Of a stretch of 64,000 nt of DNA, positions 1 through 64,000 are shown one piece after another (within the stretch, counting starts at the first letter, position 1; every line of letters starts with the position of its first letter). The notes under the pieces were generated by a model, which saw only the letters and a program-made list of their open reading frames with translations, did not search any database and was not told the DNA's origin. Source of the stretch: Acidobacteriaceae bacterium (GTDB lineage Bacteria > Acidobacteriota > Terriglobia > Terriglobales > Acidobacteriaceae); assembly GCA_025462735.1 (NCBI GenBank), contig JAOAPC010000017.1, forward strand, positions 62,001 to 126,000, written 5' to 3'. Both the position numbers and the translations under genes were made by a program.

Positions 1-2039
1 GCTGCATTCGCTGGGTAGGACACCTGGGTTTTGGTTGAGGCCGGATCGAGCAGCAGCGGAATCTTGTACTGCGAATGGGCCACATCGTAACGGGCGAGGT
101 CGATGAAGAAACCATAATTGCGGATTGACCGGTGGGCGCGCAGTGCGGCATTCCATAAGTACCCGGTACCATTTTCTCCGTTGGGGGCGTCGGGCGCCGC
201 GACATTGGCGGTGCCGGGCAAATCATCGGGATCGTCAGGCGTCGCTGGATTAGCCTTTTTTCGCTCGGCAAGCTTGCCATAGCCGACATTGATGTCGCGG
301 TTTGTGCCTTCGGTGTCGTAACTGGTGCCGCGTCCGGCGTAGTTGATGGTTACCTCCTTCTCAACCAGATCAGGCGAGCGCGCGGAAGTGGACCACGACC
401 ATCCGTCGAAGCTGACTTCGCTGGTGTCATAGAAGTTATCGAGGGTGACGAAGTTGCGCGCCAGGAGGTGAAAGTTGGGGGTGGTTGCTTGAGGAAATTC
501 GGTGAGGTTGGGATCGCCGTTGCCTACTTCGAGATCGCCCAAGACCTGATCGTAGGTGCGGTTCTCTTTGATGATGTAGATAACGTGCTTGATATGCCGG
601 CGGAGGAAAGCTAATTTCGCGGAGTCAGCCGCGCTCAATGTGATCTTAAAATTATTATTGGTTGCGACCTGTTGGGTGAGCGCCTGGAGCGCGTCAGCAG
701 TCGGAGTTGGGAAGCTCTGCAGACCAGCTTTGATCAGCTGCAGATTGTATTGATTGGTGCCGCGGCATTTACCCTTTTCTTCGAGCGCAAGGCCGCGGCA
801 GTGGCCGGGGTTCGGGCCAGTTGGTGATTTGCCATTTACCACGTAGATGAATTTTCCGTCGGCGCCGAAGCTGATTGAATTCGGATACCAACCAGTTGGA
901 ATCAATCCCATGACTTTAGATTGTTTGGGGGCGGAACTGAGCTGGATGACCGCGACGTCGTTCATCCAGCCATTGGTTACGTAGAGCAGTTTTTCATCGC
1001 GCGAGAGCGTAACGCTATTTGTGTCGTTTCCTTTGAGATTCGATTTCCGATCTGGCAGAAGGCCAGAGGGAGCGGTGACTGCAATGTTGTCCACGAGCTG
1101 GTTCGAGCTGGTGTCGATTACTCCGACGGAATCGGTATTGTCCTGTGCCACATAGAGAGTGGACTGGGTGGCGTTCAGCACCATGCGATTAGGCTGGCCT
1201 GGCACGCGAATACGCGCGACGACCTTCGGTTGGGCAGTAAAATTCACAACCACAATTTCACGGTCGCGGATGCTGGAAATGTAAGCAGTGTCATTGCCTT
1301 TGATCGCAACCCAGAGCGGATACTCGCCGCCGGGAACACCGGAATTACGCGGATCCGTTTTGCCAGGACGGAGATCAAGTTCAGTTGAGAGGCTCCATCC
1401 AGCCTGAGACTTGCTAACAACGCTGATGGAGTCGTTGTAGTAGTTGGCTACAACCAGCTTGGAGGCGTCTTTCGTGATCGCGATTCCAGCGGCCTGCGGC
1501 TTGACTGAGAAACCAACACCAACCCCACCGTGGCCAAGAGCGATAGGGCTTCCCTGCTCTTCCGCCCATAAGCCGTTAGGCCCTAGCGAATAGGCGTGCA
1601 CGTTGTCGTCAACGCCGCCGGTGATGTAAAAGGTGGTAGCTGAGGGATCAAAGACCATGCCGCTGTAAGTGTTCGGAATTTGGATTACCTGCTTCTGAAC
1701 CGGCTTGGATTGCGAGATGTCGTAGATGAAGACGAACTGGGTTGACTCTGCCGGAATGACTTGTCCCGAAGAGTCGTGGAGCATGTTGTATCCGCTGGTC
1801 AGAACCAGCAGAGTTTTACCGTCGGGGCTGACGATAGTGGTCACAGCCTGACCTGCGACATATTGAGGGTTATCGGCGAAGCCTGGATTGAGCGGGACAA
1901 AAGTGGCTCCGCTTGGAGCCATGGGGGTGATCTGCTGGCCGCTATTCGGGATGGCCTGCTGCCCCTGCAAAAATGCACTGAACGCGGACGCCATAAAAGC
2001 CACCGCCGCCCTTTGCCTGATTCTGGTGCTCCATCGCAT
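1..2039 (-). CDS. Secreted YncE-like beta-propeller / PF04185 phosphoesterase fusion (C-terminus outside window)
   Basis: Reading the minus strand from an ATG at 2037-2039 gives one open frame of 679 codons to the window edge, so the C-terminus is missing. The N-terminus is basic then hydrophobic and ends near LQGQQ, a signal peptide. Residues about 40-440 hold repeated propeller-blade motifs (LVVANYYNDSISVV, TLYVAQDNTDSVGVI, LLYVTNGWMNDVAVI). From about residue 475 comes HVIYIIKENRTYDQVLGD, the entry motif of the PF04185 phosphoesterase family, whose members include phospholipase C and acid phosphatases. This two-domain arrangement is common in Acidobacteriota and is annotated as a bifunctional YncE / alkaline phosphatase family protein. 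The likely role is an exported phosphoesterase. Substrate is unknown. It diverges from the sugar-nucleotide genes that start at 2284. Confidence 0.88.
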   Translation of the reverse strand, partial: MRWSTRIRQRAAVAFMASAFSAFLQGQQAIPNSGQQITPMAPSGATFVPLNPGFADNPQYVAGQAVTTIVSPDGKTLLVLTSGYNMLHDSSGQVIPAESTQFVFIYDISQSKPVQKQVIQIPNTYSGMVFDPSATTFYITGGVDDNVHAYSLGPNGLWAEEQGSPIALGHGGVGVGFSVKPQAAGIAITKDASKLVVANYYNDSISVVSKSQAGWSLSTELDLRPGKTDPRNSGVPGGEYPLWVAIKGNDTAYISSIRDREIVVVNFTAQPKVVARIRVPGQPNRMVLNATQSTLYVAQDNTDSVGVIDTSSNQLVDNIAVTAPSGLLPDRKSNLKGNDTNSVTLSRDEKLLYVTNGWMNDVAVIQLSSAPKQSKVMGLIPTGWYPNSISFGADGKFIYVVNGKSPTGPNPGHCRGLALEEKGKCRGTNQYNLQLIKAGLQSFPTPTADALQALTQQVATNNNFKITLSAADSAKLAFLRRHIKHVIYIIKENRTYDQVLGDLEVGNGDPNLTEFPQATTPNFHLLARNFVTLDNFYDTSEVSFDGWSWSTSARSPDLVEKEVTINYAGRGTSYDTEGTNRDINVGYGKLAERKKANPATPDDPDDLPGTANVAAPDAPNGENGTGYLWNAALRAHRSIRNYGFFIDLARYDVAHSQYKIPLLLDPASTKTQVSYPANA

Positions 2040-2283
2040 GCCGCGCCTCGAATGGAAGTTGGGGACGAATTAGAAGTTTACCCGCAGCGACGGGATTCCG
2101 GTATAAATTGCCGGTGAACATCACGGCTGCGGTATTAGGGTTTCAGCGACCGGGTCCGAGTCGGGAATGGGTGGGGGATTTGTGCGGCCATTGTCATTTC
2201 TGGCACGCATTTAAGCTGGTAAAGTAAGCTTTTCGCGTTTTCATGACATCTATTTAGATTCAGCGCGGTTTGGAGGAAGACTG

Positions 2284-3702
2284 ATGCAGATAGCGGTAGT
2301 CGGTTCCGGATACGTGGGATTAGTCGCCGGTGCTTGTTTTGCGGACCTCGGGCACGACGTTATTGTTGTCGACAATGATCAGAAGAAATTGTCTGCGCTC
2401 AACCGCGGTGAAGTGCCGATTCATGAAAAATTCCTGCCGGAATTGCTACATCGTCATCGAGGAACGCGTCTCAAATTCTCCGACGATCTTGAGGGCGCGG
2501 TTCGAGCAAGCTCCGCTATTTTTGTTGCGGTGGGAACGCCGCCTACGGAACATGGCGAGGCCGATCTTTCGTACGTGGAGTCCGTGGCGCGCAGCATCTC
2601 CGGCGCGATCAACAATTACAAAGTTGTAGTTGAGAAGAGCACGGTCCCGGTTTACACCAGTGACTGGGTGCGGAAAATTATTCTGCGAAACGGAGCGGAG
2701 GCGGAGGAATTCGATGTCGCCTCTAATCCTGAGTTTCTACGTGAAGGGACCGCGGTCACGGATTTTCTGTATCCCGACCGCATTGTGGTTGGCGCGGACA
2801 CGCCACGCTGCGCTGCTGTGCTGCGCGAGATTTATGCTCCGCTGGCCGACGGCACTTACTACATAAAGCCGGATGCTATTCCCCGCCCCGATCGCGCGCA
2901 GATTCCACCTCCGCTGATTGTGACCAGCGCAAAAAGCGCGGAGTTGATCAAGCACGCGTCCAATGCTTTTCTGGCGATGAAGATTTCGTTCATTAACGCG
3001 GTCGCATCGATTTGCGAGAGCGTTGGAGCGAATGTGCAGCAGGTTTGCCAGGGGATTGGAACCGACAGCCGCATCGGACCGCGATTTCTGAACCCAGGAG
3101 TAGGCTATGGAGGTTCTTGCTTCCCGAAGGACCTGCTGGCATTTCGCGCTGTGGCCCGCGAGTGCGGCTACGATTTCCGCCTGCTTGATGAAGTAATGAA
3201 AATCAATGAGGAACAGCGGCACCGGTTCATCCGCAAGGTGCGCAGCGCGTTGTGGACATTACGGGGCAAAAAGCTGGGCGTGCTGGGCCTGGCGTTTAAA
3301 GGTGGAACCGACGATATCCGGGAATCGCCGGCGATACTTTTGATTCAGTCCTTATTGCAGGAAGGATGTCAGATTTCCGCTTTCGATCCGGCGGCGCGCG
3401 AGCGGGCGCAGGAGGCGCTCAACTCCAGCGTGCGCATGACGGAAGACGCATATGAAGCAGCGCGGGACGCCGATGCGTTGCTTATCCTGACGGAATGGGA
3501 GGAGTTTGGGGCGCTTGATCTGAAACGACTGAAAGCGGAGCTCAAATATCCCATCATCATCGATGGCCGGAACCTCTATGATCCCGAGGTCATGGCGGCC
3601 AACGGCTTTACCTATTACAGCGTTGGGCGCCCCGCCGCAAGCCCGGAACCGATTCCCTCCCCTGCTACGGAATCGCGGACCAGAAAGAGCACTCGTCCAT
3701 GA
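2284..3702 (+). CDS. ugd: UDP-glucose 6-dehydrogenase
   Basis: Oxidises UDP-glucose twice with NAD to UDP-glucuronate in the cytoplasm, supplying exopolysaccharide and nucleotide-sugar synthesis. The 472-residue length is normal for the family. The NAD-binding Rossmann motif [10 protein letters not shown] is at residues 7-16. The central domain has NPEFLREG near 148-155. The catalytic cysteine is C279 in [10 protein letters not shown]-terminal UDP-binding domain carries [17 protein letters not shown]. The start has a good ribosome site (GGAGGA about 7 bases upstream). The C-terminal tail, about 20 residues rich in Pro, Ser and Thr, looks disordered. Its stop overlaps the next start as ATGA, so the next enzyme, which uses its product, is translationally coupled. 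Confidence 0.96.
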
Positions 3703-4655
3703 AACCTCGCGCGCTGGTCACTGGGGGAGCGGGTTTTCTTGGCTCACACCTTTGCGACGCATTGCTGGCCGACGGCTATTCGGTTGTCGCGGTGGACAAC
3801 CTGCTCACTGGCCGCATGTCGAATATAGAGCACCTGCGGCGCGAGGGGAATTTCGAATTTCTTCACATCGACATTAATCGCCCGTTCGAATGCGGGCCGG
3901 TGAATTATGTTTTTCACTTCGCATCTCCGGCCAGCCCGGTGGATTACATGGTCCACGGCATCGACACGCTGAAGGTGGGATCGCTGGGAACCATGCACGC
4001 GCTGGAGTTTGCACACAAGCATCGCGCGAAATTCCTGTTTGCTTCGACATCAGAGTGCTACGGCGATCCTCTGGAACATCCCCAGAAGGAAACTTACTGG
4101 GGAAACGTAAACACCATCGGACCGCGCTCGGTATATGACGAAGCCAAGCGTTTCAGCGAAGCCTTAACTATGGCTTATCACCGATACCGGGGCGTGGATA
4201 CGCGGATCGTGCGGATCTTCAATACGTACGGGCCAAGAATGCAGTTGAATGACGGACGGATCATACCGAATTTTATGAAGCAGGCGCTGCGCGGAGAGGA
4301 TTTGACGGTCTATGGCGACGGCAAACAGACCCGCAGCTTTTGCTATGTGAATGATGAAATCGATGGCTTTTTGAAGTTGTCGAAGTCGGAAGAACATTTT
4401 CCGGTAAATATTGGTAATCCGGACGAGTTCACGGTGCTCGAATGCGCCAAGCGCGTAATCGCAGTTACGAGTTCGAAGAGCAATATCCGCTATGAGAAGC
4501 TTCCGCAGGATGATCCGAGGCAGCGGCGACCCGATATCAGCAAGGCTAGAAAGCTGCTGGGCTGGGAGCCGAAGATCGCGCTCAATGCCGGACTTGAAAT
4601 GTCACTGGATTACTTCCGCGAGGCCGTGGCGGCGGAGATGCCGTTAAAAGCGTAA
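3699..4655 (+). CDS. UDP-glucuronate decarboxylase (UDP-xylose synthase), SDR family
   Basis: Converts UDP-glucuronate to UDP-xylose through a 4-keto intermediate, with bound NAD. The protein has 318 residues. The dinucleotide motif [12 protein letters not shown] is at residues 7-18, the catalytic pair is Y146 and K150 (SVYDEAK), and SPASPVDY near 77-84 is a hallmark of the UXS family rather than of GalE-type epimerases. It directly follows and overlaps ugd by four bases, giving the substrate-producing and substrate-using enzymes in one operon. This context strongly supports UXS over other NAD-dependent epimerases. No ArnA-type formyltransferase domain is attached. Confidence 0.93.
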
Positions 4656-4764
4656 GATCGGCACGCACCACAAACCGTTAAGATCACTTTGCGACGAAGC
4701 CGTCGTGGCCTCACGCGGCATCTTAGTCCCACCTTGTATCATCAACCTCTGGGGTTGGAGCCTT

Positions 4765-5370
4765 GTGAAAGCGATTCGAACTTTGTTCTGGGATGTTGGT
4801 GGCGTGCTGCTCACTAACGCGTGGGACCACGAGGAACGCGATCGTGCGATTGAAAAGTTTCAGCTGCAGAAAGCCGACTTCGAGACCCGGCATAAGGAAA
4901 TTGTGACTGCATTTGAGGAGGGCAAGGTCACGCTGGAGCAGTATTTGGAAAGGACGATTTTTTACCAGCCGCGCAAGTTCGCCAAAGAAGAGTTCAAGAG
5001 CTTTATGTTTTCGCTTTCCAAACCGAAACCCGAGGTGCTGGAGTTTGCCCGTAGTCTTGCGAACAAGTACCTGATGGCGACTCTCAATAATGAGTCGCGC
5101 GAATTGAATGAGTACCGGATTCGGCAGTTTAATCTTTTAGAAATTTTCGATTTGTTCGTGAGCTCGTGCTATGTGGGGCTGCGCAAGCCAGATGAACGAA
5201 TCTATCGTCTGGCGCTGGACTTGATCCAGAAAACGCCTGAAGAGTGCTGCTTCATTGACGATCGGCAGGTCAATATTGACGGCGCCGCCAAAGTTGGGCT
5301 GCGTACGGTCGTGATGCGAGATCTTACTCAGTTAAAAAAAGACCTGCAGAGTCAGGGTATTGAATCGTGA
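4765..5370 (+). CDS. HAD-superfamily phosphatase (YihX-like)
   Basis: Small cytoplasmic HAD hydrolase of 201 residues. I chose the GTG at 4765, which has GGAG four bases upstream. An in-frame ATG at 4705 would add 20 residues with no HAD character. Motif I is FWDVGGVLL with nucleophile D10. The usual second Asp is Gly, as in YihX-type sugar-phosphate phosphatases. Motif II is ATLNNES, motif III the Lys in LRKPDERIY, motif IV FIDDRQVN. A four-helix cap sits between motifs I and II. It lies in the sugar-nucleotide cluster, which suggests a sugar-phosphate substrate, but this is inference. Confidence 0.85.
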   Translation: MKAIRTLFWDVGGVLLTNAWDHEERDRAIEKFQLQKADFETRHKEIVTAFEEGKVTLEQYLERTIFYQPRKFAKEEFKSFMFSLSKPKPEVLEFARSLANKYLMATLNNESRELNEYRIRQFNLLEIFDLFVSSCYVGLRKPDERIYRLALDLIQKTPEECCFIDDRQVNIDGAAKVGLRTVVMRDLTQLKKDLQSQGIES

Positions 5371-5406
5371 CTGGGACGTTTCTGCGATAAGCTTCTTTTT
5401 CCGCCA

Positions 5407-6534
5407 ATGCCAGATACCACAAAACAATTAAACATTGCGATGATCGGAAGCGGATCGATCGCGCGCGCACACTCGAATGCATTCCATCAGGTCGCGCACT
5501 TTTTTGAGATTCCTTATTCGCTTAATCTGAAGGTGGTGTGTGGACGGAACCAGTCCAAATTGGAGGCGTTCGCGCGGCTGTGGGGCTGGGCTGAGACTGC
5601 GACCGACTGGGAAAATGTAGTCGCGCGCAAAGATATTGACGTTGTCGACATAGCGGTGCCTAACGCGCTGCATGCTCCAATTGCACTGGCCGCAGCCAGG
5701 GCTGGGAAGATGTTGTTCTGCGAGAAGCCGCTGGCTCTGTCGCTGGCAGAAGCGCAGACAATGGCCGCAGCGGCGCGGGATGTCCGTAATCTGGTTTGGT
5801 TCAACTATCGCCGCGTGCCAGCGGTGGCATTCGCAAAGCAACTTATCGATGAGGGCCGGCTGGGTCAGGCTTACCATTACCGCGCGTATTACTTCAATCA
5901 ATCCGGTGCAGATCCGACAAAGGGCCAGACCTGGCGCTACCGCCGAGGCGAAGCGGGTTCGGGGGCTATTGGCGATCTGCTTTCGCACTCGGTGGATATG
6001 GCGATCTATCTGAACGGGGAAATCGCGGAACTCTCGGCCATGAAGCATACGTTCATCCCGGGGCGTGATGTGGATGACGCAGTCATAGTCATGGCGCGTT
6101 TTGTGAATGGCAGTTTGGGCAGCTTTGAAGCGAGCCGCTTCGGAGTCGGACGGCGAAACGGGAATGGATTCGAGATGTACGCCGCGAAGGGCAGCCTGGG
6201 TTTTGACTTGGAGGACATGAACCGCCTGCGGTTTTACGATGCTTCGGACCTGGCTAGTCTGCAAGCTGATCGCAATATTCTGGTGACGGGGCCGGGGCAT
6301 CCCTACTCCACGAACTTCTGGAAACCGGGGCATTTAGTGGGGTACGAGCACACGTTTATTGCGACTCTGGGGGATTTTCTGCAAAATCTTGCCAAAGGTG
6401 AACCCTTCCATCCGAACTTCGAAGATGCGGTGAAAACACAGGCCGTCTTGGAAGCTGTGGAAGCCTCTGCCGAGGCGAACAACTGGGTAAAACTGACGGC
6501 AAGGAACCGAACTGACTTCGGTAACTTGCCGTAA
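5407..6534 (+). CDS. Gfo/Idh/MocA-family NAD(P)-dependent oxidoreductase
   Basis: Protein of 375 residues with an N-terminal Rossmann fold (MIGSGSIARAHSNAF near residues 12-26) and the family signature CEKPLALS near residue 105, whose Lys is the usual catalytic residue. The C-terminal alpha/beta substrate domain contains the GAIGDLLSHSVDMAIYL stretch with the conserved Asp and His. Members oxidise or reduce a hydroxyl on sugars, inositols or sugar nucleotides, and the exact substrate cannot be read from sequence. It follows the HAD gene by 36 bases and ends just before the PilZ gene, so it may belong to the same polysaccharide-related transcript. Confidence 0.88.
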   Translation: MPDTTKQLNIAMIGSGSIARAHSNAFHQVAHFFEIPYSLNLKVVCGRNQSKLEAFARLWGWAETATDWENVVARKDIDVVDIAVPNALHAPIALAAARAGKMLFCEKPLALSLAEAQTMAAAARDVRNLVWFNYRRVPAVAFAKQLIDEGRLGQAYHYRAYYFNQSGADPTKGQTWRYRRGEAGSGAIGDLLSHSVDMAIYLNGEIAELSAMKHTFIPGRDVDDAVIVMARFVNGSLGSFEASRFGVGRRNGNGFEMYAAKGSLGFDLEDMNRLRFYDASDLASLQADRNILVTGPGHPYSTNFWKPGHLVGYEHTFIATLGDFLQNLAKGEPFHPNFEDAVKTQAVLEAVEASAEANNWVKLTARNRTDFGNLP

Positions 6535-6564
6535 CTAACGCAGCTGCCTAGCATTTACGCAGGT

Positions 6565-7281
6565 ATGCTGCACAGTTTACTGCTCAGTAATGATCGCAAT
6601 ACCGTTCGAGTGGTCAGCCGGGTCTTCAAGGACCTTGAGGTTGATATGGATACCTGTGGGGAGACCTTCACTGCGCTCTCGCAGGCCCTAGAGCACCACT
6701 ACGACGCGATCATCATTGACGATTCCATGGAAGAGCCTCACGTCGCTTTGACGAAGTTGATAGAGCTGCCTTCCTGCAGCACCTCAGTCCGCATCGTGCT
6801 GGCCGATCCTGCGATCGCGCTGCACCCGGTTTTTCGCGCTAGTACTCAAGTAGTGATTTACAAGCCTCTCTCGCCCGATCGCGTAAGGCATGCGCTGCGT
6901 GCGGTGCGCAATTTGATGACACGTGAGCGCCGCCGCGGCAACGGGCGCGTCACAACGACGCTGGCAGCGAGGATGAGCCCATCGCATGCACGAGGCACAG
7001 GAAAGCAGATCCTCATTACCGATCTCAGCGAAACCGGCGCGGCCATTCGTTGTGACTTAGACCACGTGCCAGCATCAGGGGGCGTCAACCTTGACTTCTC
7101 GCTACCCAACGAACCTGAAATTATTCACGCTACCGCGGAAATGGTTTGGCAAGACAACAAAGAGCGGGCTGGGATTCGTTTTCTAGACATGCCAAGTCAT
7201 GCGCGAAAGCAGCTTTCCCGATGGATCAAAGAGCATCCATCCGGCGGCACGCGCTCCATTGCTGCCCGGGCCGGCAAGTAG
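6565..7281 (+). CDS. PilZ-domain protein with N-terminal receiver-like domain
   Basis: Protein of 238 residues. Residues 1-115 resemble a response-regulator receiver fold (MLHSLLLSNDRNTV strand, AIIIDDSMEE around the phospho-acceptor strand, VVIYKPLSPDRV like the conserved Lys-Pro strand), but the acidic pocket is poor and it may not be phosphorylated. Residues about 120-230 are a PilZ domain, with an Arg-rich RRRGNGR and ITDLSETGAAI, the two halves of the usual c-di-GMP site. It probably senses c-di-GMP and links it to polysaccharide production or motility. Such two-part proteins are frequent in Acidobacteriota. No output enzyme domain is present. Confidence 0.8.
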   Translation: MLHSLLLSNDRNTVRVVSRVFKDLEVDMDTCGETFTALSQALEHHYDAIIIDDSMEEPHVALTKLIELPSCSTSVRIVLADPAIALHPVFRASTQVVIYKPLSPDRVRHALRAVRNLMTRERRRGNGRVTTTLAARMSPSHARGTGKQILITDLSETGAAIRCDLDHVPASGGVNLDFSLPNEPEIIHATAEMVWQDNKERAGIRFLDMPSHARKQLSRWIKEHPSGGTRSIAARAGK

Positions 7282-7372
7282 CACTTGCAGTTTGCCGAAA
7301 ACAAAGCAAGTAAGAAGATCTCATGTGTTCGTAATTGAACTTCTCGGCGACCTCGGCGTCATTCTCAGCGAA

Positions 7373-7465
7373 CTCTGCGGTTAAAGTCTTTTTCTCTCTC
7401 GGCGAAACCAAAAGCCTTTAACCGCAGAGAACGCAGAGGATTCACAGAGCACGCAGAGAAAATCA
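7373..7465. terminator. Inverted CGCAGAG repeat between convergent genes (likely bidirectional terminator)
   Basis: Arms CTCTGCGGTTAAAG (7373-7386) and CTTTAACCGCAGAG (7416-7429) are a perfect 14-bp inverted repeat with a 29-base loop, followed by further AACGCAGAGG / CACGCAGAG copies. It lies between the 3' ends of the PilZ gene (plus) and rfbC (minus), the position of a bidirectional terminator. The same core recurs at 36549-36594 and 54003-54104. Confidence 0.6.
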
Positions 7466-7529
7466 ATAACGAAAGTGGGCGCTCCTGTTTCCTGTGCCGA
7501 AGCCGCATCGTCACCTTTTCAGCCGCCCG

Positions 7530-8072
7530 TTAAGGAAAAAGCTCTGCATCTTTAAGTCGTGTGCCCTTTTTATCTTTTTCCGAAAGTAAGGGCTTCTCGA
7601 CGTTTTCCCAATCGATTTTCAAGTCAGGATCATTCCAGAGCACCGTCCGCTCCAGCTCAGGAAAATAGAATTCACTGGCTTTGTATAGAACGTGCGCGCT
7701 CTCGGAGAGCACGTAGAAGCCGTGGGCGAATCCAGGGGGAATCCAGGCCAGGCGGCGGTTCTCCCCGGAGAGCTTGACCCCATGCCAGCGTCCAAAGGAC
7801 GAAGAGCTGCGGCGCAAGTCGACAAAGACATCGAGCACGTCTCCGCTTACTACTCGTACCAATTTGCCCTGCGGTTTCTCCACTTGATAATGCAGGCCAC
7901 GTAGGACCCCGCGTTTCGAATAGGAATGGTTGTCCTGCACGAATTTGTCGCGAATGCCGATTTCCTGGAAGGCTTTCTCGTTATAGCTCTCAAGGAAAAA
8001 TCCGCGGTCATCAGCAAAGACTTTTGGCTCGAGGACCAGAACACCGGCGAGAGGAGTTTCGAGAACTTTCAT
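7530..8072 (-). CDS. rfbC: dTDP-4-dehydrorhamnose 3,5-epimerase
   Basis: Third enzyme of dTDP-L-rhamnose synthesis, epimerising C3 and C5 of dTDP-4-keto-6-deoxyglucose. The 180-residue cupin protein has the family landmarks FLESYNEKAF, the active-site His in GVLRGLHYQ near residue 60, and PPGFAHGFYVLS. It is the last gene of a minus-strand rfbB-rfbA-rfbC run and starts 9 bases after rfbA stops. The reductase rfbD, needed to finish rhamnose, is not in the window. Confidence 0.95.
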   Translation of the reverse strand: MKVLETPLAGVLVLEPKVFADDRGFFLESYNEKAFQEIGIRDKFVQDNHSYSKRGVLRGLHYQVEKPQGKLVRVVSGDVLDVFVDLRRSSSSFGRWHGVKLSGENRRLAWIPPGFAHGFYVLSESAHVLYKASEFYFPELERTVLWNDPDLKIDWENVEKPLLSEKDKKGTRLKDAELFP

Positions 8073-8081
8073 GGAAGATAG

Positions 8082-8990
8082 TTAGAAAACTTGCTCTTTG
8101 AGCATTTGCAATAGATAGGCGCCGTATCCGTTGTTTTTCATTGCAGCGGCCGCTCGCTCAACTTGCTCTGGCGTGATATAGCCGTAGCGGTACGCAATTT
8201 CTTCGGGACACGCCACCTTAAGCCCCTGCCGGGTTTCGATGGTCTGAATGAATAAGGAGGCTTCCAGCATGGCTTCGTGGGTGCCGGTATCAAGCCAGGC
8301 CATACCGCGGCCCATGACGGCGACGTCCAGCATGCCGCGTTTCAGATACTCGCGGTTCACGTCCGTAATTTCTAGCTCTCCTCGCGCCGATGGCTTCAGC
8401 GCCTTCGTAATTTCCACTACTTGGGGATCGTAGAAGTAAAGACCGGTCACTGCGTAGCGCGACTTCGGCACGCGCGGCTTTTCTTCGAGGCTGATCGCCT
8501 TGCCCTGGGAGTCGAACTCGACCACGCCGTAGCGTTCGGGATCGTGCACGGGATAGGCAAAGATACGCGCGCCTTTTTCGCAGTCGGCTGCTTGTTTCAC
8601 GCTCTTGGCCAGGTCGTGACCGTGGAAGATGTTGTCGCCCAGCACCAGCGCGCAGCAGCGTTTATCGATAAATTCTTTGGCGATCAGGAAAGCCTGCGCG
8701 ATGCCCTCGGGCTTGGGTTGGGCGGCATAGGACAACACTAATCCAAACCTTGAGCCATCGCCCAGAAGGTGCTCAAACTTAGGCAGATCGTCTGGCGTCG
8801 AGATGAGCATAATCTCCCGAATTCCGGCCAGCATCAGGGTCGAGAGCGGGTAATATACCATCGGCTTGTCGTAGATGGGAAGCAGGCTTTTGCCAACAGC
8901 ATGAGTGACGGGATAGAGGCGGGTTCCCGATCCGCCCGCCAGAATGATTCCTTTGTATTTTGAAGATTGCAGAATGGCAAGATTAGACAT
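8082..8990 (-). CDS. rfbA: Glucose-1-phosphate thymidylyltransferase
   Basis: Makes dTDP-glucose from dTTP and glucose-1-phosphate. The protein has 302 residues. The nucleotide-binding signature [13 protein letters not shown] is near residues 17-29, followed by [35 protein letters not shown] near 165-180 and the C-terminal helical region [12 protein letters not shown] complete the RmlA pattern. The N-terminus is about 10 residues longer than the usual start at MKGIILAGG. An internal alternative Met is absent, so the ATG at 8990 is kept. It lies 27 bases after rfbB and 9 before rfbC, clearly one transcription unit. Confidence 0.95.
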
Positions 8991-9017
8991 TCGGTTTGGA
9001 TTGTAGCGTATCGAAAT

Positions 9018-10112
9018 CTAAAGCGAATACTGTGTGGCCATCCATTGCCGGTAGCTGCCGCTCGTGACTCCTTCGATCCACGATTGGTTTGCCAGGTACC
9101 ACTGAATGGTTTTGCGAATGCCACTCTCGAAAGTTTCTTTTGGACGCCAGCCCAGTTCGCCCTCGATTTTCGCGGCGTTCATAGCGTAACGGCGGTCGTG
9201 GCCGGGACGGTCTTTTACGAAAGTGATCAGCTTTTTGTGTGGAAGTACTGGGTCATTCGGACGAAGCTCATCGAGCGTGGAACAGATGGTGTTCACGACG
9301 TCGATATTCTTGATTTCGTTCCGCCCGCCGATGTTGTAGGTCTCGCCGGCGCGTCCTCGTGAGAGGACGGTCCGAATAGCTTCACAATGGTCCGTGACGT
9401 AGAGCCAGTCGCGGACGTTCAAACCATCTCCGTAAACCGGAATTGGTTTTCCGCTGATGGCGTGCAAAATGACCAGCGGAATCAGTTTCTCCGGAAACTG
9501 GAATGGTCCGTAATTGTTGGAACAGTTGGTGGTGAGCACGGGCATTCCGTAGGTGTGATGATAAGCGCGGACCAGATGATCGGAAGCGGCTTTGGATGCG
9601 GAATATGGACTGTTAGGCGCGTAGCGTGTGGTCTCACAAAAAGCGGGCTCGGCGGCGTCGAGCGAGCCATAAACTTCATCGGTTGAAACGTGGAGGAAGC
9701 GGAAACTGTTTTTCTCTTTGTCCTTGTTCATTGCAGACCAATAAGCCCGGGCTTCCTCGAGCAGGCTAAACGTTCCGTTCACGTTGGTGCGGACAAAATC
9801 GTCCGGGCCGTGGATGGAGCGATCGACATGGCTTTCGGCAGCAAAGTGCACGATGGCCCTAGGGCGGGTCCTCAACAGAAGGTCGGCAACTAATTCGCGG
9901 TCACAAATATCGCCCTGCACGAACTTGTATCGACGGTCCGAAGAAATGGAAGCGAGATTCGCTGGGTTCCCGGCGTAGGTCAACTTGTCTAAATTAATGA
10001 CGTCCGAAGGCTCATTGGCGAGCCAGTGCAGGATGAAGTTGGAGCCGATGAATCCGGCGCCTCCCGTAACCAGAATTGTGCCTGCCTGATTATCCAAAGT
10101 TGATCCGTTCAA
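9018..10112 (-). CDS. rfbB: dTDP-glucose 4,6-dehydratase
   Basis: Second step of dTDP-rhamnose synthesis, an NAD-dependent extended SDR of 364 residues. The motif [13 protein letters not shown] is near residues 15-27. STDEVYGSL holds the catalytic Thr-Asp-Glu triad, and [13 protein letters not shown] the Tyr and Lys. [20 protein letters not shown] is also diagnostic. First gene of the rfbBAC run. The products could feed rhamnose-containing exopolysaccharide or O-antigen, matching the ugd/UDP-xylose genes upstream on the other strand. Confidence 0.96.
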
Positions 10113-10126
10113 CTAGCTAAAAGCTT

Positions 10127-10192
10127 TAACCACGAAGGGCACCCTTCGACCTCGCTCAGGGCAGGCTCAGGTACGCAAAGGAACGCTAAAGA
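10127..10192. repeat. Composite palindromic spacer repeat
   Basis: The spacer between the threonine dehydratase and rfbB has a TTAACCACGAAGGGCACC element, the CTTCGACCTCGCTCAGG core of a repeat related to those at 18800-18840 and 32489-32552, and ACGCAAAGGAACG. I see no gene in 10113-10381. Confidence 0.5.
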
Positions 10193-10381
10193 CGAAATGC
10201 AGCCAAGATGCTTCGTCGAACTTTGTGTCCTTCGAGGTTTAATGTTCGTATCCAACGCCATTGATGCTTCCCACGCGCCTGCGAAGTCTCTCAAACATTA
10301 TCTTGTATTTCTCTGGATTTGTCCGGTGCCAGTTTATGTCCTCTGGGACAAACTTACCGAGGCAGAGTGCAGGAAGTGCGG

Positions 10382-11416
10382 CTACTTCGAAGCGATACTT
10401 GCTGCCGATTGGAGCGCGGGCTCTGGTTCGAGCAGCACATTTGCAAACACGTCGCGATCTACATTGCCGCCGGTTGCGATGAGCGCGATACGTTTTCCGC
10501 GGAGTGAGGATTTGTCTTTCAGGGCCGCGGCGAGGGCAGCAGCGCCAGCACCTTCAACGACGTTGTGGGTATCGGAAAAATAGATTCGCATCGCGTGGCG
10601 AATTTCATCATCACTGACGCGGACGATACGATCGACGTGCTTCAGTATGACTTCCAGCGCCTCGTCGTCGGGCAGTCGGCAGGCCATCCCGTCGGCAATT
10701 AGAGTTGTCACGGGCGCCTCAATTGTGCGGCCGGCCTCGAAAGACAACGCATAAGCTGGGGCACCTTCGGAAACGACTCCGACAACTTTAGTTTTCAGTT
10801 TCATGCCGTTGCGCACGGCGCAAGCGGCGCAAATGCCCGATCCCATCCCGACTGGGACGTAAGCCGTGTCGAGATCAGGAATGGCCGAAAAGAGTTCCAT
10901 CCAATACGTCGCGACGCCCTTAACGATGTCGCGATGATAGGGCGGCACGAAGTGAAGGCCTTGTTCCAGTGCGAGCTTTTGCGCGTGCTCGCGTGACTCC
11001 TGAAAATCCTTGCCGAATTCAATCAGCTGCGCGCCCTGGCTTCTCATGGCTACGTTCTTTTCGATACTGTTCCCATGCGGCACAACAATCGTGACCGGCA
11101 CCTTGAAGCGCTGACCCGCAAGCGCAACCGACTGACCGTGATTCCCGCGAGTGGCAGTAATCATACCTTTGATTCCGTCGGTGCCGCGGAAAAGCTCCGC
11201 CGCATATGCGACCGCGGACCTCGCCTTGAATGCACCGATCGGCGTGTGGTTTTCATGTTTCACCCACACGCTGGCCTCAAATTTCTGGTTGAGCAGTGGC
11301 CAGGAAATCTGCGGCGTGGGTGACATCAGCGCGTAGACCAGCTTTTGCGCCTTGGCGATTTCATCCAGCGTAGGTAGATTTATTGGCATTCCTGTAATTC
11401 GATGGTCAATATACAT
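10382..11416 (-). CDS. Threonine/serine dehydratase, PLP-dependent (no ACT domain)
   Basis: Fold-type II PLP enzyme of 344 residues that would deaminate threonine or serine to the 2-oxo acid. The Schiff-base lysine lies in PIGAFKARSAVAY near residue 65. The usual motif is S/T-F-K-x-R-G-A, so GAFKARSA is a slight variant. ATRGNHGQSVALAG is the substrate/carboxylate loop, GMGSGI the phosphate-binding loop, and ALIATGGNVD is C-terminal. It lacks the regulatory ACT domains of biosynthetic IlvA, so it is of catabolic size. Start: AGGTGAG lies 8 bases before the ATG at 11416. A second Met nine residues in is possible. A related dehydratase such as EutB is an alternative. Confidence 0.85.
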   Translation of the reverse strand: MYIDHRITGMPINLPTLDEIAKAQKLVYALMSPTPQISWPLLNQKFEASVWVKHENHTPIGAFKARSAVAYAAELFRGTDGIKGMITATRGNHGQSVALAGQRFKVPVTIVVPHGNSIEKNVAMRSQGAQLIEFGKDFQESREHAQKLALEQGLHFVPPYHRDIVKGVATYWMELFSAIPDLDTAYVPVGMGSGICAACAVRNGMKLKTKVVGVVSEGAPAYALSFEAGRTIEAPVTTLIADGMACRLPDDEALEVILKHVDRIVRVSDDEIRHAMRIYFSDTHNVVEGAGAAALAAALKDKSSLRGKRIALIATGGNVDRDVFANVLLEPEPALQSAASIASK

Positions 11417-11575
11417 TCAGATGACTCACCTTTTTTCGTAACTAACAAGGTCAAGTGAAGGTGCCTTGGTTAGGCACTTCTTCGGAGTCACAGTGGAAAA
11501 GGAACTTGGAATCCATGGGGAACGAGTTCTGAGTGCATCAGGGCGTTTGGCAAGGTCTTCGGAGCGGACAAATAA

Positions 11576-13482
11576 ATGAAAACATTGAAATCTCCTGCAC
11601 TTCCGGTCGCCTTGCTGCTGGTTTTAATGGCCTTGCTCGCGGGCGGAGCAGCGCGGCGGGAGTCGGTGACGGTGGACGAGGTTGCGCACACCGGGGCGGG
11701 AGTAAGTTATCTGCAAAAACTGGATATGCGGATGAATAATGAAGAGCATCCGCCGCTTGCGAAAGTGCTGGCCGCGCTGCCTCTGGTGCTGCGCCGAACG
11801 CACGCCGATTACGCGGATATTTCGTGGACTTTCAGCGGCGAAAGGATGTTTAACCAATTGTTGGGTGAATGGGTCTTCGGACACTCCTTTTTGTTCCGCT
11901 GGAACGATCCCATCGCGACTTTGTGGTGGGCGCGTGTCGCCATGCTGCTTGTCACCCTGTTATTGGGATTCGTCCTCTATGCCTTTGGTTCAGAGCTGGG
12001 AGGCAGCCCATGGGGAGGTTGTTGTGCCTGGTTGCATTCGTGACCATGCCGGCATTTCTTGCGTTCGGGCCGCTGGTAATAACCGATATCGTGGTCACGT
12101 TATTTTGGATATTGGCAGTGTGGGCATTGCCCGCAATGTGGCATTCCCCGAGCCGCAGACAGGTGCTTTATTTCGGCCTGGCGCTGGCCGGAGCTTTCCT
12201 TTCGAAGTTTTCGTCGGGGCTCATGCTTTTCGTGTTTCCGGCTGTAGCCCTGAGCATGAGGCTGTGGCCGTTGGCGGAACAGCCAACCGACAAAGCGGAA
12301 CGGAGGCGGTGGCGTCGTCGGGCATGGCGCAATATCGCCAAAGGGACGCTGTGGGCCGCGCTGTTTGTTTATCTGGTTTATCTGATTCTTTCCTGGAACG
12401 AATCTACGGATTCGTTCAGCGTCATCCCACATTTTCCAACTTCACCCTTCGTGCGGCGCTTGCTTATGCCAATATGGATTTACTTGCGGGGTTTGATCGA
12501 GTTCGCTTTAGGAGCAACCAGCCGGCCAACATATACCCTCGGTCATGCCCATCCTCACGGAGTCTGGTTTTATTTCCCGATACTTGTCCTTCTGAAGTCA
12601 TCTCTCGCTTTTCTTCTTTTGCTCGCGCTTGCCGTTACCATAGCAGCAGTAATTAAGGCAAGACACAGCTCTGAGTTTTCAGCGATTCCCCCCGGCGTGG
12701 AACTGTATTGGCGCTGCGTATGGGTCTCGCTCGTGGTCTTTACTGCCGCTTGCGTAGCCAATCGGCTCGACATCAGCATTCGCCACTTCTCGATCCCTCT
12801 AGCGCTGATGATTCTGCTATTGGCTCCGTTGCCCCGCATGTTGGAATTCCTGCGCCACGAGAATTGGGGCGCGGCACGGGTTGCGACGTGGACGACAATC
12901 GCACTCGCCATGATTGCTATGGTCACCGCGATCCGCGTCTATCCAAATTATTTTTCATTCATTAATACGCTGGGCATGGGACGTCCCGGGTATCTCTTGG
13001 TAAATGACTCAAATCTCGATTGGAACCAGGCTCTTCCTGAAGTTGAGGCATTCGTCAGCCAACACGGCCTGAAGCAAGTGCTGTTGGATGAGTATGGATT
13101 TTCTGAGCCGCAAGCGTATGTTGCCCAGGCACAGAGTTGGGATTGCCAGCAGCCAGCTTCAGCCGACGGCGGGCAATGGGCTGTAGTATCAGCCAACTTA
13201 ATTGCCGACGGCAGTAATTGTGGCTGGCTCCTACGCTATTCGCACGAAGAAATCGCGGGAGGCAGCATGTACGTATTCCATCTTCCTGACGTCATTCCGC
13301 CTGCAGGCGAACCAGGAGGGCCGCCGCTGGTGCAAGATTACCGGTACTTTGGCGGCATGGCGTTTCAAGGGAGCGACTTCAGATCGGTTTTCGTCAACTG
13401 TATTCGCGACCCGCAGCAGCTTCGTCCGACTATGCAGAAGTTCCAGGCTGCGATGAGCGCTCAAAGCAAAAAGAAGGAGTAA
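11576..13482 (+). pseudogene. GT39/ArnT-like membrane glycosyltransferase, interrupted by a frameshift near 12013-12030
   Basis: Residues from an ATG at 11576 read MKTLKSPALPVALLLVLMAL, then VTVDEVAHTGAG and NNEEHPPLAK, the Asp-Glu and His-Pro-Pro landmarks of GT39-type transferases that use polyprenyl-phosphate sugars. This frame stops at 12043 after SELGGSPWGG. The continuation is in the other forward frame (LLCLVAFVTMPAFLAFGPL onwards) and runs to 13482 with many membrane helices and a soluble C-terminal part with LVNDSNLDWNQAL. Joined, the product would be about 635 residues, a normal length. The break needs a one-base correction at CCATGGGGAGGTTGTTG. It may be a real inactivation or a single-base assembly error. 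Both halves look well conserved, which favours an error or a very recent event. Confidence 0.75.
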
Positions 13483-13505
13483 GGATCAAAGGGAGAACAT
13501 CGAAC

Positions 13506-13534
13506 AGGGTGACAGAGAATTTCTGCCACCCTTT
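13506..13534. terminator. Hairpin between convergent genes
   Basis: AGGGTG-A-CAGA / TCTG-C-CACCCT forms a stem with one mismatch and a short loop, followed by TTTC. It lies 24 bases after the glycosyltransferase stop and 12 before the stop of the convergent gene, and so probably ends transcription from the plus strand. Confidence 0.55.
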
Positions 13535-13545
13535 CATAGACGATC

Positions 13546-14028
13546 TTATTTCGGCGGAGGCTGAGAATTACTAGGGGCCGGCTGGGTCTGCTGCTGTTGC
13601 TCGCGGACTCTTTCCTGCTGTAGTTGCGCGAGCTTCTGGAGTTGCTCAGGAGTGAGGATCGCCTTAATTTTCGGCGAGGCCGCGGCACGAATTTGGTTGG
13701 CCTTGTCGATTTTCTGTTCCTGAGTCAAAGAGTTGTCGCTGCGTAGGGCTTCCATCTGCTGATTTTCGTCTTGAATAATGGGACGCAACTTGGCTTTTTG
13801 ATCGTCGCTTAGGTTCAACGGATTATCGTCATTAGCCTGGGATTGCGCACTATTCTGATTTGTACCTGCCGGGGCGCTCTGTTGCCCTGAAGGCGGCGCG
13901 GGCGCCGTTTGAGCAGGGGCTGCCTGAGATGATGGATTCGTTGCCGGCGATTGAGCAGCGACCGGCAAGCTCATCGCCAGCGCCAGTGCAGTCGTCAGGA
14001 TTACGACTGAGAATTTTAGGTTCCGCAT
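13546..14028 (-). CDS. Periplasmic Spy/CpxP-like LTxxQ protein
   Basis: Exported protein of 160 residues. The first 25 residues are a signal peptide ending in LPVAAQS. Residues 26-70 are a low-complexity Ala/Pro/Gln/Ser linker. The helical part has NLSDDQKAKLRPII, LTQEQKIDKANQI and LTPEQLQKLAQLQ, the LTxxQ pattern of Spy/CpxP-type periplasmic chaperones or envelope-stress sensors. The C-terminus is again Gln/Pro-rich. Function is inferred from this motif only, and low-complexity helical proteins of this kind are numerous in Acidobacteriota. It stands alone, convergent with the glycosyltransferase. Confidence 0.75.
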   Translation of the reverse strand: MRNLKFSVVILTTALALAMSLPVAAQSPATNPSSQAAPAQTAPAPPSGQQSAPAGTNQNSAQSQANDDNPLNLSDDQKAKLRPIIQDENQQMEALRSDNSLTQEQKIDKANQIRAAASPKIKAILTPEQLQKLAQLQQERVREQQQQTQPAPSNSQPPPK

Positions 14029-14153
14029 TTTGCTCCTTTGCTGACGGGTGGACTAGGCTCGCGGCCCATTGGAAGCTGACCCGCGGCACAAGTCCGGTGA
14101 GATGAGTATTGGAGATGCGAGGTTGCCGCACTCGTCCCGAACTTACGCCAGTA

Positions 14154-15134
14154 TCAACTCTCGATTGCGGCCAGCAGCGCGCGTTTGGTGAATACCCGGA
14201 TGATTTCCCGCCGGTACTCAGGAGTTAGCGCGGAAGTTGTCAACGGTTTGGCGGTCCGGGCCGCGAGTTCGCCCGCGTGGTCAGCCGCACTCTCGTCGAT
14301 CCCACCGTTGTTTAGAAAGATGTTTAAACCTTTGACCAGGACTGGCGCGGGATTCACGGCGGTCAGCGCAATCTGAATATCTTCAATGTGTCCGTTCGAC
14401 CGTTTGACGGCAACTGCTACTCCGGCCAGCGGATAGTCGATCGACCCACGAACGCGCAGCTTGCGGTAAGCTCCGCGATATCCGGATGAAGAATGGGGGA
14501 GAATGACCTTAGAGACCAACTCACCGGGCCGGAGCCGCCGGTAGTCATCGCCTTCGCCAGTGTAAAAATCGCGAAGAGGAATGCGGCGGATTGCGGAAGC
14601 AGCAACAATCTCAACCTCGGCATTCAAGCATAGCAACGCCGGAGGAGTGTCGCCGGAAAATGCCGCCCAACACTTGGTCCCACCGGGCGCCACATGGCAA
14701 AGATTGCCGTCTTTTTTGATACAGAAGCCACACGACTTTCTCCACGCGAGAGATTGGTTGTACCAGAGGCAGCGTGTGTCGAGGCAGATGTTGCCGCCGA
14801 TAGTGCCCATGTTACGGATCAGCGGAGAAGCGACAGTCTTTGCAGCTTCGACGAGAACGGGATATTGCTGGCGGAGGAGCTGAGAATGTTCGATCTCGTG
14901 AAGAGTAGTCAACGCGCCAATCTCGATTCCCTGTTCTGTCTCGTGAATTCCCCGGAGTTCTTTTATCTGACGCAGATCTAGAACGTGCTCTGGTTCGAAG
15001 AGTTTCTGCCGCATTGAAGGCAGCAGGTCGGTGCCGCCGGCAAGGACGCGAATGCTTCCGGCACGCTCGCTGAGATGTTTGAGCGCATCGGGAAGGGTGC
15101 GCGGGCGGGATAATCTGAAATCGGAAAGACTCAT
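14154..15134 (-). CDS. hcrB: 4-hydroxybenzoyl-CoA reductase-like FAD subunit (beta) with [4Fe-4S] loop
   Basis: FAD-binding subunit of a xanthine-oxidase-family molybdenum enzyme, 326 residues. FAD motifs are LAGGTDLLPS near 31-40 and NMGTIGGN near 108-115. The family normally continues directly, but here residues 117-160 form an insertion with cysteines at 117, 122, 135, 138, 146 and 155. From memory, the beta subunit of Thauera 4-hydroxybenzoyl-CoA reductase binds an extra [4Fe-4S] cluster with Cys122, 138, 146 and 155, the same positions, and its length is 324. That loop reverses electron flow for reductive dehydroxylation of 4-hydroxybenzoyl-CoA. It overlaps the molybdenum subunit gene (ATGA type). 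Substrate is inferred from this loop and from the neighbours. Confidence 0.82.
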   Translation of the reverse strand: MSLSDFRLSRPRTLPDALKHLSERAGSIRVLAGGTDLLPSMRQKLFEPEHVLDLRQIKELRGIHETEQGIEIGALTTLHEIEHSQLLRQQYPVLVEAAKTVASPLIRNMGTIGGNICLDTRCLWYNQSLAWRKSCGFCIKKDGNLCHVAPGGTKCWAAFSGDTPPALLCLNAEVEIVAASAIRRIPLRDFYTGEGDDYRRLRPGELVSKVILPHSSSGYRGAYRKLRVRGSIDYPLAGVAVAVKRSNGHIEDIQIALTAVNPAPVLVKGLNIFLNNGGIDESAADHAGELAARTAKPLTTSALTPEYRREIIRVFTKRALLAAIES

Positions 15135-17761
15135 TGTTCACCACTGGCGGGCGAGGGAGCCCGCCCCACACTACCCTCGTGCCGCTCCGGGCCTTTGCCT
15201 TTGAACCAAAGTGCGCCCCCATGCTCACGGAATGTTGTCGGCGAAGTTGGATCGACTCCCTCGGTCAGATTAAGCGGCTTGGCATTCTTCTTTGCACGCA
15301 ATGCCGCGAGCACGCGCTCTGGTGTAAACGGCGATTCGTGCAGGCGAATTCCAACTGCGTCGTAAATTGCATTCGCGATCGCGGGGATGGTGGCTGCGAG
15401 CGCGCCTTCGCTGCATTCCTTCGCACCGAACGGGCCTTCAGGATCGATGCTCTCCACGATAATCGCTTCTACCTCAGGAGATTCTACTGAGGAAGGGCTG
15501 CGGTATTCGAGCAAACCGGGATTCATGAGGAGACCGTCTTTCCAGATCATTTCTTCAGTGAGGGCTTGGCCCATACCCATCCAGACTGAACCGATTACCT
15601 GGCCTTCGACAGCAACCGGATTCAGTGCGCGCCCGCAATCGTGTGCTGCCCAAACTTTGTGGACAGTGACTTCCCCGGTGTCTTCGTCAACGCTTACTTC
15701 CGCGACCTGAGCAGAGTACGAATAAGCTGGTGAGGGCCCAACGCCTCCACCTTTGTGTTTGCCGCCACGAGCCTCGGGCGGCGGAGCGTAAGATCCAGTG
15801 CCGGTGAGCGCGCCGTGAAAATCGATGGCGGCAACCACAGCTTCCTCAAAGGACATAGAAGTTTTCGGCGCGTCGTCTTCTTTGCGTTTCTGCTGCAACG
15901 AGCCGCGAAGGATTTGACCTTCGACCCGGCCAGAGACGGTTGGTGAACTCGAGTCAACATCCCCACCCTCTCGCAAAGAACGCGAGAAGGATGGGGCACC
16001 CTCGGCAGGACGGGCGAGGGCGTCCGTCCCCACATGGCCTGTGCTGATCCCATTACTTCTGCGCACTGCGTCATCACGGAAGACGAGATCTACTAGATCG
16101 CAGTTCATCTTCTTGGAGGCCGCAGCGGCGATTTGTTTTTTCACTGCTTCGGCTGCGCGTAACGTTGCGTTGCCGGCCATAAAGGTCACGCGGCTCGAGT
16201 AAGAACCGATGTCGATGGGAGTTAGGTCGGTGTCGGCCGCAACGACTTTTACCCGCCCAAGGGAGCAACCGAGAACTTCGGCGGCTATCTGCGCGGTCAT
16301 GGTGTCGGAGCCCTGGCCGATCTCAGATGCACCTGTGTAAACCACAACGCCGCCATCGCGATCGATCTTGATGTTAACGGTCGAGTGCGGCATGTCAGAG
16401 CGAATGATCGAGTTTGCGGCGCCGCTGACGTAGTGACTACATGCGACGCCTAGGCCGCGTCCCCTGGGCAGTTTGCCTTTGCGTTCTTTCCATCGCGAGC
16501 GATCAACGACTTTGTCGATGCACTCTGGAAGGCCGTAGCTCTGAACGCGAAGTCCATTCACTGTAATGCAGGGGGCCTGTAAAAGATTGCGGCGTCGAAT
16601 TTCGGCGGAATCGATATTCAGTTTGGCGGCAAGCTCATCAAGTTGCGACTCGAACGCAAAGCGCACGTTAACCGTTCCATGACCACGCATCGCGCCACAG
16701 GCCGGCTTGTTAGTGAGAACGCGGAAGCCATCGTATTGAATAGTCGGAATGTCGTAGAGAGCGCCGAGCAGAGCGCCGGAATAAAGAATCGTGACCACGC
16801 CGTAAGAACAATAGCCACCGCCATCCTGCACCACGCGGGCTTTAACGGCGGTGATGCGGCCGTCGTTCTTGACGCCAGTTTTTAAATCGATAATGGTGCG
16901 GGGGCGTCCGCGATGCGCCCAGAAAACTTCTTCCCGAGTGTAAGTGATTTTGACGGGGCGCTGAGCCTTACGGGCGGCCACAGCTGAAATAATTTCAAGG
17001 GGAATGACTTCGCTCTTACCGCCGAAGCCACCGCCGACCAAAGGCTTGATGACGCGAATCTGCGACATCGGCATTTCGAGCACGAGCGAAAGCTTGTGTT
17101 GCAGGTAATACGGCACCTGCGTAGAGGACCAGACTGTTAGGCGCCCCGGCTTTCCGGTTTGCGAATCGATGTCGAAGGTCGCGAGCGTCGAATGGGGTTC
17201 CATGGCGGCGTGAGTGACTTCGTTAGCAATGAAGCGGGCTTCTTCGATGTGATCTGCTTCGGCAAGGCCTTTGTCGGGATCTCCGAAGACGTGGTGATAA
17301 TCCTTTTCAACGTTGTGCGGTTTGTTGTCATGAATAAGGTCGCGCTCGGCCTTCATCGACTCTTCAGGATCGAAGTAGGCCGGAAGGAGCTCGTATTCAA
17401 CATTAATCAGCTCGAGCGCCCGTTCGGCGGTGGCTTCGTCTTCGGCGGCCACACAGGCCACGTTGTCGCCAACGTAGCGGACTTTGTCCACCGCAAGAGC
17501 GTGCTCGTCATGGCCGACGGGAAGAATGCCATATGGGTTGGGGGCGTCTGATCCAACGACGACCGCAACTACTCCGTCCAACTTCTCGGCGCGGCTGGCG
17601 TCAATTCGCTTGATGCGGGCGTGCGGATGCGGCGAATGCAGAATCTTGCCGGTCAGCATTCCGGGCAACGAGAGATCGTCGGTGTACTTGCCGGCACCGG
17701 TGGTTTTGCCAGCTGCGTCGACCATGGCTATAGGCTTACCGATGATGGAGAAGGTGGTCAT
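15131..17761 (-). CDS. hcrA: Molybdenum-cofactor subunit of the HcrABC-like reductase, with palindrome-derived insertions
   Basis: Large subunit of the xanthine-oxidase family, 876 residues against about 770 for HcrA. GGGFGGKSE is at residues 243-251 in the molybdopterin region. GPFGAKECSEGAL near residue 800 carries the catalytic Glu. The extra length is mainly at about residues 565-620, where two palindromic repeats (15961-16036) encode HVGTDALARPAEG and APSFSRSLREGG. A third repeat encodes the C-terminal tail SVGRAPSPASGEQ. The core on both sides is intact (KMNCDLVDLVFRDD before, SMSFEEAVVAAIDFHG after), so the enzyme probably tolerates the inserts. It overlaps the 129-residue gene upstream and hcrB downstream by four bases each. 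A different aromatic or purine substrate cannot be excluded. Confidence 0.82.
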   Translation of the reverse strand: MTTFSIIGKPIAMVDAAGKTTGAGKYTDDLSLPGMLTGKILHSPHPHARIKRIDASRAEKLDGVVAVVVGSDAPNPYGILPVGHDEHALAVDKVRYVGDNVACVAAEDEATAERALELINVEYELLPAYFDPEESMKAERDLIHDNKPHNVEKDYHHVFGDPDKGLAEADHIEEARFIANEVTHAAMEPHSTLATFDIDSQTGKPGRLTVWSSTQVPYYLQHKLSLVLEMPMSQIRVIKPLVGGGFGGKSEVIPLEIISAVAARKAQRPVKITYTREEVFWAHRGRPRTIIDLKTGVKNDGRITAVKARVVQDGGGYCSYGVVTILYSGALLGALYDIPTIQYDGFRVLTNKPACGAMRGHGTVNVRFAFESQLDELAAKLNIDSAEIRRRNLLQAPCITVNGLRVQSYGLPECIDKVVDRSRWKERKGKLPRGRGLGVACSHYVSGAANSIIRSDMPHSTVNIKIDRDGGVVVYTGASEIGQGSDTMTAQIAAEVLGCSLGRVKVVAADTDLTPIDIGSYSSRVTFMAGNATLRAAEAVKKQIAAAASKKMNCDLVDLVFRDDAVRRSNGISTGHVGTDALARPAEGAPSFSRSLREGGDVDSSSPTVSGRVEGQILRGSLQQKRKEDDAPKTSMSFEEAVVAAIDFHGALTGTGSYAPPPEARGGKHKGGGVGPSPAYSYSAQVAEVSVDEDTGEVTVHKVWAAHDCGRALNPVAVEGQVIGSVWMGMGQALTEEMIWKDGLLMNPGLLEYRSPSSVESPEVEAIIVESIDPEGPFGAKECSEGALAATIPAIANAIYDAVGIRLHESPFTPERVLAALRAKKNAKPLNLTEGVDPTSPTTFREHGGALWFKGKGPERHEGSVGRAPSPASGEQ
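15138..15176. repeat. Palindromic element (GGGCGAGGG family) forming the hcrA-like C-terminus
   Basis: GGCGGGCGAGGGAGCCCGCC followed by CCACACTA. The element lies in coding sequence and supplies the last residues of the molybdenum subunit. Confidence 0.7.
15961..16036. repeat. Two adjacent palindromic elements inside the hcrA-like gene
   Basis: 15961-16003 is CCCACCCTCTCGC - AAAGAA - CGCGAGAAGGATGGGGCACCC, also found at 57636-57672 and 61003-61040. 16008-16036 is GGACGGGCGAGGGCGTCCGTCC plus CCACATGG, the GGGCGAGGG family. Both are read through in frame. Confidence 0.8.
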
Positions 17762-18147
17762 AGTTGTTCGCCCGCTACGAATTCAATTGTTTGGGCGAGG
17801 ATCGAACACGTACCACCGTAGGAAGCGCTCACGTCCAAAATCTGTAAGTGCTGTTCTCCTACTCTTTCCATCAGCTTGTGCTCCCACGGCTTTGGTTCGT
17901 GACCGGAATCCAGCTCGTAAAGATCAGCTATGTCCGCTAGTGTAATTTCGCCACTGTCCCGCGTCGACACCTCCAGAATGATGTTGCCTGCTCTGAATCC
18001 GCCCGCTTTCAACATCACCACCCCAGTAAGGACAGCGGTGGTCCGCTCTTTCTCCAAAGTACACAGATACACGTGAACGACTTTCGTATCGTCAGGGATG
18101 CGCAGTCCCTCGAAAAATCCATCGTGAAATTCGGAATAGGTTTTCAT
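17758..18147 (-). CDS. Protein of unknown function between reductase subunits
   Basis: I do not recognise this 129-residue protein. It has no signal peptide, membrane segment or cysteine pattern (one Cys in the N-terminal half and one in YGGTCSIL). It looks like a compact alpha/beta protein: VHVYLCTLEKERTTAVLTGVVML, then NIILEVSTRDSGEITLADIADLYEL. Its stop overlaps the hcrA-like start as ATGA and it follows the [2Fe-2S] subunit gene by 114 bases, so it is made together with the enzyme. A role in assembly or cofactor handling of the molybdenum enzyme is only a guess from position. It is not a MobA- or XdhC-type protein by any motif I can see. Confidence 0.7.
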   Translation of the reverse strand: MKTYSEFHDGFFEGLRIPDDTKVVHVYLCTLEKERTTAVLTGVVMLKAGGFRAGNIILEVSTRDSGEITLADIADLYELDSGHEPKPWEHKLMERVGEQHLQILDVSASYGGTCSILAQTIEFVAGEQL

Positions 18148-18200
18148 CCAGACCGTGTCTTTTTCATCTCCGTTTCCAAAACAGCAGGTTCCTCGACTGT

Positions 18201-18245
18201 GAAGATCGTTCGCAAGCGAACGATCTTCTTCGCTCGGAATGACAG
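18201..18245. repeat. Hairpin of the CATCCTGAGC-type repeat family
   Basis: Perfect 13-bp arms GAAGATCGTTCGC (18201-18213) and GCGAACGATCTTC (18216-18228) with a 2-base loop, followed by TTCGCTCGGAATGACAG. Lies between the [2Fe-2S] subunit gene and the unknown gene, and may attenuate transcription within the operon. Confidence 0.65.
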
Positions 18246-18261
18246 AAATTGTAGAAGGTAT

Positions 18262-18753
18262 TCACGTTCGGGCCGCCATTCCCTTCTGCTCAGCTTGGAT
18301 TGCGGCTTTGATAGCTTCGTACATCTGGCTGTAGCCGGTGCAGCGGCATAGGTTGCTGCTCAGCGCGTCGCGAATTTCGGGATCTGTCGGATTAGGATTT
18401 GTCGCGAGAAGGTGTTTGACGGTCATCATGAATCCGGGAGTGCAGAAGCCGCACTGCGCGCCTCCCCAATCGCCGTAGGCTTTCTGAATTGCAGCCAAGG
18501 CTCCGTGTTCGCTGACGCCTTCCACGGTGGTGATCTCCTGGCCTTCGCAACTCGCCGCCAGCATGGTGCAGGAGAGCATGGGCGTGCCATCAACCAGAAC
18601 AGCACATGCGCCGCACGAGGAATCGTCGCAGCCGCGCTTGGAGCCGGTAAGCTGCAGGTCCAGGCGTAGAGCGTCAAGCAGCAGTCTGTTCGGTTCGATC
18701 GCCAGCTCATGCGAGCGGCCATTGACGCGGAGTTCGAAGAGTTGTTTTTTCAT
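18262..18753 (-). CDS. hcrC: [2Fe-2S] subunit of the HcrABC-like reductase
   Basis: Iron-sulfur subunit of 163 residues, the length of HcrC/CoxS proteins. The plant-type cluster is held by C42, C47, C50 and C62 ([16 protein letters not shown]). The second cluster of the helical domain is held by C101, C104, C136 and C138 ([14 protein letters not shown]). It passes electrons between the FAD and molybdenum subunits. Transcribed first of the three subunit genes, in the order C - unknown - A - B. The start ATG at 18753 follows a spacer full of TTAGCT words and a clear ribosome site is hard to see. Confidence 0.9.
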
Positions 18754-18766
18754 GAAAACAGCTATT

Positions 18767-18840
18767 AGCTGTTAGCTCCTAGCTTTTAGCTTAAACCGTC
18801 CTGGGCGAGAGCTTGCCCTGAGCGCAGTCGAAGGGACGCC
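18767..18840. repeat. TTAGCT low-complexity tract plus GAGCTTGCCCTGAGC hairpin
   Basis: Tandem-like AGCTATTAGCTGTTAGCTCCTAG words, then GGGCGAGAGCTTGCCC and CTGAGCGCAGTCGAAGGGACG, related to the CATCCTGAGC-type repeats. A similar TTAGC tract precedes the BoxB-like gene at 22747-22800. Confidence 0.5.
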
Positions 18841-18873
18841 CCCCCTACAAGCTTTTCTTAGTTCATACCGTTC

Positions 18874-19782
18874 TTAATAGCCAAAATCGGCTTGTGCTGC
18901 ATACGCATGTTGCTTTACGCCGAGCGCTTCAACGCGATCAGCTCCGAGTTGATCCGAATACGCCTCGTGATCTGGAACGCCGTACACCCAGCGATCCAGC
19001 CAGGCGTCGCTCCCTGTTTTCGTTTTGGTTTGCTCATGGTATTCGCGGAAGAAGTCGTTATCGCGATTGTAGTATCCCTGCACCGGCGAAGGATGCGCGC
19101 CATAGGGGCATTCGACGACGGCATTCACCAGGAACCCTGGAATCACGGTGCGATTGGCATCACTGGCGATGACCTCGGGGTCGACGATCTCTTCAGCCAC
19201 GACAATCACCCGCTTGGCGGCACGCACTCCTTCGAGCATCACTCCGAAATTTCCCCAGCAGTGCGCGTTGCCTTCTGAATCCGCACGCTGCACATGAACG
19301 ATGGTGACGTCTGGATTCAACGCGCGGACCGCCCACAACGACTCTGTGGGGGCGAATGGCGAAAAGATTTGATAGAAGAAGTGGTTGCCTTTTGCTGTGT
19401 CGCTGCCCAGGGCAGTTTTAGTGGGTAGAAACGGTACGCCCATGGCTCCCGCCTGCAAGGCCAAAGCGATAGTGAAGTTGGTCATGTTGAAGACCTTCAT
19501 GCCGTCCTGCTCGACGGCGCGCCGGAAATTGTAAGCCGATCCCATCATGACGTTGCCTACCCAGGCTGCAATAACTTGCTCGACGCATCCAGCCCCGATA
19601 AGTTGATCGAAGAGAATGTCGGAGATGGGCCCAATCAGAGTGAGATTCCGCTTTTTCTGGCGAATGATTTCGTGACCGGCGGCGAATGGAATCATCTGCT
19701 CCATCTGCAAACCCATGGCGACTGAGCAGCCGTCGGGAACCAAATCGGCGATCGCTTCGCGCATGGAGAGCAGCTTGCTCAT
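18874..19782 (-). CDS. CoA-transferase family I subunit A (GctA/IpdA-like)
   Basis: Alpha half of a glutaconate-CoA-transferase-type enzyme, 302 residues. It begins LLSMREAIADLVPDGCSVAMG, the strand-turn typical of the family, then LIGPISDILFDQLIGAGCVEQVIAAWVGN and the late domain VTIVHVQRADSEGNAHCWG. Members act as CoA transferases (GctAB), as ring-opening hydrolases in steroid degradation (IpdAB), or as a decarboxylase (AibAB). The partner subunit is at 20735-21559, separated by a hydratase gene. An A - hydratase - B split order is unusual, since the two subunits are normally adjacent. The role in aromatic acyl-CoA breakdown is inferred from the operon. Confidence 0.85.
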   Translation of the reverse strand: MSKLLSMREAIADLVPDGCSVAMGLQMEQMIPFAAGHEIIRQKKRNLTLIGPISDILFDQLIGAGCVEQVIAAWVGNVMMGSAYNFRRAVEQDGMKVFNMTNFTIALALQAGAMGVPFLPTKTALGSDTAKGNHFFYQIFSPFAPTESLWAVRALNPDVTIVHVQRADSEGNAHCWGNFGVMLEGVRAAKRVIVVAEEIVDPEVIASDANRTVIPGFLVNAVVECPYGAHPSPVQGYYNRDNDFFREYHEQTKTKTGSDAWLDRWVYGVPDHEAYSDQLGADRVEALGVKQHAYAAQADFGY

Positions 19783-19814
19783 GGTGTTGTTACCAATCTC
19801 TAACCGGATTCATC

Positions 19815-19876
19815 CCCCGGCGGCTAAAGCCGAATCGGATGATCCCTCGATACGGCACGGCTGTAAGCCGTGCCCT
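19815..19876. repeat. GGCTAAAGCC / GGCACGGCTGAAGCCGTGCC repeat
   Basis: GGCGGCTAAAGCCG, then ACGGCACGGCTGTAAGCCGTGCCC with 9-10 bp arms, in the spacer between two operon genes. Copies with the same two hairpins at similar distance lie at 33968-34080 and 48428-48480. Confidence 0.75.
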
Positions 19877-19910
19877 TTCAAACCTGGCCGGGCGCAATCC
19901 ATGCAAGGGT

Positions 19911-20696
19911 TCACCGCCCCTTCCACTGCGGCTTGCGCTTCTCCATAAATGCTCTGATGCCTTCCCTCGCATCTTCGGTCTTCATGAGTTCATCGAGGTA
20001 AATCTTCTCGGCGCGGGCGAGACCTTTGTCGAAATGGATGGAATCCCAGGCGTAAATTGCTTTTTTCGTGAGCTCTAGGGAAGAGGGGCTGAGTGCGGAA
20101 AGCTTCTCAATAGTCTCATCGACAGCCGTCGCAAGCTGATTCGTAGCGAGTGCGCTGGTCGCCAGTCCGATTCCAGCCGCTTCTGAGCCGGTGATGGTGC
20201 GACCTGTGAGAATGAGATCCGACGCGCGCTTTTGCCCGATGAGGGCGCTCAGTGCGGTTGCCGCGACCGGCGGAAAACAGCCGAGTTGGATTTCAGGAAA
20301 TCCCCATTGCGCGTCTTCGGTTGTGTAAACCAGATCGCAGACCATAGCTATCTCGGCGCCTCCGCCGAGACAATGCCCCTCGACTTCGGCTATGGTCACC
20401 TTGTTGATCGCAATCAGGCTGCGGATTACGTGATGAAATTTCTCCAGCATGGAGGCGACTTTGTCAGGCGTGTGCGCGGCGACGTCAACGCCCGCGGAAA
20501 AGCAGTTCCCTTCTCCGCGAAATACGACGATTGAGATTTCCGGCTGGGCTTCGATTTCGGCCAGAGCGGTAGCCATGTCCTCCATCAGCGGGATGTCGAT
20601 CACATTGAGCGGAGCATGGCGCAGGGTGATGTGCGCGACGTGGCCTCGAAGTTCAAGCGCCAGACGATCGAATTTGCTAACGGTTTGAGTCGCCAT
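19911..20696 (-). CDS. Enoyl-CoA hydratase/isomerase family protein (dienoyl-CoA hydratase-like)
   Basis: Crotonase-fold protein of 261 residues. I start it at the ATG at 20696 (MATQTVSKFD). Upstream in-frame codons are repeat sequence and overlap the preceding gene. Oxyanion-hole motifs are FSAGVDVAAH and EGHCLGGGAEIAM. The position of the usual second catalytic Glu is held by GFPEIQLGCFPP. HAPLNVIDIPLMEDM resembles cyclohexa-1,5-diene-1-carbonyl-CoA hydratases of benzoyl-CoA breakdown. That is a resemblance, not proof. It sits between the two CoA-transferase subunit genes, so it probably acts directly before or after that enzyme. Confidence 0.82.
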   Translation of the reverse strand: MATQTVSKFDRLALELRGHVAHITLRHAPLNVIDIPLMEDMATALAEIEAQPEISIVVFRGEGNCFSAGVDVAAHTPDKVASMLEKFHHVIRSLIAINKVTIAEVEGHCLGGGAEIAMVCDLVYTTEDAQWGFPEIQLGCFPPVAATALSALIGQKRASDLILTGRTITGSEAAGIGLATSALATNQLATAVDETIEKLSALSPSSLELTKKAIYAWDSIHFDKGLARAEKIYLDELMKTEDAREGIRAFMEKRKPQWKGR

Positions 20697-20703
20697 ATGC
20701 TCT

Positions 20704-20733
20704 GGTCGGACAAGAATGTCCGACCCACACGTG
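20704..20733. repeat. Palindromic repeat GGTCGGACAAGAATGTCCGACC + CACACGTG
   Basis: 9-bp arms TCGGACA/TGTCCGA with flanks, plus the conserved CACACGTG tail. A near-identical copy is at 35171-35200. Fills nearly the whole 38-base spacer before the hydratase start. Confidence 0.75.
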
Positions 20734-20734
20734 T

Positions 20735-21559
20735 TTAGCTGGTCCAGAAACCTTCTTTGTCGTATTCGCGAATTGCTTGCAATTCCTCCGGAGACGGCTC
20801 CGGCGTTTGCGGCACGGTTTTCCCGAGCTGTAATTTCCACCCTGTATTTGAAAGCACATCTTCAAGTTCAATGCCCGGATGCACCGAGTCCGCATACGCC
20901 TCACCATCGTCGCCAAAGCGAAGAACGGTTTTAGTAGTGATCACGGCTGAAGGGCCGCCGCGCGGCAGGCCGACTTTCTTTCGCCAGCCTTGACCATCCC
21001 CGAATCCGGGGCTGGTCATGAATGAAACTCGTTCAGGCAAACGCTCTTTTTTGTGGTCGAGCAACACGACAAAACGGTGGGCGAGTGAGGCGATATCGCA
21101 CGCGCCACCGGAACCGGGCAAGCGAATAGTGCCGGCTCCGTTTACTTGGGTCGAGTTCAAATTGCCGAAGCGATCGACTTCGGCTGCGCCCAAAAAGCCG
21201 AGATCGACGCGTCCGGATTGCAGCAGGCCCATCACGCTGAGCATGTCCAGACATTGGGTTGCGCCCAGAATGTTCGGCGGATCAGCCATGGTGTAGATCA
21301 ACTCAGGAGCAGCTGTCGAACGGATCACGCCGTTCTCGAAGAGTCCAATTGCACTCGGGGCATGCGTTTTCTTAGCGACTACGAATGCGATCAAGGGTAG
21401 TCGCATGCCGACGAATACGAGGTCGCCATCTTTAATGTCGCGGGCGGCGGCACAGACCATGAGTTCAGAAAGTGTGTATGTAGCATTTGTCGAGCCCGGC
21501 TCGACCGAACGGGCGAGGGCGCCCGTTCCCACACGGTCGGTAGTGGTCTCAGTCATCAT
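20735..21559 (-). CDS. CoA-transferase family I subunit B (GctB/IpdB-like), with repeat-derived N-terminus
   Basis: Beta half of the glutaconate-CoA-transferase-type enzyme, 274 residues. LFENGVIR near residue 75 places a Glu where GctB has its catalytic Glu that forms the CoA thioester, so it does not look like the AibB decarboxylase, where Cys replaces it. GSGGACDIASLAHR and FMTSPGFGDG are also family features. Residues 8-22 (DRVGTGALARSVEPG) come from a palindromic element at 21507-21534 inserted before the conserved TYTLSELMVCAAARDI. It starts 11 bases after the BoxB-like gene. Confidence 0.85.
   Translation of the reverse strand: MMTETTTDRVGTGALARSVEPGSTNATYTLSELMVCAAARDIKDGDLVFVGMRLPLIAFVVAKKTHAPSAIGLFENGVIRSTAAPELIYTMADPPNILGATQCLDMLSVMGLLQSGRVDLGFLGAAEVDRFGNLNSTQVNGAGTIRLPGSGGACDIASLAHRFVVLLDHKKERLPERVSFMTSPGFGDGQGWRKKVGLPRGGPSAVITTKTVLRFGDDGEAYADSVHPGIELEDVLSNTGWKLQLGKTVPQTPEPSPEELQAIREYDKEGFWTS
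21507..21534. repeat. Palindromic element inside the CoA-transferase B N-terminus
   Basis: GAACGGGCGAGGGCGCCCGTTC plus CCACAC. Member of the GGGCGAGGG family, in frame, with arms adjusted at the outer pair (GAAC/GTTC). Confidence 0.75.
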
Positions 21560-21570
21560 GTCGGTAGAAG

Positions 21571-22746
21571 TTAAAGATTGATCGCCGATTTGCGAGGCTC
21601 TGCGATTGTGTCAAAAGGATCGCGCGCGCCTTCTTTAGGTACGATCCATTTCTTCTCGTTGGCAATGATTTCAAGCAAGAGTTTCTTGTCGTCGGCGCTG
21701 GGAAGAAATTCGGGCAGCTGCTGGTCGTATTCTTTGTCTTCCAGCGGCGCGCCGTTCTGAGGATGAAATTTCTGGTTCGCCCAGCGGCCAATCATACGAT
21801 TGAATTTGATGTCAGGCGCATAAAGTTTGGGTTCTCCCGGCTTTAGAACAGTGTTGAAGCGTTCGATCAACCCGGCAACCTCATCGCGATATAACTGACG
21901 GTTGTAGTCATTCAAATCGTCGAGATTCGCCTCTTTGTCGTTCTTCGGTTCGTCGTAGCGGCCCTTAATCCCCCAAACGTACGCCCAGTGCGCGGACGAA
22001 GAGTGATCGGTGCCGAAGAGGTCGTAAGAGCTCGATAGCCACTTATTTAGATATTTCTGAATTAGCCATGCGGGGACGACTCCGGCCTGCACGATGCGGC
22101 GTAGGCCGTCATTCCCGGTGCCCATATGAAATGCCTCTTCACGCAGCATGTAAGACATGGAGCGGCCGAGTGGGGCAAAGGCTGAATACTTGAGCATCTG
22201 CAATTGGAACTTGCCATCGCGATCCACGAAATCGGTGTAGGTGAAAAAGTCCATCCAGTTGTCGACATCGACGTTGAACGCGCCCAGCAAGCGCTTATTT
22301 TCAAATGCTCGGCGTTCAAGCATCTTTTGCGCCTCGACTTTTCCGGAGTAGCCGAAGTGGTCGACCAGAAGCGCGCACATCTGCCACCCGTGGCGCATCT
22401 CCTCGATCATGACGCGAGTGATGGCGCGGCGGTCCCAATCGGTAGGGGCGGTTTCAAACAAGTGCCTCTGCTGCTCACAGCTCGCGAACTCGGTATCGCC
22501 CTGGTAGACGATCATGTTCATCAGCGCGTCGCGCATTTGTTGGGTAGGAATCTGGCGAAGGTTCTCCCACTTGCGGCGTCCTTTGTAATGACCGAACTGA
22601 ATTTCTTCGGTTTCGATGGCGCCGAAAAGGGTGTCAAATTTAAAGCTGGCGATCTCGTCGCGATTGACGCCGATTTCTTTGCGCCATTCGTCGAACAGGC
22701 CGATCCAATCGCTGAACGTTCCGATTTTGGCTACTTTGCCAGGCAT
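21571..22746 (-). CDS. BoxB/PaaA-type diiron oxygenase (ring epoxidase) of the PF05138 family
   Basis: Ferritin-like carboxylate diiron protein of 391 residues. The ATG at 22746 has AGAGG five bases upstream. A Met seven codons earlier lies in a repeat tract. Two E-x-x-H metal motifs are visible, IEEMRHGWQM near residue 115 and REEAFHMGTG near 205, with an extra Glu in FASCEQQRH. The stretch LERRAFENKRLLGAFN..DWMDFF..TDFVDRDGKFQL strongly recalls BoxB, the oxygenase that epoxidises benzoyl-CoA at C2-C3, although BoxB is about 470 residues and this is shorter. PaaA-like activity is the alternative. It needs a reductase (BoxA-type), and none is in the window. Confidence 0.8.
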   Translation of the reverse strand: MPGKVAKIGTFSDWIGLFDEWRKEIGVNRDEIASFKFDTLFGAIETEEIQFGHYKGRRKWENLRQIPTQQMRDALMNMIVYQGDTEFASCEQQRHLFETAPTDWDRRAITRVMIEEMRHGWQMCALLVDHFGYSGKVEAQKMLERRAFENKRLLGAFNVDVDNWMDFFTYTDFVDRDGKFQLQMLKYSAFAPLGRSMSYMLREEAFHMGTGNDGLRRIVQAGVVPAWLIQKYLNKWLSSSYDLFGTDHSSSAHWAYVWGIKGRYDEPKNDKEANLDDLNDYNRQLYRDEVAGLIERFNTVLKPGEPKLYAPDIKFNRMIGRWANQKFHPQNGAPLEDKEYDQQLPEFLPSADDKKLLLEIIANEKKWIVPKEGARDPFDTIAEPRKSAINL

Positions 22747-22834
22747 AGAAACCTCTGCTTTTAGCAATTAGCTCTTAGCACTTAGCTTGACAGTGTGGTG
22801 GCCAAATGCCAATTGCTAAATGCCAAGTGCTTTC
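22747..22834. repeat. TTAGC / CCAAxTGC low-complexity spacer
   Basis: AGCAATTAGCTCTTAGCACTTAGCTT then CCAAATGCCAATTGCTAAATGCCAAGTGC, short imperfect tandem words with no coding character. Confidence 0.5.
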
Positions 22835-23656
22835 TTACTTGGCTTTAAATTCTGCCGGACGCTTTTCGACGTACGCGGCCAACCCTTCTTTTGCGTCTTC
22901 GCTTTGGAAGAGCAATTGTTGATTCTCGCGCTCGACCGCGAGTGCAGACTCCATGGGAATTTCCCAGCCGGTTTGCACGGCGCGCTTGATCCTGCCCACG
23001 GCTTTTGCGGCTTTGTTGGGAGGGCAGAACTGGCGCGCGTACTCCATGATGTTTTCCATAAAGCCTTCGCGCTCAAAGATGTCATTGATAATGCCGAGCT
23101 CGAGCGCCTCTTCGAAGGAGAATGTGTTTCCGGTCACCATCAGCTCGATGGCTTTGCTCTTGCCGACCAGCCGCGACAGACGTTGTGTTCCGCCGGTGCC
23201 GGGCAGTACGCCGAGATTCACTTCCGGCAGACCAATCTTTCCTGCGTCCTTGCGGGCGATGCGAATATCGGCCGCCATGGCAATTTCGAGGCCTCCGCCA
23301 ACGCAGTGGCCGTTTATTGCGGCAATCACCAGCTTCGGAGTGTGCTCTAACCGCAGCAGCATTTCATTAGCGTGCAGGCAGAAGTAATACTTGAATGTGG
23401 GATCAACGCTGGCGAGCATTTTGATGTTCGCGCCGGCGGAGAAAAACTTGTCGCCGGCCCCGGTGAGCAGAATGACATGCGCGTCGTTGTCCATGCGCGC
23501 TTTCAGAATTGCTTCATCGAGTTGGCGGTTCATTTCGTAGGTATAGGTGTTGGCTGGCGGATCATTCATTTCAATGACGGCCACCCCGCCATCCACGCGG
23601 TAGTTGACGAGTTGTTTTGCCGATTGCTCAGTTGCCGGTTGAAGTGTGGTCGCCAT
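22835..23656 (-). CDS. Enoyl-CoA hydratase/isomerase family protein
   Basis: Canonical crotonase-family enzyme of 273 residues. FSAGANIKML and NGHCVGGGLEIAM form the oxyanion hole, the latter carrying the first catalytic Glu position, and IGLPEVNLGVLPGTGGTQRL carries the second Glu and the CoA-binding loop. It ends in PAEFKAK, typical of full-length family members. It hydrates or isomerises an enoyl-CoA. Within this operon it could act on the epoxidised or dearomatised ring, or in the following beta-oxidation. It is 149 bases after the TetR gene and 88 before the oxygenase gene. Confidence 0.88.
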   Translation of the reverse strand: MATTLQPATEQSAKQLVNYRVDGGVAVIEMNDPPANTYTYEMNRQLDEAILKARMDNDAHVILLTGAGDKFFSAGANIKMLASVDPTFKYYFCLHANEMLLRLEHTPKLVIAAINGHCVGGGLEIAMAADIRIARKDAGKIGLPEVNLGVLPGTGGTQRLSRLVGKSKAIELMVTGNTFSFEEALELGIINDIFEREGFMENIMEYARQFCPPNKAAKAVGRIKRAVQTGWEIPMESALAVERENQQLLFQSEDAKEGLAAYVEKRPAEFKAK

Positions 23657-23718
23657 AGCATTCTCCTTGAGTAGCGTGCCGTCCCTCGGCGGGACTCGCT
23701 CCTATGGTGCTTCTGTTC

Positions 23719-23770
23719 CCGGCACTGCCGTGCCGGGCTTTCAAATTTCGTCGCTTCGCGACTGAGGCAC
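23719..23770. repeat. CCCGGCACTGCCGTGCCGGG hairpin with GTCGCTTCGCGAC
   Basis: A GGCAC/GTGCC-type palindrome followed by CTTTC and a second small hairpin. The same pair of elements, with CCCGGCATTGCCATGCCGGG and GTGCCTTCGGCAC, is at 31712-31757. Confidence 0.65.
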
Positions 23771-23805
23771 TTGCATCCGATTCTCATCGGCCGCACTTGC
23801 CATCG

Positions 23806-24438
23806 TCATCGCGCGGAGATCCCTCTAAAGAAAATGTTTCCCATTTCGCGCGACAACTGCTCTGCCCCGCCGTCAAGGCGTGGGTTATACCAGGTGTAAA
23901 TCCAGTTCATCATGCCGAACAGCGAAAGCACCGCCGTCCGACTGTCAAATTCTAGTCCCTTTTCCTTTTTGTAACGGTCCAGCAGGTCACGGCAAATCCG
24001 ATAGTACTCACGTTTGATGAGCGCGATCTTGCGGCCGTATTCGCCGTCGAGCACTTCATCCTCGTGCGAAAGTACCTTCATGGCTTGCTGGTGTTCCAAA
24101 AAATATTCCAGGTGATTCTGAATGAAAGTGCGAACGCCGTGCCCTGGATCGTTCGTTTCGGAAAGGCGGGCGCGAAGACGGGACAGAACTGTAGAAAACG
24201 TGTGCTGCTGGATGAGGTAAAGCAAGCGTTCCTTGGAGCCGAAATAATGGTACATCCCAGCCAATGACATGCCGGTTGCGCGGGAAAGGTCGCGCATCGA
24301 CGCACCCTCGTAGCCTTTATCACAAAAAACTTCAGTGGCATGTTCGAGGATTTTGCCCAGCTTGCGATCGAAGCGCGGCTCGGCCTGCTGACGGCGCACG
24401 GCTCGATGGGGACGGGGTCTAGTAGATGCCGATGCCAT
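23806..24438 (-). CDS. TetR-family transcriptional regulator
   Basis: Repressor-like protein of 210 residues and first gene of the catabolic block. The N-terminal helix-turn-helix covers about residues 25-75: ILEHATEVFCDKGYEGASMRDLSRATGMSLAGMYHYFGSKERLL in order, a textbook TetR domain. The helical C-terminal ligand domain begins near residue 80. TetR proteins in acyl-CoA catabolic operons (PaaR, FadR type) usually bind a CoA thioester that releases DNA. The palindrome at 24443-24456 sits right in front of the start codon, so autoregulation and control of the downstream genes are likely. The inducer is unknown. Confidence 0.9.
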   Translation of the reverse strand: MASASTRPRPHRAVRRQQAEPRFDRKLGKILEHATEVFCDKGYEGASMRDLSRATGMSLAGMYHYFGSKERLLYLIQQHTFSTVLSRLRARLSETNDPGHGVRTFIQNHLEYFLEHQQAMKVLSHEDEVLDGEYGRKIALIKREYYRICRDLLDRYKKEKGLEFDSRTAVLSLFGMMNWIYTWYNPRLDGGAEQLSREMGNIFFRGISAR

Positions 24439-24442
24439 GGTT

Positions 24443-24456
24443 CGAACGTTCGTTCT
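24443..24456. promoter_or_regulatory. Candidate TetR operator
   Basis: CGAACGTTCGTTCT contains the perfect palindrome CGAACGTTCG. From memory the PaaR repressor of Thermus recognises CNAACGNNCGTTNG, and this site matches all fixed bases but the last. It ends 4 bases from the TetR start codon. I saw no second copy before the other operon genes. Confidence 0.55.
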
Positions 24457-24501
24457 GATCGTACTCCTGATGCCCGGTCAGTGCAATCAAAGAATACGAG
24501 G

Positions 24502-25722
24502 TTAGTTGCGTATGTCTGACATTAACTTGTCGACTTCAGCTTTGAGATCGGACGTGAGCGGAAGGAGAGGCAATCGTGGCGGGCCGCCGTAATAGCCGTT
24601 GAGCTCGAGAGCGTATTTCAGACCAGGAATTCCGAGTTCGCCGGCGACCCGAATCGAGCTTGCGGAAATGCGCTCTTGCTTCAGGCGGGCAAGATCGGCA
24701 TCGCCTTCCTTCCAAGCCGCATAGATTTCATAACAGGCGGTGGGCGCGGGAGCGGCAAAGGCGAGAACTGCTCCGACTGCTCCGGCCTCAAGCGCGGGAA
24801 GCAGTCTTTGCGCCGTGCCTGCGAGGACTTGGAATCCGGCTTCCTTCTGGCGGGTTTTGAGGCCGCCAATGATGCTGATGGAGGAGGAAGCGGACGGCGA
24901 TGACGGGCGAGACGCCCGTCGCTCCGCTTCAGGCCGCGATTCCGTGATCTTCATTACGAAGCCTTGCTCCGCAGGACGGGCGAGGGCGACAGTCCCCACA
25001 TGGCTAGTCTTCCCCACATGGCTCGCCTCCCCCACGTGAGCCATCTTCTGCTCGCCAGAAAGTGCCGCCACCGTAACAAGGTCACCGCTTCCGATTGGTG
25101 ACTCCGATTTCGCGGACTTCAACATGCGTGGGGTTACCGCGGCAAAGGTCTCGGTTACGGTGGCGCTGCGCTTGATGGTTCGTGTGCCTTCGACCATGCG
25201 GCGGATTTTTTCAGCATCGCCGCCGGATTCCTTGATGCCGATAATGTTGGGGTGATTGGCGAGCTCGATGACCAGCTCAGGCGGAATGTCGTATCCGGTG
25301 AACACTGGGACGCTATAGACGAGGACGGGAATGGGCGAATGATCGGCCACCGAGCGGTAGAAGGCGAGAATGTTTGCCGGCTTCAACTGCGGCCGGTAGA
25401 AATGAGGCGTACGGACAAGAGCGGCATCGTATCCGAGCTCGGCGGCATACTCGGTCAGGCGCAGAGTTTCGATAGCCGATTCTGCAGCGGTGCCAGCAAT
25501 CAGAACTTTGTGGGGCGCGCAGGATTCACGCGTCGTTTTGAGAACTTCACGACGTTCGTCGTCCGACAGCATGATGGCTTCGCCGGTTGAGCCGAGGACA
25601 ACAATTCCTGCAATTGGGGTCTTCGAATAGCGTTCGACATTGTGCTCGAGCTTTTTGAGATACACCCGCCCGTCGGGATAGAACGGCGTAGTGATTGGCG
25701 GAAAGATGCCGTGGAGGAGCAT
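24502..25722 (-). CDS. DapA-family aldolase, 4-hydroxy-2-oxoglutarate aldolase-like, with a ~115-residue insertion
   Basis: Class I TIM-barrel aldolase of 406 residues, where the family has about 300. GSTGE (44-48), Y136 in PVLVYSVP and the Schiff-base K164 in IIGIKESGGD are present. The pieces VYSVPVFTGYD, NIIGIKESGGDAEKI, FQVLAGTAQ and GIPGLKYALELNGYYGGPPR resemble human HOGA1 more than DapA, suggesting cleavage of 4-hydroxy-2-oxoglutarate or a relative. Between VEGTR (181) and FQVLAG (297), which are adjacent in HOGA1, lie about 115 low-complexity residues encoded largely by palindromic repeats (HVGEASHVGKTSHVGTVALARPAEQG in two steps, ERRASRPS). The frame is open throughout. Whether the protein folds normally needs experiment. 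Confidence 0.82.
   Translation of the reverse strand: MLLHGIFPPITTPFYPDGRVYLKKLEHNVERYSKTPIAGIVVLGSTGEAIMLSDDERREVLKTTRESCAPHKVLIAGTAAESAIETLRLTEYAAELGYDAALVRTPHFYRPQLKPANILAFYRSVADHSPIPVLVYSVPVFTGYDIPPELVIELANHPNIIGIKESGGDAEKIRRMVEGTRTIKRSATVTETFAAVTPRMLKSAKSESPIGSGDLVTVAALSGEQKMAHVGEASHVGKTSHVGTVALARPAEQGFVMKITESRPEAERRASRPSSPSASSSISIIGGLKTRQKEAGFQVLAGTAQRLLPALEAGAVGAVLAFAAPAPTACYEIYAAWKEGDADLARLKQERISASSIRVAGELGIPGLKYALELNGYYGGPPRLPLLPLTSDLKAEVDKLMSDIRN
24902..25040. repeat. Cluster of palindromic elements inside the aldolase gene
   Basis: 24902-24924 is GACGGGCGAGACGCCCGTC. 24974-25003 is GGACGGGCGAGGGCGACAGTCC plus CCACATGG, with two further copies of only the tail (TTCCCCACATGG, TCCCCCACGTG) directly after it, as if the element had been partly duplicated. 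Confidence 0.75.
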
Positions 25723-25825
25723 AGGATGCCTTCTTAGACTAAGGCATTTCTTGCATAGTTGTCGAAGCCCAATAGGAAGTGTTGGACCTGCCAGCTCGAG
25801 ACAGAGTTCGTAGTCGAGTTCAGAC

Positions 25826-26152
25826 CTAGTCGTAGAACTTCAGCGCCATGGCACCGTGGGTTGCCGCTCCGCCAGCGCGCAAGGCTGCGGCAATCATTGA
25901 GCTCTCGGTGACTTCCTCGCGAGACGCGCCTGCGGCCTTTGCAGCCTTTGTGTGCACTTCGATGCAATAGGGACATTGGGTCGTGAAAGCCACACCTAAT
26001 GCGATGAGCTCGCGATATTTTTTCGGAATGGCGCCGCCGTCGCGGCCAACAATCTTGTCGAGGGCGAGCCAGGCGTTGAATTCGGTGGGCGCGAGTTTAC
26101 CCATCTCCTTCAAAAGTCGCAGATCGCTGACGTCGTGGTAGTGTTCACTCAT
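25826..26152 (-). CDS. AhpD-like carboxymuconolactone decarboxylase family protein
   Basis: Small alpha-helical protein of 108 residues. The ATG at 26152 has a perfect AGGAGG six bases upstream. CPYCIEVHTKAAKAAGAS carries the C-x-x-C-x-x-x-H redox/metal motif of the AhpD branch, so it is more likely a thiol peroxidase-type or alkylhydroperoxidase protein than a gamma-carboxymuconolactone decarboxylase. ELIALGVAFTTQ before it and the AAALRAGGAATHGAMAL helix after it fit the CMD fold. It lies 103 bases from the aldolase start, same strand. A link with the aromatic operon is possible but not shown. Confidence 0.85.
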   Translation of the reverse strand: MSEHYHDVSDLRLLKEMGKLAPTEFNAWLALDKIVGRDGGAIPKKYRELIALGVAFTTQCPYCIEVHTKAAKAAGASREEVTESSMIAAALRAGGAATHGAMALKFYD

Positions 26153-26224
26153 TTCTTTCCTCCTATGCGGCCAGTTGAACAATATGAACGTGGAAGCAGG
26201 CTCATTATTCCAAAGCGAGGTCAG

Positions 26225-29200
26225 CTACGTCCTTCTAGGTGATGGCGCTTTAGAGATGGCCTCGCGCTCCGCGTGCAACTGCTGCAGCGCTTTTACGTTT
26301 ACTTCACCGCGCTGTAGAGCTGCGATTCCTTCGGCGGCGGCGCGGGCGGCGGCGAGTGTCGTGATCGTGGGAATGCGGGCAGTCACGGCGGCGCGCCGGA
26401 TTGCCTTTTCGTCAAAGAATGGATCAGGGCCTTGCGGAGTATTCACGATGAGCTGAATGCGGTCGCCTTTGATCAGATCGACAACGTTAGGACGGCCTTC
26501 TTTCACTTTGTAAACCCGATCGCACGCCATGCCAGCTCCTTCGATAACGTCGGCAGTGCCGGCGGTGGCGACCAGCTTGAATCCCATGTCAACAAATTTG
26601 CGGGCGACTTCGGCGACGTGCGGTTTGTCATGATCGGTGACGCTGACGAAGACGCACCCTTGGGTCGGCAGCTTTTGTCCGGCGGCGATTTGCGCTTTAG
26701 CAAAGGCCTCGCCGAAGTTGTCCGCCACTCCCATGACTTCTCCGGTGGATTTCATCTCGGGTCCAAGGACGGTATCGACGCCGGGAAATTTATTCCACGG
26801 GAAGACTGGAGACTTTACGTAATAACAGGAACCGGTGTCGAGATCTTTTTGCTGGTCGATGTACTCGGGCAGAAATTCGCGCAGCTTGCGGCCAGTCATC
26901 AAGCGCGCGGCGATCTTGGCCATGGGGACGCCGGTAGCTTTGGAAACGTATGGCACAGTGCGGGAGGCGCGAGGGTTGACTTCGAGGACGTAAACTTTGC
27001 CGCCGGTTCCGTTGGCTCCAGTTGGGCGGACGAGGGTGTCCGCCCCTACGTGGTCTTCTGTTGGACGGGCGCGAACGCCCGTCGCTCCATGGTCTGTGTC
27101 TGTTTCGGCGTATCCGCTGCGCGGGATGGCGAACTGCACGTTCATCAGGCCGACGACTTTCAACGCGCGCGCCAGTTTGAACGTGTATTCGCGCATGCGG
27201 GCGAGCAGGTGCTCCGGAATATCAACCGCCGGAAGTACGCACGAGGAATCGCCGGAGTGAATTCCTGCTTCCTCGATGTGCTGCATAATTCCGCCGATGA
27301 CCACGTCTTCGCCGTCGGAGAGCGCGTCCACGTCAACTTCGATTGCGTCTTCGAGGAAGTGGTCGATCAGTACGGGTCGGTCTTGCGAATATTCGACCGC
27401 TTCCTTCATGTAGCGGACGACGGTTTCTTCGTCGTAGGCGATGACCATGGCACGCCCGCCGAGCACATAAGAAGGACGCACGAGAACTGGATAGCCGATT
27501 TTGGCGGCACCGGCGACGGCTTCTTCAAGGGACGCTGCCATTGCCCCAGGTGCTTGCGGAATTTCGAGTTCATCGAGCAGCTTACCGAAACGCTTGCGGT
27601 CTTCGGCGAGATCAATGTACTCAGGCGACGTACCGATAATCTTTACGCCCGACTTCTTAAGCGGGAGCGCGAGGTTCAGCGGAGTCTGTCCGCCGAACTG
27701 GACAATGACTCCAACCTCGGCACCTGCCGCGGATTCGTGCTCGTAAATTGCCCATACATCTTCGAAGGTGAGCGGCTCGAAGTAGAGGCGGTCGCTGGTG
27801 TCGTAGTCGGTCGAAACCGTCTCCGGGTTGCAGTTGATCATGATGGTCTCGTAGCCGTCTTCACGGAGGGCGAACGACGCATGGCAGCAGCAGTAATCGA
27901 ACTCAATTCCCTGCCCTATACGGTTGGGACCGCTGCCCAGGATGATGACCTTTTTCTTGTCAGTCGGCGCGGCTTCGTCTTCTTCTTCGTAGGTCGAATA
28001 CAGATACGGGGTGTAGCTTTCAAATTCGGCAGCGCAAGTATCAACGCGCTTATAAACAGGTTGTACTTTGTGCTTCTTGCGCAGATGGCGGATTTTTTCC
28101 TGATCACCTTTGCCGCTCAAGCGCCAAGTTCCAGCAAGTCGACCGTCGGAAAATCCCATGCGCTTGGCCTCGCGCAAGACTTCGGTCGGGACAGATTCGA
28201 TCGGGTGCTTTTCGACCTCGAGCTGCATGTCATTAATTTCTTTGAGCTGGTAGAGGAACCAGGGATCGATGCCGGTCATCTTCGCAACCTGCTTGACGGT
28301 GTGCCCCTGGCGAATGGCGTAGCGAATGTACGAAAGACGCTCGGGATGCGGCGTCACCAGGCGCTGAGTGAGGATCTTAGGCTCGATTTTCTCCCCACCG
28401 ATGCGCTTGCCGGTGTCGAGGGCGCGAACGCCTTTCATCAGCGCTTCCTTAAAAGTGCGACCGATGGCCATGACCTCGCCGACGGATTTCATCTGCGGAC
28501 CAAGGCTCTCATCAGCGCCGGGAAATTTTTCGAACTGCCATTTGGGAATTTTGACGACTACGTAGTCGAGGGTTGGCTCGAAACAGGCAGGAGTTTTACG
28601 CGTAATGTCGTTGGGAATTTCGTCGAGCGTGTATCCGACAGCGAGCTTGGCGGCAATCTTTGCGATAGGGAATCCTGTGGCTTTCGAGGCTAATGCCGAC
28701 GAACGTGACACGCGCGGGTTCATTTCGATCACGACCATACGTCCGGTGTGGGGATGTACACCGAATTGAATATTCGATCCGCCAGTTTCGACTCCGATTT
28801 CTCGGATTACGGCAATGGCCGCATCGCGCATAGCCTGGTATTCGCGGTCGGAAAGAGTCTGGGCCGGGGCGACGGTAATGGAGTCGCCGGTGTGCACGCC
28901 CATAGGATCGAAGTTTTCGATTGAGCAGATGATGATGACGTTGTCTTTCAAGTCACGCATCACCTCGAGCTCATACTCTTTCCAGCCGAGGACGGATTCT
29001 TCGATCAGCGCTTCGTGGACGGGAGAGAAATCGAGACCGCGGGCCAGGACTTCTAGCAGTTCTTCGCGGTTGTAGGCCATGCCTCCACCGGAACCGCCGA
29101 GAGTAAAGGACGGTCGCACAATCACCGGGAAGCCGATTTTCCCCGCGAATTCAAGGCCATCTTTTAAATTATTGACCAGCGCGGATTTTGGAACGTCGAG

Positions 29201-29638
29201 GCCGATCTTCTGCATCGCGTCTTTGAAGTAAAGACGGTCTTCGGCCTTCTTGATCGACTCGACACTCGCGCCTATCAGCTTGACGTTGTATTTTTCGAGC
29301 ACGCCGCTGTCGGAAAGCTCGATGGCGAGGTTCAGCGCGGTCTGTCCGCCGACGGTGGGAAGAATGGCGAATCCCGCGCCGGGAGAAAGCTCGCGTTCCA
29401 CACGAATAATTTCTTCCAGATACTCGCGAGTGAGCGGCTCGATGTAAGTGCGGTCGGCCACCTCGGGGTCGGTCATGATGGTGGCCGGGTTCGAGTTGGC
29501 CAACACGACTTCGTATCCCTCGGCCTTGAGCGCCTTGCAGGCCTGGGTGCCGGAGTAGTCGAACTCAGCGGACTGTCCGATGATGATCGGCCCCGAGCCG
29601 AGGATGAGGATCTTGGAGATGTCAGTTCGTTTGGGCAT
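26225..29638 (-). CDS. carB: Carbamoyl-phosphate synthase large subunit, with in-frame palindromic insertion
   Basis: ATP-dependent synthesis of carbamoyl phosphate from bicarbonate and ammonia for pyrimidines and arginine. It has 1137 residues against about 1075 in the family. Two ATP-grasp halves are clear: N-terminal [23 protein letters not shown]-type start, and a second half beginning [19 protein letters not shown] near 575. The C-terminal allosteric domain contains [23 protein letters not shown]. The extra residues lie mostly between NVQFAIP and [19 protein letters not shown], adjacent in other CarB proteins: about 40 residues made by two palindromes at 27024-27092. That site is a beta-hairpin of the second ATP-grasp domain. 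It starts inside the end of the secreted-protein gene. Confidence 0.97.
27024..27092. repeat. Two palindromic elements in tandem inside carB
   Basis: 27024-27053 is GGGCGGACGAGGGTGTCCGCCC plus CTACGTGG. 27063-27092 is GGACGGGCGCGAACGCCCGTC plus GCTCCATGG. Read on the minus strand they give [13 protein letters not shown] and [12 protein letters not shown]. Confidence 0.85.
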
Positions 29639-30209
29639 TATTTTGAATGAGTCGTGAAAATGGCAGTTTCGAGAACGATTTATAAATTGGCACGTTACTC
29701 CATTGAGCTTTAAAGTCCTCGCCGGTGTCGGGACGCGCGATTTCCTTCCCGCTGATCAACTCTTGCCACTTCGAAGCTTGCACCTTTGGAACACCGTTTT
29801 CGACTGAGTACAGGCGAACGTACGACCAGTTGTAGTTGAAGATAGACATAACGCCTTGTAGCTTGCCGCTGCTGTCGAAGCAGTACGTTATCTCATAAAA
29901 CCAATCGCCTGATTCGCTACTCAGAGAAAGGCGAGCGATCCGTTTGCCCGCTGGAAGCTCGGCAACGTCACCGACTCGGTAGCAGTCATCACATGATTTG
30001 AGTGTCTCAGGGTGAAATCTCGACCACTTGTTCGAATAGTTCCGGTCACTGAACCAAGTTCGAGTCGCAGACAGATAGGCAGGCCAGTCAACGCCACACT
30101 CGGAAGCAAATTTCTCTGAACTCCACAGGAAACGCTTGTCCGGTTCTTCCGCAAAAATCGATGAGGCAACAGTCATGACGAACAATGAGAGTGCAACTGC
30201 GCGCTTCAC
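29622..30209 (-). CDS. Secreted protein of unknown function inserted between carA and carB
   Basis: I do not recognise the family. With the GTG at 30209, which overlaps the carA stop as GTGA and has GGAGG/AAGGG upstream, the product has 195 residues. An N-terminal signal peptide ([21 protein letters not shown]) is followed by a soluble domain with cysteines in [15 protein letters not shown] and ITYCFDSSG, perhaps disulfide-bonded after export. Trp and Tyr are frequent ([21 protein letters not shown]). Its end overlaps the carB start by 17 bases. The close overlap on both sides shows that it is translated as part of the car operon, which is odd for an exported protein. Confidence 0.75.
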
Positions 30210-31336
30210 CCCTTCCACTCCTCCATCATCTTCACAAAATCTTTGAACAAGTAATGCGAGTCATGCGGGCCGGGACTGGCTTCTGGGTGGTACTGGACAG
30301 TGAACAGCGGCAGATTGCGGTGGCGCAAACCTTCGAGCGTTGAGTCGTTAAGGTCCATGTGCGTCAGCTCGACCTCGGATTGCGGCAGAGAGTCGGGATC
30401 GACGGCGAAGTTGTGGTTGTGGGCGGTGATCTCGATTTTGCCGGTCTTCAGTTGCTTCACCGGATGATTGCCGCCGTGGTGTCCGAACTTGAGTTTGAAA
30501 GTTTTGCCGCCGAGGGCGATGCCGGTCAGTTGGTGGCCGAGGCAGATGCCGAAGATTGGCTGGCGTCCCATTAGGCGGCGAATGTTATCGACTGCGTAGG
30601 TACAAGGCTCGGGATCGCCGGGGCCGTTGGAGAGGAATACTCCATCGGGCTTCAAGGCGAGAACATCTTCGGCAGGAGTCTGCGCGGGGACGACGGTGAC
30701 ACGGCAACATTCGCTGCGTAACTTACGCAGAATGTTTTGCTTAATGCCAAAATCATACGCCACTACATGAAAGCGCTCAGGCTCGTCTTTGAAGCCTACG
30801 ATTTCGATGGGTTCATGCGAGCGCTCGCCCACTTCCCAGACGTAAGGGCGATTCGTAGTGACTACTTTTGCGAGGTCGGTGCCGTCCATCTTCGGAATGG
30901 AATTGGCCTTGGCGACGAGCTTCTCAACGTCGGATTCGATGGTGGAGACTACGCCGCGCATAACGCCGTTGTCGCGCAAGTGGCGGACGAGGGCGCGGGT
31001 GTCGATCTCTGCAAGAACGGGAATCTTGAACTGCTCGAGATATTCTTCGGCCACCTGCTGCGAGCGCCAGTTGGAGCTGACCTTGGAAAACTCGCGGACG
31101 ATGAGTCCTTCAATGTAGGGACGGGTGGCTTCGTTATCTTCGGAATTCGTGCCGTAGTTGCCGATTTGAGGGTTGGTTAAAACGACGATCTGTCCGGCGT
31201 AGGAAGGATCGGTGAAAATTTCCTGGTAGCCGGTAATGGAAGTATTAAAAACGACTTCGCCGTAGCATTCGCCTTTGGCGCCGTAGCCTTTGCCTCGGAA
31301 GACGCGGCCGTCTTCGAGCGCAAGGATAGCCTGCAT
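30206..31336 (-). CDS. carA: Carbamoyl-phosphate synthase small (glutaminase) subunit
   Basis: Hydrolyses glutamine and channels ammonia to CarB. The protein has 376 residues. The N-terminal domain begins [18 protein letters not shown] and contains [19 protein letters not shown]. The class I amidotransferase domain has the nucleophile Cys in [15 protein letters not shown] and the His and Glu in [13 protein letters not shown]. All catalytic residues are present. It is the first gene of carA - unknown - carB on the minus strand. I saw no obvious attenuator or PyrR site in the 99 bases upstream. Confidence 0.97.
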
Positions 31337-31435
31337 TCGATCTCCAGGGAGTGGATTTTATAGATTTTAGCAGAAGTGGCGGCTTACGCGAAGGAGGAAT
31401 TTACGTTGGGCGAAAATTTTCATTTGGATTCCTCC

Positions 31436-31636
31436 TCAAATGATGAGTACGCACTTACCAGACTTCGCCAGTTCGCTCACGATATGTTTGCATTCCTCCC
31501 CACAAAATCCCCACGGTTCGCAGATTGTTCGTTCTAGCCACTTCTCGGGAATGCAGTCCGCCAATGCCTCCCCTTTATGGAGGACAGAATACGTGCCATC
31601 CTCATGCCGCGCGAATTCCCAGGTGTTTGCCTTCAT
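31436..31636 (-). CDS. Small cysteine-containing protein, unknown
   Basis: Possible gene of 66 residues. The composition is protein-like, with CIPEKWLERTICEPWGFCGE and ECKHIVSELAKSGKC giving five cysteines, and no signal peptide or membrane segment. The ATG at 31636 has no strong ribosome site, and the gene stands alone upstream of carA, on the same strand. It does not overlap another gene, and its amino-acid usage is not that of a random frame. I cannot assign a function, and it could be a chance ORF. Confidence 0.45.
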   Translation of the reverse strand: MKANTWEFARHEDGTYSVLHKGEALADCIPEKWLERTICEPWGFCGEECKHIVSELAKSGKCVLII

Positions 31637-31711
31637 AAAGCGTATGCTTTTGTCTTTGGAAGTTTACCGCGGTGCCGTCTCTTCGGGACTGGGATCAAAT
31701 TTCCTAACGAA

Positions 31712-31760
31712 CCCGGCATTGCCATGCCGGGCTTTCGTTTCCCGTGCCTTCGGCACTGGA
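31712..31760. repeat. CCCGGCATTGCCATGCCGGG hairpin with GTGCCTTCGGCAC
   Basis: Second copy of the two-hairpin element seen at 23719-23770. It is followed at 31797-31850 by degenerate TTAACCGCTGAA / GACGCAGAGGAAG words of the CGCAGAG family. Confidence 0.65.
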
Positions 31761-31893
31761 GTACCTAAGCAGTGGAAACCGTCGACCTGGAAATCGGAAG
31801 CTTTAACCGCTGAACTCCCTGAGAAGTCGCCGAAGACGCAGAGGAAGCTTCAACTACACTGAATGCATCCAATCCAGTAGAATTGAAACCGAA

Positions 31894-32478
31894 ATGGCCG
31901 CAGCACCTGAAGCCCCCCAGCTAGCTAACGAGATCAAAACTGATAAGCCGAGGACCGCCAACCGGGCGGCGGCGCTATTTTCTGCCTGGGTGCGCGATCT
32001 CGTAATTTCTTTGGCGATCTCCGCTTTCATCATTGTGTTCCTATATCAACCGGTCAAGGTTGAAGGCACCAGCATGATGCCGTCGCTGGACGATCAGGAG
32101 CGCATCTTCATCAACAAGTTCGTTTACCGCATTGAGCCCATCCAACACGGCGATATTGTGGTGTTTCGCTACCCGCGCGATCCGGCCAAGAGTTTTATCA
32201 AGCGAGTGATCGGGGTTGCCGGAGACCGCGTGCGTATTGTGGATGGGCGCGTGTACCTAAACGACAAAATGCTGGTCGAGGATTACGTTCCTCACCTTTA
32301 CCGGGACGACCGGTCGTATCCCGATGTAGTGGTGCCGTCGGACTCATATTTTGTGCTGGGAGACCATCGGAGCTTATCGAACGATAGCCGCGACTTCGGG
32401 CCGGTGGACGCTTCTTATATTTATGGCAAAGCTGTGTTTGGCTATTGGCCGATGGATAAGATGGGACGGCTGCGGTAA
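31894..32478 (+). CDS. lepB: Signal peptidase I
   Basis: Membrane serine protease that removes signal peptides from exported proteins, of which this window encodes many. It has 194 residues. One N-terminal membrane helix (VISLAISAFIIVFLYQPV, about residues 33-52) is followed by the catalytic Ser in VEGTSMMPSL near residue 60 and the general-base Lys in FIKRVIGVAGDRV near 102-103. The family boxes DSYFVLGDHRSLSNDSRDFGPV are complete. Only one transmembrane segment is present, as in many Gram-positive and acidobacterial enzymes. The start ATG at 31894 has a weak ribosome site. Confidence 0.95.
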   Translation: MAAAPEAPQLANEIKTDKPRTANRAAALFSAWVRDLVISLAISAFIIVFLYQPVKVEGTSMMPSLDDQERIFINKFVYRIEPIQHGDIVVFRYPRDPAKSFIKRVIGVAGDRVRIVDGRVYLNDKMLVEDYVPHLYRDDRSYPDVVVPSDSYFVLGDHRSLSNDSRDFGPVDASYIYGKAVFGYWPMDKMGRLR

Positions 32479-32854
32479 GGCAACAGTCTGTCATCCTGAG
32501 CGGAAACGGATCATTCGCTCGCGAATGATCCGAAGCAGTCGAAGGATCTCTGCACGGCTGCTTCCCTTATGTAAACCTTCTAGGCAGTCTAACGATGAAT
32601 TCTGCAGCCGTGCCGTGGTGAAATTCCCTAAACTCGCCTGTGCTACTCCCGATGTACATGGGGTCCTTCGACTCTGCGAGAAATTCGCCTTGCGAATTTC
32701 TCGCTCCGCTCAGGATGACAGTTGGGTGGGGTGTTATCTAGCAACAAATACTCAGTTGCTCGGAGTACCGTCGAAGGCCTCTTCTTCTCTTGCTTCGTCA
32801 TAAGAAGGCACCCTCTTAAGCAATCATCCAGCGCAAGGCGTGCCGGAAATGAGC
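32479..32854. repeat. 376-base spacer holding two CATCCTGAGC-type hairpin repeats
   Basis: No gene recognised. 32489-32552 is TGTCATCCTGAGCGG, then perfect 11-bp arms GGATCATTCGC (32508-32518) and GCGAATGATCC (32521-32531), then GTCGAAGGATCTCTG. 32662-32722 is the inverse, GGTCCTTCGACTC, arms GCGAGAAATTCGC (32676-32688) and GCGAATTTCTCGC (32692-32704), then CTCCGCTCAGGATGACAG. The outer parts are shared and the inner hairpin differs yet is perfectly paired in each copy. The rest (32553-32661 and 32723-32854) shows nothing I can identify. Confidence 0.75.
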
Positions 32855-33916
32855 TCAGGCGATCTGTTTTGCGATCCAATCACCAACTTCCTTCGTTCCT
32901 AAACTCCCGCTGACGTCCTGCGTTGTTTTCTTCTGGCGCACGGCTTCGAGAACGGCGGTTTCAATCTTGCGCGAGGCGTCGGAAACTCCCAAGTGAGCCA
33001 GCATCATCGCTGAAGTGAGAATTGCTCCCATAGGATTGGCGACATTCTTTCCTGCGAGCGGCGGGGCCGAGCCGTGGACGGGCTCGAACATAGAGGTCTT
33101 GCCCGGATGAATGTTGCCGCTGGCGGCCATGCCCAGGCCACCCTGAAGTGCAGCGGCGACGTCGGTAATGATGTCGCCGAACATGTTATTTGTGACGATC
33201 ACGTCGAACTTGCGCGGGTCACGGACCATCTGCATGCACAGTGCGTCCACGTACATGTGCTCGGATTTAATTTGCGGATATTCCGCGCCGACGGCTTTGA
33301 AGACGCGCTGCCACAGGCTTCCGGCGTAGGTCATGGCGTTGGATTTGTCGCACATGAGGACGCGGTTGCGTGGCTTGCCGTCAGCTTTCTTGTTGTGGAC
33401 GGCGTATTCAAACGCATAGCGAACAACGCGTTCGACTCCTTTGCGGCTGTTGATGTCTTCCTGGATCGCAACTTCGTCGGCGGTTCCCTGCTTGAAGATA
33501 CCACCCGAATCGACGTAAACGCCTTCGGTGTTTTCGCGAATTACGACAAAGTCGACGTCCTTCGGCTCAATTCCCTTCAGCGGACAAAGAGACGCATCGA
33601 GCAGGCGCACCGGGCGGACGTTGGCATAAAGATCCATCTTGAAGCGCATGCCGAGCAGGATTTCTTTGGCGTGAATGTTCGAGGGCACGCGCGGATCGCC
33701 GAAAGCTCCGACGAGAATGGCGTCGAAATCACGTCCCAGCATCTCGAAAACGCCCGGCGGGACGGTGGTGCCGTCGGCAAGATAGCGGTTGGCGCCCCAA
33801 TCGAAGTAAGTCAGATCGAGCGGCGCGCCTGAAGCTTCAAGGACACGAACGGCTTGAGGAATGACTTCATTGCCGATGCCGTCACCGGGGATGACGGCGA
33901 TCTTTTTGTTGTTCAC
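32855..33916 (-). CDS. leuB: 3-isopropylmalate dehydrogenase
   Basis: NAD-dependent oxidative decarboxylase of leucine synthesis, 353 residues. It begins IAVIPGDGIGNEVIPQAVRVL. VVIRENTEGVYVDSGGIF is the substrate loop, CDKSNAMTYAGSLW holds the catalytic Lys, and NNMFGDIITDVAAAL the metal-binding Asp residues. FEPVHGSAPPLAGKNVANP is the adenosine-binding part. The Gly-rich IFKQGT loop and overall length fit LeuB. Tartrate or homoisocitrate dehydrogenase are related alternatives. No other leu gene is nearby, so substrate is inferred from family similarity alone. Confidence 0.87.
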   Translation of the reverse strand: MNNKKIAVIPGDGIGNEVIPQAVRVLEASGAPLDLTYFDWGANRYLADGTTVPPGVFEMLGRDFDAILVGAFGDPRVPSNIHAKEILLGMRFKMDLYANVRPVRLLDASLCPLKGIEPKDVDFVVIRENTEGVYVDSGGIFKQGTADEVAIQEDINSRKGVERVVRYAFEYAVHNKKADGKPRNRVLMCDKSNAMTYAGSLWQRVFKAVGAEYPQIKSEHMYVDALCMQMVRDPRKFDVIVTNNMFGDIITDVAAALQGGLGMAASGNIHPGKTSMFEPVHGSAPPLAGKNVANPMGAILTSAMMLAHLGVSDASRKIETAVLEAVRQKKTTQDVSGSLGTKEVGDWIAKQIA

Positions 33917-33967
33917 GGGAGGAAGATATCAGAAATCCAGGTGGTGACAAACATGCGCTGAACCCTC

Positions 33968-34080
33968 AGGGGCTAAAGCCCATATTCGGGAAACGGTGGC
34001 ACGGCTGAAGCCGTGCCCTGATACAACCCATTTCCTCATTCAACCCGTGCCGTGATACAACCCATGCCCTGATACAACCC
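33968..34080. repeat. GGCTAAAGCC / GGCACGGCTGAAGCCGTGCC repeat with tandem TGATACAACCC tail
   Basis: GGGGCTAAAGCCC (33969-33981), GGCACGGCTGAAGCCGTGCC (33998-34017), then three spaced copies of TGATACAACCC (near 34019, 34053, 34070). The tail units CGTGCC-TGATACAACCCAT look like partial duplications of the hairpin's 3' arm. Confidence 0.75.
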
Positions 34081-34144
34081 TGTGTCGACCGTCCGCCACC
34101 GGACCGGGTGCGACCGGAACTGCTCCGCTATAATCAAAGGAAGC

Positions 34145-35149
34145 ATGCATGTTATAGCGCAGCAAGAGCAGGACGCGTCCGGATTGACCGACAGCCGGCG
34201 GGAGCTGACCGCGCTGGTCGCGGGCTGCGGAATTTGCCAGCCAGATCGTGCGCTGATCGCCCTGACGGGGCGCGATCGAGTGCGCTGGCTGAATGGAATG
34301 GTCAGCAATAGCATTCGCGATCTGGCGCCAGGTCATGGAGTTTATGGGTTCGTTCTTACGCCGCAAGGGCACATTCAGGCCGACCTGTACGCTTTCAATC
34401 GCGGAGAGAGCCTGCTGGTCGAAACAGAGACAGCGCAGTCGGCAGGGCTACTGCAAATTTTTCGCAAATACATAATCATGGATAAGGTCGAGATTGAAGA
34501 GTTAAGCGAGAAAACTGCTGTGTTTAGCGTGACGGGTCCGAAATCTGGCGACGTGCTCGCCTCGCTAGGCTTGACCGAAACTCCCGAGACGCTACAGCTT
34601 GCGGAAACGAATTGGAATGGAATCCTGGCGACGTTGATTCGCGGGGACAATCCTTGTTTCCCAAACTATGAGCTGTGGGTTCCGGCGGAACAATCTGAGG
34701 CTGTTTGGAATGCTTTGTTGCAGGCTGGCGGGGTTGAGGTCCACGAGCAAACGTTAGAGACATTCCGAATTCTTTGTGGAATCCCTAAGGTTGGCCAAGA
34801 TATCCGAGAGAAAACTCTTCCGCACGAAACCGGGCAGGAGCGCGCGCTGAATTTCAACAAGGGCTGCTACATAGGGCAGGAAATTGTTGAGCGCATCAGG
34901 TCGCGTGGCGCCGTGCATAAGACCTTCGTGGGATTCGAAGTGGAAGGGCCGGTTCCTTCCGCGGGAACAAAGATCCAGAGCGAAGGCAAGGACGTGGGCG
35001 AGATCACCAGCGTTGCGGCGGAAGCATTAAAGCAAAAACGACTTGCATTGGGTTATCTGCGAAGAGAATTCATCGCTGGCGAGAAACAATTGACTGCCGG
35101 CGAGGCACAAGTGAAACCGACGACGTTGCCGTTTTCCGGGATACTATAG
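34145..35149 (+). CDS. ygfZ: Folate-binding YgfZ/GcvT-like protein for Fe-S cluster maintenance
   Basis: Tetrahydrofolate-binding protein needed for some Fe-S enzymes (YgfZ/IBA57 family), 334 residues from the ATG at 34145, which has AAAGGA just upstream. A GTG at 34082 would lie in the repeat and has no support. The YgfZ signature K-G-C-Y-x-G-Q-E is present as NKGCYIGQEIVERI near residue 240, and the N-terminal part has TGRDRVRWLNGMVSN and LTPQGHIQADL as in GcvT-fold proteins. The window encodes several Fe-S enzymes (HcrB/C-like, SdhB), but no specific link is shown. Confidence 0.9.
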   Translation: MHVIAQQEQDASGLTDSRRELTALVAGCGICQPDRALIALTGRDRVRWLNGMVSNSIRDLAPGHGVYGFVLTPQGHIQADLYAFNRGESLLVETETAQSAGLLQIFRKYIIMDKVEIEELSEKTAVFSVTGPKSGDVLASLGLTETPETLQLAETNWNGILATLIRGDNPCFPNYELWVPAEQSEAVWNALLQAGGVEVHEQTLETFRILCGIPKVGQDIREKTLPHETGQERALNFNKGCYIGQEIVERIRSRGAVHKTFVGFEVEGPVPSAGTKIQSEGKDVGEITSVAAEALKQKRLALGYLRREFIAGEKQLTAGEAQVKPTTLPFSGIL

Positions 35150-35170
35150 ACGACAAGCAAGGCAATAACT

Positions 35171-35200
35171 GTCGGACAAGAATGTCCGACCCACACGTGC
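35171..35200. repeat. Palindromic repeat GTCGGACAAGAATGTCCGAC + CCACACGTG
   Basis: Near-identical to 20704-20733. It occupies the place where the ribosome-binding site of the next gene would be. Confidence 0.75.
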
Positions 35201-35205
35201 ATCTT

Positions 35206-35766
35206 ATGGCAGAGAGAAAACAAGAAACGTTCACCGTAACCGATCGGCGGCTTTTTACCTCCGATGGGGAGTTGCGCAAAGATGCACCGGAAGAGCAGGA
35301 ACAGCCGGTTGCGATCAAACCGCCCCAGGCCGCTCCATTGAGTTCGGCCGAGGAAACCTCGCCCCCGGAAAGCCCGGAGCCGCAGGGTCCGACTGCCGCC
35401 GAGCAGCACGAACAGGCTCAGGCATATCAGAAATCTTCAGCGGAGATGGATCGGCAGGCTGAGGCAAGCGGAATGTCCGCCAAGGACATGGAGATCACGT
35501 TTGAGCGCTTTCTGGCTCAGATGTACATGACCGGCATGTTGCAACTCGGCCTCATGCATGAACAAGGAATGCCGCCGCAGGTGGATTTAATTGGCGCGCG
35601 GCAGACCATTGATACTATGACGCTGCTGCGGGACAAGACCAAGGACAATCTCACCTCGAAGGAAGAGAATTTTCTGCAGAATGCGCTCTATGAGCTGCGG
35701 ATGGCTTATGTGGAAGTGACGAATGCCATTGCCAAAAGCGCGCAGCAGGTTCCCGCCGCAAAATGA
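35206..35766 (+). CDS. DUF1844 family protein
   Basis: Protein of 186 residues from ATG 35206. A Met eight codons earlier lies in the palindromic repeat, and neither start has a good ribosome site. Residues 1-90 are acidic, Pro/Glu/Gln-rich and probably disordered. Residues about 95-175 are the conserved DUF1844 part: DMEITFERFLAQMYMTGMLQ, then PQVDLIGARQTIDTMTLLRDKT and LTSKEENFLQNALYELRMAY. The family is widespread in Acidobacteriota and other soil phyla and has no known function. It overlaps the next gene by four bases (ATGA), which suggests co-translation with the MBL hydrolase. Confidence 0.88.
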   Translation: MAERKQETFTVTDRRLFTSDGELRKDAPEEQEQPVAIKPPQAAPLSSAEETSPPESPEPQGPTAAEQHEQAQAYQKSSAEMDRQAEASGMSAKDMEITFERFLAQMYMTGMLQLGLMHEQGMPPQVDLIGARQTIDTMTLLRDKTKDNLTSKEENFLQNALYELRMAYVEVTNAIAKSAQQVPAAK

Positions 35767-36536
35767 AGGCCACGCTGACCGTGCTGGGCAGCGGCACGTC
35801 GATGGGTGTCCCCACGATTGGCTGCGATTGCGCGGTTTGCCATTCGTCGGACCCACGGGATAAACGCACCCGGCCGTCGGTACTCATCGAATACAACGCG
35901 CGCTCGGTGCTGATTGATACCACGCCGGATTTTCGCGAACAGGCGATCCGCGAAAATATCCGAAGTCTCGATGCGGTGCTGTACACGCATACGCACGCGG
36001 ACCATCTCCTCGGAATCGACGATCTGCGGCCGCTTAGTTTCCTGCACAAACCGAACCGGCTGCCGCTGTATGCGCATCCCGATGCCGCCGACTTCATTCG
36101 CAAGATGTTCGGCTACATCTTTGACGCGAATTACAAATTTGGCGGATTGCCGCGAGTAGAGTTGAGGCCGATCGACGGCTCAGTGGAACTGTTTGGGGCG
36201 CAATTCGAGCCTATCGTGTTGATCCACGGTGACGCGGAAATCTACGGATTTCGTTTTGGATCGGCGGCTTATTTAACTGACCACAGCGACATTCCTGAAG
36301 ACTCTTTGGCCAAGCTGCAAGGGCTGGACGTGCTATTCCTGGATGCGCTGCGATACAAGCCGCATCCGACTCATTCAACGGTGGAAAATTCCCTGCAAAC
36401 GGTTGAGCGGCTGAAGCCGCGGCGCGCCTTTTTTACTCACATCTGTCACGACTTGCCTCATGAGACAACCAACGCCAGCTTGCCGAACAACGTGAAGCTT
36501 TCGTACGACGGGATGAAGCTGGAGTTCGACATTTGA
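35763..36536 (+). CDS. Metallo-beta-lactamase fold hydrolase (PhnP-like)
   Basis: Metal-dependent hydrolase of 257 residues. The zinc motif TH-T-HADHLLGIDDLR is near residues 77-90. The N-terminal LTVLGSGTSMGVPTIGCDCAVCHS, with closely spaced cysteines, is characteristic of the PhnP/YcbX-like branch, whose founding member is a phosphoribosyl cyclic phosphodiesterase. Later metal ligands are visible in YLTDHSD and FTHICHDL. No phosphonate genes are nearby, so it may act on another cyclic nucleotide-like phosphodiester. It is translationally coupled to the DUF1844 gene upstream. Confidence 0.88.
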   Translation: MKATLTVLGSGTSMGVPTIGCDCAVCHSSDPRDKRTRPSVLIEYNARSVLIDTTPDFREQAIRENIRSLDAVLYTHTHADHLLGIDDLRPLSFLHKPNRLPLYAHPDAADFIRKMFGYIFDANYKFGGLPRVELRPIDGSVELFGAQFEPIVLIHGDAEIYGFRFGSAAYLTDHSDIPEDSLAKLQGLDVLFLDALRYKPHPTHSTVENSLQTVERLKPRRAFFTHICHDLPHETTNASLPNNVKLSYDGMKLEFDI

Positions 36537-36548
36537 GCGCAAAAGCTC

Positions 36549-36594
36549 TTAACCGCAGAGGTCGGAGAGAAAAGCGCAGAGAACGCAAAGAACG
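36549..36594. repeat. CGCAGAG-type repeat
   Basis: TTAACCGCAGAGGTCGGAGAGAAAAGCGCAGAGAACGC. One-sided copy of the element that forms full inverted repeats at 7373 and 54003. Lies just before ribF. Confidence 0.6.
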
Positions 36595-36596
36595 AC

Positions 36597-37556
36597 ATGA
36601 AAGTCTTTCGTAAACTCGAAGAGATTCCGGCGGACTTCGGGCCGTCGCTGGTCAGCGTCGGCAATTTTGACGGTGTGCACCGGGCGCACGTTCGGGTGTT
36701 GAAGGAGATTGTGGCCCGCTCGAAGCAGCGGCGGGCGCGCTCCGTGGCTGTGATCTTTGAGCCCCATCCCATGCGTATTTTGCGGCCGGATTCCGGTCTC
36801 AAGCTACTGACGCCGACTCCTGAAAAACTGCGGCTGCTTGAAAGAACCGGAATCGACGGGGTGGCCATAATTCCCTTCACCCGCGATCTTTCGCTGATGA
36901 GTCCGCGGGAATTTGTGAAGCACATTCTCAGCTATAAGCTGCGGGCTATTGAGGTCCACGAGGGTTACAACTTCCGCTTCGGCCACAAGGCGGCAGGTGA
37001 CGTTGACTTGCTAACTCAACTCGGCGCTGAGTTCGGCTTTGAAGTGGTCGCATATCCGGAGATGCGCCTGCGCGGGGAATCAGTATCGAGTACGCGGATT
37101 CGCGAACTGATTCAAGCAGGCGACATTCGCCACGCGCGGTTTTTGCTTGGACGTCCATTCAGTATTCAATCAACTGCGGGACGGGGGCGAGGCTATGGAT
37201 CGAAGTACACGGTGCCTACGATAAATCTCAGCCGCTACGAAGAGTTGGTGGCGCGCGACGGAGTATACGTCACTCAGACTCGCGTGGGGCAGGAATGTTT
37301 TGATTCGGTCACTAACATTGGGAACCGGCCAACCTTCGGCAGTGATTCGTTTGCCATAGAGAGTCATTTGCTGGACTTTCATCCGCTCGACATAACGGCG
37401 GAGACCGAAATTGAGATTTTCTTTTTGTCCCGCATTCGAGACGAAATGAAATTCAGTTCGGTCGAGAAACTACGGGAACAGATCCAGCAGGATATTGCCA
37501 AGGCCCGGCACTATTTCGGATTGATGAAACGTAAGACTTTGACCGCAGATTGCTGA
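36597..37556 (+). CDS. ribF: Bifunctional riboflavin kinase / FAD synthetase
   Basis: Makes FMN and then FAD from riboflavin, serving the many flavoenzymes encoded here (NadB, SdhA, HcrB-like). It has 319 residues. The N-terminal adenylyltransferase domain has VSVGNFDGVHRAHVRVL near residues 20-36 and the later SSTRIRELIQAGDI. The C-terminal flavokinase domain starts near residue 180 with GRGRGYGSKYTVPTINL and contains SVTNIGNRPTFG and IEIFFLSRIRDEMKF. Both domains are complete. It starts 60 bases after the MBL gene, with the CGCAGAG repeat between. Confidence 0.96.
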   Translation: MKVFRKLEEIPADFGPSLVSVGNFDGVHRAHVRVLKEIVARSKQRRARSVAVIFEPHPMRILRPDSGLKLLTPTPEKLRLLERTGIDGVAIIPFTRDLSLMSPREFVKHILSYKLRAIEVHEGYNFRFGHKAAGDVDLLTQLGAEFGFEVVAYPEMRLRGESVSSTRIRELIQAGDIRHARFLLGRPFSIQSTAGRGRGYGSKYTVPTINLSRYEELVARDGVYVTQTRVGQECFDSVTNIGNRPTFGSDSFAIESHLLDFHPLDITAETEIEIFFLSRIRDEMKFSSVEKLREQIQQDIAKARHYFGLMKRKTLTADC

Positions 37557-37561
37557 GACTT

Positions 37562-38011
37562 TTAGTGAGGCAGGTACCCGTCTTCCATGGGAACTTTGCC
37601 GTCCACGCGAATAATATTCACGTGATCGTTCAGGGAGTGGACTTCCACTAAGCCGACAGCTCCCGGCGTGCTTTCGACGTAACTCAAAACTTCGTCGTCC
37701 GAATCTACAAACTTCACGGAATTCTTGTGCTCACCCATCCAACTTTGCCACTGCTGCGCGGACATTTTGTTCAAGCGCTGAAGCGTGATCGTCTCACCGG
37801 TAGATGCGCGGTGCAGTACCAGTTGAATACTCTTACCGTCTGGCCATTTGTTAGTTTCCGCGCGAAACATCTTTCGCAGTTGCGCAGAGGACAGGGCGGT
37901 AACGACATTCTGCTTCGAAACTACGACCGCCATATGGTGCGCGAAACATGGGACGGCGGAGATCGCGGCAAATAGAAGCAGCGCGGCCGAGCGGGACATC
38001 CTTAGATTCAT
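37562..38011 (-). CDS. Short PstS-like periplasmic substrate-binding protein
   Basis: Exported protein of 149 residues from the ATG at 38011, with GGAG eight bases upstream. Signal peptide about residues 1-25 (LLLFAAISAVPCFA). The rest resembles half of a phosphate ABC transporter binding protein: VVVSKQNVVTALSSAQLRKMFRAETNKWPDGKSIQLVLH, then SVKFVDSDDEVLSYVESTPGAVGLVEV. Such single-lobe PstS-like proteins are common without transporter genes beside them and their ligand is unknown. It is convergent with ribF (5-base gap) and follows the EamA region. Confidence 0.78.
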   Translation of the reverse strand: MNLRMSRSAALLLFAAISAVPCFAHHMAVVVSKQNVVTALSSAQLRKMFRAETNKWPDGKSIQLVLHRASTGETITLQRLNKMSAQQWQSWMGEHKNSVKFVDSDDEVLSYVESTPGAVGLVEVHSLNDHVNIIRVDGKVPMEDGYLPH

Positions 38012-38120
38012 ACCGTCACTCCGCAAATCAGGCTAGCTGAACTTACCGCGGAAGTGGAGGTAACCAAAGTGTCGGCGCAGGAACTATTTGTAAAAAATTG
38101 GTCAAAAGCTTCGGGCCCGG

Positions 38121-39116
38121 TTAGTCAACCGGACCGGTAATCCGCCGAAGGTCTGAACCAGACCTTTGCGCTAGCACAATCGCGCTCAGAACCATGGCGA
38201 TTCCAATCGCTTGCACCAGGCCTACGCCTTCCTTCAAAGCAATCGCCGCAATCAGGATGGAGAACACGGGCTCGAGGCAACTCGCGATAATTGCCTTGGT
38301 CGGCGCCAGACGTTCCAGGCCCGCGAAGTAAAAGGTGAACGGCAACAACACGGAGAGAAACGAAAAGACAGCGAGAAACAGCCACGTGGTTGCTGAGTAG
38401 TGCGCGGCTACAACCTTATTAGGCGGATTTACTACGAGCCAAAACAGAGAGGCCGCAAGCGTCGTGTAAAGCAGCACGGTCCAGCGGTCGTATCGCGCCA
38501 GCAGGTAGTACCCGCCGACGTTGTAATAGGCAAACGAAAAGGCGGCGACCAGCGCTGCGATGACTCCAATGACGTCGAGTTGGAATCCGCCATGGCGAAA
38601 TAGTCCGATCACTAGAGCAATTCCCGTAATTGCGAGCAGCACTGAACCGATCTTCGAAGGCGTCAGGCGCTCGGCCCCGCGCGCCACCATGTAAAGCAGC
38701 ACCCACACCGGCGCCGTGTACTGGACAATGATGGCGGTCGCGACGTTCGTTCGTTGAATGGCAAGGTAATAGAAGTAATTCGAGGCGGCCACTCCCGCCA
38801 AGCCCAGCACAAATAATTTTCCCAAATCCTGCCAAGGAAGCCGCAATGGTTTGAAACCGCGTCGCATGAATAACCCGAGGGCGACAGCAATAAACGAAAA
38901 ACTGGTCCGGCACTGGGAAAGAATGATCGGATCGACGCTGCGGATGCCGGAGTGTGGCAACAAGCGACCGGTAAATGCCGCCCGGCCTAAGCTGGCGGAT
39001 ACGCCCCAGAAAAATGCGGCCGCGCCGATGTACAAAAACCCACGAAGTGAACCCGAGTGCTTGCTTGGGTATTCTGAGACTTGCGATTCTGAGGATACGC
39101 CCGCGTTTTGCGTCAT
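38121..39116 (-). CDS. EamA-family (DMT superfamily) transporter
   Basis: Inner-membrane carrier of 331 residues with about ten hydrophobic segments in two repeated EamA halves, the first starting GFLYIGAAAFFWGVSASLGRAAF and the second near FSFAYYNVGGYYLLARYD. The second half includes ERLAPTKAIIASCLEPVFSILIAAI, the conserved Pro/Glu segment of EamA repeats. Substrates of these exporters are usually metabolites or amino acids and cannot be predicted. Its start overlaps the stop of the OsmC gene (ATGA), making it the last gene of a CDF - OsmC - EamA operon. Confidence 0.88.
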   Translation of the reverse strand: MTQNAGVSSESQVSEYPSKHSGSLRGFLYIGAAAFFWGVSASLGRAAFTGRLLPHSGIRSVDPIILSQCRTSFSFIAVALGLFMRRGFKPLRLPWQDLGKLFVLGLAGVAASNYFYYLAIQRTNVATAIIVQYTAPVWVLLYMVARGAERLTPSKIGSVLLAITGIALVIGLFRHGGFQLDVIGVIAALVAAFSFAYYNVGGYYLLARYDRWTVLLYTTLAASLFWLVVNPPNKVVAAHYSATTWLFLAVFSFLSVLLPFTFYFAGLERLAPTKAIIASCLEPVFSILIAAIALKEGVGLVQAIGIAMVLSAIVLAQRSGSDLRRITGPVD

Positions 39117-39529
39117 TCTTTGTCTTTGTCGTCGTTGTCCAAATGAATTTCGTAGGTGATCCGCGCGGTCTTGTTCAGCATGGCGGCAACCGAGCAGTAC
39201 TTTTCTTCGGAGAGACGGACTGCGTCTTCCACTGCCTTGCGCGTGACCTTCCCCGAAACTCGGTAGACCAGTTTAATTTCGGTGTACACGCGCGGAGGCT
39301 CTGGGGCTTTTTCGGCGTGCGCGCTAACTTCAACCGCAGTGGGCAGTTCGCGCTTCTTCTGCAAAATGCTCACCACATCGGAGGCCGTGCATCCGCACAA
39401 CGCGATCAGCACAAGGTCCATTGGACTATCCCCGGCTTTGCTTTCTCCATCCATGAGCACGGTATGCCCGGCATTGCCGGTCCCCTCGAATTGCATTTGC
39501 CCTGTCCACTTCGCAGTTGCTTTCAACAT
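39113..39529 (-). CDS. OsmC family protein
   Basis: Thiol-dependent peroxidase-type protein of 138 residues that would reduce organic hydroperoxides in the cytoplasm. The two redox cysteines are in IALCGCTASDV near residue 45-47 and EKYCSVAAML near residue 111. The fold markers SPMDLVLIAL and the Arg-containing N-terminal strand fit the YhfA/OsmC branch. It starts one base after the CDF transporter stop, with GGAGA within the end of that gene as its ribosome site, and overlaps the EamA gene by four bases. Confidence 0.9.
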   Translation of the reverse strand: MLKATAKWTGQMQFEGTGNAGHTVLMDGESKAGDSPMDLVLIALCGCTASDVVSILQKKRELPTAVEVSAHAEKAPEPPRVYTEIKLVYRVSGKVTRKAVEDAVRLSEEKYCSVAAMLNKTARITYEIHLDNDDKDKE

Positions 39530-39530
39530 C

Positions 39531-40997
39531 TCATCTCCGATTGTCAGTGCTTGGCTCTGGGTGGATTAACACTCGGAACAGCTCCGGTGCTTCCTGCTTG
39601 AAACGCGTTTCGAGCGTGGTGGACACATCGTGCACGCGGGAAAGCGGCATGTCATCGGGAAACGTGCAGTGGCAGGAGATGTATACTCGCCCGTTGACGC
39701 GCTTAACTTCGATATCGTGAGTATCAAGAATGTCCGAAAATTCTGCAGAGACTGATTTCAGGCGCTCTTCCAGGCGAGCGTCGCGTTCGATCTGCTCACC
39801 GGCTTCGATGGTGGCAGGCTCACTCTCGATATGCGTCAGGATCGATGCAATTTCTGGAATGTCGTCACGGATCTCGGATTCGAGCTTGGTTACAACGTCG
39901 TGCGCTTGTTTGAGCGAGAGCTTTTCATCCATCTCCAGATGCTGCTCCACGTGCAAACGGCCGTGCAGGTCCTGAACGCTGACGTCGTGGACGTTCAAAT
40001 TGTGGCGAGTCGCAACCGCACGCACCCGATCGAAAATGTTCTCCGCGGAAGCCGGCAGCGGAATGGGATGGACAACGACGTCGGCATTTGGAAGTAGCCG
40101 GTGAACGGCGCTGGTTACTTCGTCCGCTACCTGGCCTGAGCGCTGGAACGTAACGTTGCGCGCCAGGCCAATGGAGACGTCTGCAAAATAGCGGTTGCCG
40201 GCGCGCCGGATACGCACGCGATCGACTTCGAGCAAACCTTCCACGCTCTTCAGGGCGTTGATGATTTTGCTGCGGGCGCCCACGGGTGCGGCATCGAGAA
40301 GTGCGTCAATGGTGCGGCGGGCCAGCCGTGTGCTGACAAAGATGATGACGCCAGCTACAAAAAGCGCAGCGATCGGATCGGCATCAATCAGCCATGAGAC
40401 ATGCATCTTCCTTCCCAATACCACTAGCGCAAGTCCGAAGGCCACGACTCCGCTAGACCAGATGTCGGTCGAGAAATGAAGGGCATCTGCTTGCAGGGCC
40501 TGGCTATCGTACTTGGCGGCAATGGTCCCTAGCGCGCGCGAACGCCAGAAATCGACCGCCATCGAGAAAAACAAAGCAAGAAACGCCGCCAGTGTCGGTT
40601 CAATATCGACGTGGTGAAAAAACAGACGCTTGACCGCTTCGTAAATAATCACCACGCAGGTGATGAGCAGCAAGCCAGTTTCTATGAAGGCGGAGAAGTT
40701 TTCGATTTTGCCATGGCCATATTGATGGTCGGCATCAGCTGGTTTGTCAGAGACCTGTACCGAAAACAGCGTGATGGCCGCGGCGACCAGATCCAAGGCG
40801 GAATGTGCGGCCTCAGACAAGATGCCGAGGCTGCCACTGGTAATTCCTACGAAAATTTTCAGACCGGTAATAGCCAACGCGGCCAACAAAGAATTGGCGG
40901 CGGCATTGCGCTTCTCTGCCCGCATCGACTCAGAGCTGAACGCCGCTGGCACGCCTGACATATAGGGATTATCGCTTTGTGGAGTGGTTCCGGCCAA
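39531..40997 (-). CDS. Cation diffusion facilitator transporter with extended, triplicated C-terminal domain
   Basis: Proton-coupled exporter of divalent metals. The six-helix part (residues about 30-215) has the two HxxxD metal sites AAHSALDLV and LHFSTDIWSS. CDF proteins are usually about 300 residues with one cytoplasmic ferredoxin-like domain. This one has 488, and the C-terminal part shows three similar units: EVDRVRIRRAGNRYFADVSIG (~245), NVHDVSVQDLHGRLHVEQHLE (~330) and DTHDIEVKRVNGRVYISCHC (~430), each followed by a helix such as SLKQAHDVVTKLESEI. Extra units may bind more metal or mediate dimerisation. First gene of the CDF - OsmC - EamA operon, divergent from the SurA-like gene. Confidence 0.88.
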   Translation of the reverse strand: MAGTTPQSDNPYMSGVPAAFSSESMRAEKRNAAANSLLAALAITGLKIFVGITSGSLGILSEAAHSALDLVAAAITLFSVQVSDKPADADHQYGHGKIENFSAFIETGLLLITCVVIIYEAVKRLFFHHVDIEPTLAAFLALFFSMAVDFWRSRALGTIAAKYDSQALQADALHFSTDIWSSGVVAFGLALVVLGRKMHVSWLIDADPIAALFVAGVIIFVSTRLARRTIDALLDAAPVGARSKIINALKSVEGLLEVDRVRIRRAGNRYFADVSIGLARNVTFQRSGQVADEVTSAVHRLLPNADVVVHPIPLPASAENIFDRVRAVATRHNLNVHDVSVQDLHGRLHVEQHLEMDEKLSLKQAHDVVTKLESEIRDDIPEIASILTHIESEPATIEAGEQIERDARLEERLKSVSAEFSDILDTHDIEVKRVNGRVYISCHCTFPDDMPLSRVHDVSTTLETRFKQEAPELFRVLIHPEPSTDNRR

Positions 40998-41075
40998 GTC
41001 AGCAAGAGAAAGTTGATCCGCTCGCCCTGTGCTAGGATTCTCTATTATCCTTTCACAATTCTTCGGAGGTATCCT

Positions 41076-42167
41076 TTGAAAAGCGTTTTAATTGGCGTCG
41101 TCTGTCTGCTGCTGGCGGGCGCAGCGATAGGTCAGACCACTAAACCAGCCCCGACAGGCCAGACGACTAAACCAGCTCCGAGCCTGAAGCCACGCCCTGC
41201 CGATCCGAATGAGTTAATTGTAGGCTCGAATGTTGCGCCGGATGCTCCCGTCATTACGGTGCAGGGTCTTTGCGAAAAGCCGGCAAACAGCAACGCCACA
41301 CCGGCCGACTGCAGCACTGTAATTACCAGGGCGGATTTTGAGAAGGTGGTAAATGCGGTGCAGCCCAACATGCCTCCGGCTGCCAGAAAGCAGTTTGCGA
41401 CCCGCTACGTGACCGTGTTGCTGCTTGCCGAAAAAGCGCACGAGCTGGGAATAGATAAGAGCCCTGAGTTCGATGAGCAGCTGTCTCTCGCGCGCCTGCA
41501 GCTCCTTTCCCGCGAGGCTGGGGAAAAGATGCAACGGGATGCGGCGAACGTCCCCGAAAGCTCAATCAGTGACTACTATCAACAGCACGCGGCTGACTAC
41601 AAGACCATCAGCTTCGATCGAATATTTGTTCCCAAGCAGAAACAGGTGGAGAGCTCAGGAGACCCGAGTAAACTCCATTCGCAAAAAGCACCAGAAGCGT
41701 CAGAAGCCGAAATGAAAGATGAAGCTGACAAATTGCGCGCTCGTGCTGCTACAGGGGAAGATCCGACCAAGCTGCAACAGGAAGCTAACGACTTCGCCGG
41801 AAGCAAAGCGAAAGTCACAACTGCAAAAGTGGAGAGCATGCGCAAGGCCAGCATTCCGGCAAGCGATGCTTCTATTCTTGAGCTGAAGACAGGCGAGGTT
41901 TCGCAGGTATTCAGCGATGCTTCAGGTTATCGGATTTACAAGATAGAAGAGATCAAAGACCTGCCGCTCGCGAGCGTTCATGATGAAATCGCGCGCACCC
42001 TGCAGGGACAGAACATGAAGAACTCGTTCGACTCACTGCAGAATTCCGCGAAGACTACATTTGACGACTCGTATTTTGCCACCGCTGCGCCACCTTCGTT
42101 GAGGAACCCAGGCGAAGCGCCTGCGGCAAAGGGTACAACCACGCCTCCCCCTCCTGGAAAGAAATAA
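41076..42167 (+). CDS. Periplasmic SurA/PpiC-like peptidyl-prolyl isomerase family protein
   Basis: Exported protein of 363 residues. The TTG at 41076 has GGAGG six bases upstream and starts a signal peptide (KSVLIGVVCLLLAGAAIGQT). Residues about 60-160 form the SurA-type N-terminal helical domain (VTVLLLAEKAHELGIDKSPEFDEQLSLARLQL in two parts). Residues about 185-310 cover the region of a parvulin domain, with DRIFVPKQKQ and VSQVFSDASGYRIYKI, but the classic rotamase core is weak, so it may be a chaperone without isomerase activity. The tail is Pro/Thr-rich. It assists outer-membrane or periplasmic protein folding. It ends one base before the epimerase start. Confidence 0.82.
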   Translation: MKSVLIGVVCLLLAGAAIGQTTKPAPTGQTTKPAPSLKPRPADPNELIVGSNVAPDAPVITVQGLCEKPANSNATPADCSTVITRADFEKVVNAVQPNMPPAARKQFATRYVTVLLLAEKAHELGIDKSPEFDEQLSLARLQLLSREAGEKMQRDAANVPESSISDYYQQHAADYKTISFDRIFVPKQKQVESSGDPSKLHSQKAPEASEAEMKDEADKLRARAATGEDPTKLQQEANDFAGSKAKVTTAKVESMRKASIPASDASILELKTGEVSQVFSDASGYRIYKIEEIKDLPLASVHDEIARTLQGQNMKNSFDSLQNSAKTTFDDSYFATAAPPSLRNPGEAPAAKGTTTPPPPGKK

Positions 42168-43259
42168 ATGGCGGACCCACTTCCGTCCATTATTGTGACG
42201 GGAATTTCCGGAAACCTCGGGCAGCGGCTGCTGCCCATGCTTTCCGGGTTCCGCGTGGTGGGTGTGGACTTCCGTCCTCCGCAGGCTGATCTTCCCTTGC
42301 AATTCGTGCAGATGGATTTCAGCCGGGAGTCGTCGTGCCTGGATATGATCCAACTACTGCGCGAGGTGAGGCCAGTCGCGGTTGTGCACCTGGCGTTCGT
42401 AATGGACGCGGTGCGCACGGGAATTCTGGATCGCGACCGCATTTGGCAGGTGAATGTGGCGGGAACCGCGCGGGTGATGGAAGCTGTGACTGAAGCGAAT
42501 CGCGAATGGCCGATGGTCGAGAAATTTATTTTCATGAGCAGCGTTTCTGCATACGGTCCGGGACTCTCCACTCCGGCGACTGAAGAGAGCCCCTTGGCCG
42601 CGCATACCTATGGTTATGGGATCCACAAAATGGAGGCGGACCGGGTCGTGCAGGAGCGCGCTCCGGCCCTGCGAGGGTGCAGCGTTTATATCTTGCGGCC
42701 GCACATTTTTGCCGGCGTCAGCATCGAGAATTATTTTATGGAAGCGTTTCGCGGAATTCCCGGTGGCACCAGCAAACGCGCGGCTCGCATGCGGAGGCAG
42801 GGCAAACGGCTTCCCTGCATGTTGCCGTCGGGCAGTAAATATCTGCACAACCGAATTCAATTTGTCCACATTGATGATGTGGCGCGCTTGGTCGCGTTCA
42901 TCCTGAACAAGACCGAACCTGAAGGGCGACGGCTGAGCATTATGAACGTTGCGGGGCGTGGCGGGCCTCTCACCTACGAACAATGTGTTCGTCTCGCCAA
43001 GGCGAAGCTGGTGCGCGTACCGACCGAGAAACTGTTTGCCCTGGTGCTGCGAATTTTGTGGTCGATCAAGCTCTCGACTATTCCTCCGGATGTGGCACCT
43101 TATATGACATCGGACACGGTCATGAACACCTCTCGTCTGGAGCAATTCCTGGGGAGCGAGTACGAGAATGTTGTTCGCTTTCCGATTGCAGATGCCTTTG
43201 GCGAGTGCTTCCGCCAGACTGAAGCGAAAGTCCAAGCGGCGCCGGCGGGAAAAGACTAA
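42168..43259 (+). CDS. NAD-dependent epimerase/dehydratase (extended SDR)
   Basis: Protein of 363 residues with the Rossmann start VTGISGNLGQRLL near residues 11-23, SSVSAYGPG near 125 and the catalytic Tyr/Lys pair as YGIHKMEADRV near 148. The middle has FVHIDDVARLVAFIL, typical of nucleotide-sugar epimerases and of some sterol or terpenoid dehydrogenases. No diagnostic substrate motif is visible. It starts at the base after the SurA-like stop and probably shares its transcript. Its stop overlaps the stop of the convergent menG gene (CTAA at 43256-43259). Confidence 0.82.
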   Translation: MADPLPSIIVTGISGNLGQRLLPMLSGFRVVGVDFRPPQADLPLQFVQMDFSRESSCLDMIQLLREVRPVAVVHLAFVMDAVRTGILDRDRIWQVNVAGTARVMEAVTEANREWPMVEKFIFMSSVSAYGPGLSTPATEESPLAAHTYGYGIHKMEADRVVQERAPALRGCSVYILRPHIFAGVSIENYFMEAFRGIPGGTSKRAARMRRQGKRLPCMLPSGSKYLHNRIQFVHIDDVARLVAFILNKTEPEGRRLSIMNVAGRGGPLTYEQCVRLAKAKLVRVPTEKLFALVLRILWSIKLSTIPPDVAPYMTSDTVMNTSRLEQFLGSEYENVVRFPIADAFGECFRQTEAKVQAAPAGKD

Positions 43260-44023
43260 CGCTTTCCGCTGAAGAGGCCGGCGATTCCGAATGTATATGG
43301 TATCCACGAGGCTTCGCGGAAGCCGGCGAGCTTCATGCGAGAAAGAATCTCCGGTGGCTGGGGGAAACGCTCGACCGAGGCGGGGAGATACGAATAGGCC
43401 CCGTCGTTGCCGGAGATCAGCCTGCCGACGCGCGGAAGAACGGACTTGAAGTACACGTCGTAGATCTTGCCCAAGAATCCCTGCGGTTCACTGAATTCCA
43501 AAATGCCGCATTCGCCTCCTGGGCGCAGCACTCGCAGGATTTCTCGCAGGCCAGCGTCGTAATCGGCGAGATTGCGGAAACCGAATGCGGAGGTCACCAG
43601 GTGGAAGCTCTGGTCGGGAAATGGAAGTTGCAGCGCGTCTGCTTCGATCCATCGAATCGGACGTTCTGCTGATTTTTTCTTCGAAGCGAGCACCAGCATA
43701 GTGTGCGAAAAATCTGCGCCGGTAATTTCGGCGTTTCTGCCCTGCCGCCGCAAGGCCAACGCCATCTCGCCGGTGCCGCAGCAGAGGTCGAGGGCGTTCG
43801 CTCCGGGCTGCGCAAGTATATTCGCGAAAGTCCGCGCAGTACGCCGCCACCACAGCTTATCGATATTGGCGGATAGCAGATGGTTGAGAAGATCGTAGCG
43901 GGGCGCAATCGCCGTGAACATCTCGCGAACGGCGCGGGAGGCTGAGTCGCGGTCGGAAGTACCTTGAGGAGCGGCACCGCGAACGGGAGTGTCTGCCTGT
44001 TTATCCGTAACTTCCCTACTCAC
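43256..44023 (-). CDS. menG: Demethylmenaquinone / ubiquinone methyltransferase
   Basis: S-adenosylmethionine-dependent C-methylation of the quinone ring, the last step of menaquinone synthesis. It has 255 residues. SAM motif I is NALDLCCGTGEMALAL near residue 75. The family signatures YDLLNHLLSANIDKLWWRR and EILRVLRPGGECGILEFSEP are present. Acidobacteriota use menaquinone, so MenG is more likely than UbiE. The N-terminal 35 residues are not conserved. It overlaps aroB upstream by 8 bases, a convenient link between shikimate and quinone synthesis. Confidence 0.93.
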   Translation of the reverse strand: MSREVTDKQADTPVRGAAPQGTSDRDSASRAVREMFTAIAPRYDLLNHLLSANIDKLWWRRTARTFANILAQPGANALDLCCGTGEMALALRRQGRNAEITGADFSHTMLVLASKKKSAERPIRWIEADALQLPFPDQSFHLVTSAFGFRNLADYDAGLREILRVLRPGGECGILEFSEPQGFLGKIYDVYFKSVLPRVGRLISGNDGAYSYLPASVERFPQPPEILSRMKLAGFREASWIPYTFGIAGLFSGKR

Positions 44024-45122
44024 GCGAAAGCCGCCGAATCTGCGCCAGCGCCGCCGCGACGGCCTGTTCCGGCACGTCCTTTACGACTTCGACTTTGCCG
44101 ATTTCTTTGGGAAGCACAAAATTCACCACGCCGGATTCAGTTTTCTTGTCGGAGCGAATCAGCGTCATCGCTTTCGAGGTGGTCACGTTGACCTTGGGAA
44201 GCGATCCCCAAGAAAGGCTTGCGTCGCGAATACGATCGAAGGTCCCATTATTCGAAAAGCGAACTTCATCGGCGATCTTGGCAGCGGCGATCATTCCCCA
44301 GGCTACTGCCTCTCCGTGCAAAAAATGACGATAGGAGGTCGCAGTCTCAAGCGCATGGCCGAGCGTATGCCCGAAGTTGAGGACGCGACGCAAGCCGCCC
44401 TCCTTTTCATCGGCGGAGACGATTCGCGCTTTGAGTTTGACGGATTCCGAGATCGCCCAGGTGAGAAGGTCGCGATCTTTTCGCAATGATTTAATTGAGC
44501 ATCGCTCGAGGCGGGCAAACAATTCCGGATTGCCGATTACGCCGCACTTGAGAGCTTCGTACATGCCGGCACGAAATTCGCGATCCGGCAGAGTGGAAAG
44601 CGTCGCCGGGTCGATGAGCACGAGCGCCGGCTGGTAAAAAGTACCCAGGAGATTCTTGCCGGATTTGAGGTTCACTCCGGTTTTGCCGCCAATAGCGGCA
44701 TCGAGCTGGGCTTGGACGGTAGTAGGGACTTGGACAAGCTTTACTCCACGCATGTAAACCGAGGCGAGCATGCCAGCCACATCGCCAACTACGCCGCCGC
44801 CGAATGCGATGACCACGGCTTTGCGATCCGCGCCCAGCTTCAACAAGTCTTCTGCGAGAGTCTCTACGCTGGAAAGCCGCTTAAACCGCTCGCCATCGCG
44901 CATCTCGACAACCTTGGGAGCAAAACCGGCACCATTAAGGGATTGCAGCAAGACTCTTCCCCAATGTCGGCGGACTGGAGGGACGGTGACCACGAATACG
45001 GGTGGTGTTCCGCTGAACAGGTCGTGCAGAATCTCACCCGCGCGGGACAGCAGGCCGTGCTCAATCACAGCTTCGTAGTTACGTGATGCGGTCGTGACCG
45101 TGACGCGGAGCATTGCGAACAT
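44016..45122 (-). CDS. aroB: 3-dehydroquinate synthase
   Basis: Second enzyme of the shikimate pathway, NAD- and metal-dependent, forming 3-dehydroquinate from DAHP. The protein has 368 residues. NAD site AFGGGVVGDVAGMLAS near residue 108-123, then VQVPTTVQAQLDAAIGGKTGVNL. Metal ligands lie in NFGHTLGHALE and HGEAVAWGM. All expected residues are present. First gene of the aroB - menG pair on the minus strand. The upstream spacer (45123-45322) has repeats only, with no clear promoter seen. Confidence 0.96.
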   Translation of the reverse strand: MFAMLRVTVTTASRNYEAVIEHGLLSRAGEILHDLFSGTPPVFVVTVPPVRRHWGRVLLQSLNGAGFAPKVVEMRDGERFKRLSSVETLAEDLLKLGADRKAVVIAFGGGVVGDVAGMLASVYMRGVKLVQVPTTVQAQLDAAIGGKTGVNLKSGKNLLGTFYQPALVLIDPATLSTLPDREFRAGMYEALKCGVIGNPELFARLERCSIKSLRKDRDLLTWAISESVKLKARIVSADEKEGGLRRVLNFGHTLGHALETATSYRHFLHGEAVAWGMIAAAKIADEVRFSNNGTFDRIRDASLSWGSLPKVNVTTSKAMTLIRSDKKTESGVVNFVLPKEIGKVEVVKDVPEQAVAAALAQIRRLSRE

Positions 45123-45185
45123 GATAACAAGCCGTCAGCCATCAGCCGTCAGGTAGAGCTCAGCTTCTCTCTTGAGCGGGGCTCG

Positions 45186-45262
45186 ACCGGACAGCCGCAG
45201 GCGGCTGTCCCACGTGGTCTATCGCTCGATCAAGAGCCGAGAGCGGCTGCCCCAAGTGGTTC
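45186..45262. repeat. Palindromic repeat GGACAGCCGCAGGCGGCTGTCC + CACGTGG and degenerate copy
   Basis: 45189-45217 has 8-bp arms ACAGCCGC/GCGGCTGT. 45238-45262 repeats GAGCGGCTGCCCCAAGTGG without its left arm. It lies in the divergent aroB-nadB spacer, after a CGTCAGCCATCAGCCGTCAGG tract. Confidence 0.7.
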
Positions 45263-45322
45263 AGATGGCGCCTGCGGCCTCGCTTGTAGAATGCCGCGGG
45301 TTTCAGGTATACCATTTCGATC

Positions 45323-46894
45323 ATGCCAGCCGCTCCTTCCGAGACTGATTTTCTGGTGATTGGCGCCGGAATTGCGGGCCTGCGCGCGGCGATCGAATTG
45401 GCGGCAGCGGGCCGGGTCATCGTTTTGGTGAAACGCGAAGTCGCTGACTCCAGCACGCAATTTGCGCAAGGCGGAATCGCGGCCGCGCTCAGCGACGAGG
45501 ATGAAATCAGCCTGCATCTGCAGGACACCCTCAGCGCCGGCGACGGCTTGTGCAATCCAGAAGCTGCGAAGGTTTTGGTCGAAGATGCCCCGGCGCGAAT
45601 CGAAGAACTAATCGCCTGGGGAACACAGTTCGACCGCGAGGGCACCAAGCTGACCTTTGGGCGCGAAGGCGCACACAGCCGCAATCGGATTCTGCACGCA
45701 CACGGCGATTCGACCGGACGGGAGATCCAGCGCGCCCTTTATGCGAAAGCCAAGACTCTTTCGGAAATCTCCATTCGCGAATTTGAGTTCTCCACTGACC
45801 TGGTTATCGAGCATGGACGGGTCGCCGGAGTGCGCGTAATTGATGATCATGGCATGCACAGCACGATTCAGGCTTCCGCTGTGCTGCTTGCTACCGGAGG
45901 CATGGGCCAGCTCTATGTGAACACCACGAATCCCGGCGTCGCCACAGGCGACGGGGTTGCCATGGCCTACCGGGCCGGCGCGGAAGTGACCGACCTGGAG
46001 TTCATTCAGTTTCATCCCACGGCGCTATATCTAAAGAAGGCGCCGCGCTTTCTTCTTTCGGAAGCATTGCGCGGTGAGGGGGCATATCTCCGCAACATGG
46101 AGATGATGCGCTTCATGTCGAAGTACCACCCGATGGGCGAATTGGCCCCGCGCGACGTGGTGGCCCGAGCCATCATGCATGAACTGGAACGCGTGCGGGC
46201 GAAGGAGCCAGTGGTTTATCTCGATATGACGCATCTAGATGAAGGTCACATTCGCAAACGGTTTCCGCGAATTTATGCGACCTGCATGCAGTACAACATC
46301 GATATCACCAGTGAATTTGTCCCTATCCGTCCGGCGGCACATTACGCAATGGGCGGCGTTCGTACGGACCTTGACGGCCGCGCCACATTGCCCGGGCTGT
46401 ATGCTGCCGGAGAGGCGGCGGGAACCGGAGTCCATGGCGCGAACCGGTTGGCCAGCAATTCCCTGCTCGAGGGTTTAGTCTTCGGTGCCCGCGCAGGAAG
46501 AAAGATGCGCGACGAACTCAAAGCACTGCCGCAGCGGGCTTCCAGCCTTCCGCCTGCCGCATATTCGAATGGTCCGATAAGTATTCCGGTGGACACTTCA
46601 GTCAGTGAGCTTCAAGAACTCATGTGGAAGAACGTGGGAATCGTACGCACTAGCAGCGGATTGACGGAAGCTATAAAGAGGTTAGGAGAAATTGGAGAAA
46701 AGGTTTCACGCCCGCATAGCCGCCGCGAGTTCGAGGCAAGAAATCTGCAAATCGTCGGAACGCTGGTTACGCGCTCGGCTCTGGCGCGGGAAGAAAGCCG
46801 AGGCGCGCACTATCGGACAGATTTCCCTGACCACAACGACGCCAAGTTCAAGAAACACTCCGTGGTCATGAGCGAGAAGATAGGGTTCGAGTAG
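45323..46894 (+). CDS. nadB: L-aspartate oxidase
   Basis: FAD enzyme making iminoaspartate for NAD synthesis, 523 residues. FAD-binding VIGAGIAGLRAAIEL near residues 12-26. The FrdA/SdhA-like core has QFAQGGIAAAL, DLEFIQFHPTAL, LSEALRGEGAYL and RPAAHYAMGGVRTD. GEAAGTGVHGANRLASNSLLEGLVFG is the second FAD part. Lengths and motifs fit NadB rather than a fumarate reductase: the true sdhA is separately encoded at 51527, and nadB stands without Fe-S or anchor partners. nadA and nadC are not in the window. The ATG at 45323 has a weak ribosome site. Confidence 0.95.
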   Translation: MPAAPSETDFLVIGAGIAGLRAAIELAAAGRVIVLVKREVADSSTQFAQGGIAAALSDEDEISLHLQDTLSAGDGLCNPEAAKVLVEDAPARIEELIAWGTQFDREGTKLTFGREGAHSRNRILHAHGDSTGREIQRALYAKAKTLSEISIREFEFSTDLVIEHGRVAGVRVIDDHGMHSTIQASAVLLATGGMGQLYVNTTNPGVATGDGVAMAYRAGAEVTDLEFIQFHPTALYLKKAPRFLLSEALRGEGAYLRNMEMMRFMSKYHPMGELAPRDVVARAIMHELERVRAKEPVVYLDMTHLDEGHIRKRFPRIYATCMQYNIDITSEFVPIRPAAHYAMGGVRTDLDGRATLPGLYAAGEAAGTGVHGANRLASNSLLEGLVFGARAGRKMRDELKALPQRASSLPPAAYSNGPISIPVDTSVSELQELMWKNVGIVRTSSGLTEAIKRLGEIGEKVSRPHSRREFEARNLQIVGTLVTRSALAREESRGAHYRTDFPDHNDAKFKKHSVVMSEKIGFE

Positions 46895-46917
46895 ATGCTC
46901 TGCTGGTCAAGCAACCC

Positions 46918-47334
46918 TTAGGGGCAAGTAAGGTTTGCACTGCCATGTACGGCCGTCGACATTTGCGGACCTGTCGCCGAGTTGGTAGAGGCGATCGCCG
47001 ATATCATGACGGTGCCGGCGGCTCCCCCAACGCACTGCGCTAGTCCAGTCTGAGTGATGGTTGCAATGTTTGAATTGGAGCTGGCCCAAGTGCCGGTATA
47101 TGGGCTGACGAACGGCACGGTTGCAGGGGAAGGCGCCTTGCTGAATACTCCCGTAGCGGTAAACTGCACTTTGCCCTGCGTGGATTGCGCGTCGGCATTC
47201 GCGGGACTCAAAGTCATTGACTGAAGAACGCGATTCGATGTTGAGTTCATCGAGCCACAGCCGATAGTTGCAATCGAAATAACAGCCAACAGGAAGAACA
47301 AAACGGAAGTCGTCGGAACATTGCGTGAGATCAT
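46918..47334 (-). CDS. Ig-like (Big_2 type) lipoprotein-like secreted protein
   Basis: Exported protein of 138 residues. The ATG at 47334 has GGAGG six bases upstream. Hydrophobic signal FFLLAVISIATIGCGS, where Cys could be lipidated although the lipobox (TIGC) is imperfect. The mature part reads LQSMTLSPANADAQSTQGKVQFTATGVFS..WASSNSNIATITQTGLAQC..GTVMISA, the pattern of bacterial Ig-like domain group 2, whose members mediate surface adhesion or stalk building. It contains one domain only. Such small Big_2 lipoproteins are frequent in Acidobacteriota. It has no operon partner. Confidence 0.78.
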   Translation of the reverse strand: MISRNVPTTSVLFFLLAVISIATIGCGSMNSTSNRVLQSMTLSPANADAQSTQGKVQFTATGVFSKAPSPATVPFVSPYTGTWASSNSNIATITQTGLAQCVGGAAGTVMISAIASTNSATGPQMSTAVHGSANLTCP

Positions 47335-47412
47335 AACGATCCTCCGGCGCTGATTGTACAACTCTGCAAGGGCTGGCTTGTCAAATTATGGTTAATTCGA
47401 AGGGTATCCAGC

Positions 47413-48330
47413 TTAGACCTTTCGTGGCGCACCGCGGTGCACGGCCGACGCCACAATTGTCACCAGCAAAATTCCTCCTATTATGCCCAGCGAAATGTCC
47501 GTGCGGACTGGGTAATAGTGCGATAGCAGCATTTTGACTCCGACAAATAAGAGCACGCAGGAAATCCCATAGTGTAGATATTCGAAAATGTCCATCAGTG
47601 AGGAGAGCGCGAAAAACAATGACCGCAACCCCAAAATCGCGAAGATGTTCGAGGTGTACACGATAAAAGTATTCAGCGTAATAGCCAGCACGGCAGGAAT
47701 GGAATCAACGGCGAAAATTACGTCCGTAGTTTCAATCACTATGAGCACAAGCAGCAACGGAGTCGCGCAGAGTTGTTCGCCACGAACAAAGAATTTGCTA
47801 CCCACGTAATCTGTAGTGACAGGCATGAATTTTCGGACCAGGCGCAGCAACGGATTCTTCTCGGGATGGACTTCGCCGCCGCGCTGAAACAGCAGCCGGA
47901 TACCGCTATACACGAGGAGAAGCCCGAAGCCGTAGATGATCCAGTGAAATCTTCGGATCAGGCCCACGCCGGCGAAGATAAACACCGCGCGCATGATGAT
48001 TGCACCGATGATTCCCCAGAACAGCACGCGATATTGCTCTGGCTCGGGCAGACGGAAATAGCGGAAGACAAGAAGAAAGATGAATAGATTGTCTGCGCTC
48101 AGCGAGAGCTCAATGACGTAGCCGGTTGAAAACTCAAGTGCGGAGGTGCGCCCTTGTACGCCATAGAGAATCGCTGCGAACGCAGCGGCCAGCGCAATCC
48201 ATATACCCGTCCAAGCGAGTGAGTGGCGCAGGCTGGGAGTCTTCGCTCGACGGTGAATGACGCCGAGGTCGAGTACCAGCATGGCAGCGACAAATACATT
48301 GAACAAAATCCAAGCCAGCGTCTGGTTCAT
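47413..48330 (-). CDS. TerC-family membrane protein
   Basis: Integral membrane protein of 305 residues with about seven to nine helices. ALDLG-type acidic start MLVLDLGVIHRR near residue 16-27, ELSLSADNLFIFLLVF near 74-89 and VIETTDVIFAVDSIPAVLAI near 195-215 are the conserved acidic TerC motifs. Homologues (Alx, TerC) export or handle Mn2+ and related ions and are linked with metal or tellurite resistance. No ter gene cluster is present, so a manganese/pH homeostasis role is more likely. Stand-alone gene. Confidence 0.9.
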   Translation of the reverse strand: MNQTLAWILFNVFVAAMLVLDLGVIHRRAKTPSLRHSLAWTGIWIALAAAFAAILYGVQGRTSALEFSTGYVIELSLSADNLFIFLLVFRYFRLPEPEQYRVLFWGIIGAIIMRAVFIFAGVGLIRRFHWIIYGFGLLLVYSGIRLLFQRGGEVHPEKNPLLRLVRKFMPVTTDYVGSKFFVRGEQLCATPLLLVLIVIETTDVIFAVDSIPAVLAITLNTFIVYTSNIFAILGLRSLFFALSSLMDIFEYLHYGISCVLLFVGVKMLLSHYYPVRTDISLGIIGGILLVTIVASAVHRGAPRKV

Positions 48331-48424
48331 GGGCTAAGGTGCTGTGGGGATTAGAAATGAAATCAGAAAAAAGCGAAAGTGCAGGAAGGTTCTCAACTCC
48401 ACGAGGGTTAGTCAACTCTCCCTC

Positions 48425-48482
48425 AGTGGCTAAAGCCCGGCTAAGTTGTGGAAGATTACGGCACGGCTGAAGCCGTGCCCTT
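48425..48482. repeat. GGCTAAAGCC / GGCACGGCTGAAGCCGTGCC repeat
   Basis: AGTGGCTAAAGCCCGGCT and GGCACGGCTGAAGCCGTGCC (48460-48479), then CTTTCAATTCG. It sits just after the end of the M28 peptidase gene and may act as its terminator. Confidence 0.75.
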
Positions 48483-48492
48483 TCAATTCGAC

Positions 48493-49467
48493 CTAGCGCT
48501 GATTCAGCAGATGCACCGTGTCCAGCGTTACGGTCCCGACAATCTCCAGGCTCTTTGGACTAAGTTTGTCGACGGTGTCATCGGTGGTGTGCCAGAACAC
48601 GTCGTTATAGCCGTAATCAAAATCAATCAAATCTGCGGAGGGCACACCGCGTTGAAGAAATGCCATATGGTCGTCGGTCACGGCCATGGACCGGGCAAAG
48701 AAGTGGGACTGATATCCCAGTCGAGTTGCAGCCTTAAAGATCAGGTCTTCAAGCCAAGGGGTCGAATTCGTATCGTGTTCGATATTCAAGTCGGCGTCGC
48801 CAACCATGTCTTCCAAAATGAATGCTTTAATCTTTTTCAGGGTTCCATCGTCCTGCCATTTTTGCGCCAGGTGACGGACACCATAGAGCGATTCGGGATC
48901 GTCCCACGGCAGCTTCATGGACTCTTCCGCGTCATCCCATAGCAACCACACGCTGTAACCATCGAGCTTATTGCCGCGCAACTGGTTGGCGATCTCAAGC
49001 AGAAGCGCACTGGAAGACGCGCCATCGTTGGCTCCGATATATGACGTGTTTCGTAGAGGCCAGTTGGTGTCGTAGTGGCTCGCGATCACAATGATTCCGT
49101 TCCGCGTGCCGGGAAATTTCGCGATGATGTTGTGCACGGGGAACGTTCCCTCGGTGGGATGAACATTGAACGAATCCTGTTCGACGTCATCGCCTTTGAG
49201 GTGCGAGAGGATGTAGTTCTCGACTTTCTTGTGGTTCTCGCTTCCAATCGGGCGAGGGCCGAAGGAAACAATTTCTTTCACGTATTGCATGGCGCGATTG
49301 GCGTTGAAGGTTGGAGCCGGGACGCTGTCCGGCGGCAAATTCGACGCGTCTGTACTTGCGGCGGATGTCGAGGCGGCGCCGGCGCTGGAGGCAGCGGCAT
49401 TCTTCCCCTTTGAGCACGCGAACAGCGCCAGAACGAAAACCAGGAAAAAAAGTTTGCGGGTCCTCAT
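48493..49467 (-). CDS. Lipoprotein of the M28 family, glutaminyl-peptide cyclotransferase-like
   Basis: Zinc-dependent exported enzyme of 324 residues. The ATG at 49467 overlaps the tatC stop (ATGA). A longer frame upstream is only tatC in another frame. Signal with lipobox VLALFACSKG, then a Ser/Ala/Thr linker. Zinc ligands: Asp in GANDGASSSALLLE, Glu in WDDAEES, His in FWHTTDDT. ESLYGVRHLAQKW and VWHT-type motifs match animal and bacterial glutaminyl cyclases, which form N-terminal pyroglutamate, more closely than aminopeptidases. Aminopeptidase activity cannot be excluded. The operon with tatA and tatC is noteworthy because the protein itself carries a Sec-type lipoprotein signal. Confidence 0.87.
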   Translation of the reverse strand: MRTRKLFFLVFVLALFACSKGKNAAASSAGAASTSAASTDASNLPPDSVPAPTFNANRAMQYVKEIVSFGPRPIGSENHKKVENYILSHLKGDDVEQDSFNVHPTEGTFPVHNIIAKFPGTRNGIIVIASHYDTNWPLRNTSYIGANDGASSSALLLEIANQLRGNKLDGYSVWLLWDDAEESMKLPWDDPESLYGVRHLAQKWQDDGTLKKIKAFILEDMVGDADLNIEHDTNSTPWLEDLIFKAATRLGYQSHFFARSMAVTDDHMAFLQRGVPSADLIDFDYGYNDVFWHTTDDTVDKLSPKSLEIVGTVTLDTVHLLNQR

Positions 49468-50267
49468 GCGTTCTTTTTGGCAGCGCGGGCCTGGCGCTGG
49501 GTAGGATGAACGATATATGCGACGCCGATGCTCACCAGATACAACACGAGCATTGGGGCGGCAAAAACGCACATGCTGCTGATATCGGGTGTGGGCGCGA
49601 GAGCCCCGGCGATGATGAAAATAGCCAGGATGCCATAACGGATGTTGCGCCACATCCAGCCGGCACTGACCACTCCCATGAGAGCCAGGAAGAAAATTAA
49701 AATTGGCATTTCAAAGACCAGCCCAAGTCCCAAGATCACCGTCAAAAAAAGATCAGTGTATTCGTGGATGGTGATCATGGGCGTGAACTGGGTGCCGATG
49801 CCGATCAGAAATTTCAGGGCTGCCGGATAGACTAGGCGGTAGCCAAAATAGCCTCCGGCCGTGAAAAGAAAAATCGTGGAAACCATGAAGGGAATGGCGT
49901 AGCGCTTTTCCTTGCGATACAGACCTGGCGAGATAAACAGCCAGACCTGATAGAGAACGTAAGGCGAAGTGAGAAACAAACCTGCCAGCGCAGACACCTT
50001 CAAGTAAAGGTTAAAGGGTTCGGCGGGGGTCAAATAAACCAGTTTTTGCGGAAGGCCGTTCTGCCGGAGGACATCGAGAATGGGTTTCTGCATGTATCCG
50101 AACAAGGCTTGGTGGTACCACCAGCAAACGCCCATGCCGGCGGCGACCGCGATGAGCGAGTGGAAGATCCGGGTCCGGAGCTCCTCCAAGTGCTCGAGGA
50201 AACTCATCGAGGTCATGGGCTCGCGTTCGGACTCTTGTGGCTCCAGTTCGGTGACGGCTTCAGGCAT
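49464..50267 (-). CDS. tatC: Twin-arginine translocase subunit TatC
   Basis: Multispanning receptor of the Tat export system for folded proteins, 267 residues. The cytoplasmic N-terminal signature MSFLEHLEELRTRIFHS is near residues 22-38. Six hydrophobic helices follow, with the conserved periplasmic/loop sequences LTPAEPFNLYLKVS and SPYVLYQVWLFISPGLY. It overlaps tatA by 8 bases upstream and the M28 gene by 4 downstream. A likely client is the Tat-signal aldo/keto reductase at 58861. Confidence 0.96.
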   Translation of the reverse strand: MPEAVTELEPQESEREPMTSMSFLEHLEELRTRIFHSLIAVAAGMGVCWWYHQALFGYMQKPILDVLRQNGLPQKLVYLTPAEPFNLYLKVSALAGLFLTSPYVLYQVWLFISPGLYRKEKRYAIPFMVSTIFLFTAGGYFGYRLVYPAALKFLIGIGTQFTPMITIHEYTDLFLTVILGLGLVFEMPILIFFLALMGVVSAGWMWRNIRYGILAIFIIAGALAPTPDISSMCVFAAPMLVLYLVSIGVAYIVHPTQRQARAAKKNA

Positions 50268-50586
50268 GGCTACTATGGGCGGGCGAATTTACGTCCGGCG
50301 AAGGTGCATCAGAATCGGGCTGGTTCTCGGGCAAAGCGAATCGGGAAGACGAAGCAGGAATGGATCCCGCCATTGGCTCGATCTTAGGCGACTGGCCCTG
50401 CTCCTTCCGTTTCTCCTCGAACTCCAACTGCGAAATTTCGGACTCAATCTGCGCCTTGAACTCGTTGGATGCGCGCTTGAACTCGGCGAGAGCTTTCCCT
50501 ACCTGACGAGCAATCTGCGGCAGCTTTTTGGGACCGAAGAGGAGCAAGGCAAGAATGAACAAAACGACGGTATCGGGAAAACTCAT
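50260..50586 (-). CDS. tatA: Sec-independent translocase protein TatA/TatB
   Basis: Single-helix Tat component of 108 residues from the ATG at 50586. A TTG seven codons earlier is a weaker alternative. The membrane helix FPDTVVLFILALLLFGPKKLP includes the FGPKKLP hinge of TatA/TatB, followed by an amphipathic helix (QIARQVGKALAEFKRAS) and a long charged helix to about residue 70. The C-terminal 40 residues are Ser/Pro-rich. The family cannot be split into A or B by sequence alone, and only this one gene precedes tatC, as in minimal Tat systems. Confidence 0.92.
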   Translation of the reverse strand: MSFPDTVVLFILALLLFGPKKLPQIARQVGKALAEFKRASNEFKAQIESEISQLEFEEKRKEQGQSPKIEPMAGSIPASSSRFALPENQPDSDAPSPDVNSPAHSSHA

Positions 50587-50775
50587 GCTTAGATCATAGC
50601 GGAGCAATTAACGCCCAGCAATGCGGCGGTGTGCCGGGGATGTCCGTTCACGATCGCCGAGAAGAACACGTTTGAAAAAAAACGCCTACTTTCTTTCTGC
50701 GCTCGCAATATAATGCGTGGTTCCAGTGAGAGCCATTGTCGCGCTGGATTGCAGATCTTTTGTCATGGAGGTGTC

Positions 50776-51516
50776 ATGGCCTCGGCTTCACAAACCGCGT
50801 ATCAGGCCGCCCGCACGGGTTCCTGGTGGACGCAAGTCGTTCCTGTAGTCGTCATATTGGGCGGCTTCGGCGCGTACGCAACCTGGAGGGCATTTGAAGG
50901 CGCATACTTTTGGGCAGCGCCGTATCTCTCTCCTTTTTATTCACCGCTGATCGACATTCATCATCGTTATTGGCCATACTCGCCCGCGTTGCTGATTTTA
51001 GGCGGGCCGCTGGGTTTTCGAGCTACTTGTTATTACTATCGCAAAGCTTATTACCGCGCTTTTTTTCTCGATCCTGGGGCGTGCGCGGTGCCTGAGCGGA
51101 AGCGCGACTATAGCGGCGAGACCCGCTTCCCTTTCATACTGCAGAATGCCCACCGGTATTTCATGTACGTGGCTATCATTTTTCTCGCATTTCTCTGGCA
51201 CGATGCGATTGGCGCTTTCCGTTTTCCTGATGGATTCGGAATCGGGGTGGGAACGCTGGTGCTGCTTGCCAACGTTATTCTGCTGTCGCTCTATTTCGGT
51301 TCATGCCACTCATTACGGCACTTACTTGGCGGCAAGCTCGATTGTTTCTCGTGCTCTAAGTTCGGGGGCGCGCGCCACTCTACCTGGAAAAGTTTGAGCT
51401 TCCTGAATGAACACCACATGCTGTTTGCCTGGGCAAGCCTCTTCTCGGTCGGGTTTGCTGATTTTTACGTGCGCCTGGTTTCGAGCGGCGCAATCAGGGA
51501 CCTGCGAATTCTGTGA
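50776..51516 (+). CDS. sdhC: Succinate dehydrogenase membrane anchor (SdhC-like, five helices)
   Basis: Membrane subunit of complex II, 246 residues. The ATG at 50776 has GGAGG just upstream. Five hydrophobic segments: VVPVVVILGGFGAYATW, SPALLILGGPLGF, YFMYVAIIFLAFLW, GTLVLLANVILLSLYFG and LFAWASLFSVGFADFYV. Histidines near the membrane (HHRYW, NAHRYF, GSCHSLRH, NEHHML) could ligate haem. It anchors SdhAB and passes electrons to menaquinone. I infer the role from its place 10 bases before sdhA. The sequence resembles the single-anchor type found in Acidobacteriota and Actinobacteria, not SdhC/SdhD pairs. Confidence 0.82.
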   Translation: MASASQTAYQAARTGSWWTQVVPVVVILGGFGAYATWRAFEGAYFWAAPYLSPFYSPLIDIHHRYWPYSPALLILGGPLGFRATCYYYRKAYYRAFFLDPGACAVPERKRDYSGETRFPFILQNAHRYFMYVAIIFLAFLWHDAIGAFRFPDGFGIGVGTLVLLANVILLSLYFGSCHSLRHLLGGKLDCFSCSKFGGARHSTWKSLSFLNEHHMLFAWASLFSVGFADFYVRLVSSGAIRDLRIL

Positions 51517-51526
51517 TCATTAGCCT

Positions 51527-53257
51527 GTGAACGACAAATTCGAAACTCACGAGCATGACGTCCTGATCATTGGCGCGGGCGGAGCAGGATTGCGCGCAGC
51601 GATCGAGGCATTAGGTCACGGGGCCAGCGTTGGAATCGTTTGCAAGTCGCTGCTCGGCAAAGCTCACACAGTGATGGCCGAGGGCGGAATCGCAGCTGCG
51701 ATGGCGAACGTGGATGCGGCTGACGACTGGCGCACGCACTTCGGCGATACCATGCGCGGCGGCAAATTCCTGAACAACTGGCGCATGGCGCAAATCCATG
51801 CGCAGGAGGCCCCCGATCGTGTGCGTGAACTCGAACAATGGGGCGCGTTGTTCGACCGCACCGACGATGGCCGAATCCTGCAGCGCGCGTTCGGCGGACA
51901 TAGTTTCAAGCGACTGTGCCATGTCGGCGATCGTACCGGACTGGAAATGATCCGCACATTGCAGGACCGCGGCGTCCAAATGGGGATCGACGTGTACATG
52001 GAGTGCACGATCACCAGACTGCTCAGCGATGCCGGACGCATTTCGGGAGCCTTCGGCTACTGGCGCGAGAACGGGCGCTTCGTAGTGTTCAAGGCGAAAT
52101 CGATCGTGCTGGCTACGGGCGGAATCGGCAAAGCCTGGCCGATCACGTCGAACTCGTGGGAGTACACCGGCGACGGAATGGCGCTCGCCTACGAGGCCGG
52201 CGCGGAATTAATGGACATGGAGTTTGTGCAATTCCATCCCACGGGAATGGTTTGGCCGCCCGGAGTTCAAGGATTGCTCGTCACCGAAGCGGTGCGCGGA
52301 GAAGGCGGCATACTGCGCAACAAGAATGGCGAGCGATTTATGGAGCGCTACGATCCCAAGCGCATGGAGCTCTCTACTCGCGACGTGGTTGCTCGCGCTA
52401 TTTATACCGAAGTAAAAGAAGGACGCGGCACTGAGCACGGTGGCGCGTTTCTTGACATCTCGCACAAGCCGGCGGAGTACGTGAAACGCAAGCTGCCGAG
52501 CATGTATCACCAATTTCTGGAACTCGCGGACGTCGACATAACCAAAGGACCTATGGAAGTCGGACCGACCTGTCATTACATGATGGGCGGGGTTCGAGTC
52601 GAGGCGGAAACTGCGGCATCGACTCTTCCTGGATTGTTCGCGGCCGGCGAAGTCGCGGCGGGATTGCATGGCGCGAACCGACTGGGGGGCAATTCGCTTT
52701 CGGATTTATTAGTTTTCGGCCGGCGAGCCGGAGTTGCGGCTGCCGAGTATGCGAAAAAGCAAAGCGTGGCGTCAGTCGATTCAGCACAAATTGATGCGGC
52801 GGAACGTGAAGCGCTCGCTCCGTTCGAGCGCAGCACGAACGAGAATCCGTACATGCTGCACGCGGATCTTCAGCAGACAATGCAAAGTCTGGTAGGGATT
52901 TTCCGGATCGAGCAAGACCTTCAGTCTGCCCTCGGCAAGATTGCGGCGTTAAAAGAACGAGCGCAGAGACTCAGCATCAGCGGCTCGCGAATGTTTAATC
53001 CGGGATGGCACTTGTGCGCAGATCTGAAATCCATGTTGACGGTTTCTGAAGCGGTCACGCTCTGCGCGCTGGCGAGGAAAGAAAGCCGGGGCGCACACAG
53101 TCGCCTCGACTTCCCGAAGTTCGACCCCATCTGGGGCAAGCAGAACAATATTATTTCGCGGCGCGGTGGTGAGATGAGTTTGCAGCAGCGGCCCACCCCA
53201 GAAATGCCGCAGGAATTGCAGAAGCTGGTCGATGGTGAGAAGGGAGCGGGAGCCTAG
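51527..53257 (+). CDS. sdhA: Succinate dehydrogenase / fumarate reductase flavoprotein subunit
   Basis: FAD subunit oxidising succinate to fumarate, 576 residues, with a GTG start at 51527. FAD motif IIGAGGAGLRAAIEA near 12-26. The FAD-linking and active-site region HTVMAEGGIAAAM is near 47-59. FVQFHPTGMVWPPG, VTEAVRGEGGIL, PTCHYMMGGVRVE and GLHGANRLGGNSLSDLLVFG follow the SdhA pattern. Arg in ALARKESRGAHSRLDFP completes the active site. It overlaps none of its neighbours but is closely spaced in sdhC-sdhA-sdhB. Confidence 0.95.
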   Translation: MNDKFETHEHDVLIIGAGGAGLRAAIEALGHGASVGIVCKSLLGKAHTVMAEGGIAAAMANVDAADDWRTHFGDTMRGGKFLNNWRMAQIHAQEAPDRVRELEQWGALFDRTDDGRILQRAFGGHSFKRLCHVGDRTGLEMIRTLQDRGVQMGIDVYMECTITRLLSDAGRISGAFGYWRENGRFVVFKAKSIVLATGGIGKAWPITSNSWEYTGDGMALAYEAGAELMDMEFVQFHPTGMVWPPGVQGLLVTEAVRGEGGILRNKNGERFMERYDPKRMELSTRDVVARAIYTEVKEGRGTEHGGAFLDISHKPAEYVKRKLPSMYHQFLELADVDITKGPMEVGPTCHYMMGGVRVEAETAASTLPGLFAAGEVAAGLHGANRLGGNSLSDLLVFGRRAGVAAAEYAKKQSVASVDSAQIDAAEREALAPFERSTNENPYMLHADLQQTMQSLVGIFRIEQDLQSALGKIAALKERAQRLSISGSRMFNPGWHLCADLKSMLTVSEAVTLCALARKESRGAHSRLDFPKFDPIWGKQNNIISRRGGEMSLQQRPTPEMPQELQKLVDGEKGAGA

Positions 53258-53258
53258 C

Positions 53259-53990
53259 ATGCCGAACGTGACCCTGAGAATTTTTCGCGGTGATCGCGAA
53301 AGCGGCAAGACCGCTGATTACGAAATTCCGCTGACGCCGGGAATGGTTGTGCTAGACGCACTGCATTACGTCCAAAAGTACCAGGCGGCTGATCTCGCAG
53401 TGCGATGGAACTGTAAAGCCGGCAAGTGCGGATCGTGCTCGGCGGAGGTAAATGGACGTCCTCGCCTCACCTGCAAGACCCGCATGGATTCCCTGCCGCA
53501 GGACAAGCCCATCACAATCCTGCCGATGAAGTCTTTTCCGGTCATCAAAGACTTGGTCACTGACGTTTCCTGGAACTATAAGGTCAACAAGAAAATCCCT
53601 GCGTTCCAGCCGCGCCCGGGAACCGATTGGAAGATGTGGCAAAAAGATGTGGACCGGGTGCAGGAGTTCCGTAAGTGCATCGAGTGTTTCCTGTGCCAGA
53701 ACGTCTGCCATGTTCTGCGCGACCACGACAAGCATGAGGAATTCGGCGGGCCGCGTTTCTTCGTGAGAATTGCGGGACTGGAGATGCATCCGCTGGATGG
53801 AGTTTCGCGAACGGCACTTTTAAAGAAGGAACTCGGACTGGGTCTTTGCAACATTACGAAGTGCTGTACCGAGGTTTGTCCGGAAGAAATTCACATTACC
53901 AACAACGCGATCATCCCGCTGAAGGAACGCGTGGTCGATGAGTTTTACGATCCCGTGCTGCGGTTGGTAAGAAAGATAAGAGGCGCTTGA
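53259..53990 (+). CDS. sdhB: Succinate dehydrogenase iron-sulfur subunit
   Basis: Electron-transfer subunit of 243 residues. The ATG at 53259 starts right after the sdhA stop, with GGGAG six bases upstream. The [2Fe-2S] cysteines are in NCKAGKCGSCSAEV and RLTCKTR, the [4Fe-4S] motif is CIECFLCQNVCHV, and the last cysteines CNITKCCTEVCPE hold the [3Fe-4S]/[4Fe-4S] centres. The 3' cluster motif CCTEVCP retains all positions. It passes electrons from SdhA to the SdhC-like anchor. Length and order are standard. Confidence 0.95.
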   Translation: MPNVTLRIFRGDRESGKTADYEIPLTPGMVVLDALHYVQKYQAADLAVRWNCKAGKCGSCSAEVNGRPRLTCKTRMDSLPQDKPITILPMKSFPVIKDLVTDVSWNYKVNKKIPAFQPRPGTDWKMWQKDVDRVQEFRKCIECFLCQNVCHVLRDHDKHEEFGGPRFFVRIAGLEMHPLDGVSRTALLKKELGLGLCNITKCCTEVCPEEIHITNNAIIPLKERVVDEFYDPVLRLVRKIRGA

Positions 53991-54002
53991 AAGAAACCGA
54001 AA

Positions 54003-54104
54003 AGCATAACCACAGAGGACACAGAGATCACAGAGGTGCACAGAGGGAACAAACATTTCTGATCTACTCGGTGGTCCTCTGTGCCTCTGTGGTTAAAAGC
54101 TGTT
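54003..54104. repeat. AACCACAGAGG inverted repeat after sdhB
   Basis: ATAACCACAGAGGACACAGAG near 54006 and CCTCTGTGCCTCTGTGGTTA near 54075 form long, nearly perfect arms around a 45-base loop containing further CACAGAGG words. It belongs to the CGCAGAG family and is the probable terminator of sdhCAB. Confidence 0.65.
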
Positions 54105-54164
54105 GGTTCTACTTGTAGTTAAATACCAGAAGGCGCGAAGGCGGGAGGTTTATAGGAGGAGCAT

Positions 54165-54659
54165 ATGGAATTCAAGCTGAAGACAATTTCGCCCGAAGGA
54201 ATCGATGCCGCTCTCTCCAAAGCCGAACTCTATCGTTTTCTGAATGAACCGGAGGAAGCGGAATCCATTTGCGAAGACGTGCTCGCCGTGCAATCGGGCC
54301 ATCAGCTGGCGGTCCGTACACTTGGCCTGGCGCTGACTGACCAATTTACTGGTGAGAGTTCTGACCGTTACGCTGACGCCGAGAAGGCGTTTCAGCAGCT
54401 TACCGATGCTTACGAACGTCTCTACTACACCGGGCTCTTACATGAGAGACGCGCGAAGGCGCAGCTTCGCACCCGCCGTCCGGCGCACACCGTAACTGTT
54501 CTGCTGGAACAAGCAATGCACAACTATGAAGAGGCCGAACGAATCCGCCCTACTGGCAATGATGACGCCATCCTGCGCTGGAACCGCTGTGCTCGCCTGC
54601 TTCATTCGAAGCTGGATTCTGAGTGGCATCGCGAGGTGGGAATTGAGATGGGGGAATGA
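54165..54659 (+). CDS. TPR-like helical protein, unknown
   Basis: Cytoplasmic protein of 164 residues, AGGAGG nine bases before the ATG. It is all-helical by sequence: ALSKAELYRFLNEPEEAESICEDVLAV and LEQAMHNYEEAERIRPTGNDDAILRWNRC have the spacing of tetratricopeptide-type helix pairs (small residue, Tyr, Ala, Pro at the turn). The C-terminal repeat HNYEEAERIRPTGN is the best match. No enzyme motif is visible. A scaffold or adaptor role is likely from the fold alone. It is single in its region, between sdhB and the tmRNA gene. Confidence 0.75.
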   Translation: MEFKLKTISPEGIDAALSKAELYRFLNEPEEAESICEDVLAVQSGHQLAVRTLGLALTDQFTGESSDRYADAEKAFQQLTDAYERLYYTGLLHERRAKAQLRTRRPAHTVTVLLEQAMHNYEEAERIRPTGNDDAILRWNRCARLLHSKLDSEWHREVGIEMGE

Positions 54660-54675
54660 AGTGCAACTGCACGCC

Positions 54676-54722
54676 GGATCCCTCGCTCCGCTGGTGAAAG
54701 CGCGGGGCTTCGGGATGACGCC
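54676..54722. repeat. CCTCGCTCCGCTGGTG-type degenerate repeat
   Basis: GGATCCCTCGCTCCGCTGG..GCGGGGCTTCGGGATGACG, resembling the CTCCGCTCAGGATGACAG end of the element at 32662-32722. Otherwise 54660-54809 holds nothing recognisable. Confidence 0.4.
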
Positions 54723-54809
54723 CTTTACCAGCTCGTTAGCTCAAAACTAGTTCTGGATAGAAGGCTATGTGTCCCGCCGCCCCCTGCCGCATCTAATTCT
54801 TTAGGTACA

Positions 54810-54837
54810 TTGACTTCCGGTCTGGTTCTACTAAGAT
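54810..54837 (+). promoter_or_regulatory. Probable sigma-70 promoter of ssrA
   Basis: TTGACT (54810-54815) and TAAGAT (54832-54837) with a 16-base spacer. It precedes the mature tmRNA 5' end by about 77 bases, so the primary transcript would carry a leader containing the hairpin at 54874-54905. Confidence 0.5.
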
Positions 54838-54873
54838 TGGAAGCAGTTCTTTGAATGGTCCATCCCACGGGGT

Positions 54874-54905
54874 CCCCATTTGCGGGACTTCAGCCCCAAA
54901 TGGGG
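54874..54905 (+). other. Strong hairpin in the tmRNA leader
   Basis: Arms CCCCATTTG (54874-54882) and CAAATGGGG (54897-54905) pair perfectly over 9 bp, with an inner GGG/CCC. It ends 9 bases before the mature tmRNA 5' end and has no T tract, so it is more likely a processing or folding element than a terminator. It may also be another genomic palindrome. Confidence 0.55.
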
Positions 54906-54914
54906 TGAAAAATT

Positions 54915-55282
54915 GGGGGCGTCACGGCTTCGACGGAGATGCTTGCGGCCAAGAGGCATGCCGGGGTGCACTCACCCGTAATCGAGGGCAAAATGATAAT
55001 TGCCAATCAACAGATGGCATACGCAGCTTAATTAATTAAGTTGCCGTCTTCCGCAGCTTCGCCCGTGGGCTGCGAGCGGACGTCACACAGCGGGCTGCTC
55101 TTCTCTGCTACGTCTGGGCAGAGAGGTTAAGACTTCAGGCTAGCGGCAACCGTTTCTTGTCCGTTCTGAGCGGCGGTCGCGAACGTCTTTGGGTAATGCC
55201 AAGGGCATGAACGCGAATAAGCATGTAGTCTCTTGACCAGTAACATTTTCGGACGCGGGTTCGACTCCCGCCGCCTCCACCA
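54915..55282 (+). ncRNA. ssrA: Transfer-messenger RNA (tmRNA)
   Basis: Rescues stalled ribosomes and tags the unfinished protein for degradation. The 5' end GGGGGCGTCACGGCTTCGAC and the 3' end GGGTTCGACTCCCGCCGCCTCCACCA are typical, in two parts: acceptor stem GGGGGCG pairs with CGCCTCC, T arm GGTTCGA, and CCA is encoded (55280-55282). The length of 368 is normal. The reading frame from 55002 to a TAA at 55029 gives the tag ANQQMAYAA, ending in the expected Tyr-Ala-Ala-type degron. The resume codon is inferred from the tag pattern. Pseudoknots follow between 55040 and 55230. Confidence 0.96.
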
Positions 55283-55311
55283 AATCCAAAGCCTTTTATT
55301 TTCAATTCAAT

Positions 55312-55503
55312 TTGGACGCACACTTTGACCGTGTGCCTGGCGCGTCCCCTTCGTTTTGCGAACTGCCGCGAAGAGATCCGTGTCCCACGTGCGACGAACA
55401 TCTGCCTCAAGTTGCTCTTGGCGAGTACGCACCGATGGAAGAGTGGGCACCAAGCCGCAAGTTTTGGGACAGAATGGGTCGGCGCTGGGTGACGAACTTC
55501 TGA
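55312..55503 (+). CDS. Possible small CxxC protein or gene remnant downstream of ssrA
   Basis: Open frame of 63 residues from a TTG at 55312 with no ribosome site. DPCPTCDEHLP has a C-x-x-C pair, and EWAPSRKFWDRMGRRWVTNF looks like a protein C-terminus. The upstream part is uncertain. It could be the tail of a gene whose beginning was lost when DNA integrated at the tmRNA 3' end. I do not recognise it, and it may be non-coding. The DUF4365-like gene follows after 28 bases. Confidence 0.35.
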   Translation: MDAHFDRVPGASPSFCELPRRDPCPTCDEHLPQVALGEYAPMEEWAPSRKFWDRMGRRWVTNF

Positions 55504-55531
55504 ATATAATCGTGCCCCAAGGAGACTGAAG

Positions 55532-56410
55532 ATGCCAGGTGCCCGTTTGCGAAGTTTCCGCCTTGGGGATCGCTCTGAGCTGCTCGTGCAACATCTTCTC
55601 ACTGGTCTCGCATTTACAACGCCCGTGCCTCGGCAGGAGGACATTGGTTTCGACTTTCTGTGCAGCTTGATCGGACAGACGAAAGGTAGTGGGCTTCTGC
55701 GCGCCGGACCTTTCTTCACTGTTCAAGCGAAAAGTAAGGGCACGGAAGAGATCCTGTACGAACAACCGCACCAAGTGGACTGGATCACTCAACAGGAAAA
55801 CCCGATGCTGATTTGCATCGCTGATCGAGACACGACATCGATGGATATCTATTCGACATGGAACTTATTATGTGGGGTACTCGCTGGACACACCGTCACG
55901 AGGGCTGCGACGAAAATCATTTTGCGTCTCGACCAAACAAGTGACAAGTGGCCACACGTCCGCGACCTCCAAGACGGCACTCAGGAGATTTTGCTAGGCA
56001 GTCCGATAGCCCATGTCACACACGACGACATCGTCGATGAAGATCGGACGAAGGAAGTCGCTGCGGTGCTCGCTGCATGGATACTCTTCGATCGATTAAA
56101 CATAGTGAACAGCCGCGCTGGTTTGCATTGGGTTGTGGCACCGCGTTTCTATGAAACGAACAAAATGCCGCTTCTCGATGACCTTCTGGCTGTCGCGGGT
56201 TACTGGAATCCCAAAAATCTGGAAAAATGCGCCCGTAACCTCGTTCTGTCTGCTGCATCTCTCTGGCGTACCCTCGCGGCTGCTGGGCTGATGTCGAGTA
56301 CGGCCGCGCCATGGGCAGAAGGGATACCCTTGCTAAGGGATCTTCTGAGTTGGTGCTATGAGATTGACCCTTCGATAAGGGATTTTATTCCGGAATTTCG
56401 CGTTCACTAA
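55532..56410 (+). CDS. DUF4365-like protein with PD-(D/E)XK nuclease-type N-terminus
   Basis: Protein of 292 residues, with AAGGAGA nine bases upstream of the ATG. Residues 12-70 show the DUF4365 pattern: GDRSELLVQHLL with E16, EDIGFDFLC with D41, and FTVQAKSKG with Q65-x-K67, the Glu...Asp...Gln-x-Lys order of restriction-endonuclease-like folds. The rest (70-292) is not recognised and has a helical look with many Trp and Leu. DUF4365 proteins are found in accessory and defence regions. A nuclease role is inferred from the motif only. It lies beside the tmRNA 3' end, a favoured integration site. Confidence 0.65.
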   Translation: MPGARLRSFRLGDRSELLVQHLLTGLAFTTPVPRQEDIGFDFLCSLIGQTKGSGLLRAGPFFTVQAKSKGTEEILYEQPHQVDWITQQENPMLICIADRDTTSMDIYSTWNLLCGVLAGHTVTRAATKIILRLDQTSDKWPHVRDLQDGTQEILLGSPIAHVTHDDIVDEDRTKEVAAVLAAWILFDRLNIVNSRAGLHWVVAPRFYETNKMPLLDDLLAVAGYWNPKNLEKCARNLVLSAASLWRTLAAAGLMSSTAAPWAEGIPLLRDLLSWCYEIDPSIRDFIPEFRVH

Positions 56411-56474
56411 TGTTCTCTTGCACCGATTGTGGATGTGAGCGGCAGCGTGTCTGAATAACGAACTTCCCATTTCA

Positions 56475-56864
56475 ATGGCTCGCCAACTCTCCACTAACGC
56501 CCGGAAAAAGATCACAGCAATAGAGCGCCGCAAGGCGATGCTCGATGCATTGATCAAGTTCATCATTCGTCATCCCCGGCTAACCGAAGAGTCCAGGGTG
56601 AAGCATCTGCAAGAAGGCAAGACTGGCTTGCAGTTCGGAGACTACGCTTTGATCGTTCCACATTGGAAGGACGAGCGAGTCGTACTGCGGCTGTTCCGTT
56701 CGGGCGAGGATTGGCTGAACAATCTGGACGAGAAGGCTCAGGAGCGGTTGCAGCGACTCGTGAGCGAGGACATCTCTCGCACATCGAACAAAGAGCTTGA
56801 CCGTCTGCTGGAAAAGCTATTCTGGGAAGCGAATCCGGATTATGAAGAGGAAGACGAAGAGTAG
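56475..56864 (+). CDS. Hypothetical charged protein
   Basis: I do not recognise this 129-residue protein. It is rich in Arg, Lys, Glu and Leu, with an N-terminal basic helix (ARKKITAIERRKAMLDAL), a central part TGLQFGDYALIVPHWKDERVVLRLFRSGEDWL with beta character, and an acidic tail (NPDYEEEDEE). No signal or membrane segment. It follows the DUF4365-like gene by 64 bases on the same strand, stands just before a convergent unknown gene, and belongs to the accessory patch after ssrA. Confidence 0.6.
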   Translation: MARQLSTNARKKITAIERRKAMLDALIKFIIRHPRLTEESRVKHLQEGKTGLQFGDYALIVPHWKDERVVLRLFRSGEDWLNNLDEKAQERLQRLVSEDISRTSNKELDRLLEKLFWEANPDYEEEDEE

Positions 56865-56868
56865 GTTG

Positions 56869-57597
56869 TCACGAAGATCGATAGCTGCCGAGTGGCAGGT
56901 TGATCTTCTTCGTTGATTCGAGAATCGGCGTGACCAATTTGGCCACTTGTAACCGGAAGGGCTCGACGTTCGGCATTCGATTCAAGTCGCATCCCAAAGG
57001 AATCAAATGAGGGAACTCGTCGAATGTGGTGATGACAATAAGGGTACCGATTGAAGCCAGGTAATCCGCGATCTTTGGATTTAAGGCAGCATCATAGTTT
57101 TCAGGTCGCTCTGTCACTCGGGTGACCACAAGGTTAGTCGAATGCTTGGCCGCATGAACCGTAGGATGGGAAAGCGCGGAGAACACACTCCAACGTTTTC
57201 CAAGTTCCGTGTCTCCGCCTCCAATCTTTTTTATAAAATCTTCGGTTTTCTTGTGGCGGGCTCTCCAGGTGTTGTCGTTCAACCCTTTGAACCAGGCCTG
57301 TATCGTGTGTCGAATGCCATCGTCATCAAACCGGAAGGTCAAGAGAAGATCTCTTGTTTCCATAAATGATCTGACGAGAACATCCCAGCTATCGCGGGTT
57401 GCCGGCTCTAAGACGGACCTCATGCCCCAAAGCAATGATGTTGAACGGAACCCAAGCAAGAAGCAGGCCGTCGCCTGAGAAGTCGGGTCTATATCCATAC
57501 ACCGGCCCCCGACCCGATAGAACTCTGTGCTGAGTTCTTTTAAGACTAAAGGGACACGATCTAACAGCGCGCGCAATGCGACGGAACTTTCTTCCAT
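56869..57597 (-). CDS. Hypothetical helical protein
   Basis: Protein of 242 residues from the ATG at 57597. Codons upstream are open only because the palindromic repeat at 57636-57672 is read through. It is soluble and helical: ALRALLDRVPLVLKELSTEFYRVGG, then WDVLVRSFMETRDLLLTFRFDD, and FSALSHPTVHAAKHS. This resembles uncharacterised proteins of the DUF5677 or abortive-infection-associated type (Arg/Glu/His-rich helical), but I cannot assign one. Convergent with the gene at 56475 (4-base gap). Confidence 0.6.
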   Translation of the reverse strand: MEESSVALRALLDRVPLVLKELSTEFYRVGGRCMDIDPTSQATACFLLGFRSTSLLWGMRSVLEPATRDSWDVLVRSFMETRDLLLTFRFDDDGIRHTIQAWFKGLNDNTWRARHKKTEDFIKKIGGGDTELGKRWSVFSALSHPTVHAAKHSTNLVVTRVTERPENYDAALNPKIADYLASIGTLIVITTFDEFPHLIPLGCDLNRMPNVEPFRLQVAKLVTPILESTKKINLPLGSYRSS

Positions 57598-57635
57598 GGG
57601 CCTGATAGTAGCGCACTCATAACCGTCCGCAATAC

Positions 57636-57720
57636 CCACCCTTCGCAAAAAACGCGAAGGATGGGGCACCCTCGGTTGTAGTTTGCCCGAAAGGGTGAGC
57701 CACCCGCCCTACATGGAGAT
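57636..57720. repeat. CCACCCTTCGC palindrome plus AAGGGTGAGCCACCC hairpin
   Basis: CCCACCCTTCGC - AAAAAA - CGCGAAGGATGGGGCACCC, with the same outer parts as the elements at 15961-16003 and 61003-61040, then GTTTGCCCGAAAGGGTGAGCCACCCGCCC and TACATGG. Confidence 0.7.
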
Positions 57721-57849
57721 CAATGATGATTCAATGTAGCTTGCCGGAGCACTTTCGGGTTCCACGGTCGCAATGTGCTCTGACATCCCCGCAACGAGAT
57801 TCTCGCTACGGCATCCAAGAAGTGGACTTCGAAGTCACACCGAGAAATT

Positions 57850-58851
57850 GTGCAAGACTCCTCAAGCGCAGGTATTCCCCTCCGGCAATTTGGACGCGCT
57901 GACGCCAAAATTTCCATTCTCGGGTTTGGCGGTCATCACCTGGGCGACGCACCTGATCAACAAACCGCGATTCGCATTGTTCAAGAAGCCGTCGACAACG
58001 GAATTACTTTCTACGACAACTGTTGGGAATACCGCAGGGGCAAGACCGAGCTCTGGATGGGAGCTGGCCTGAAGGGACGCCGAGACAAAATTTTTCTGAT
58101 GACGAAAACGTGTCCGCACGGACGAGATGCAAGTCTGGCTTTGCAAATGCTCGAAGAGTCGCTGCGGCGTCTGCAAACCGACCATCTCGATTTGTGGCAG
58201 GTTCACGGGATGGCTTTCGAGAATGACCCTGAGCTCTTCATTCGGCCAAATGGAGCAGCCGAGGCGTTGGCCAAAGCAAAGAAGGATGGCAAGGCGCGAT
58301 TTGTGGGATTCACCGGACACCAGAACCCAATAGTGCATTTAGGAATGTTGAATACGGGATTTCCGTTCGATTCCGTTCAAATGCCACTAAATCCATTCGA
58401 TTACGGCTTTACTAGAAGTTTTGAACGACAGGTCCTGCCAGAGCTGAACCGCCGTGGCATAGCGGCACTCGGCATGAAGCCTCTAAGCGGCCATGGAGAG
58501 CCCATCAAGGCCGGCGCACTTACGGCTGAGGAAGCTTTGCGGTATGCGATGAGTCTCCCGGTCGCGACCACCATCAGCGGCGTAGATAGTCTGGAAGTAT
58601 TACAGCAGAACCTGCAGATCGCGCGGAATTTCAAGCCGATGACCACTTCCGAAATGGACGAACTGCGAAACCGCTGCAAGCAGTACGCGGCCGATGGACG
58701 GTATGAGGTCTACAAGCTGTCGCTGAGATTCGATAATCCGGAAGCTCGTCTTGCACACGGGTTTCCGCTTGATACCACGCAGTCGGAGGTTCGAGACATG
58801 CTCGGATCGGCTGAGAATACGGGCCATCCTTTTCCGCAGAGAAAGTGCTGA
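57850..58851 (+). CDS. Aldo/keto reductase (cytoplasmic)
   Basis: NADPH-type TIM-barrel reductase of 333 residues, GTG start at 57850. The catalytic tetrad is visible: Asp and Tyr in FYDNCWEYRRG, Lys in FLMTKTCPHG, and His in DLWQVHGM. The C-terminal NADPH region has SLPVATTISGVDSLEVLQQNL. The first 20 residues are unlike a signal. It is 46% or more similar by eye to the next gene, so the two are tandem duplicates. The C-terminal third differs and ends FPLDTTQSEVRDML. The substrate is unknown. Confidence 0.88.
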   Translation: MQDSSSAGIPLRQFGRADAKISILGFGGHHLGDAPDQQTAIRIVQEAVDNGITFYDNCWEYRRGKTELWMGAGLKGRRDKIFLMTKTCPHGRDASLALQMLEESLRRLQTDHLDLWQVHGMAFENDPELFIRPNGAAEALAKAKKDGKARFVGFTGHQNPIVHLGMLNTGFPFDSVQMPLNPFDYGFTRSFERQVLPELNRRGIAALGMKPLSGHGEPIKAGALTAEEALRYAMSLPVATTISGVDSLEVLQQNLQIARNFKPMTTSEMDELRNRCKQYAADGRYEVYKLSLRFDNPEARLAHGFPLDTTQSEVRDMLGSAENTGHPFPQRKC

Positions 58852-58860
58852 AGAGAAGCT

Positions 58861-59910
58861 ATGGATCCGAAGCAGCCGAATCTTAGCCGTCGAAAGTTTA
58901 TGCAAGGAGCCGCAATCATGGGCGCAGCACCACTCATGCCGAACCGCGCTCTTTCGGCCACTGACAGAGTTCCGCCACAAAGCCCTGAAGGCAGCGTGCC
59001 GAAGAAAACGTTGGGACGAACAGGTGTTCAGGTGTCAGCACTCGGACTAGGCGGCTACCACCTGGGTTCCGCGAATACAGATCAGATTGCAAATGAGATA
59101 GTGGCTAAGGCGCTCGATCATGGGATCGATTTCTTCGACAACGCCTGGGAGTACCACGACGGCCTAAGCGAAGAGAGGCTAGGAAGGGCGTTGAAGGGAA
59201 AAAGGCAGAGCGCCTTCCTCATGACAAAGGTTTGTACTCACGGTCGAGACAAGAAGTTAGCCATGTGCATGTTGGAAGAGTCCCTGCGACGTCTGCAAAC
59301 TGACCATCTGGATCTCTGGCAGATCCATGAAGTTATTTATGAAAACGATCCTGACCAGATCTTCGCGCCGGGCGGAGTGGCCGAAGCTCTGCTGGATGCC
59401 AAGAAACAGGGCAAGGTTCGTTTCATTGGATTCACCGGGCACAAGGGTCCTGAGATTCACTTGAAAATGCTGGCCCACGATTTTCCGTTCGATACGGTGC
59501 AGATGCCGCTGAATTGTTTTGACGCCACCTTTCGCAGTTTTGAGAAGCAAGTATTGCCAGAGGCAACGCGCCGCGGGATCGCTGTCCTGGGAATGAAAAG
59601 TCTGGGCGGCAGTGGGGAAATGGTTAGACATGGCGGTGTAACGGCTGAGCAGGGATTGCGCTATGCCATGAGCTTGCCGGTTGCAACTACGATTAGTGGT
59701 ATTGAGTCGATGGAAGTTCTCGATCAGAACCTCGCTGTCGCCACGAATTTCCAACCATTCTCGGCTGCCGAATTGCAAGAGTTGCGAGACCAATGCCATC
59801 AGTTTGCGGCTGACGGACGCTATGAACTCTTCAAAATGACCACCAAGTATGACGGCAAAGTTGGGCGCGAACAGCACCACTTCCCCAGCACTGAAGAATT
59901 ACCTCTCTAG
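58861..59910 (+). CDS. Tat-exported aldo/keto reductase
   Basis: Second aldo/keto reductase, 349 residues, starting 9 bases after the first. Residues 1-32 are a twin-arginine signal (NLSRRKFMQGAAIMGAAPL, motif SRRKFMQ) so the folded enzyme is exported to the periplasm. Tetrad in FFDNAWEYHDG (Asp, Tyr), FLMTKVCTHG (Lys) and DLWQIHEV (His). Its C-terminal part FAADGRYELFKMTTKYDGK parallels the neighbour. Export of a nicotinamide-dependent enzyme fits Tat, which carries folded cofactor proteins, and the window encodes tatA and tatC. Confidence 0.9.
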   Translation: MDPKQPNLSRRKFMQGAAIMGAAPLMPNRALSATDRVPPQSPEGSVPKKTLGRTGVQVSALGLGGYHLGSANTDQIANEIVAKALDHGIDFFDNAWEYHDGLSEERLGRALKGKRQSAFLMTKVCTHGRDKKLAMCMLEESLRRLQTDHLDLWQIHEVIYENDPDQIFAPGGVAEALLDAKKQGKVRFIGFTGHKGPEIHLKMLAHDFPFDTVQMPLNCFDATFRSFEKQVLPEATRRGIAVLGMKSLGGSGEMVRHGGVTAEQGLRYAMSLPVATTISGIESMEVLDQNLAVATNFQPFSAAELQELRDQCHQFAADGRYELFKMTTKYDGKVGREQHHFPSTEELPL

Positions 59911-59928
59911 CTCGGCTCGTATCCTCGG

Positions 59929-60750
59929 TTAAAAGTTGTAGCCGAATATTAATCGAAAGACGGGAGCTGGTCGTGACCACAAACTCGTCTTTGCCTCCAA
60001 AAATGTACCCCGGCGGAATTGCGCGCCGAGCAAAATGTTAAAGCCCACATCGAAATCAAAGTTGCCGAAGTCGATGTTTCTGCCGTGCTGAAAACTCTGG
60101 TGTATGAAGATGAGGGCCGGCCCCGCTCCAGCATAAGGCGACCAATCCCGGTGGTCTGACGGTCGCATCTTGTAGACACCCTCCAAATTAAGAGCTATAA
60201 GGTCGGTCACTTCTCCAAACGCAAATTCAGCATTCGGACGAAAAAAGACGTCAGAGTGAAAAATAGGACCCATTTGGGAGTGCACACCAAACAGAAATAG
60301 TTCAGGATCGAAAGCAGCTCCAGCTCGCACGCCAAGACGCCAGCGCTGGGCTTCGCGTTTAATGTTAGTCTCCAGATCCCGAACCGCCGGAGGAATCGGA
60401 GCTGCCTCCCCCTCGGCCGCGTGGTCTTCTTTGGGTGCTGCTTCTAGGGTCGTGACCCTGGTCGCAAGCCGACTTCCTGATTCTGCACCGGGCAGTGACT
60501 CTACCCGTACGCGAGAACCAACGCCAATCGGTCGAGGCTTGCTGGTGTAGCGATTGAAGACAAATAGATAAAACTGGTTGTCTGCTGTCCTCACGACGAA
60601 TGTTTGGCGGCCCGAAGAAGCCACGGTGCCTTCGATCGTACTCTCACCCGCGGGCCGTGCTGATGGTGTGGTCTCTTGAGACATTGCCGACAGCGAAAAG
60701 ACGACGAGAACAAAGCAGCTATAAACACTCAGAGACTTACTAATCGACAT
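59929..60750 (-). CDS. Outer-membrane beta-barrel-like protein with OB-like N-terminal domain
   Basis: Exported protein of 273 residues. Signal peptide VYSCFVLVVFSLSAMSQE. Residues about 35-105 (GTVASSGRQTFVVRTADNQFYLFVFNR) look like a small beta barrel or OB fold, and 115-135 is a helix. The C-terminal half (RLGVRAGAAFDPELFLFGVHS .. FLEAKTSLWSRPAPVFRLIFGYNF) has alternating strands and ends in an aromatic residue, the outer-membrane assembly signal. It is likely a small porin-like or sensor barrel. Convergent with the aldo/keto reductase gene (18-base gap). Confidence 0.72.
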   Translation of the reverse strand: MSISKSLSVYSCFVLVVFSLSAMSQETTPSARPAGESTIEGTVASSGRQTFVVRTADNQFYLFVFNRYTSKPRPIGVGSRVRVESLPGAESGSRLATRVTTLEAAPKEDHAAEGEAAPIPPAVRDLETNIKREAQRWRLGVRAGAAFDPELFLFGVHSQMGPIFHSDVFFRPNAEFAFGEVTDLIALNLEGVYKMRPSDHRDWSPYAGAGPALIFIHQSFQHGRNIDFGNFDFDVGFNILLGAQFRRGTFLEAKTSLWSRPAPVFRLIFGYNF

Positions 60751-61315
60751 AATCGTTATCCCTACAATGATTGTTCAGCAGGCAAGGTTGAATCTTTGAT
60801 GCGAACATGGAAAAACGGAGATCAAAGGAATGACATAAATCGAAAGCTGACCAACTCTGAATCGCCATCCTGGAGAGCCTTGCGAGTAGAAGAAGCACAA
60901 TTCCGACAGTGTGCTCCAGGACCTTTTCTGATTGGGAGCGTTTGAGAATTATGAACCGAGGACAAGAAGCAGGATTGCCTGCCTTCTATTTGTGATGGCC
61001 GCGCCCACTTCTCGCACACTACGCGAGAACTGGGGCACCCGGCGAACATCTCGACCAAACGTGCTCGCAGGACGTTGCCCATTCCAGTAGGTCATGGCTG
61101 CCGGTGTAAGTCGTTTTATTGCGATGTAAGTCAATAACTTACAACTGTGTTACTTCAACCCCTTTTGTAATCTTGTGGCGTGACCATGCGGACGCTATCG
61201 TGGGCTCAGTTTGATCGCGCCTGGCGGAGTTGCCAGTGTTACTGCGCTCTTAGGGGGTATGCAGAAGCACTAAACGTTGCGCGAGGAAGACGGCATCTGC
61301 CAAAAGGAGAACTTT
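60751..61315. other. 565-base intergenic region between divergent genes
   Basis: No gene recognised. Contents: upstream region of the minus-strand outer-membrane gene (60751-60800); a palindrome CCCACTTCTCGC - ACACTA - CGCGAGAACTGGGGCACCC at 61010-61040, whose outer parts match the repeats at 15961 and 57636; the operator-like palindrome at 61125-61143; and a purine-rich leader of the next gene. Short open frames here lack ribosome sites and conserved features. Confidence 0.6.
61125..61143. promoter_or_regulatory. Operator-like palindrome upstream of the CARDB protein gene
   Basis: TGTAAGT-CAATA-ACTTACA, perfect 7-bp arms. The half-site TGTAAGTC also occurs at 61105-61112, 20 bases (two helix turns) upstream, in the same orientation. 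Regulator unknown. Confidence 0.4.
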
Positions 61316-62899
61316 GTGAAGAGTGCCACTTTAGCCTTGCTAGTTCTGGCCGCATCGCTTTCGTCATGGTCGCAAACTAACGTCCCAGGAAACGCGGTCA
61401 AGAGTTCCAAGCATTACCGCGAAAGTGGCGTCGGCAACGCCACCGGACGTTCCGGATCCGCCAATATGGTCGCCCGTGCCCTGCTCGACAAGGACGGCAA
61501 CACCATCGTTGAAGTCACGACCGGGACGATCGACTCTGCGAACACGCCTCCGGGCAGCTTCCGCAAAGTGCAATTTAAGCCATTGACTGCCGCGGGCAAC
61601 GCGCTATTCGTGCACAATTATTTTCCGTCTACCGCCAGCGGCTATTACAGCTTCGTTTCGCCGTCACTGCACCGGGCGGAACAAATACAACTTCAGGGCA
61701 ACATTAGCGGCATCGACAGGAACCGCACCGATGTGGTGACCGTCGTGGAAGTGGTGAAAACACGACCGGACCTGGCTGTGGGAAACCTTACTTTCCCAAG
61801 TTCAGCCTTCGTTAACCACCCGGTTAACATCAGCGCCAACATTGTGGAATTGAATGGAGACGCCTCGGCCGCTACGACCTGCGTGCTGACCATCGATGGC
61901 AACGTTGTAGATCAAATGAGGAATGTGTACGTGGATGCAGCGGGCAGCGTAAGCTGCGCCTTTGTCTACACGTTTAAGGCAACAGGCACCCACACCATCC
62001 AAGTAACCGCCGCCAACGTGGTTCCGGGAGATTGGGACACCAGCAACAATTCCAGTTCCGGGACGATAGATATCACAAATCCCATGACCGCCGAGAGTGC
62101 TTTTGCGTCCTTTCAAGATAACAACGGCGGTTTCCCGTTGAGCCGCACCACTACTTCTAAGCAATGGTATCTCGGAAACTTAGTTGAGGACGTTAGCGAC
62201 ACGTCCGGGCAAACTGGGCGCAGCCAACTTTCTAATGCTACGTTCTCCAGTTCCGGCTGCACTGGGAGTACTAATGCAGTCCCGTGGCAGTTCCCCGTCA
62301 AGGTGACGTACTCGGAAAACATGGACGGGGCACCTGTCTACTCCTTCACAGATCAGGGGATCAGTGGTAACAGTATCTCGTACACCGGATACAATTTCCC
62401 GATCTGTCGCGGTATGGTTGCAAACGAAAAGCTCCAGTATGGCAGCGCCTATGCCAGTGATCACTGGAACTATCTCAGCTCCTATCAATATTACGACAGC
62501 GCCGGAAACCTTCTCTTCCTGGGGCAAACTGTCCAGAGCCAAAGATACGCTGGTGACGTTACCTATTTCTCTTACGGCTACGAGTGCTACTATTGGGACT
62601 CACCCTCCGGCACTTGCAACAACCCATCCGACTACTACACGTGGAACAGCCCGGGCCAGGACGTTTATGGAACGGTCGTTCCCGTGGGAGGCACCTGGGT
62701 ACCTACTGTAGACACACAGGACGCTGCGGGCGCCACGTTTTCGGGCAGCATCAGCGTCTCGCTAAGCAGCACTCAGCAGACCAACAGTCAGCCAGAGACC
62801 TGCTACAACTACGGCCCGGACCTCGACGGCTATTACTACCAGAACTGTTCATCGTCCACCAATAATTACATCATTACCGAGGGGTCGGCGTCGAACTAG
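61316..62899 (+). CDS. Secreted CARDB-domain protein rich in Ser, Thr and Tyr
   Basis: Exported protein of 527 residues. GTG at 61316 with AAGGAG seven bases upstream, then a signal peptide (KSATLALLVLAASLSSWSQT). Residues about 150-260 match a CARDB (cell-adhesion-related) domain: RPDLAVGNLTFPSSAFVNHPVNISANIVE, then TGTHTIQVTAANVVPGDWDTSNNSS. The second half is Tyr/Ser/Gly-rich with several cysteines (SGCTGSTNAV, YECYYWDSPSGTC, ETCYNYG, YYYQNCSSS). No enzyme motif. It is a probable cell-surface or extracellular protein, perhaps an adhesin. Mature ends in GSASN, with no sorting signal. Confidence 0.78.
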   Translation: MKSATLALLVLAASLSSWSQTNVPGNAVKSSKHYRESGVGNATGRSGSANMVARALLDKDGNTIVEVTTGTIDSANTPPGSFRKVQFKPLTAAGNALFVHNYFPSTASGYYSFVSPSLHRAEQIQLQGNISGIDRNRTDVVTVVEVVKTRPDLAVGNLTFPSSAFVNHPVNISANIVELNGDASAATTCVLTIDGNVVDQMRNVYVDAAGSVSCAFVYTFKATGTHTIQVTAANVVPGDWDTSNNSSSGTIDITNPMTAESAFASFQDNNGGFPLSRTTTSKQWYLGNLVEDVSDTSGQTGRSQLSNATFSSSGCTGSTNAVPWQFPVKVTYSENMDGAPVYSFTDQGISGNSISYTGYNFPICRGMVANEKLQYGSAYASDHWNYLSSYQYYDSAGNLLFLGQTVQSQRYAGDVTYFSYGYECYYWDSPSGTCNNPSDYYTWNSPGQDVYGTVVPVGGTWVPTVDTQDAAGATFSGSISVSLSSTQQTNSQPETCYNYGPDLDGYYYQNCSSSTNNYIITEGSASN

Positions 62900-62925
62900 G
62901 GCAACCCTTTCAGCTAACCTATTCC

Positions 62926-62954
62926 CCCCCGGCGCAAGTCGCCGGGGGTTTTTT
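62926..62954 (+). terminator. Rho-independent terminator
   Basis: Perfect 9-bp stem CCCCCGGCG (62926-62934) and CGCCGGGGG (62940-62948), loop CAAGT, then TTTTTT. Follows the CARDB gene stop by 26 bases. Confidence 0.93.
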
Positions 62955-63281
62955 ATTGCGTTTGCGTCTTAGTGTTCGTGCGGGCCGGTTAGCGGAGTCA
63001 CGCAGGGCGAAGCGAACTGTCGAAACTACCCGGGATCCGCGGCCCCTAAACCTTTCGGCGGCCTCGCCGATGAGCATACAAGGTCAGGCAAGAAAGTCCT
63101 GACAACAAGAAATTGATACGTCCACCAGGTGAAGTGGTTCTGCAGTATCTCAATAGCGATGCGGGCTTGTGAAGGGTTTCGTCCAAGCTGCCGCCCACTT
63201 ACTAATCAGCCCTCGGAGGATGTTCGAAATGAATCTAGACCGACGTGGGCTTTTACCCAAAAAAGATCAGGAGAAAGAGTC
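62955..63281 (+). other. Structured leader region before the DUF3494 gene
   Basis: No gene. Several small hairpins in order: GCGGA..TCCGC around 62992-63040, CGGCG-gcct-CGCCG near 63056-63069, GTCAGG..CCTGAC near 63083-63103 and CCAC..GTGG near 63123-63137, followed by a weak GGAGG at 63215 and the AGGAG site of the next gene. It may be a regulatory leader. No known riboswitch consensus fits fully. Confidence 0.4.
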
Positions 63282-64000
63282 ATGAGAAAGCTTTTCTTGG
63301 TTATTTGCCTGCTAAATCTAATGGTCTGCCTGGCTTTCACGCAGACGACCCCGCCACTCGGTTCCGCGCAGAGCTTTGCCGTCCTGGGAGCCTCAACCGT
63401 CACCAACACGGGCCCGACAATCATCACCGGAGATTTGGGTGTGAGTCCAGGCACTTCATGTACTGGATTCCCAGTTCCCTGCACCGGCGGACCAGGAGTG
63501 GTGAACGGGACGATATACACAGGCGCGGGGTCTCTGGCTGGCGCGGCCCAGAGTTCGGCACTGATTGCCTACAACGATCTAGTAGCGGAACCCTGCGGAA
63601 CTAACCTTAGCGGGCAGACTCTGGGCACCAGTCCGGGTGCGGTCACGCTCTCGCCCGGTGTTTATTGCTTTAGCTCTTCGGCGCAGTTGACCGGAACCCT
63701 CACGCTCGACGGCGGCGGTGTGTACGTTTTCCAGATAGGCAGCACACTCACGACGGCAAGCAATTCCTCTGTCGTGCTGGTAAACGGAGCGGCGGCAGGC
63801 AATGTATTCTGGCAGGTCGGCAGCTCTGCAACTCTGGGCACAGACACCGTTTTCGCAGGCAGCATTCTCGCTCTGACCAGCGACACCGTAACTACCGGCA
63901 CCAGCATTAACGGCCGCGTATTTGCCCTGAATGGTGCAGTCACGCTGGACACTAACGTGATCACAGTTGCAGGCTCCGGCAACGGCAGATCGTGCAACGA
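63282..64000 (+). CDS. DUF3494 ice-binding-family secreted protein (3' end outside window)
   Basis: The frame from ATG 63282, with AGGAG eight bases before it, is open to the window end, 239 codons, and is cut there. Signal peptide RKLFLVICLLNLMVCLAFTQ. The mature part matches the ice-binding-like DUF3494 (PF11999) family: LGSAQSFAVLGASTVTNTGPTIITGDLGVSPG at the start, the later VTLSPGVYCFSSSAQLTGTLTLDG and TVFAGSILALTSDTVTTGTSINGRVFALNGAVTLD strands of the beta-solenoid. Such proteins bind ice or act as surface adhesins. Ice binding is not proved by sequence, and many soil homologues have other surface roles. Confidence 0.88.
   Translation, partial: MRKLFLVICLLNLMVCLAFTQTTPPLGSAQSFAVLGASTVTNTGPTIITGDLGVSPGTSCTGFPVPCTGGPGVVNGTIYTGAGSLAGAAQSSALIAYNDLVAEPCGTNLSGQTLGTSPGAVTLSPGVYCFSSSAQLTGTLTLDGGGVYVFQIGSTLTTASNSSVVLVNGAAAGNVFWQVGSSATLGTDTVFAGSILALTSDTVTTGTSINGRVFALNGAVTLDTNVITVAGSGNGRSCN

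Follow-up and report, generated by a model that had tools for sequence, protein, structure and literature searches.

A recurring acidobacterial operon joins an HcrABC-type reductase to a BoxB-like diiron oxygenase from outside the BoxB clade

In the Box pathway (BoxABC of Azoarcus evansii and Burkholderia), a BoxB-type diiron oxygenase and crotonases act on a CoA-bound substrate. BoxC itself is described as two crotonase domains in passages of PMC4498308. HcrABC of Thauera aromatica (PDB ID: 1RM6), of a type known from the anaerobic degradation of hydroxybenzoate, is a three-subunit enzyme whose FAD subunit carries a [4Fe-4S] insert. Hybrid dehydroxylation and box chemistry is already proposed for Aromatoleum aromaticum EbN1, for which passages of PMC9765128 describe conversion of 3-(4-hydroxyphenyl)propanoate to benzoyl-CoA, with a presumptive reductive dehydroxylation in the presence or absence of oxygen, and the box pathway in air. 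Passages of other reports list Hcr, BoxB and BoxC in SAR324 bins (PMC4782131) and, for Aromatoleum/Azoarcus (PMC10803450) as well as for UBA5794 actinobacteria (PMC12008989), Box proteins alongside benzoyl-CoA reductase. The locus described here would resemble that of A. aromaticum in combining, in one organism, presumptive dehydroxylation with subsequent aerobic degradation of benzoyl-CoA; unlike that case, the genes form one operon and the oxygenase lies outside the BoxB clade. Compared with the Box pathway, this operon also has two changed pocket residues in its oxygenase, no BoxA match and no two-domain BoxC, and HcrABC is joined to it. In the titles and abstract openings of the mainly open-access literature on Hcr, boxB and Acidobacteria, no account of the operon or of this oxygenase lineage was found. 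Within the scope of these searches, both the BoxC-lacking lineage and its operons are new.

The operon lies in the window (the whole 64,000-nucleotide stretch that was analysed) of a 4.36-Mb genome that is 97% complete and not closed. The near GTDB relatives of this genome are Acidobacteriota, with peat, bog or groundwater named for several. As the original prediction stated, the genes it named form a single co-directional block: ten ORFs occupy 14154-24438 of the minus strand in one direction, spaced by 11-149 bases or, at orf129/HcrA (stop over start) and HcrA/HcrB, overlapping by 4 nt. From 24438 to 14154, the order is:

23806..24438, minus strand, TetR-family regulator (Pfam TetR_N and TetR_C_24)
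22835..23656, minus strand, ECH1, a crotonase (ECH_1; top match to the BoxC model in the genome)
21571..22746, minus strand, OXY, a BoxB-like diiron oxygenase of 391 aa from its ATG (TIGR03225, 235.8 bits; iron ligands, tree, AlphaFold model)
20735..21559, minus strand, GctB-like CoA-transferase subunit (1POI_B, 119.6 bits; Glu at the catalytic position)
19911..20696, minus strand, ECH2, a dienoyl-CoA-hydratase-like crotonase (TIGR03189, 163 bits)
18874..19782, minus strand, GctA-like CoA-transferase subunit (1POI_A, 152.4 bits)
18262..18753, minus strand, HcrC, [2Fe-2S] subunit (TIGR03193, 179.8 bits)
17758..18147, minus strand, orf129, an orphan ORF without a Pfam or NCBIfam family
15131..17761, minus strand, HcrA, molybdenum subunit (TIGR03194, 1RM6_A, tree)
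14154..15134, minus strand, HcrB, FAD subunit with the [4Fe-4S] insert (1RM6_B, aligned cysteines)

The 391-residue length predicted for the oxygenase follows from an ATG at 22746, the listed 398-aa ORF beginning at an upstream TTG; ECH2 starts at about 20696 instead of at 20840. The 129-residue orf129, which the original prediction did not mention, sits between HcrC and HcrA. No match to it was found in 110 related loci, and matches occur in 5 of 150 family genomes, its own included. It was rejected as a subunit, since its relatives (28-52%) are rare and their surroundings are unrelated in the two loci inspected.

Membership of HcrABC in the 4-hydroxybenzoyl-CoA reductase family is well supported by sequence comparison. 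HcrA passes the model for the alpha subunit of this enzyme (TIGR03194, 1032.7 bits, cut-off 994.55) and, among solved chains, matches 1RM6_A from Thauera at 809.4 bits, with the second chain at 283.2 bits. HcrB has the Hcr model as its top match (321.3 bits, below the cut-off of 404.55) and 1RM6_B as its nearest solved chain (222.2 bits; second, 128.8 bits). HcrC is matched best by TIGR03193 at 179.8 bits, which is below the cut-off of 257.8 and 0.1 bit above glyceraldehyde dehydrogenase gamma (179.7 bits). The four Cys residues of the [4Fe-4S] insert in 1RM6_B align with Cys residues of HcrB, which we take to be ligands of the extra cluster. A scan showed this Cys motif in all five of the operon relatives covered and, among 20 other loci, in 6; it was not found at loci L199 and L200, though HcrA there scores over the cut-off. 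A tree was built from 32 HcrA-type proteins, leaving out L061 (without a single ORF) and L168. In it, the proteins from the operons form the sister group of Thauera HcrA with support of 100/99; the Thauera protein is the sole characterised row and sits on a long branch. The predicted placement of the molybdenum enzyme within the HcrA/B clade is thus borne out by model score, tree and retained cysteines. Three subunits, the insert and the tree position are shared with Thauera HcrABC, from which the locus differs in having an oxygenase in the operon and two subunits below their model cut-offs. Among the plasmid matches listed for HcrA (15 of 1172 records), none exceeds 37% identity, and those that carry annotation are other molybdenum enzymes.

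The top model for OXY is that of BoxB (TIGR03225), but at 235.8 bits the score is about half of the cut-off (499.1). In a 64-row tree, from which nine near-copies were removed beforehand and in which 14 of the 38 BoxB-type genomes are represented, the lineage of OXY (100/100), BoxB (100/100) and PaaA (99/94) stand apart from one another. The tree leaves the position of ten distant acidobacterial rows between OXY and BoxB unresolved; these rows are called OXY-type by sequence identity (50-56% to OXY, 35-40% to one annotated BoxB), a placement that goes beyond what the tree shows. The structure of OXY as modelled by AlphaFold (mean pLDDT 86.8) superimposes on BoxB with TMq values of up to 0.82 and on PaaA with values of at most 0.50. 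A PaaA identity was rejected on this comparison, on the separate clade and on a PaaA model score of 38.2 bits against a cut-off of 280. The predicted BoxB/PaaA-type oxygenase is therefore retained as a protein with a BoxB-related fold and iron site, one that falls outside both clades and fails the BoxB model.

Passages of PMC5489048 name the iron ligands of BoxB and seven residues of its substrate shell; the numbering used here is that of A. evansii, verified against the alignment. The paper itself names Phe203 at one point, Phe206 at another. All six iron ligands are kept in 28 of 28 rows of the OXY lineage. OXY keeps five of the seven shell residues (Gln116, Thr119, Ser123, Phe193 and Phe203 in BoxB numbering), with Phe203 kept in 26 of the 28 rows and replaced by Leu in two. 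At the remaining positions, Phe206 is replaced by Tyr in 37 of the 38 own-lineage and distant OXY rows and Thr210 by Val or Ile in all 38, while the 18 BoxB rows uniformly have Phe and Thr; the corresponding residues of OXY itself are Tyr177 and Val181. These two changes, together with failure of the BoxB model, mean that the substrate of OXY may differ from that of BoxB. Judging from alignment and predicted structure, OXY probably epoxidises the ring of a benzoyl-CoA-like thioester, in a pocket slightly unlike that of BoxB. No reductase partner for OXY was found in the searches. A NuoF-like flavoprotein encoded near distant OXY genes (L112, L116 and L120) could be the reductase that serves those proteins instead of BoxA. 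As the reductase of the present operon it was rejected, with close copies in four distant OXY genomes only, three of them on the contig of OXY; in the window genome the best copy is 36% identical. A third BoxB-like clade was also observed (L180-L188; nine genomes, 27-34% identity to OXY), with BcrB over its cut-off in four of these genomes.

A search of the rest of the genome for boxA, boxC and an aryl-CoA ligase, proposed with the original prediction as a check, returned no match for BoxA and scores below the cut-off for BoxC and benzoate-CoA ligase. The BoxC search covered 16 genomes: all four BoxB genomes have BoxC over the cut-off, against 0 of the 12 OXY genomes, 10 of which are at least 90% complete. 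The absence of BoxA says little, because BoxA is below the cut-off in 16 of 16 Acidobacteriota genomes, including the four with BoxB and BoxC; in Acidobacteriota of the latter kind another reductase may take its place. In the window genome, the top match to the BoxC model is ECH1 (80.3 bits over positions 42-229, cut-off 712.3), which best resembles the first crotonase domain of one BoxC (41% over 140 aa). ECH1 is the top BoxC match in all five OXY genomes of its own family, and an ECH1-like gene is so in G153, G201, G071, G148 and G074 among the other seven, G192 not being included; in G131, where OXY lies in a Bcr operon, the top match is weak (47.5 bits) and away from OXY. ECH2 scores 163 bits with TIGR03189, its third-best NCBIfam match (cut-off 292.5, passed in 1 of 22 genomes searched), and is the top match to this model in each of the five own-family OXY genomes, that of the window included; with BoxC it scores 41.6 bits. 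Since BoxC has two crotonase domains, two separate crotonases could replace it.

Both Gct-like subunits have glutaconate CoA-transferase (1POI) as their nearest solved relative, and their substrate may differ from that of this enzyme. The GctA-like subunit matches 1POI_A at 152.4 bits (second chain 78.1 bits, IpdA 66.4 bits) and the GctB-like subunit matches 1POI_B at 119.6 bits (second 54.3 bits), with IpdB absent among the 20 matches listed for the latter. The GctB-like subunit has a conserved Glu at what we take to be the Gct catalytic position, present in 26 of 26 translations including its own, some of which possibly come from the same genomes. From sequence, the pair would be a CoA-transferase, perhaps in place of a ligase; CoA transfer to benzoate is suggested for Geobacter bemidjiensis in passages of PMC2996986. 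No benzoate-CoA ligase is over the cut-off in the window genome (best 224.3 bits, cut-off 375.25) or in the relatives G084 and G210; one is in G073 and G121. The Gct pair cannot be the only entry route, because the G084 operon lacks it as well. Of the GctAB/IpdAB-like pair originally proposed, then, the pair itself is present and is nearer to Gct than to IpdAB.

The neighbourhood comparison used the best 80 of 271 related loci in GTDB genomes. Many of these 80 repeat the gene order, which argues against a chance arrangement, and the TetR cluster is present in 63, some of the remainder being short. Fifty loci extend for 2,600 bases or more before OXY and for 8,000 or more after it and were kept; 30 were too short. 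Hcr genes are present in 34 of the 50 and in the flank of none of the other 16. The Gct pair occurs in 14 of the 34 loci with Hcr and in 0 of the 16 without, and an aldehyde dehydrogenase gene (ALDH) between ECH1 and OXY in at least 21 of 34 and at least 1 of 16, respectively. From these distributions, Hcr, Gct and ALDH look like a feeder onto a core of OXY and crotonases. An amidohydrolase (PF04909) lies downstream of the operon in at least 40 of the 50 loci; this figure and the one for ALDH are minima, as ORFs that are split or fused were missed. The operon ALDH is absent from the operon of the window genome, where the best other copy is 57% identical; G084 and G210 have a copy like it in addition to the operon ALDH. 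The amidohydrolase was rejected as part of the operon: it lies on another contig of the window genome (contig 13, 81%) and beside DapA in G023, where OXY has no match. In a genome of the same family that has no OXY match (L164), CarB, DapA and the amidohydrolase are adjacent where relatives have the OXY operon, a spot that is possibly an empty site of the operon. ALDH, an ECH1-like gene and the amidohydrolase also cluster in G153, G201 and G169 with OXY not adjoining; two of these genomes hold OXY, and one BoxB, elsewhere. Because these genes cluster apart from OXY and Hcr, ECH1 may serve another pathway. At L161-L163, ALDH, an ECH1-like gene, a crotonase and the amidohydrolase are clustered with neither OXY nor Hcr adjoining, along with a quinone-oxidoreductase-like gene (examined in L161).

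Across 247 genomes of the phylum, hand-sorted by score, 14 have an OXY-type, 38 a BoxB-type and 9 a third-type gene, and no genome has both OXY-type and BoxB-type genes. BcrB of class I benzoyl-CoA reductase is over the cut-off in 21 of the 247: in 6 of the 14 OXY genomes and 15 of the 233 others (1.2 expected with OXY, p 0.00035) or, counted by family, in 5 of 9 (p 0.015), both p values ignoring kinship. BoxB and BcrB occur together in 3 genomes, with 3.2 expected. HcrA is likewise present in 6 of the 14 OXY genomes, five of the six from one lineage. In one assembled genome (G131; L118, 9323-16444), BcrC, BcrB, BcrA, BcrD, a GNAT gene, a hemerythrin gene and OXY are co-directional, and the gaps separating the last three genes are 10 and 47 bases; BcrB, BcrC and BcrD are over their cut-offs and BcrA is just below (562.4 against 578 bits). 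OXY thus ends a BcrCBAD operon in this relative; the window genome differs from such loci in having no match to the BcrB model. The lack of a benzoyl-CoA reductase noted originally accordingly holds, as regards the class I enzyme, for the window genome, and not for the relatives that pair OXY with BcrB. In G148 (L177), the order of Bcr, GNAT and hemerythrin genes is repeated (GNAT and BcrC by resemblance), and OXY is elsewhere.

Taken as sequence and structure prediction, these observations favour, with a probability of about 50%, an operon that degrades 4-hydroxybenzoate-type compounds, in the form of CoA thioesters, when some oxygen is present. GctAB would attach CoA by transfer, or side-chain oxidation would deliver the thioester. 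HcrABC, as a member of its family, would remove the para-hydroxyl group to give benzoyl-CoA, and OXY, given its predicted fold and aligned metal site, would add one oxygen atom to the ring to form an epoxide. ECH1 and ECH2, instead of a two-domain BoxC, would add water and open the ring. The resulting semialdehyde would be oxidised by the aldehyde dehydrogenase found in the operon of most Hcr-bearing relatives and not in that of this genome. As a guess, the electron donor of OXY could be a ferredoxin shared with Hcr. The hybrid route of the original prediction survives in its pairing of an Hcr-type reductase with a BoxB-type oxygenase in one recurring operon; the oxygenase is not of the BoxB clade, and ring opening by an IpdAB-like pair is unlikely.

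The strongest competitor, which we regard as possible though improbable, is that the substrate of OXY is a different aryl-CoA or a partly reduced ring, such as a hydroxylated benzoyl-CoA or, in relatives, the dienoyl-CoA from benzoyl-CoA reductase, with Hcr as a side branch. The Tyr and Val/Ile substitutions beside the ring position of BoxB, the tree position of OXY, the 16 of 50 loci without Hcr in the flank, the enrichment of BcrB in OXY genomes and the dienoyl-hydratase-like character of ECH2 would all fit such a substrate; the unchanged Gln116, which binds the substrate, and a largely intact shell speak for benzoyl-CoA, and BcrB is without a match in the window genome. An ordinary box pathway, with BoxA, BoxC and the ligase elsewhere or lost from an incomplete assembly, is compatible with the shared fold and iron site and with a genome that is not closed. 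It is an unlikely account, because BoxC stays below the cut-off in all 12 OXY genomes searched, even in the ten of at least 90% completeness, and because OXY-type and BoxB-type genes occupy separate genomes.

Slightly less credible still is hydrolytic ring opening by the GctAB/IpdAB-like pair, as originally suggested. Membership of the same superfamily and the presence of IpdA among the matches permit it; the Gct chains are nearer, IpdB is not listed, the catalytic-position Glu is invariant and the pair was not found in 20 of the 34 Hcr loci, so that an IpdAB hydrolase was set aside as the main reading. The molybdenum enzyme could also be a hydroxylase of another aryl compound, as the sub-cut-off scores of HcrB and HcrC and the 51% identity of HcrA to its Thauera counterpart over 563 residues might allow, but with HcrA over its cut-off and sister to the Thauera protein and the [4Fe-4S] insert kept, this is the least probable of the alternatives.

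A broader reading, proposed here tentatively and with less confidence than the preferred one, would make OXY the founder of a second benzoyl-CoA epoxidation system, with separate crotonases to open the ring and without BoxA or BoxC. Acidobacteria would plug this system onto otherwise anaerobic machinery, namely HcrABC (the lineage of the window) or BcrCBAD and a hemerythrin-like protein (a distant relative), and could thereby switch the attack on benzoyl-CoA from a reductive to an oxygen-dependent one or back. Acidobacteria are abundant in soil and mostly uncultured. From its gene content, the operon is a plausible route to lignin-type aromatics at low oxygen for such bacteria. If the preferred reading is correct, hydroxybenzoates would be fed into an oxygen-thrifty epoxide route, lignin-derived aromatics would be usable where oxygen fluctuates and epoxide opening would be possible without BoxC; the operon supplies clear genes for testing.

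Finally, a dispersed 52-nt repeat was observed in the window, with copies 63-79% alike at 16001-16052, 21500-21551, 24967-25018 and 27056-27107, which fall within the reading frames of HcrA, GctB, a DapA-like gene and CarB, respectively. In the first and third copies (HcrA and the DapA-like gene), the repeat adds a peptide like HVGTDALARPAE, and a related peptide precedes ECH2 at 20700-20723.
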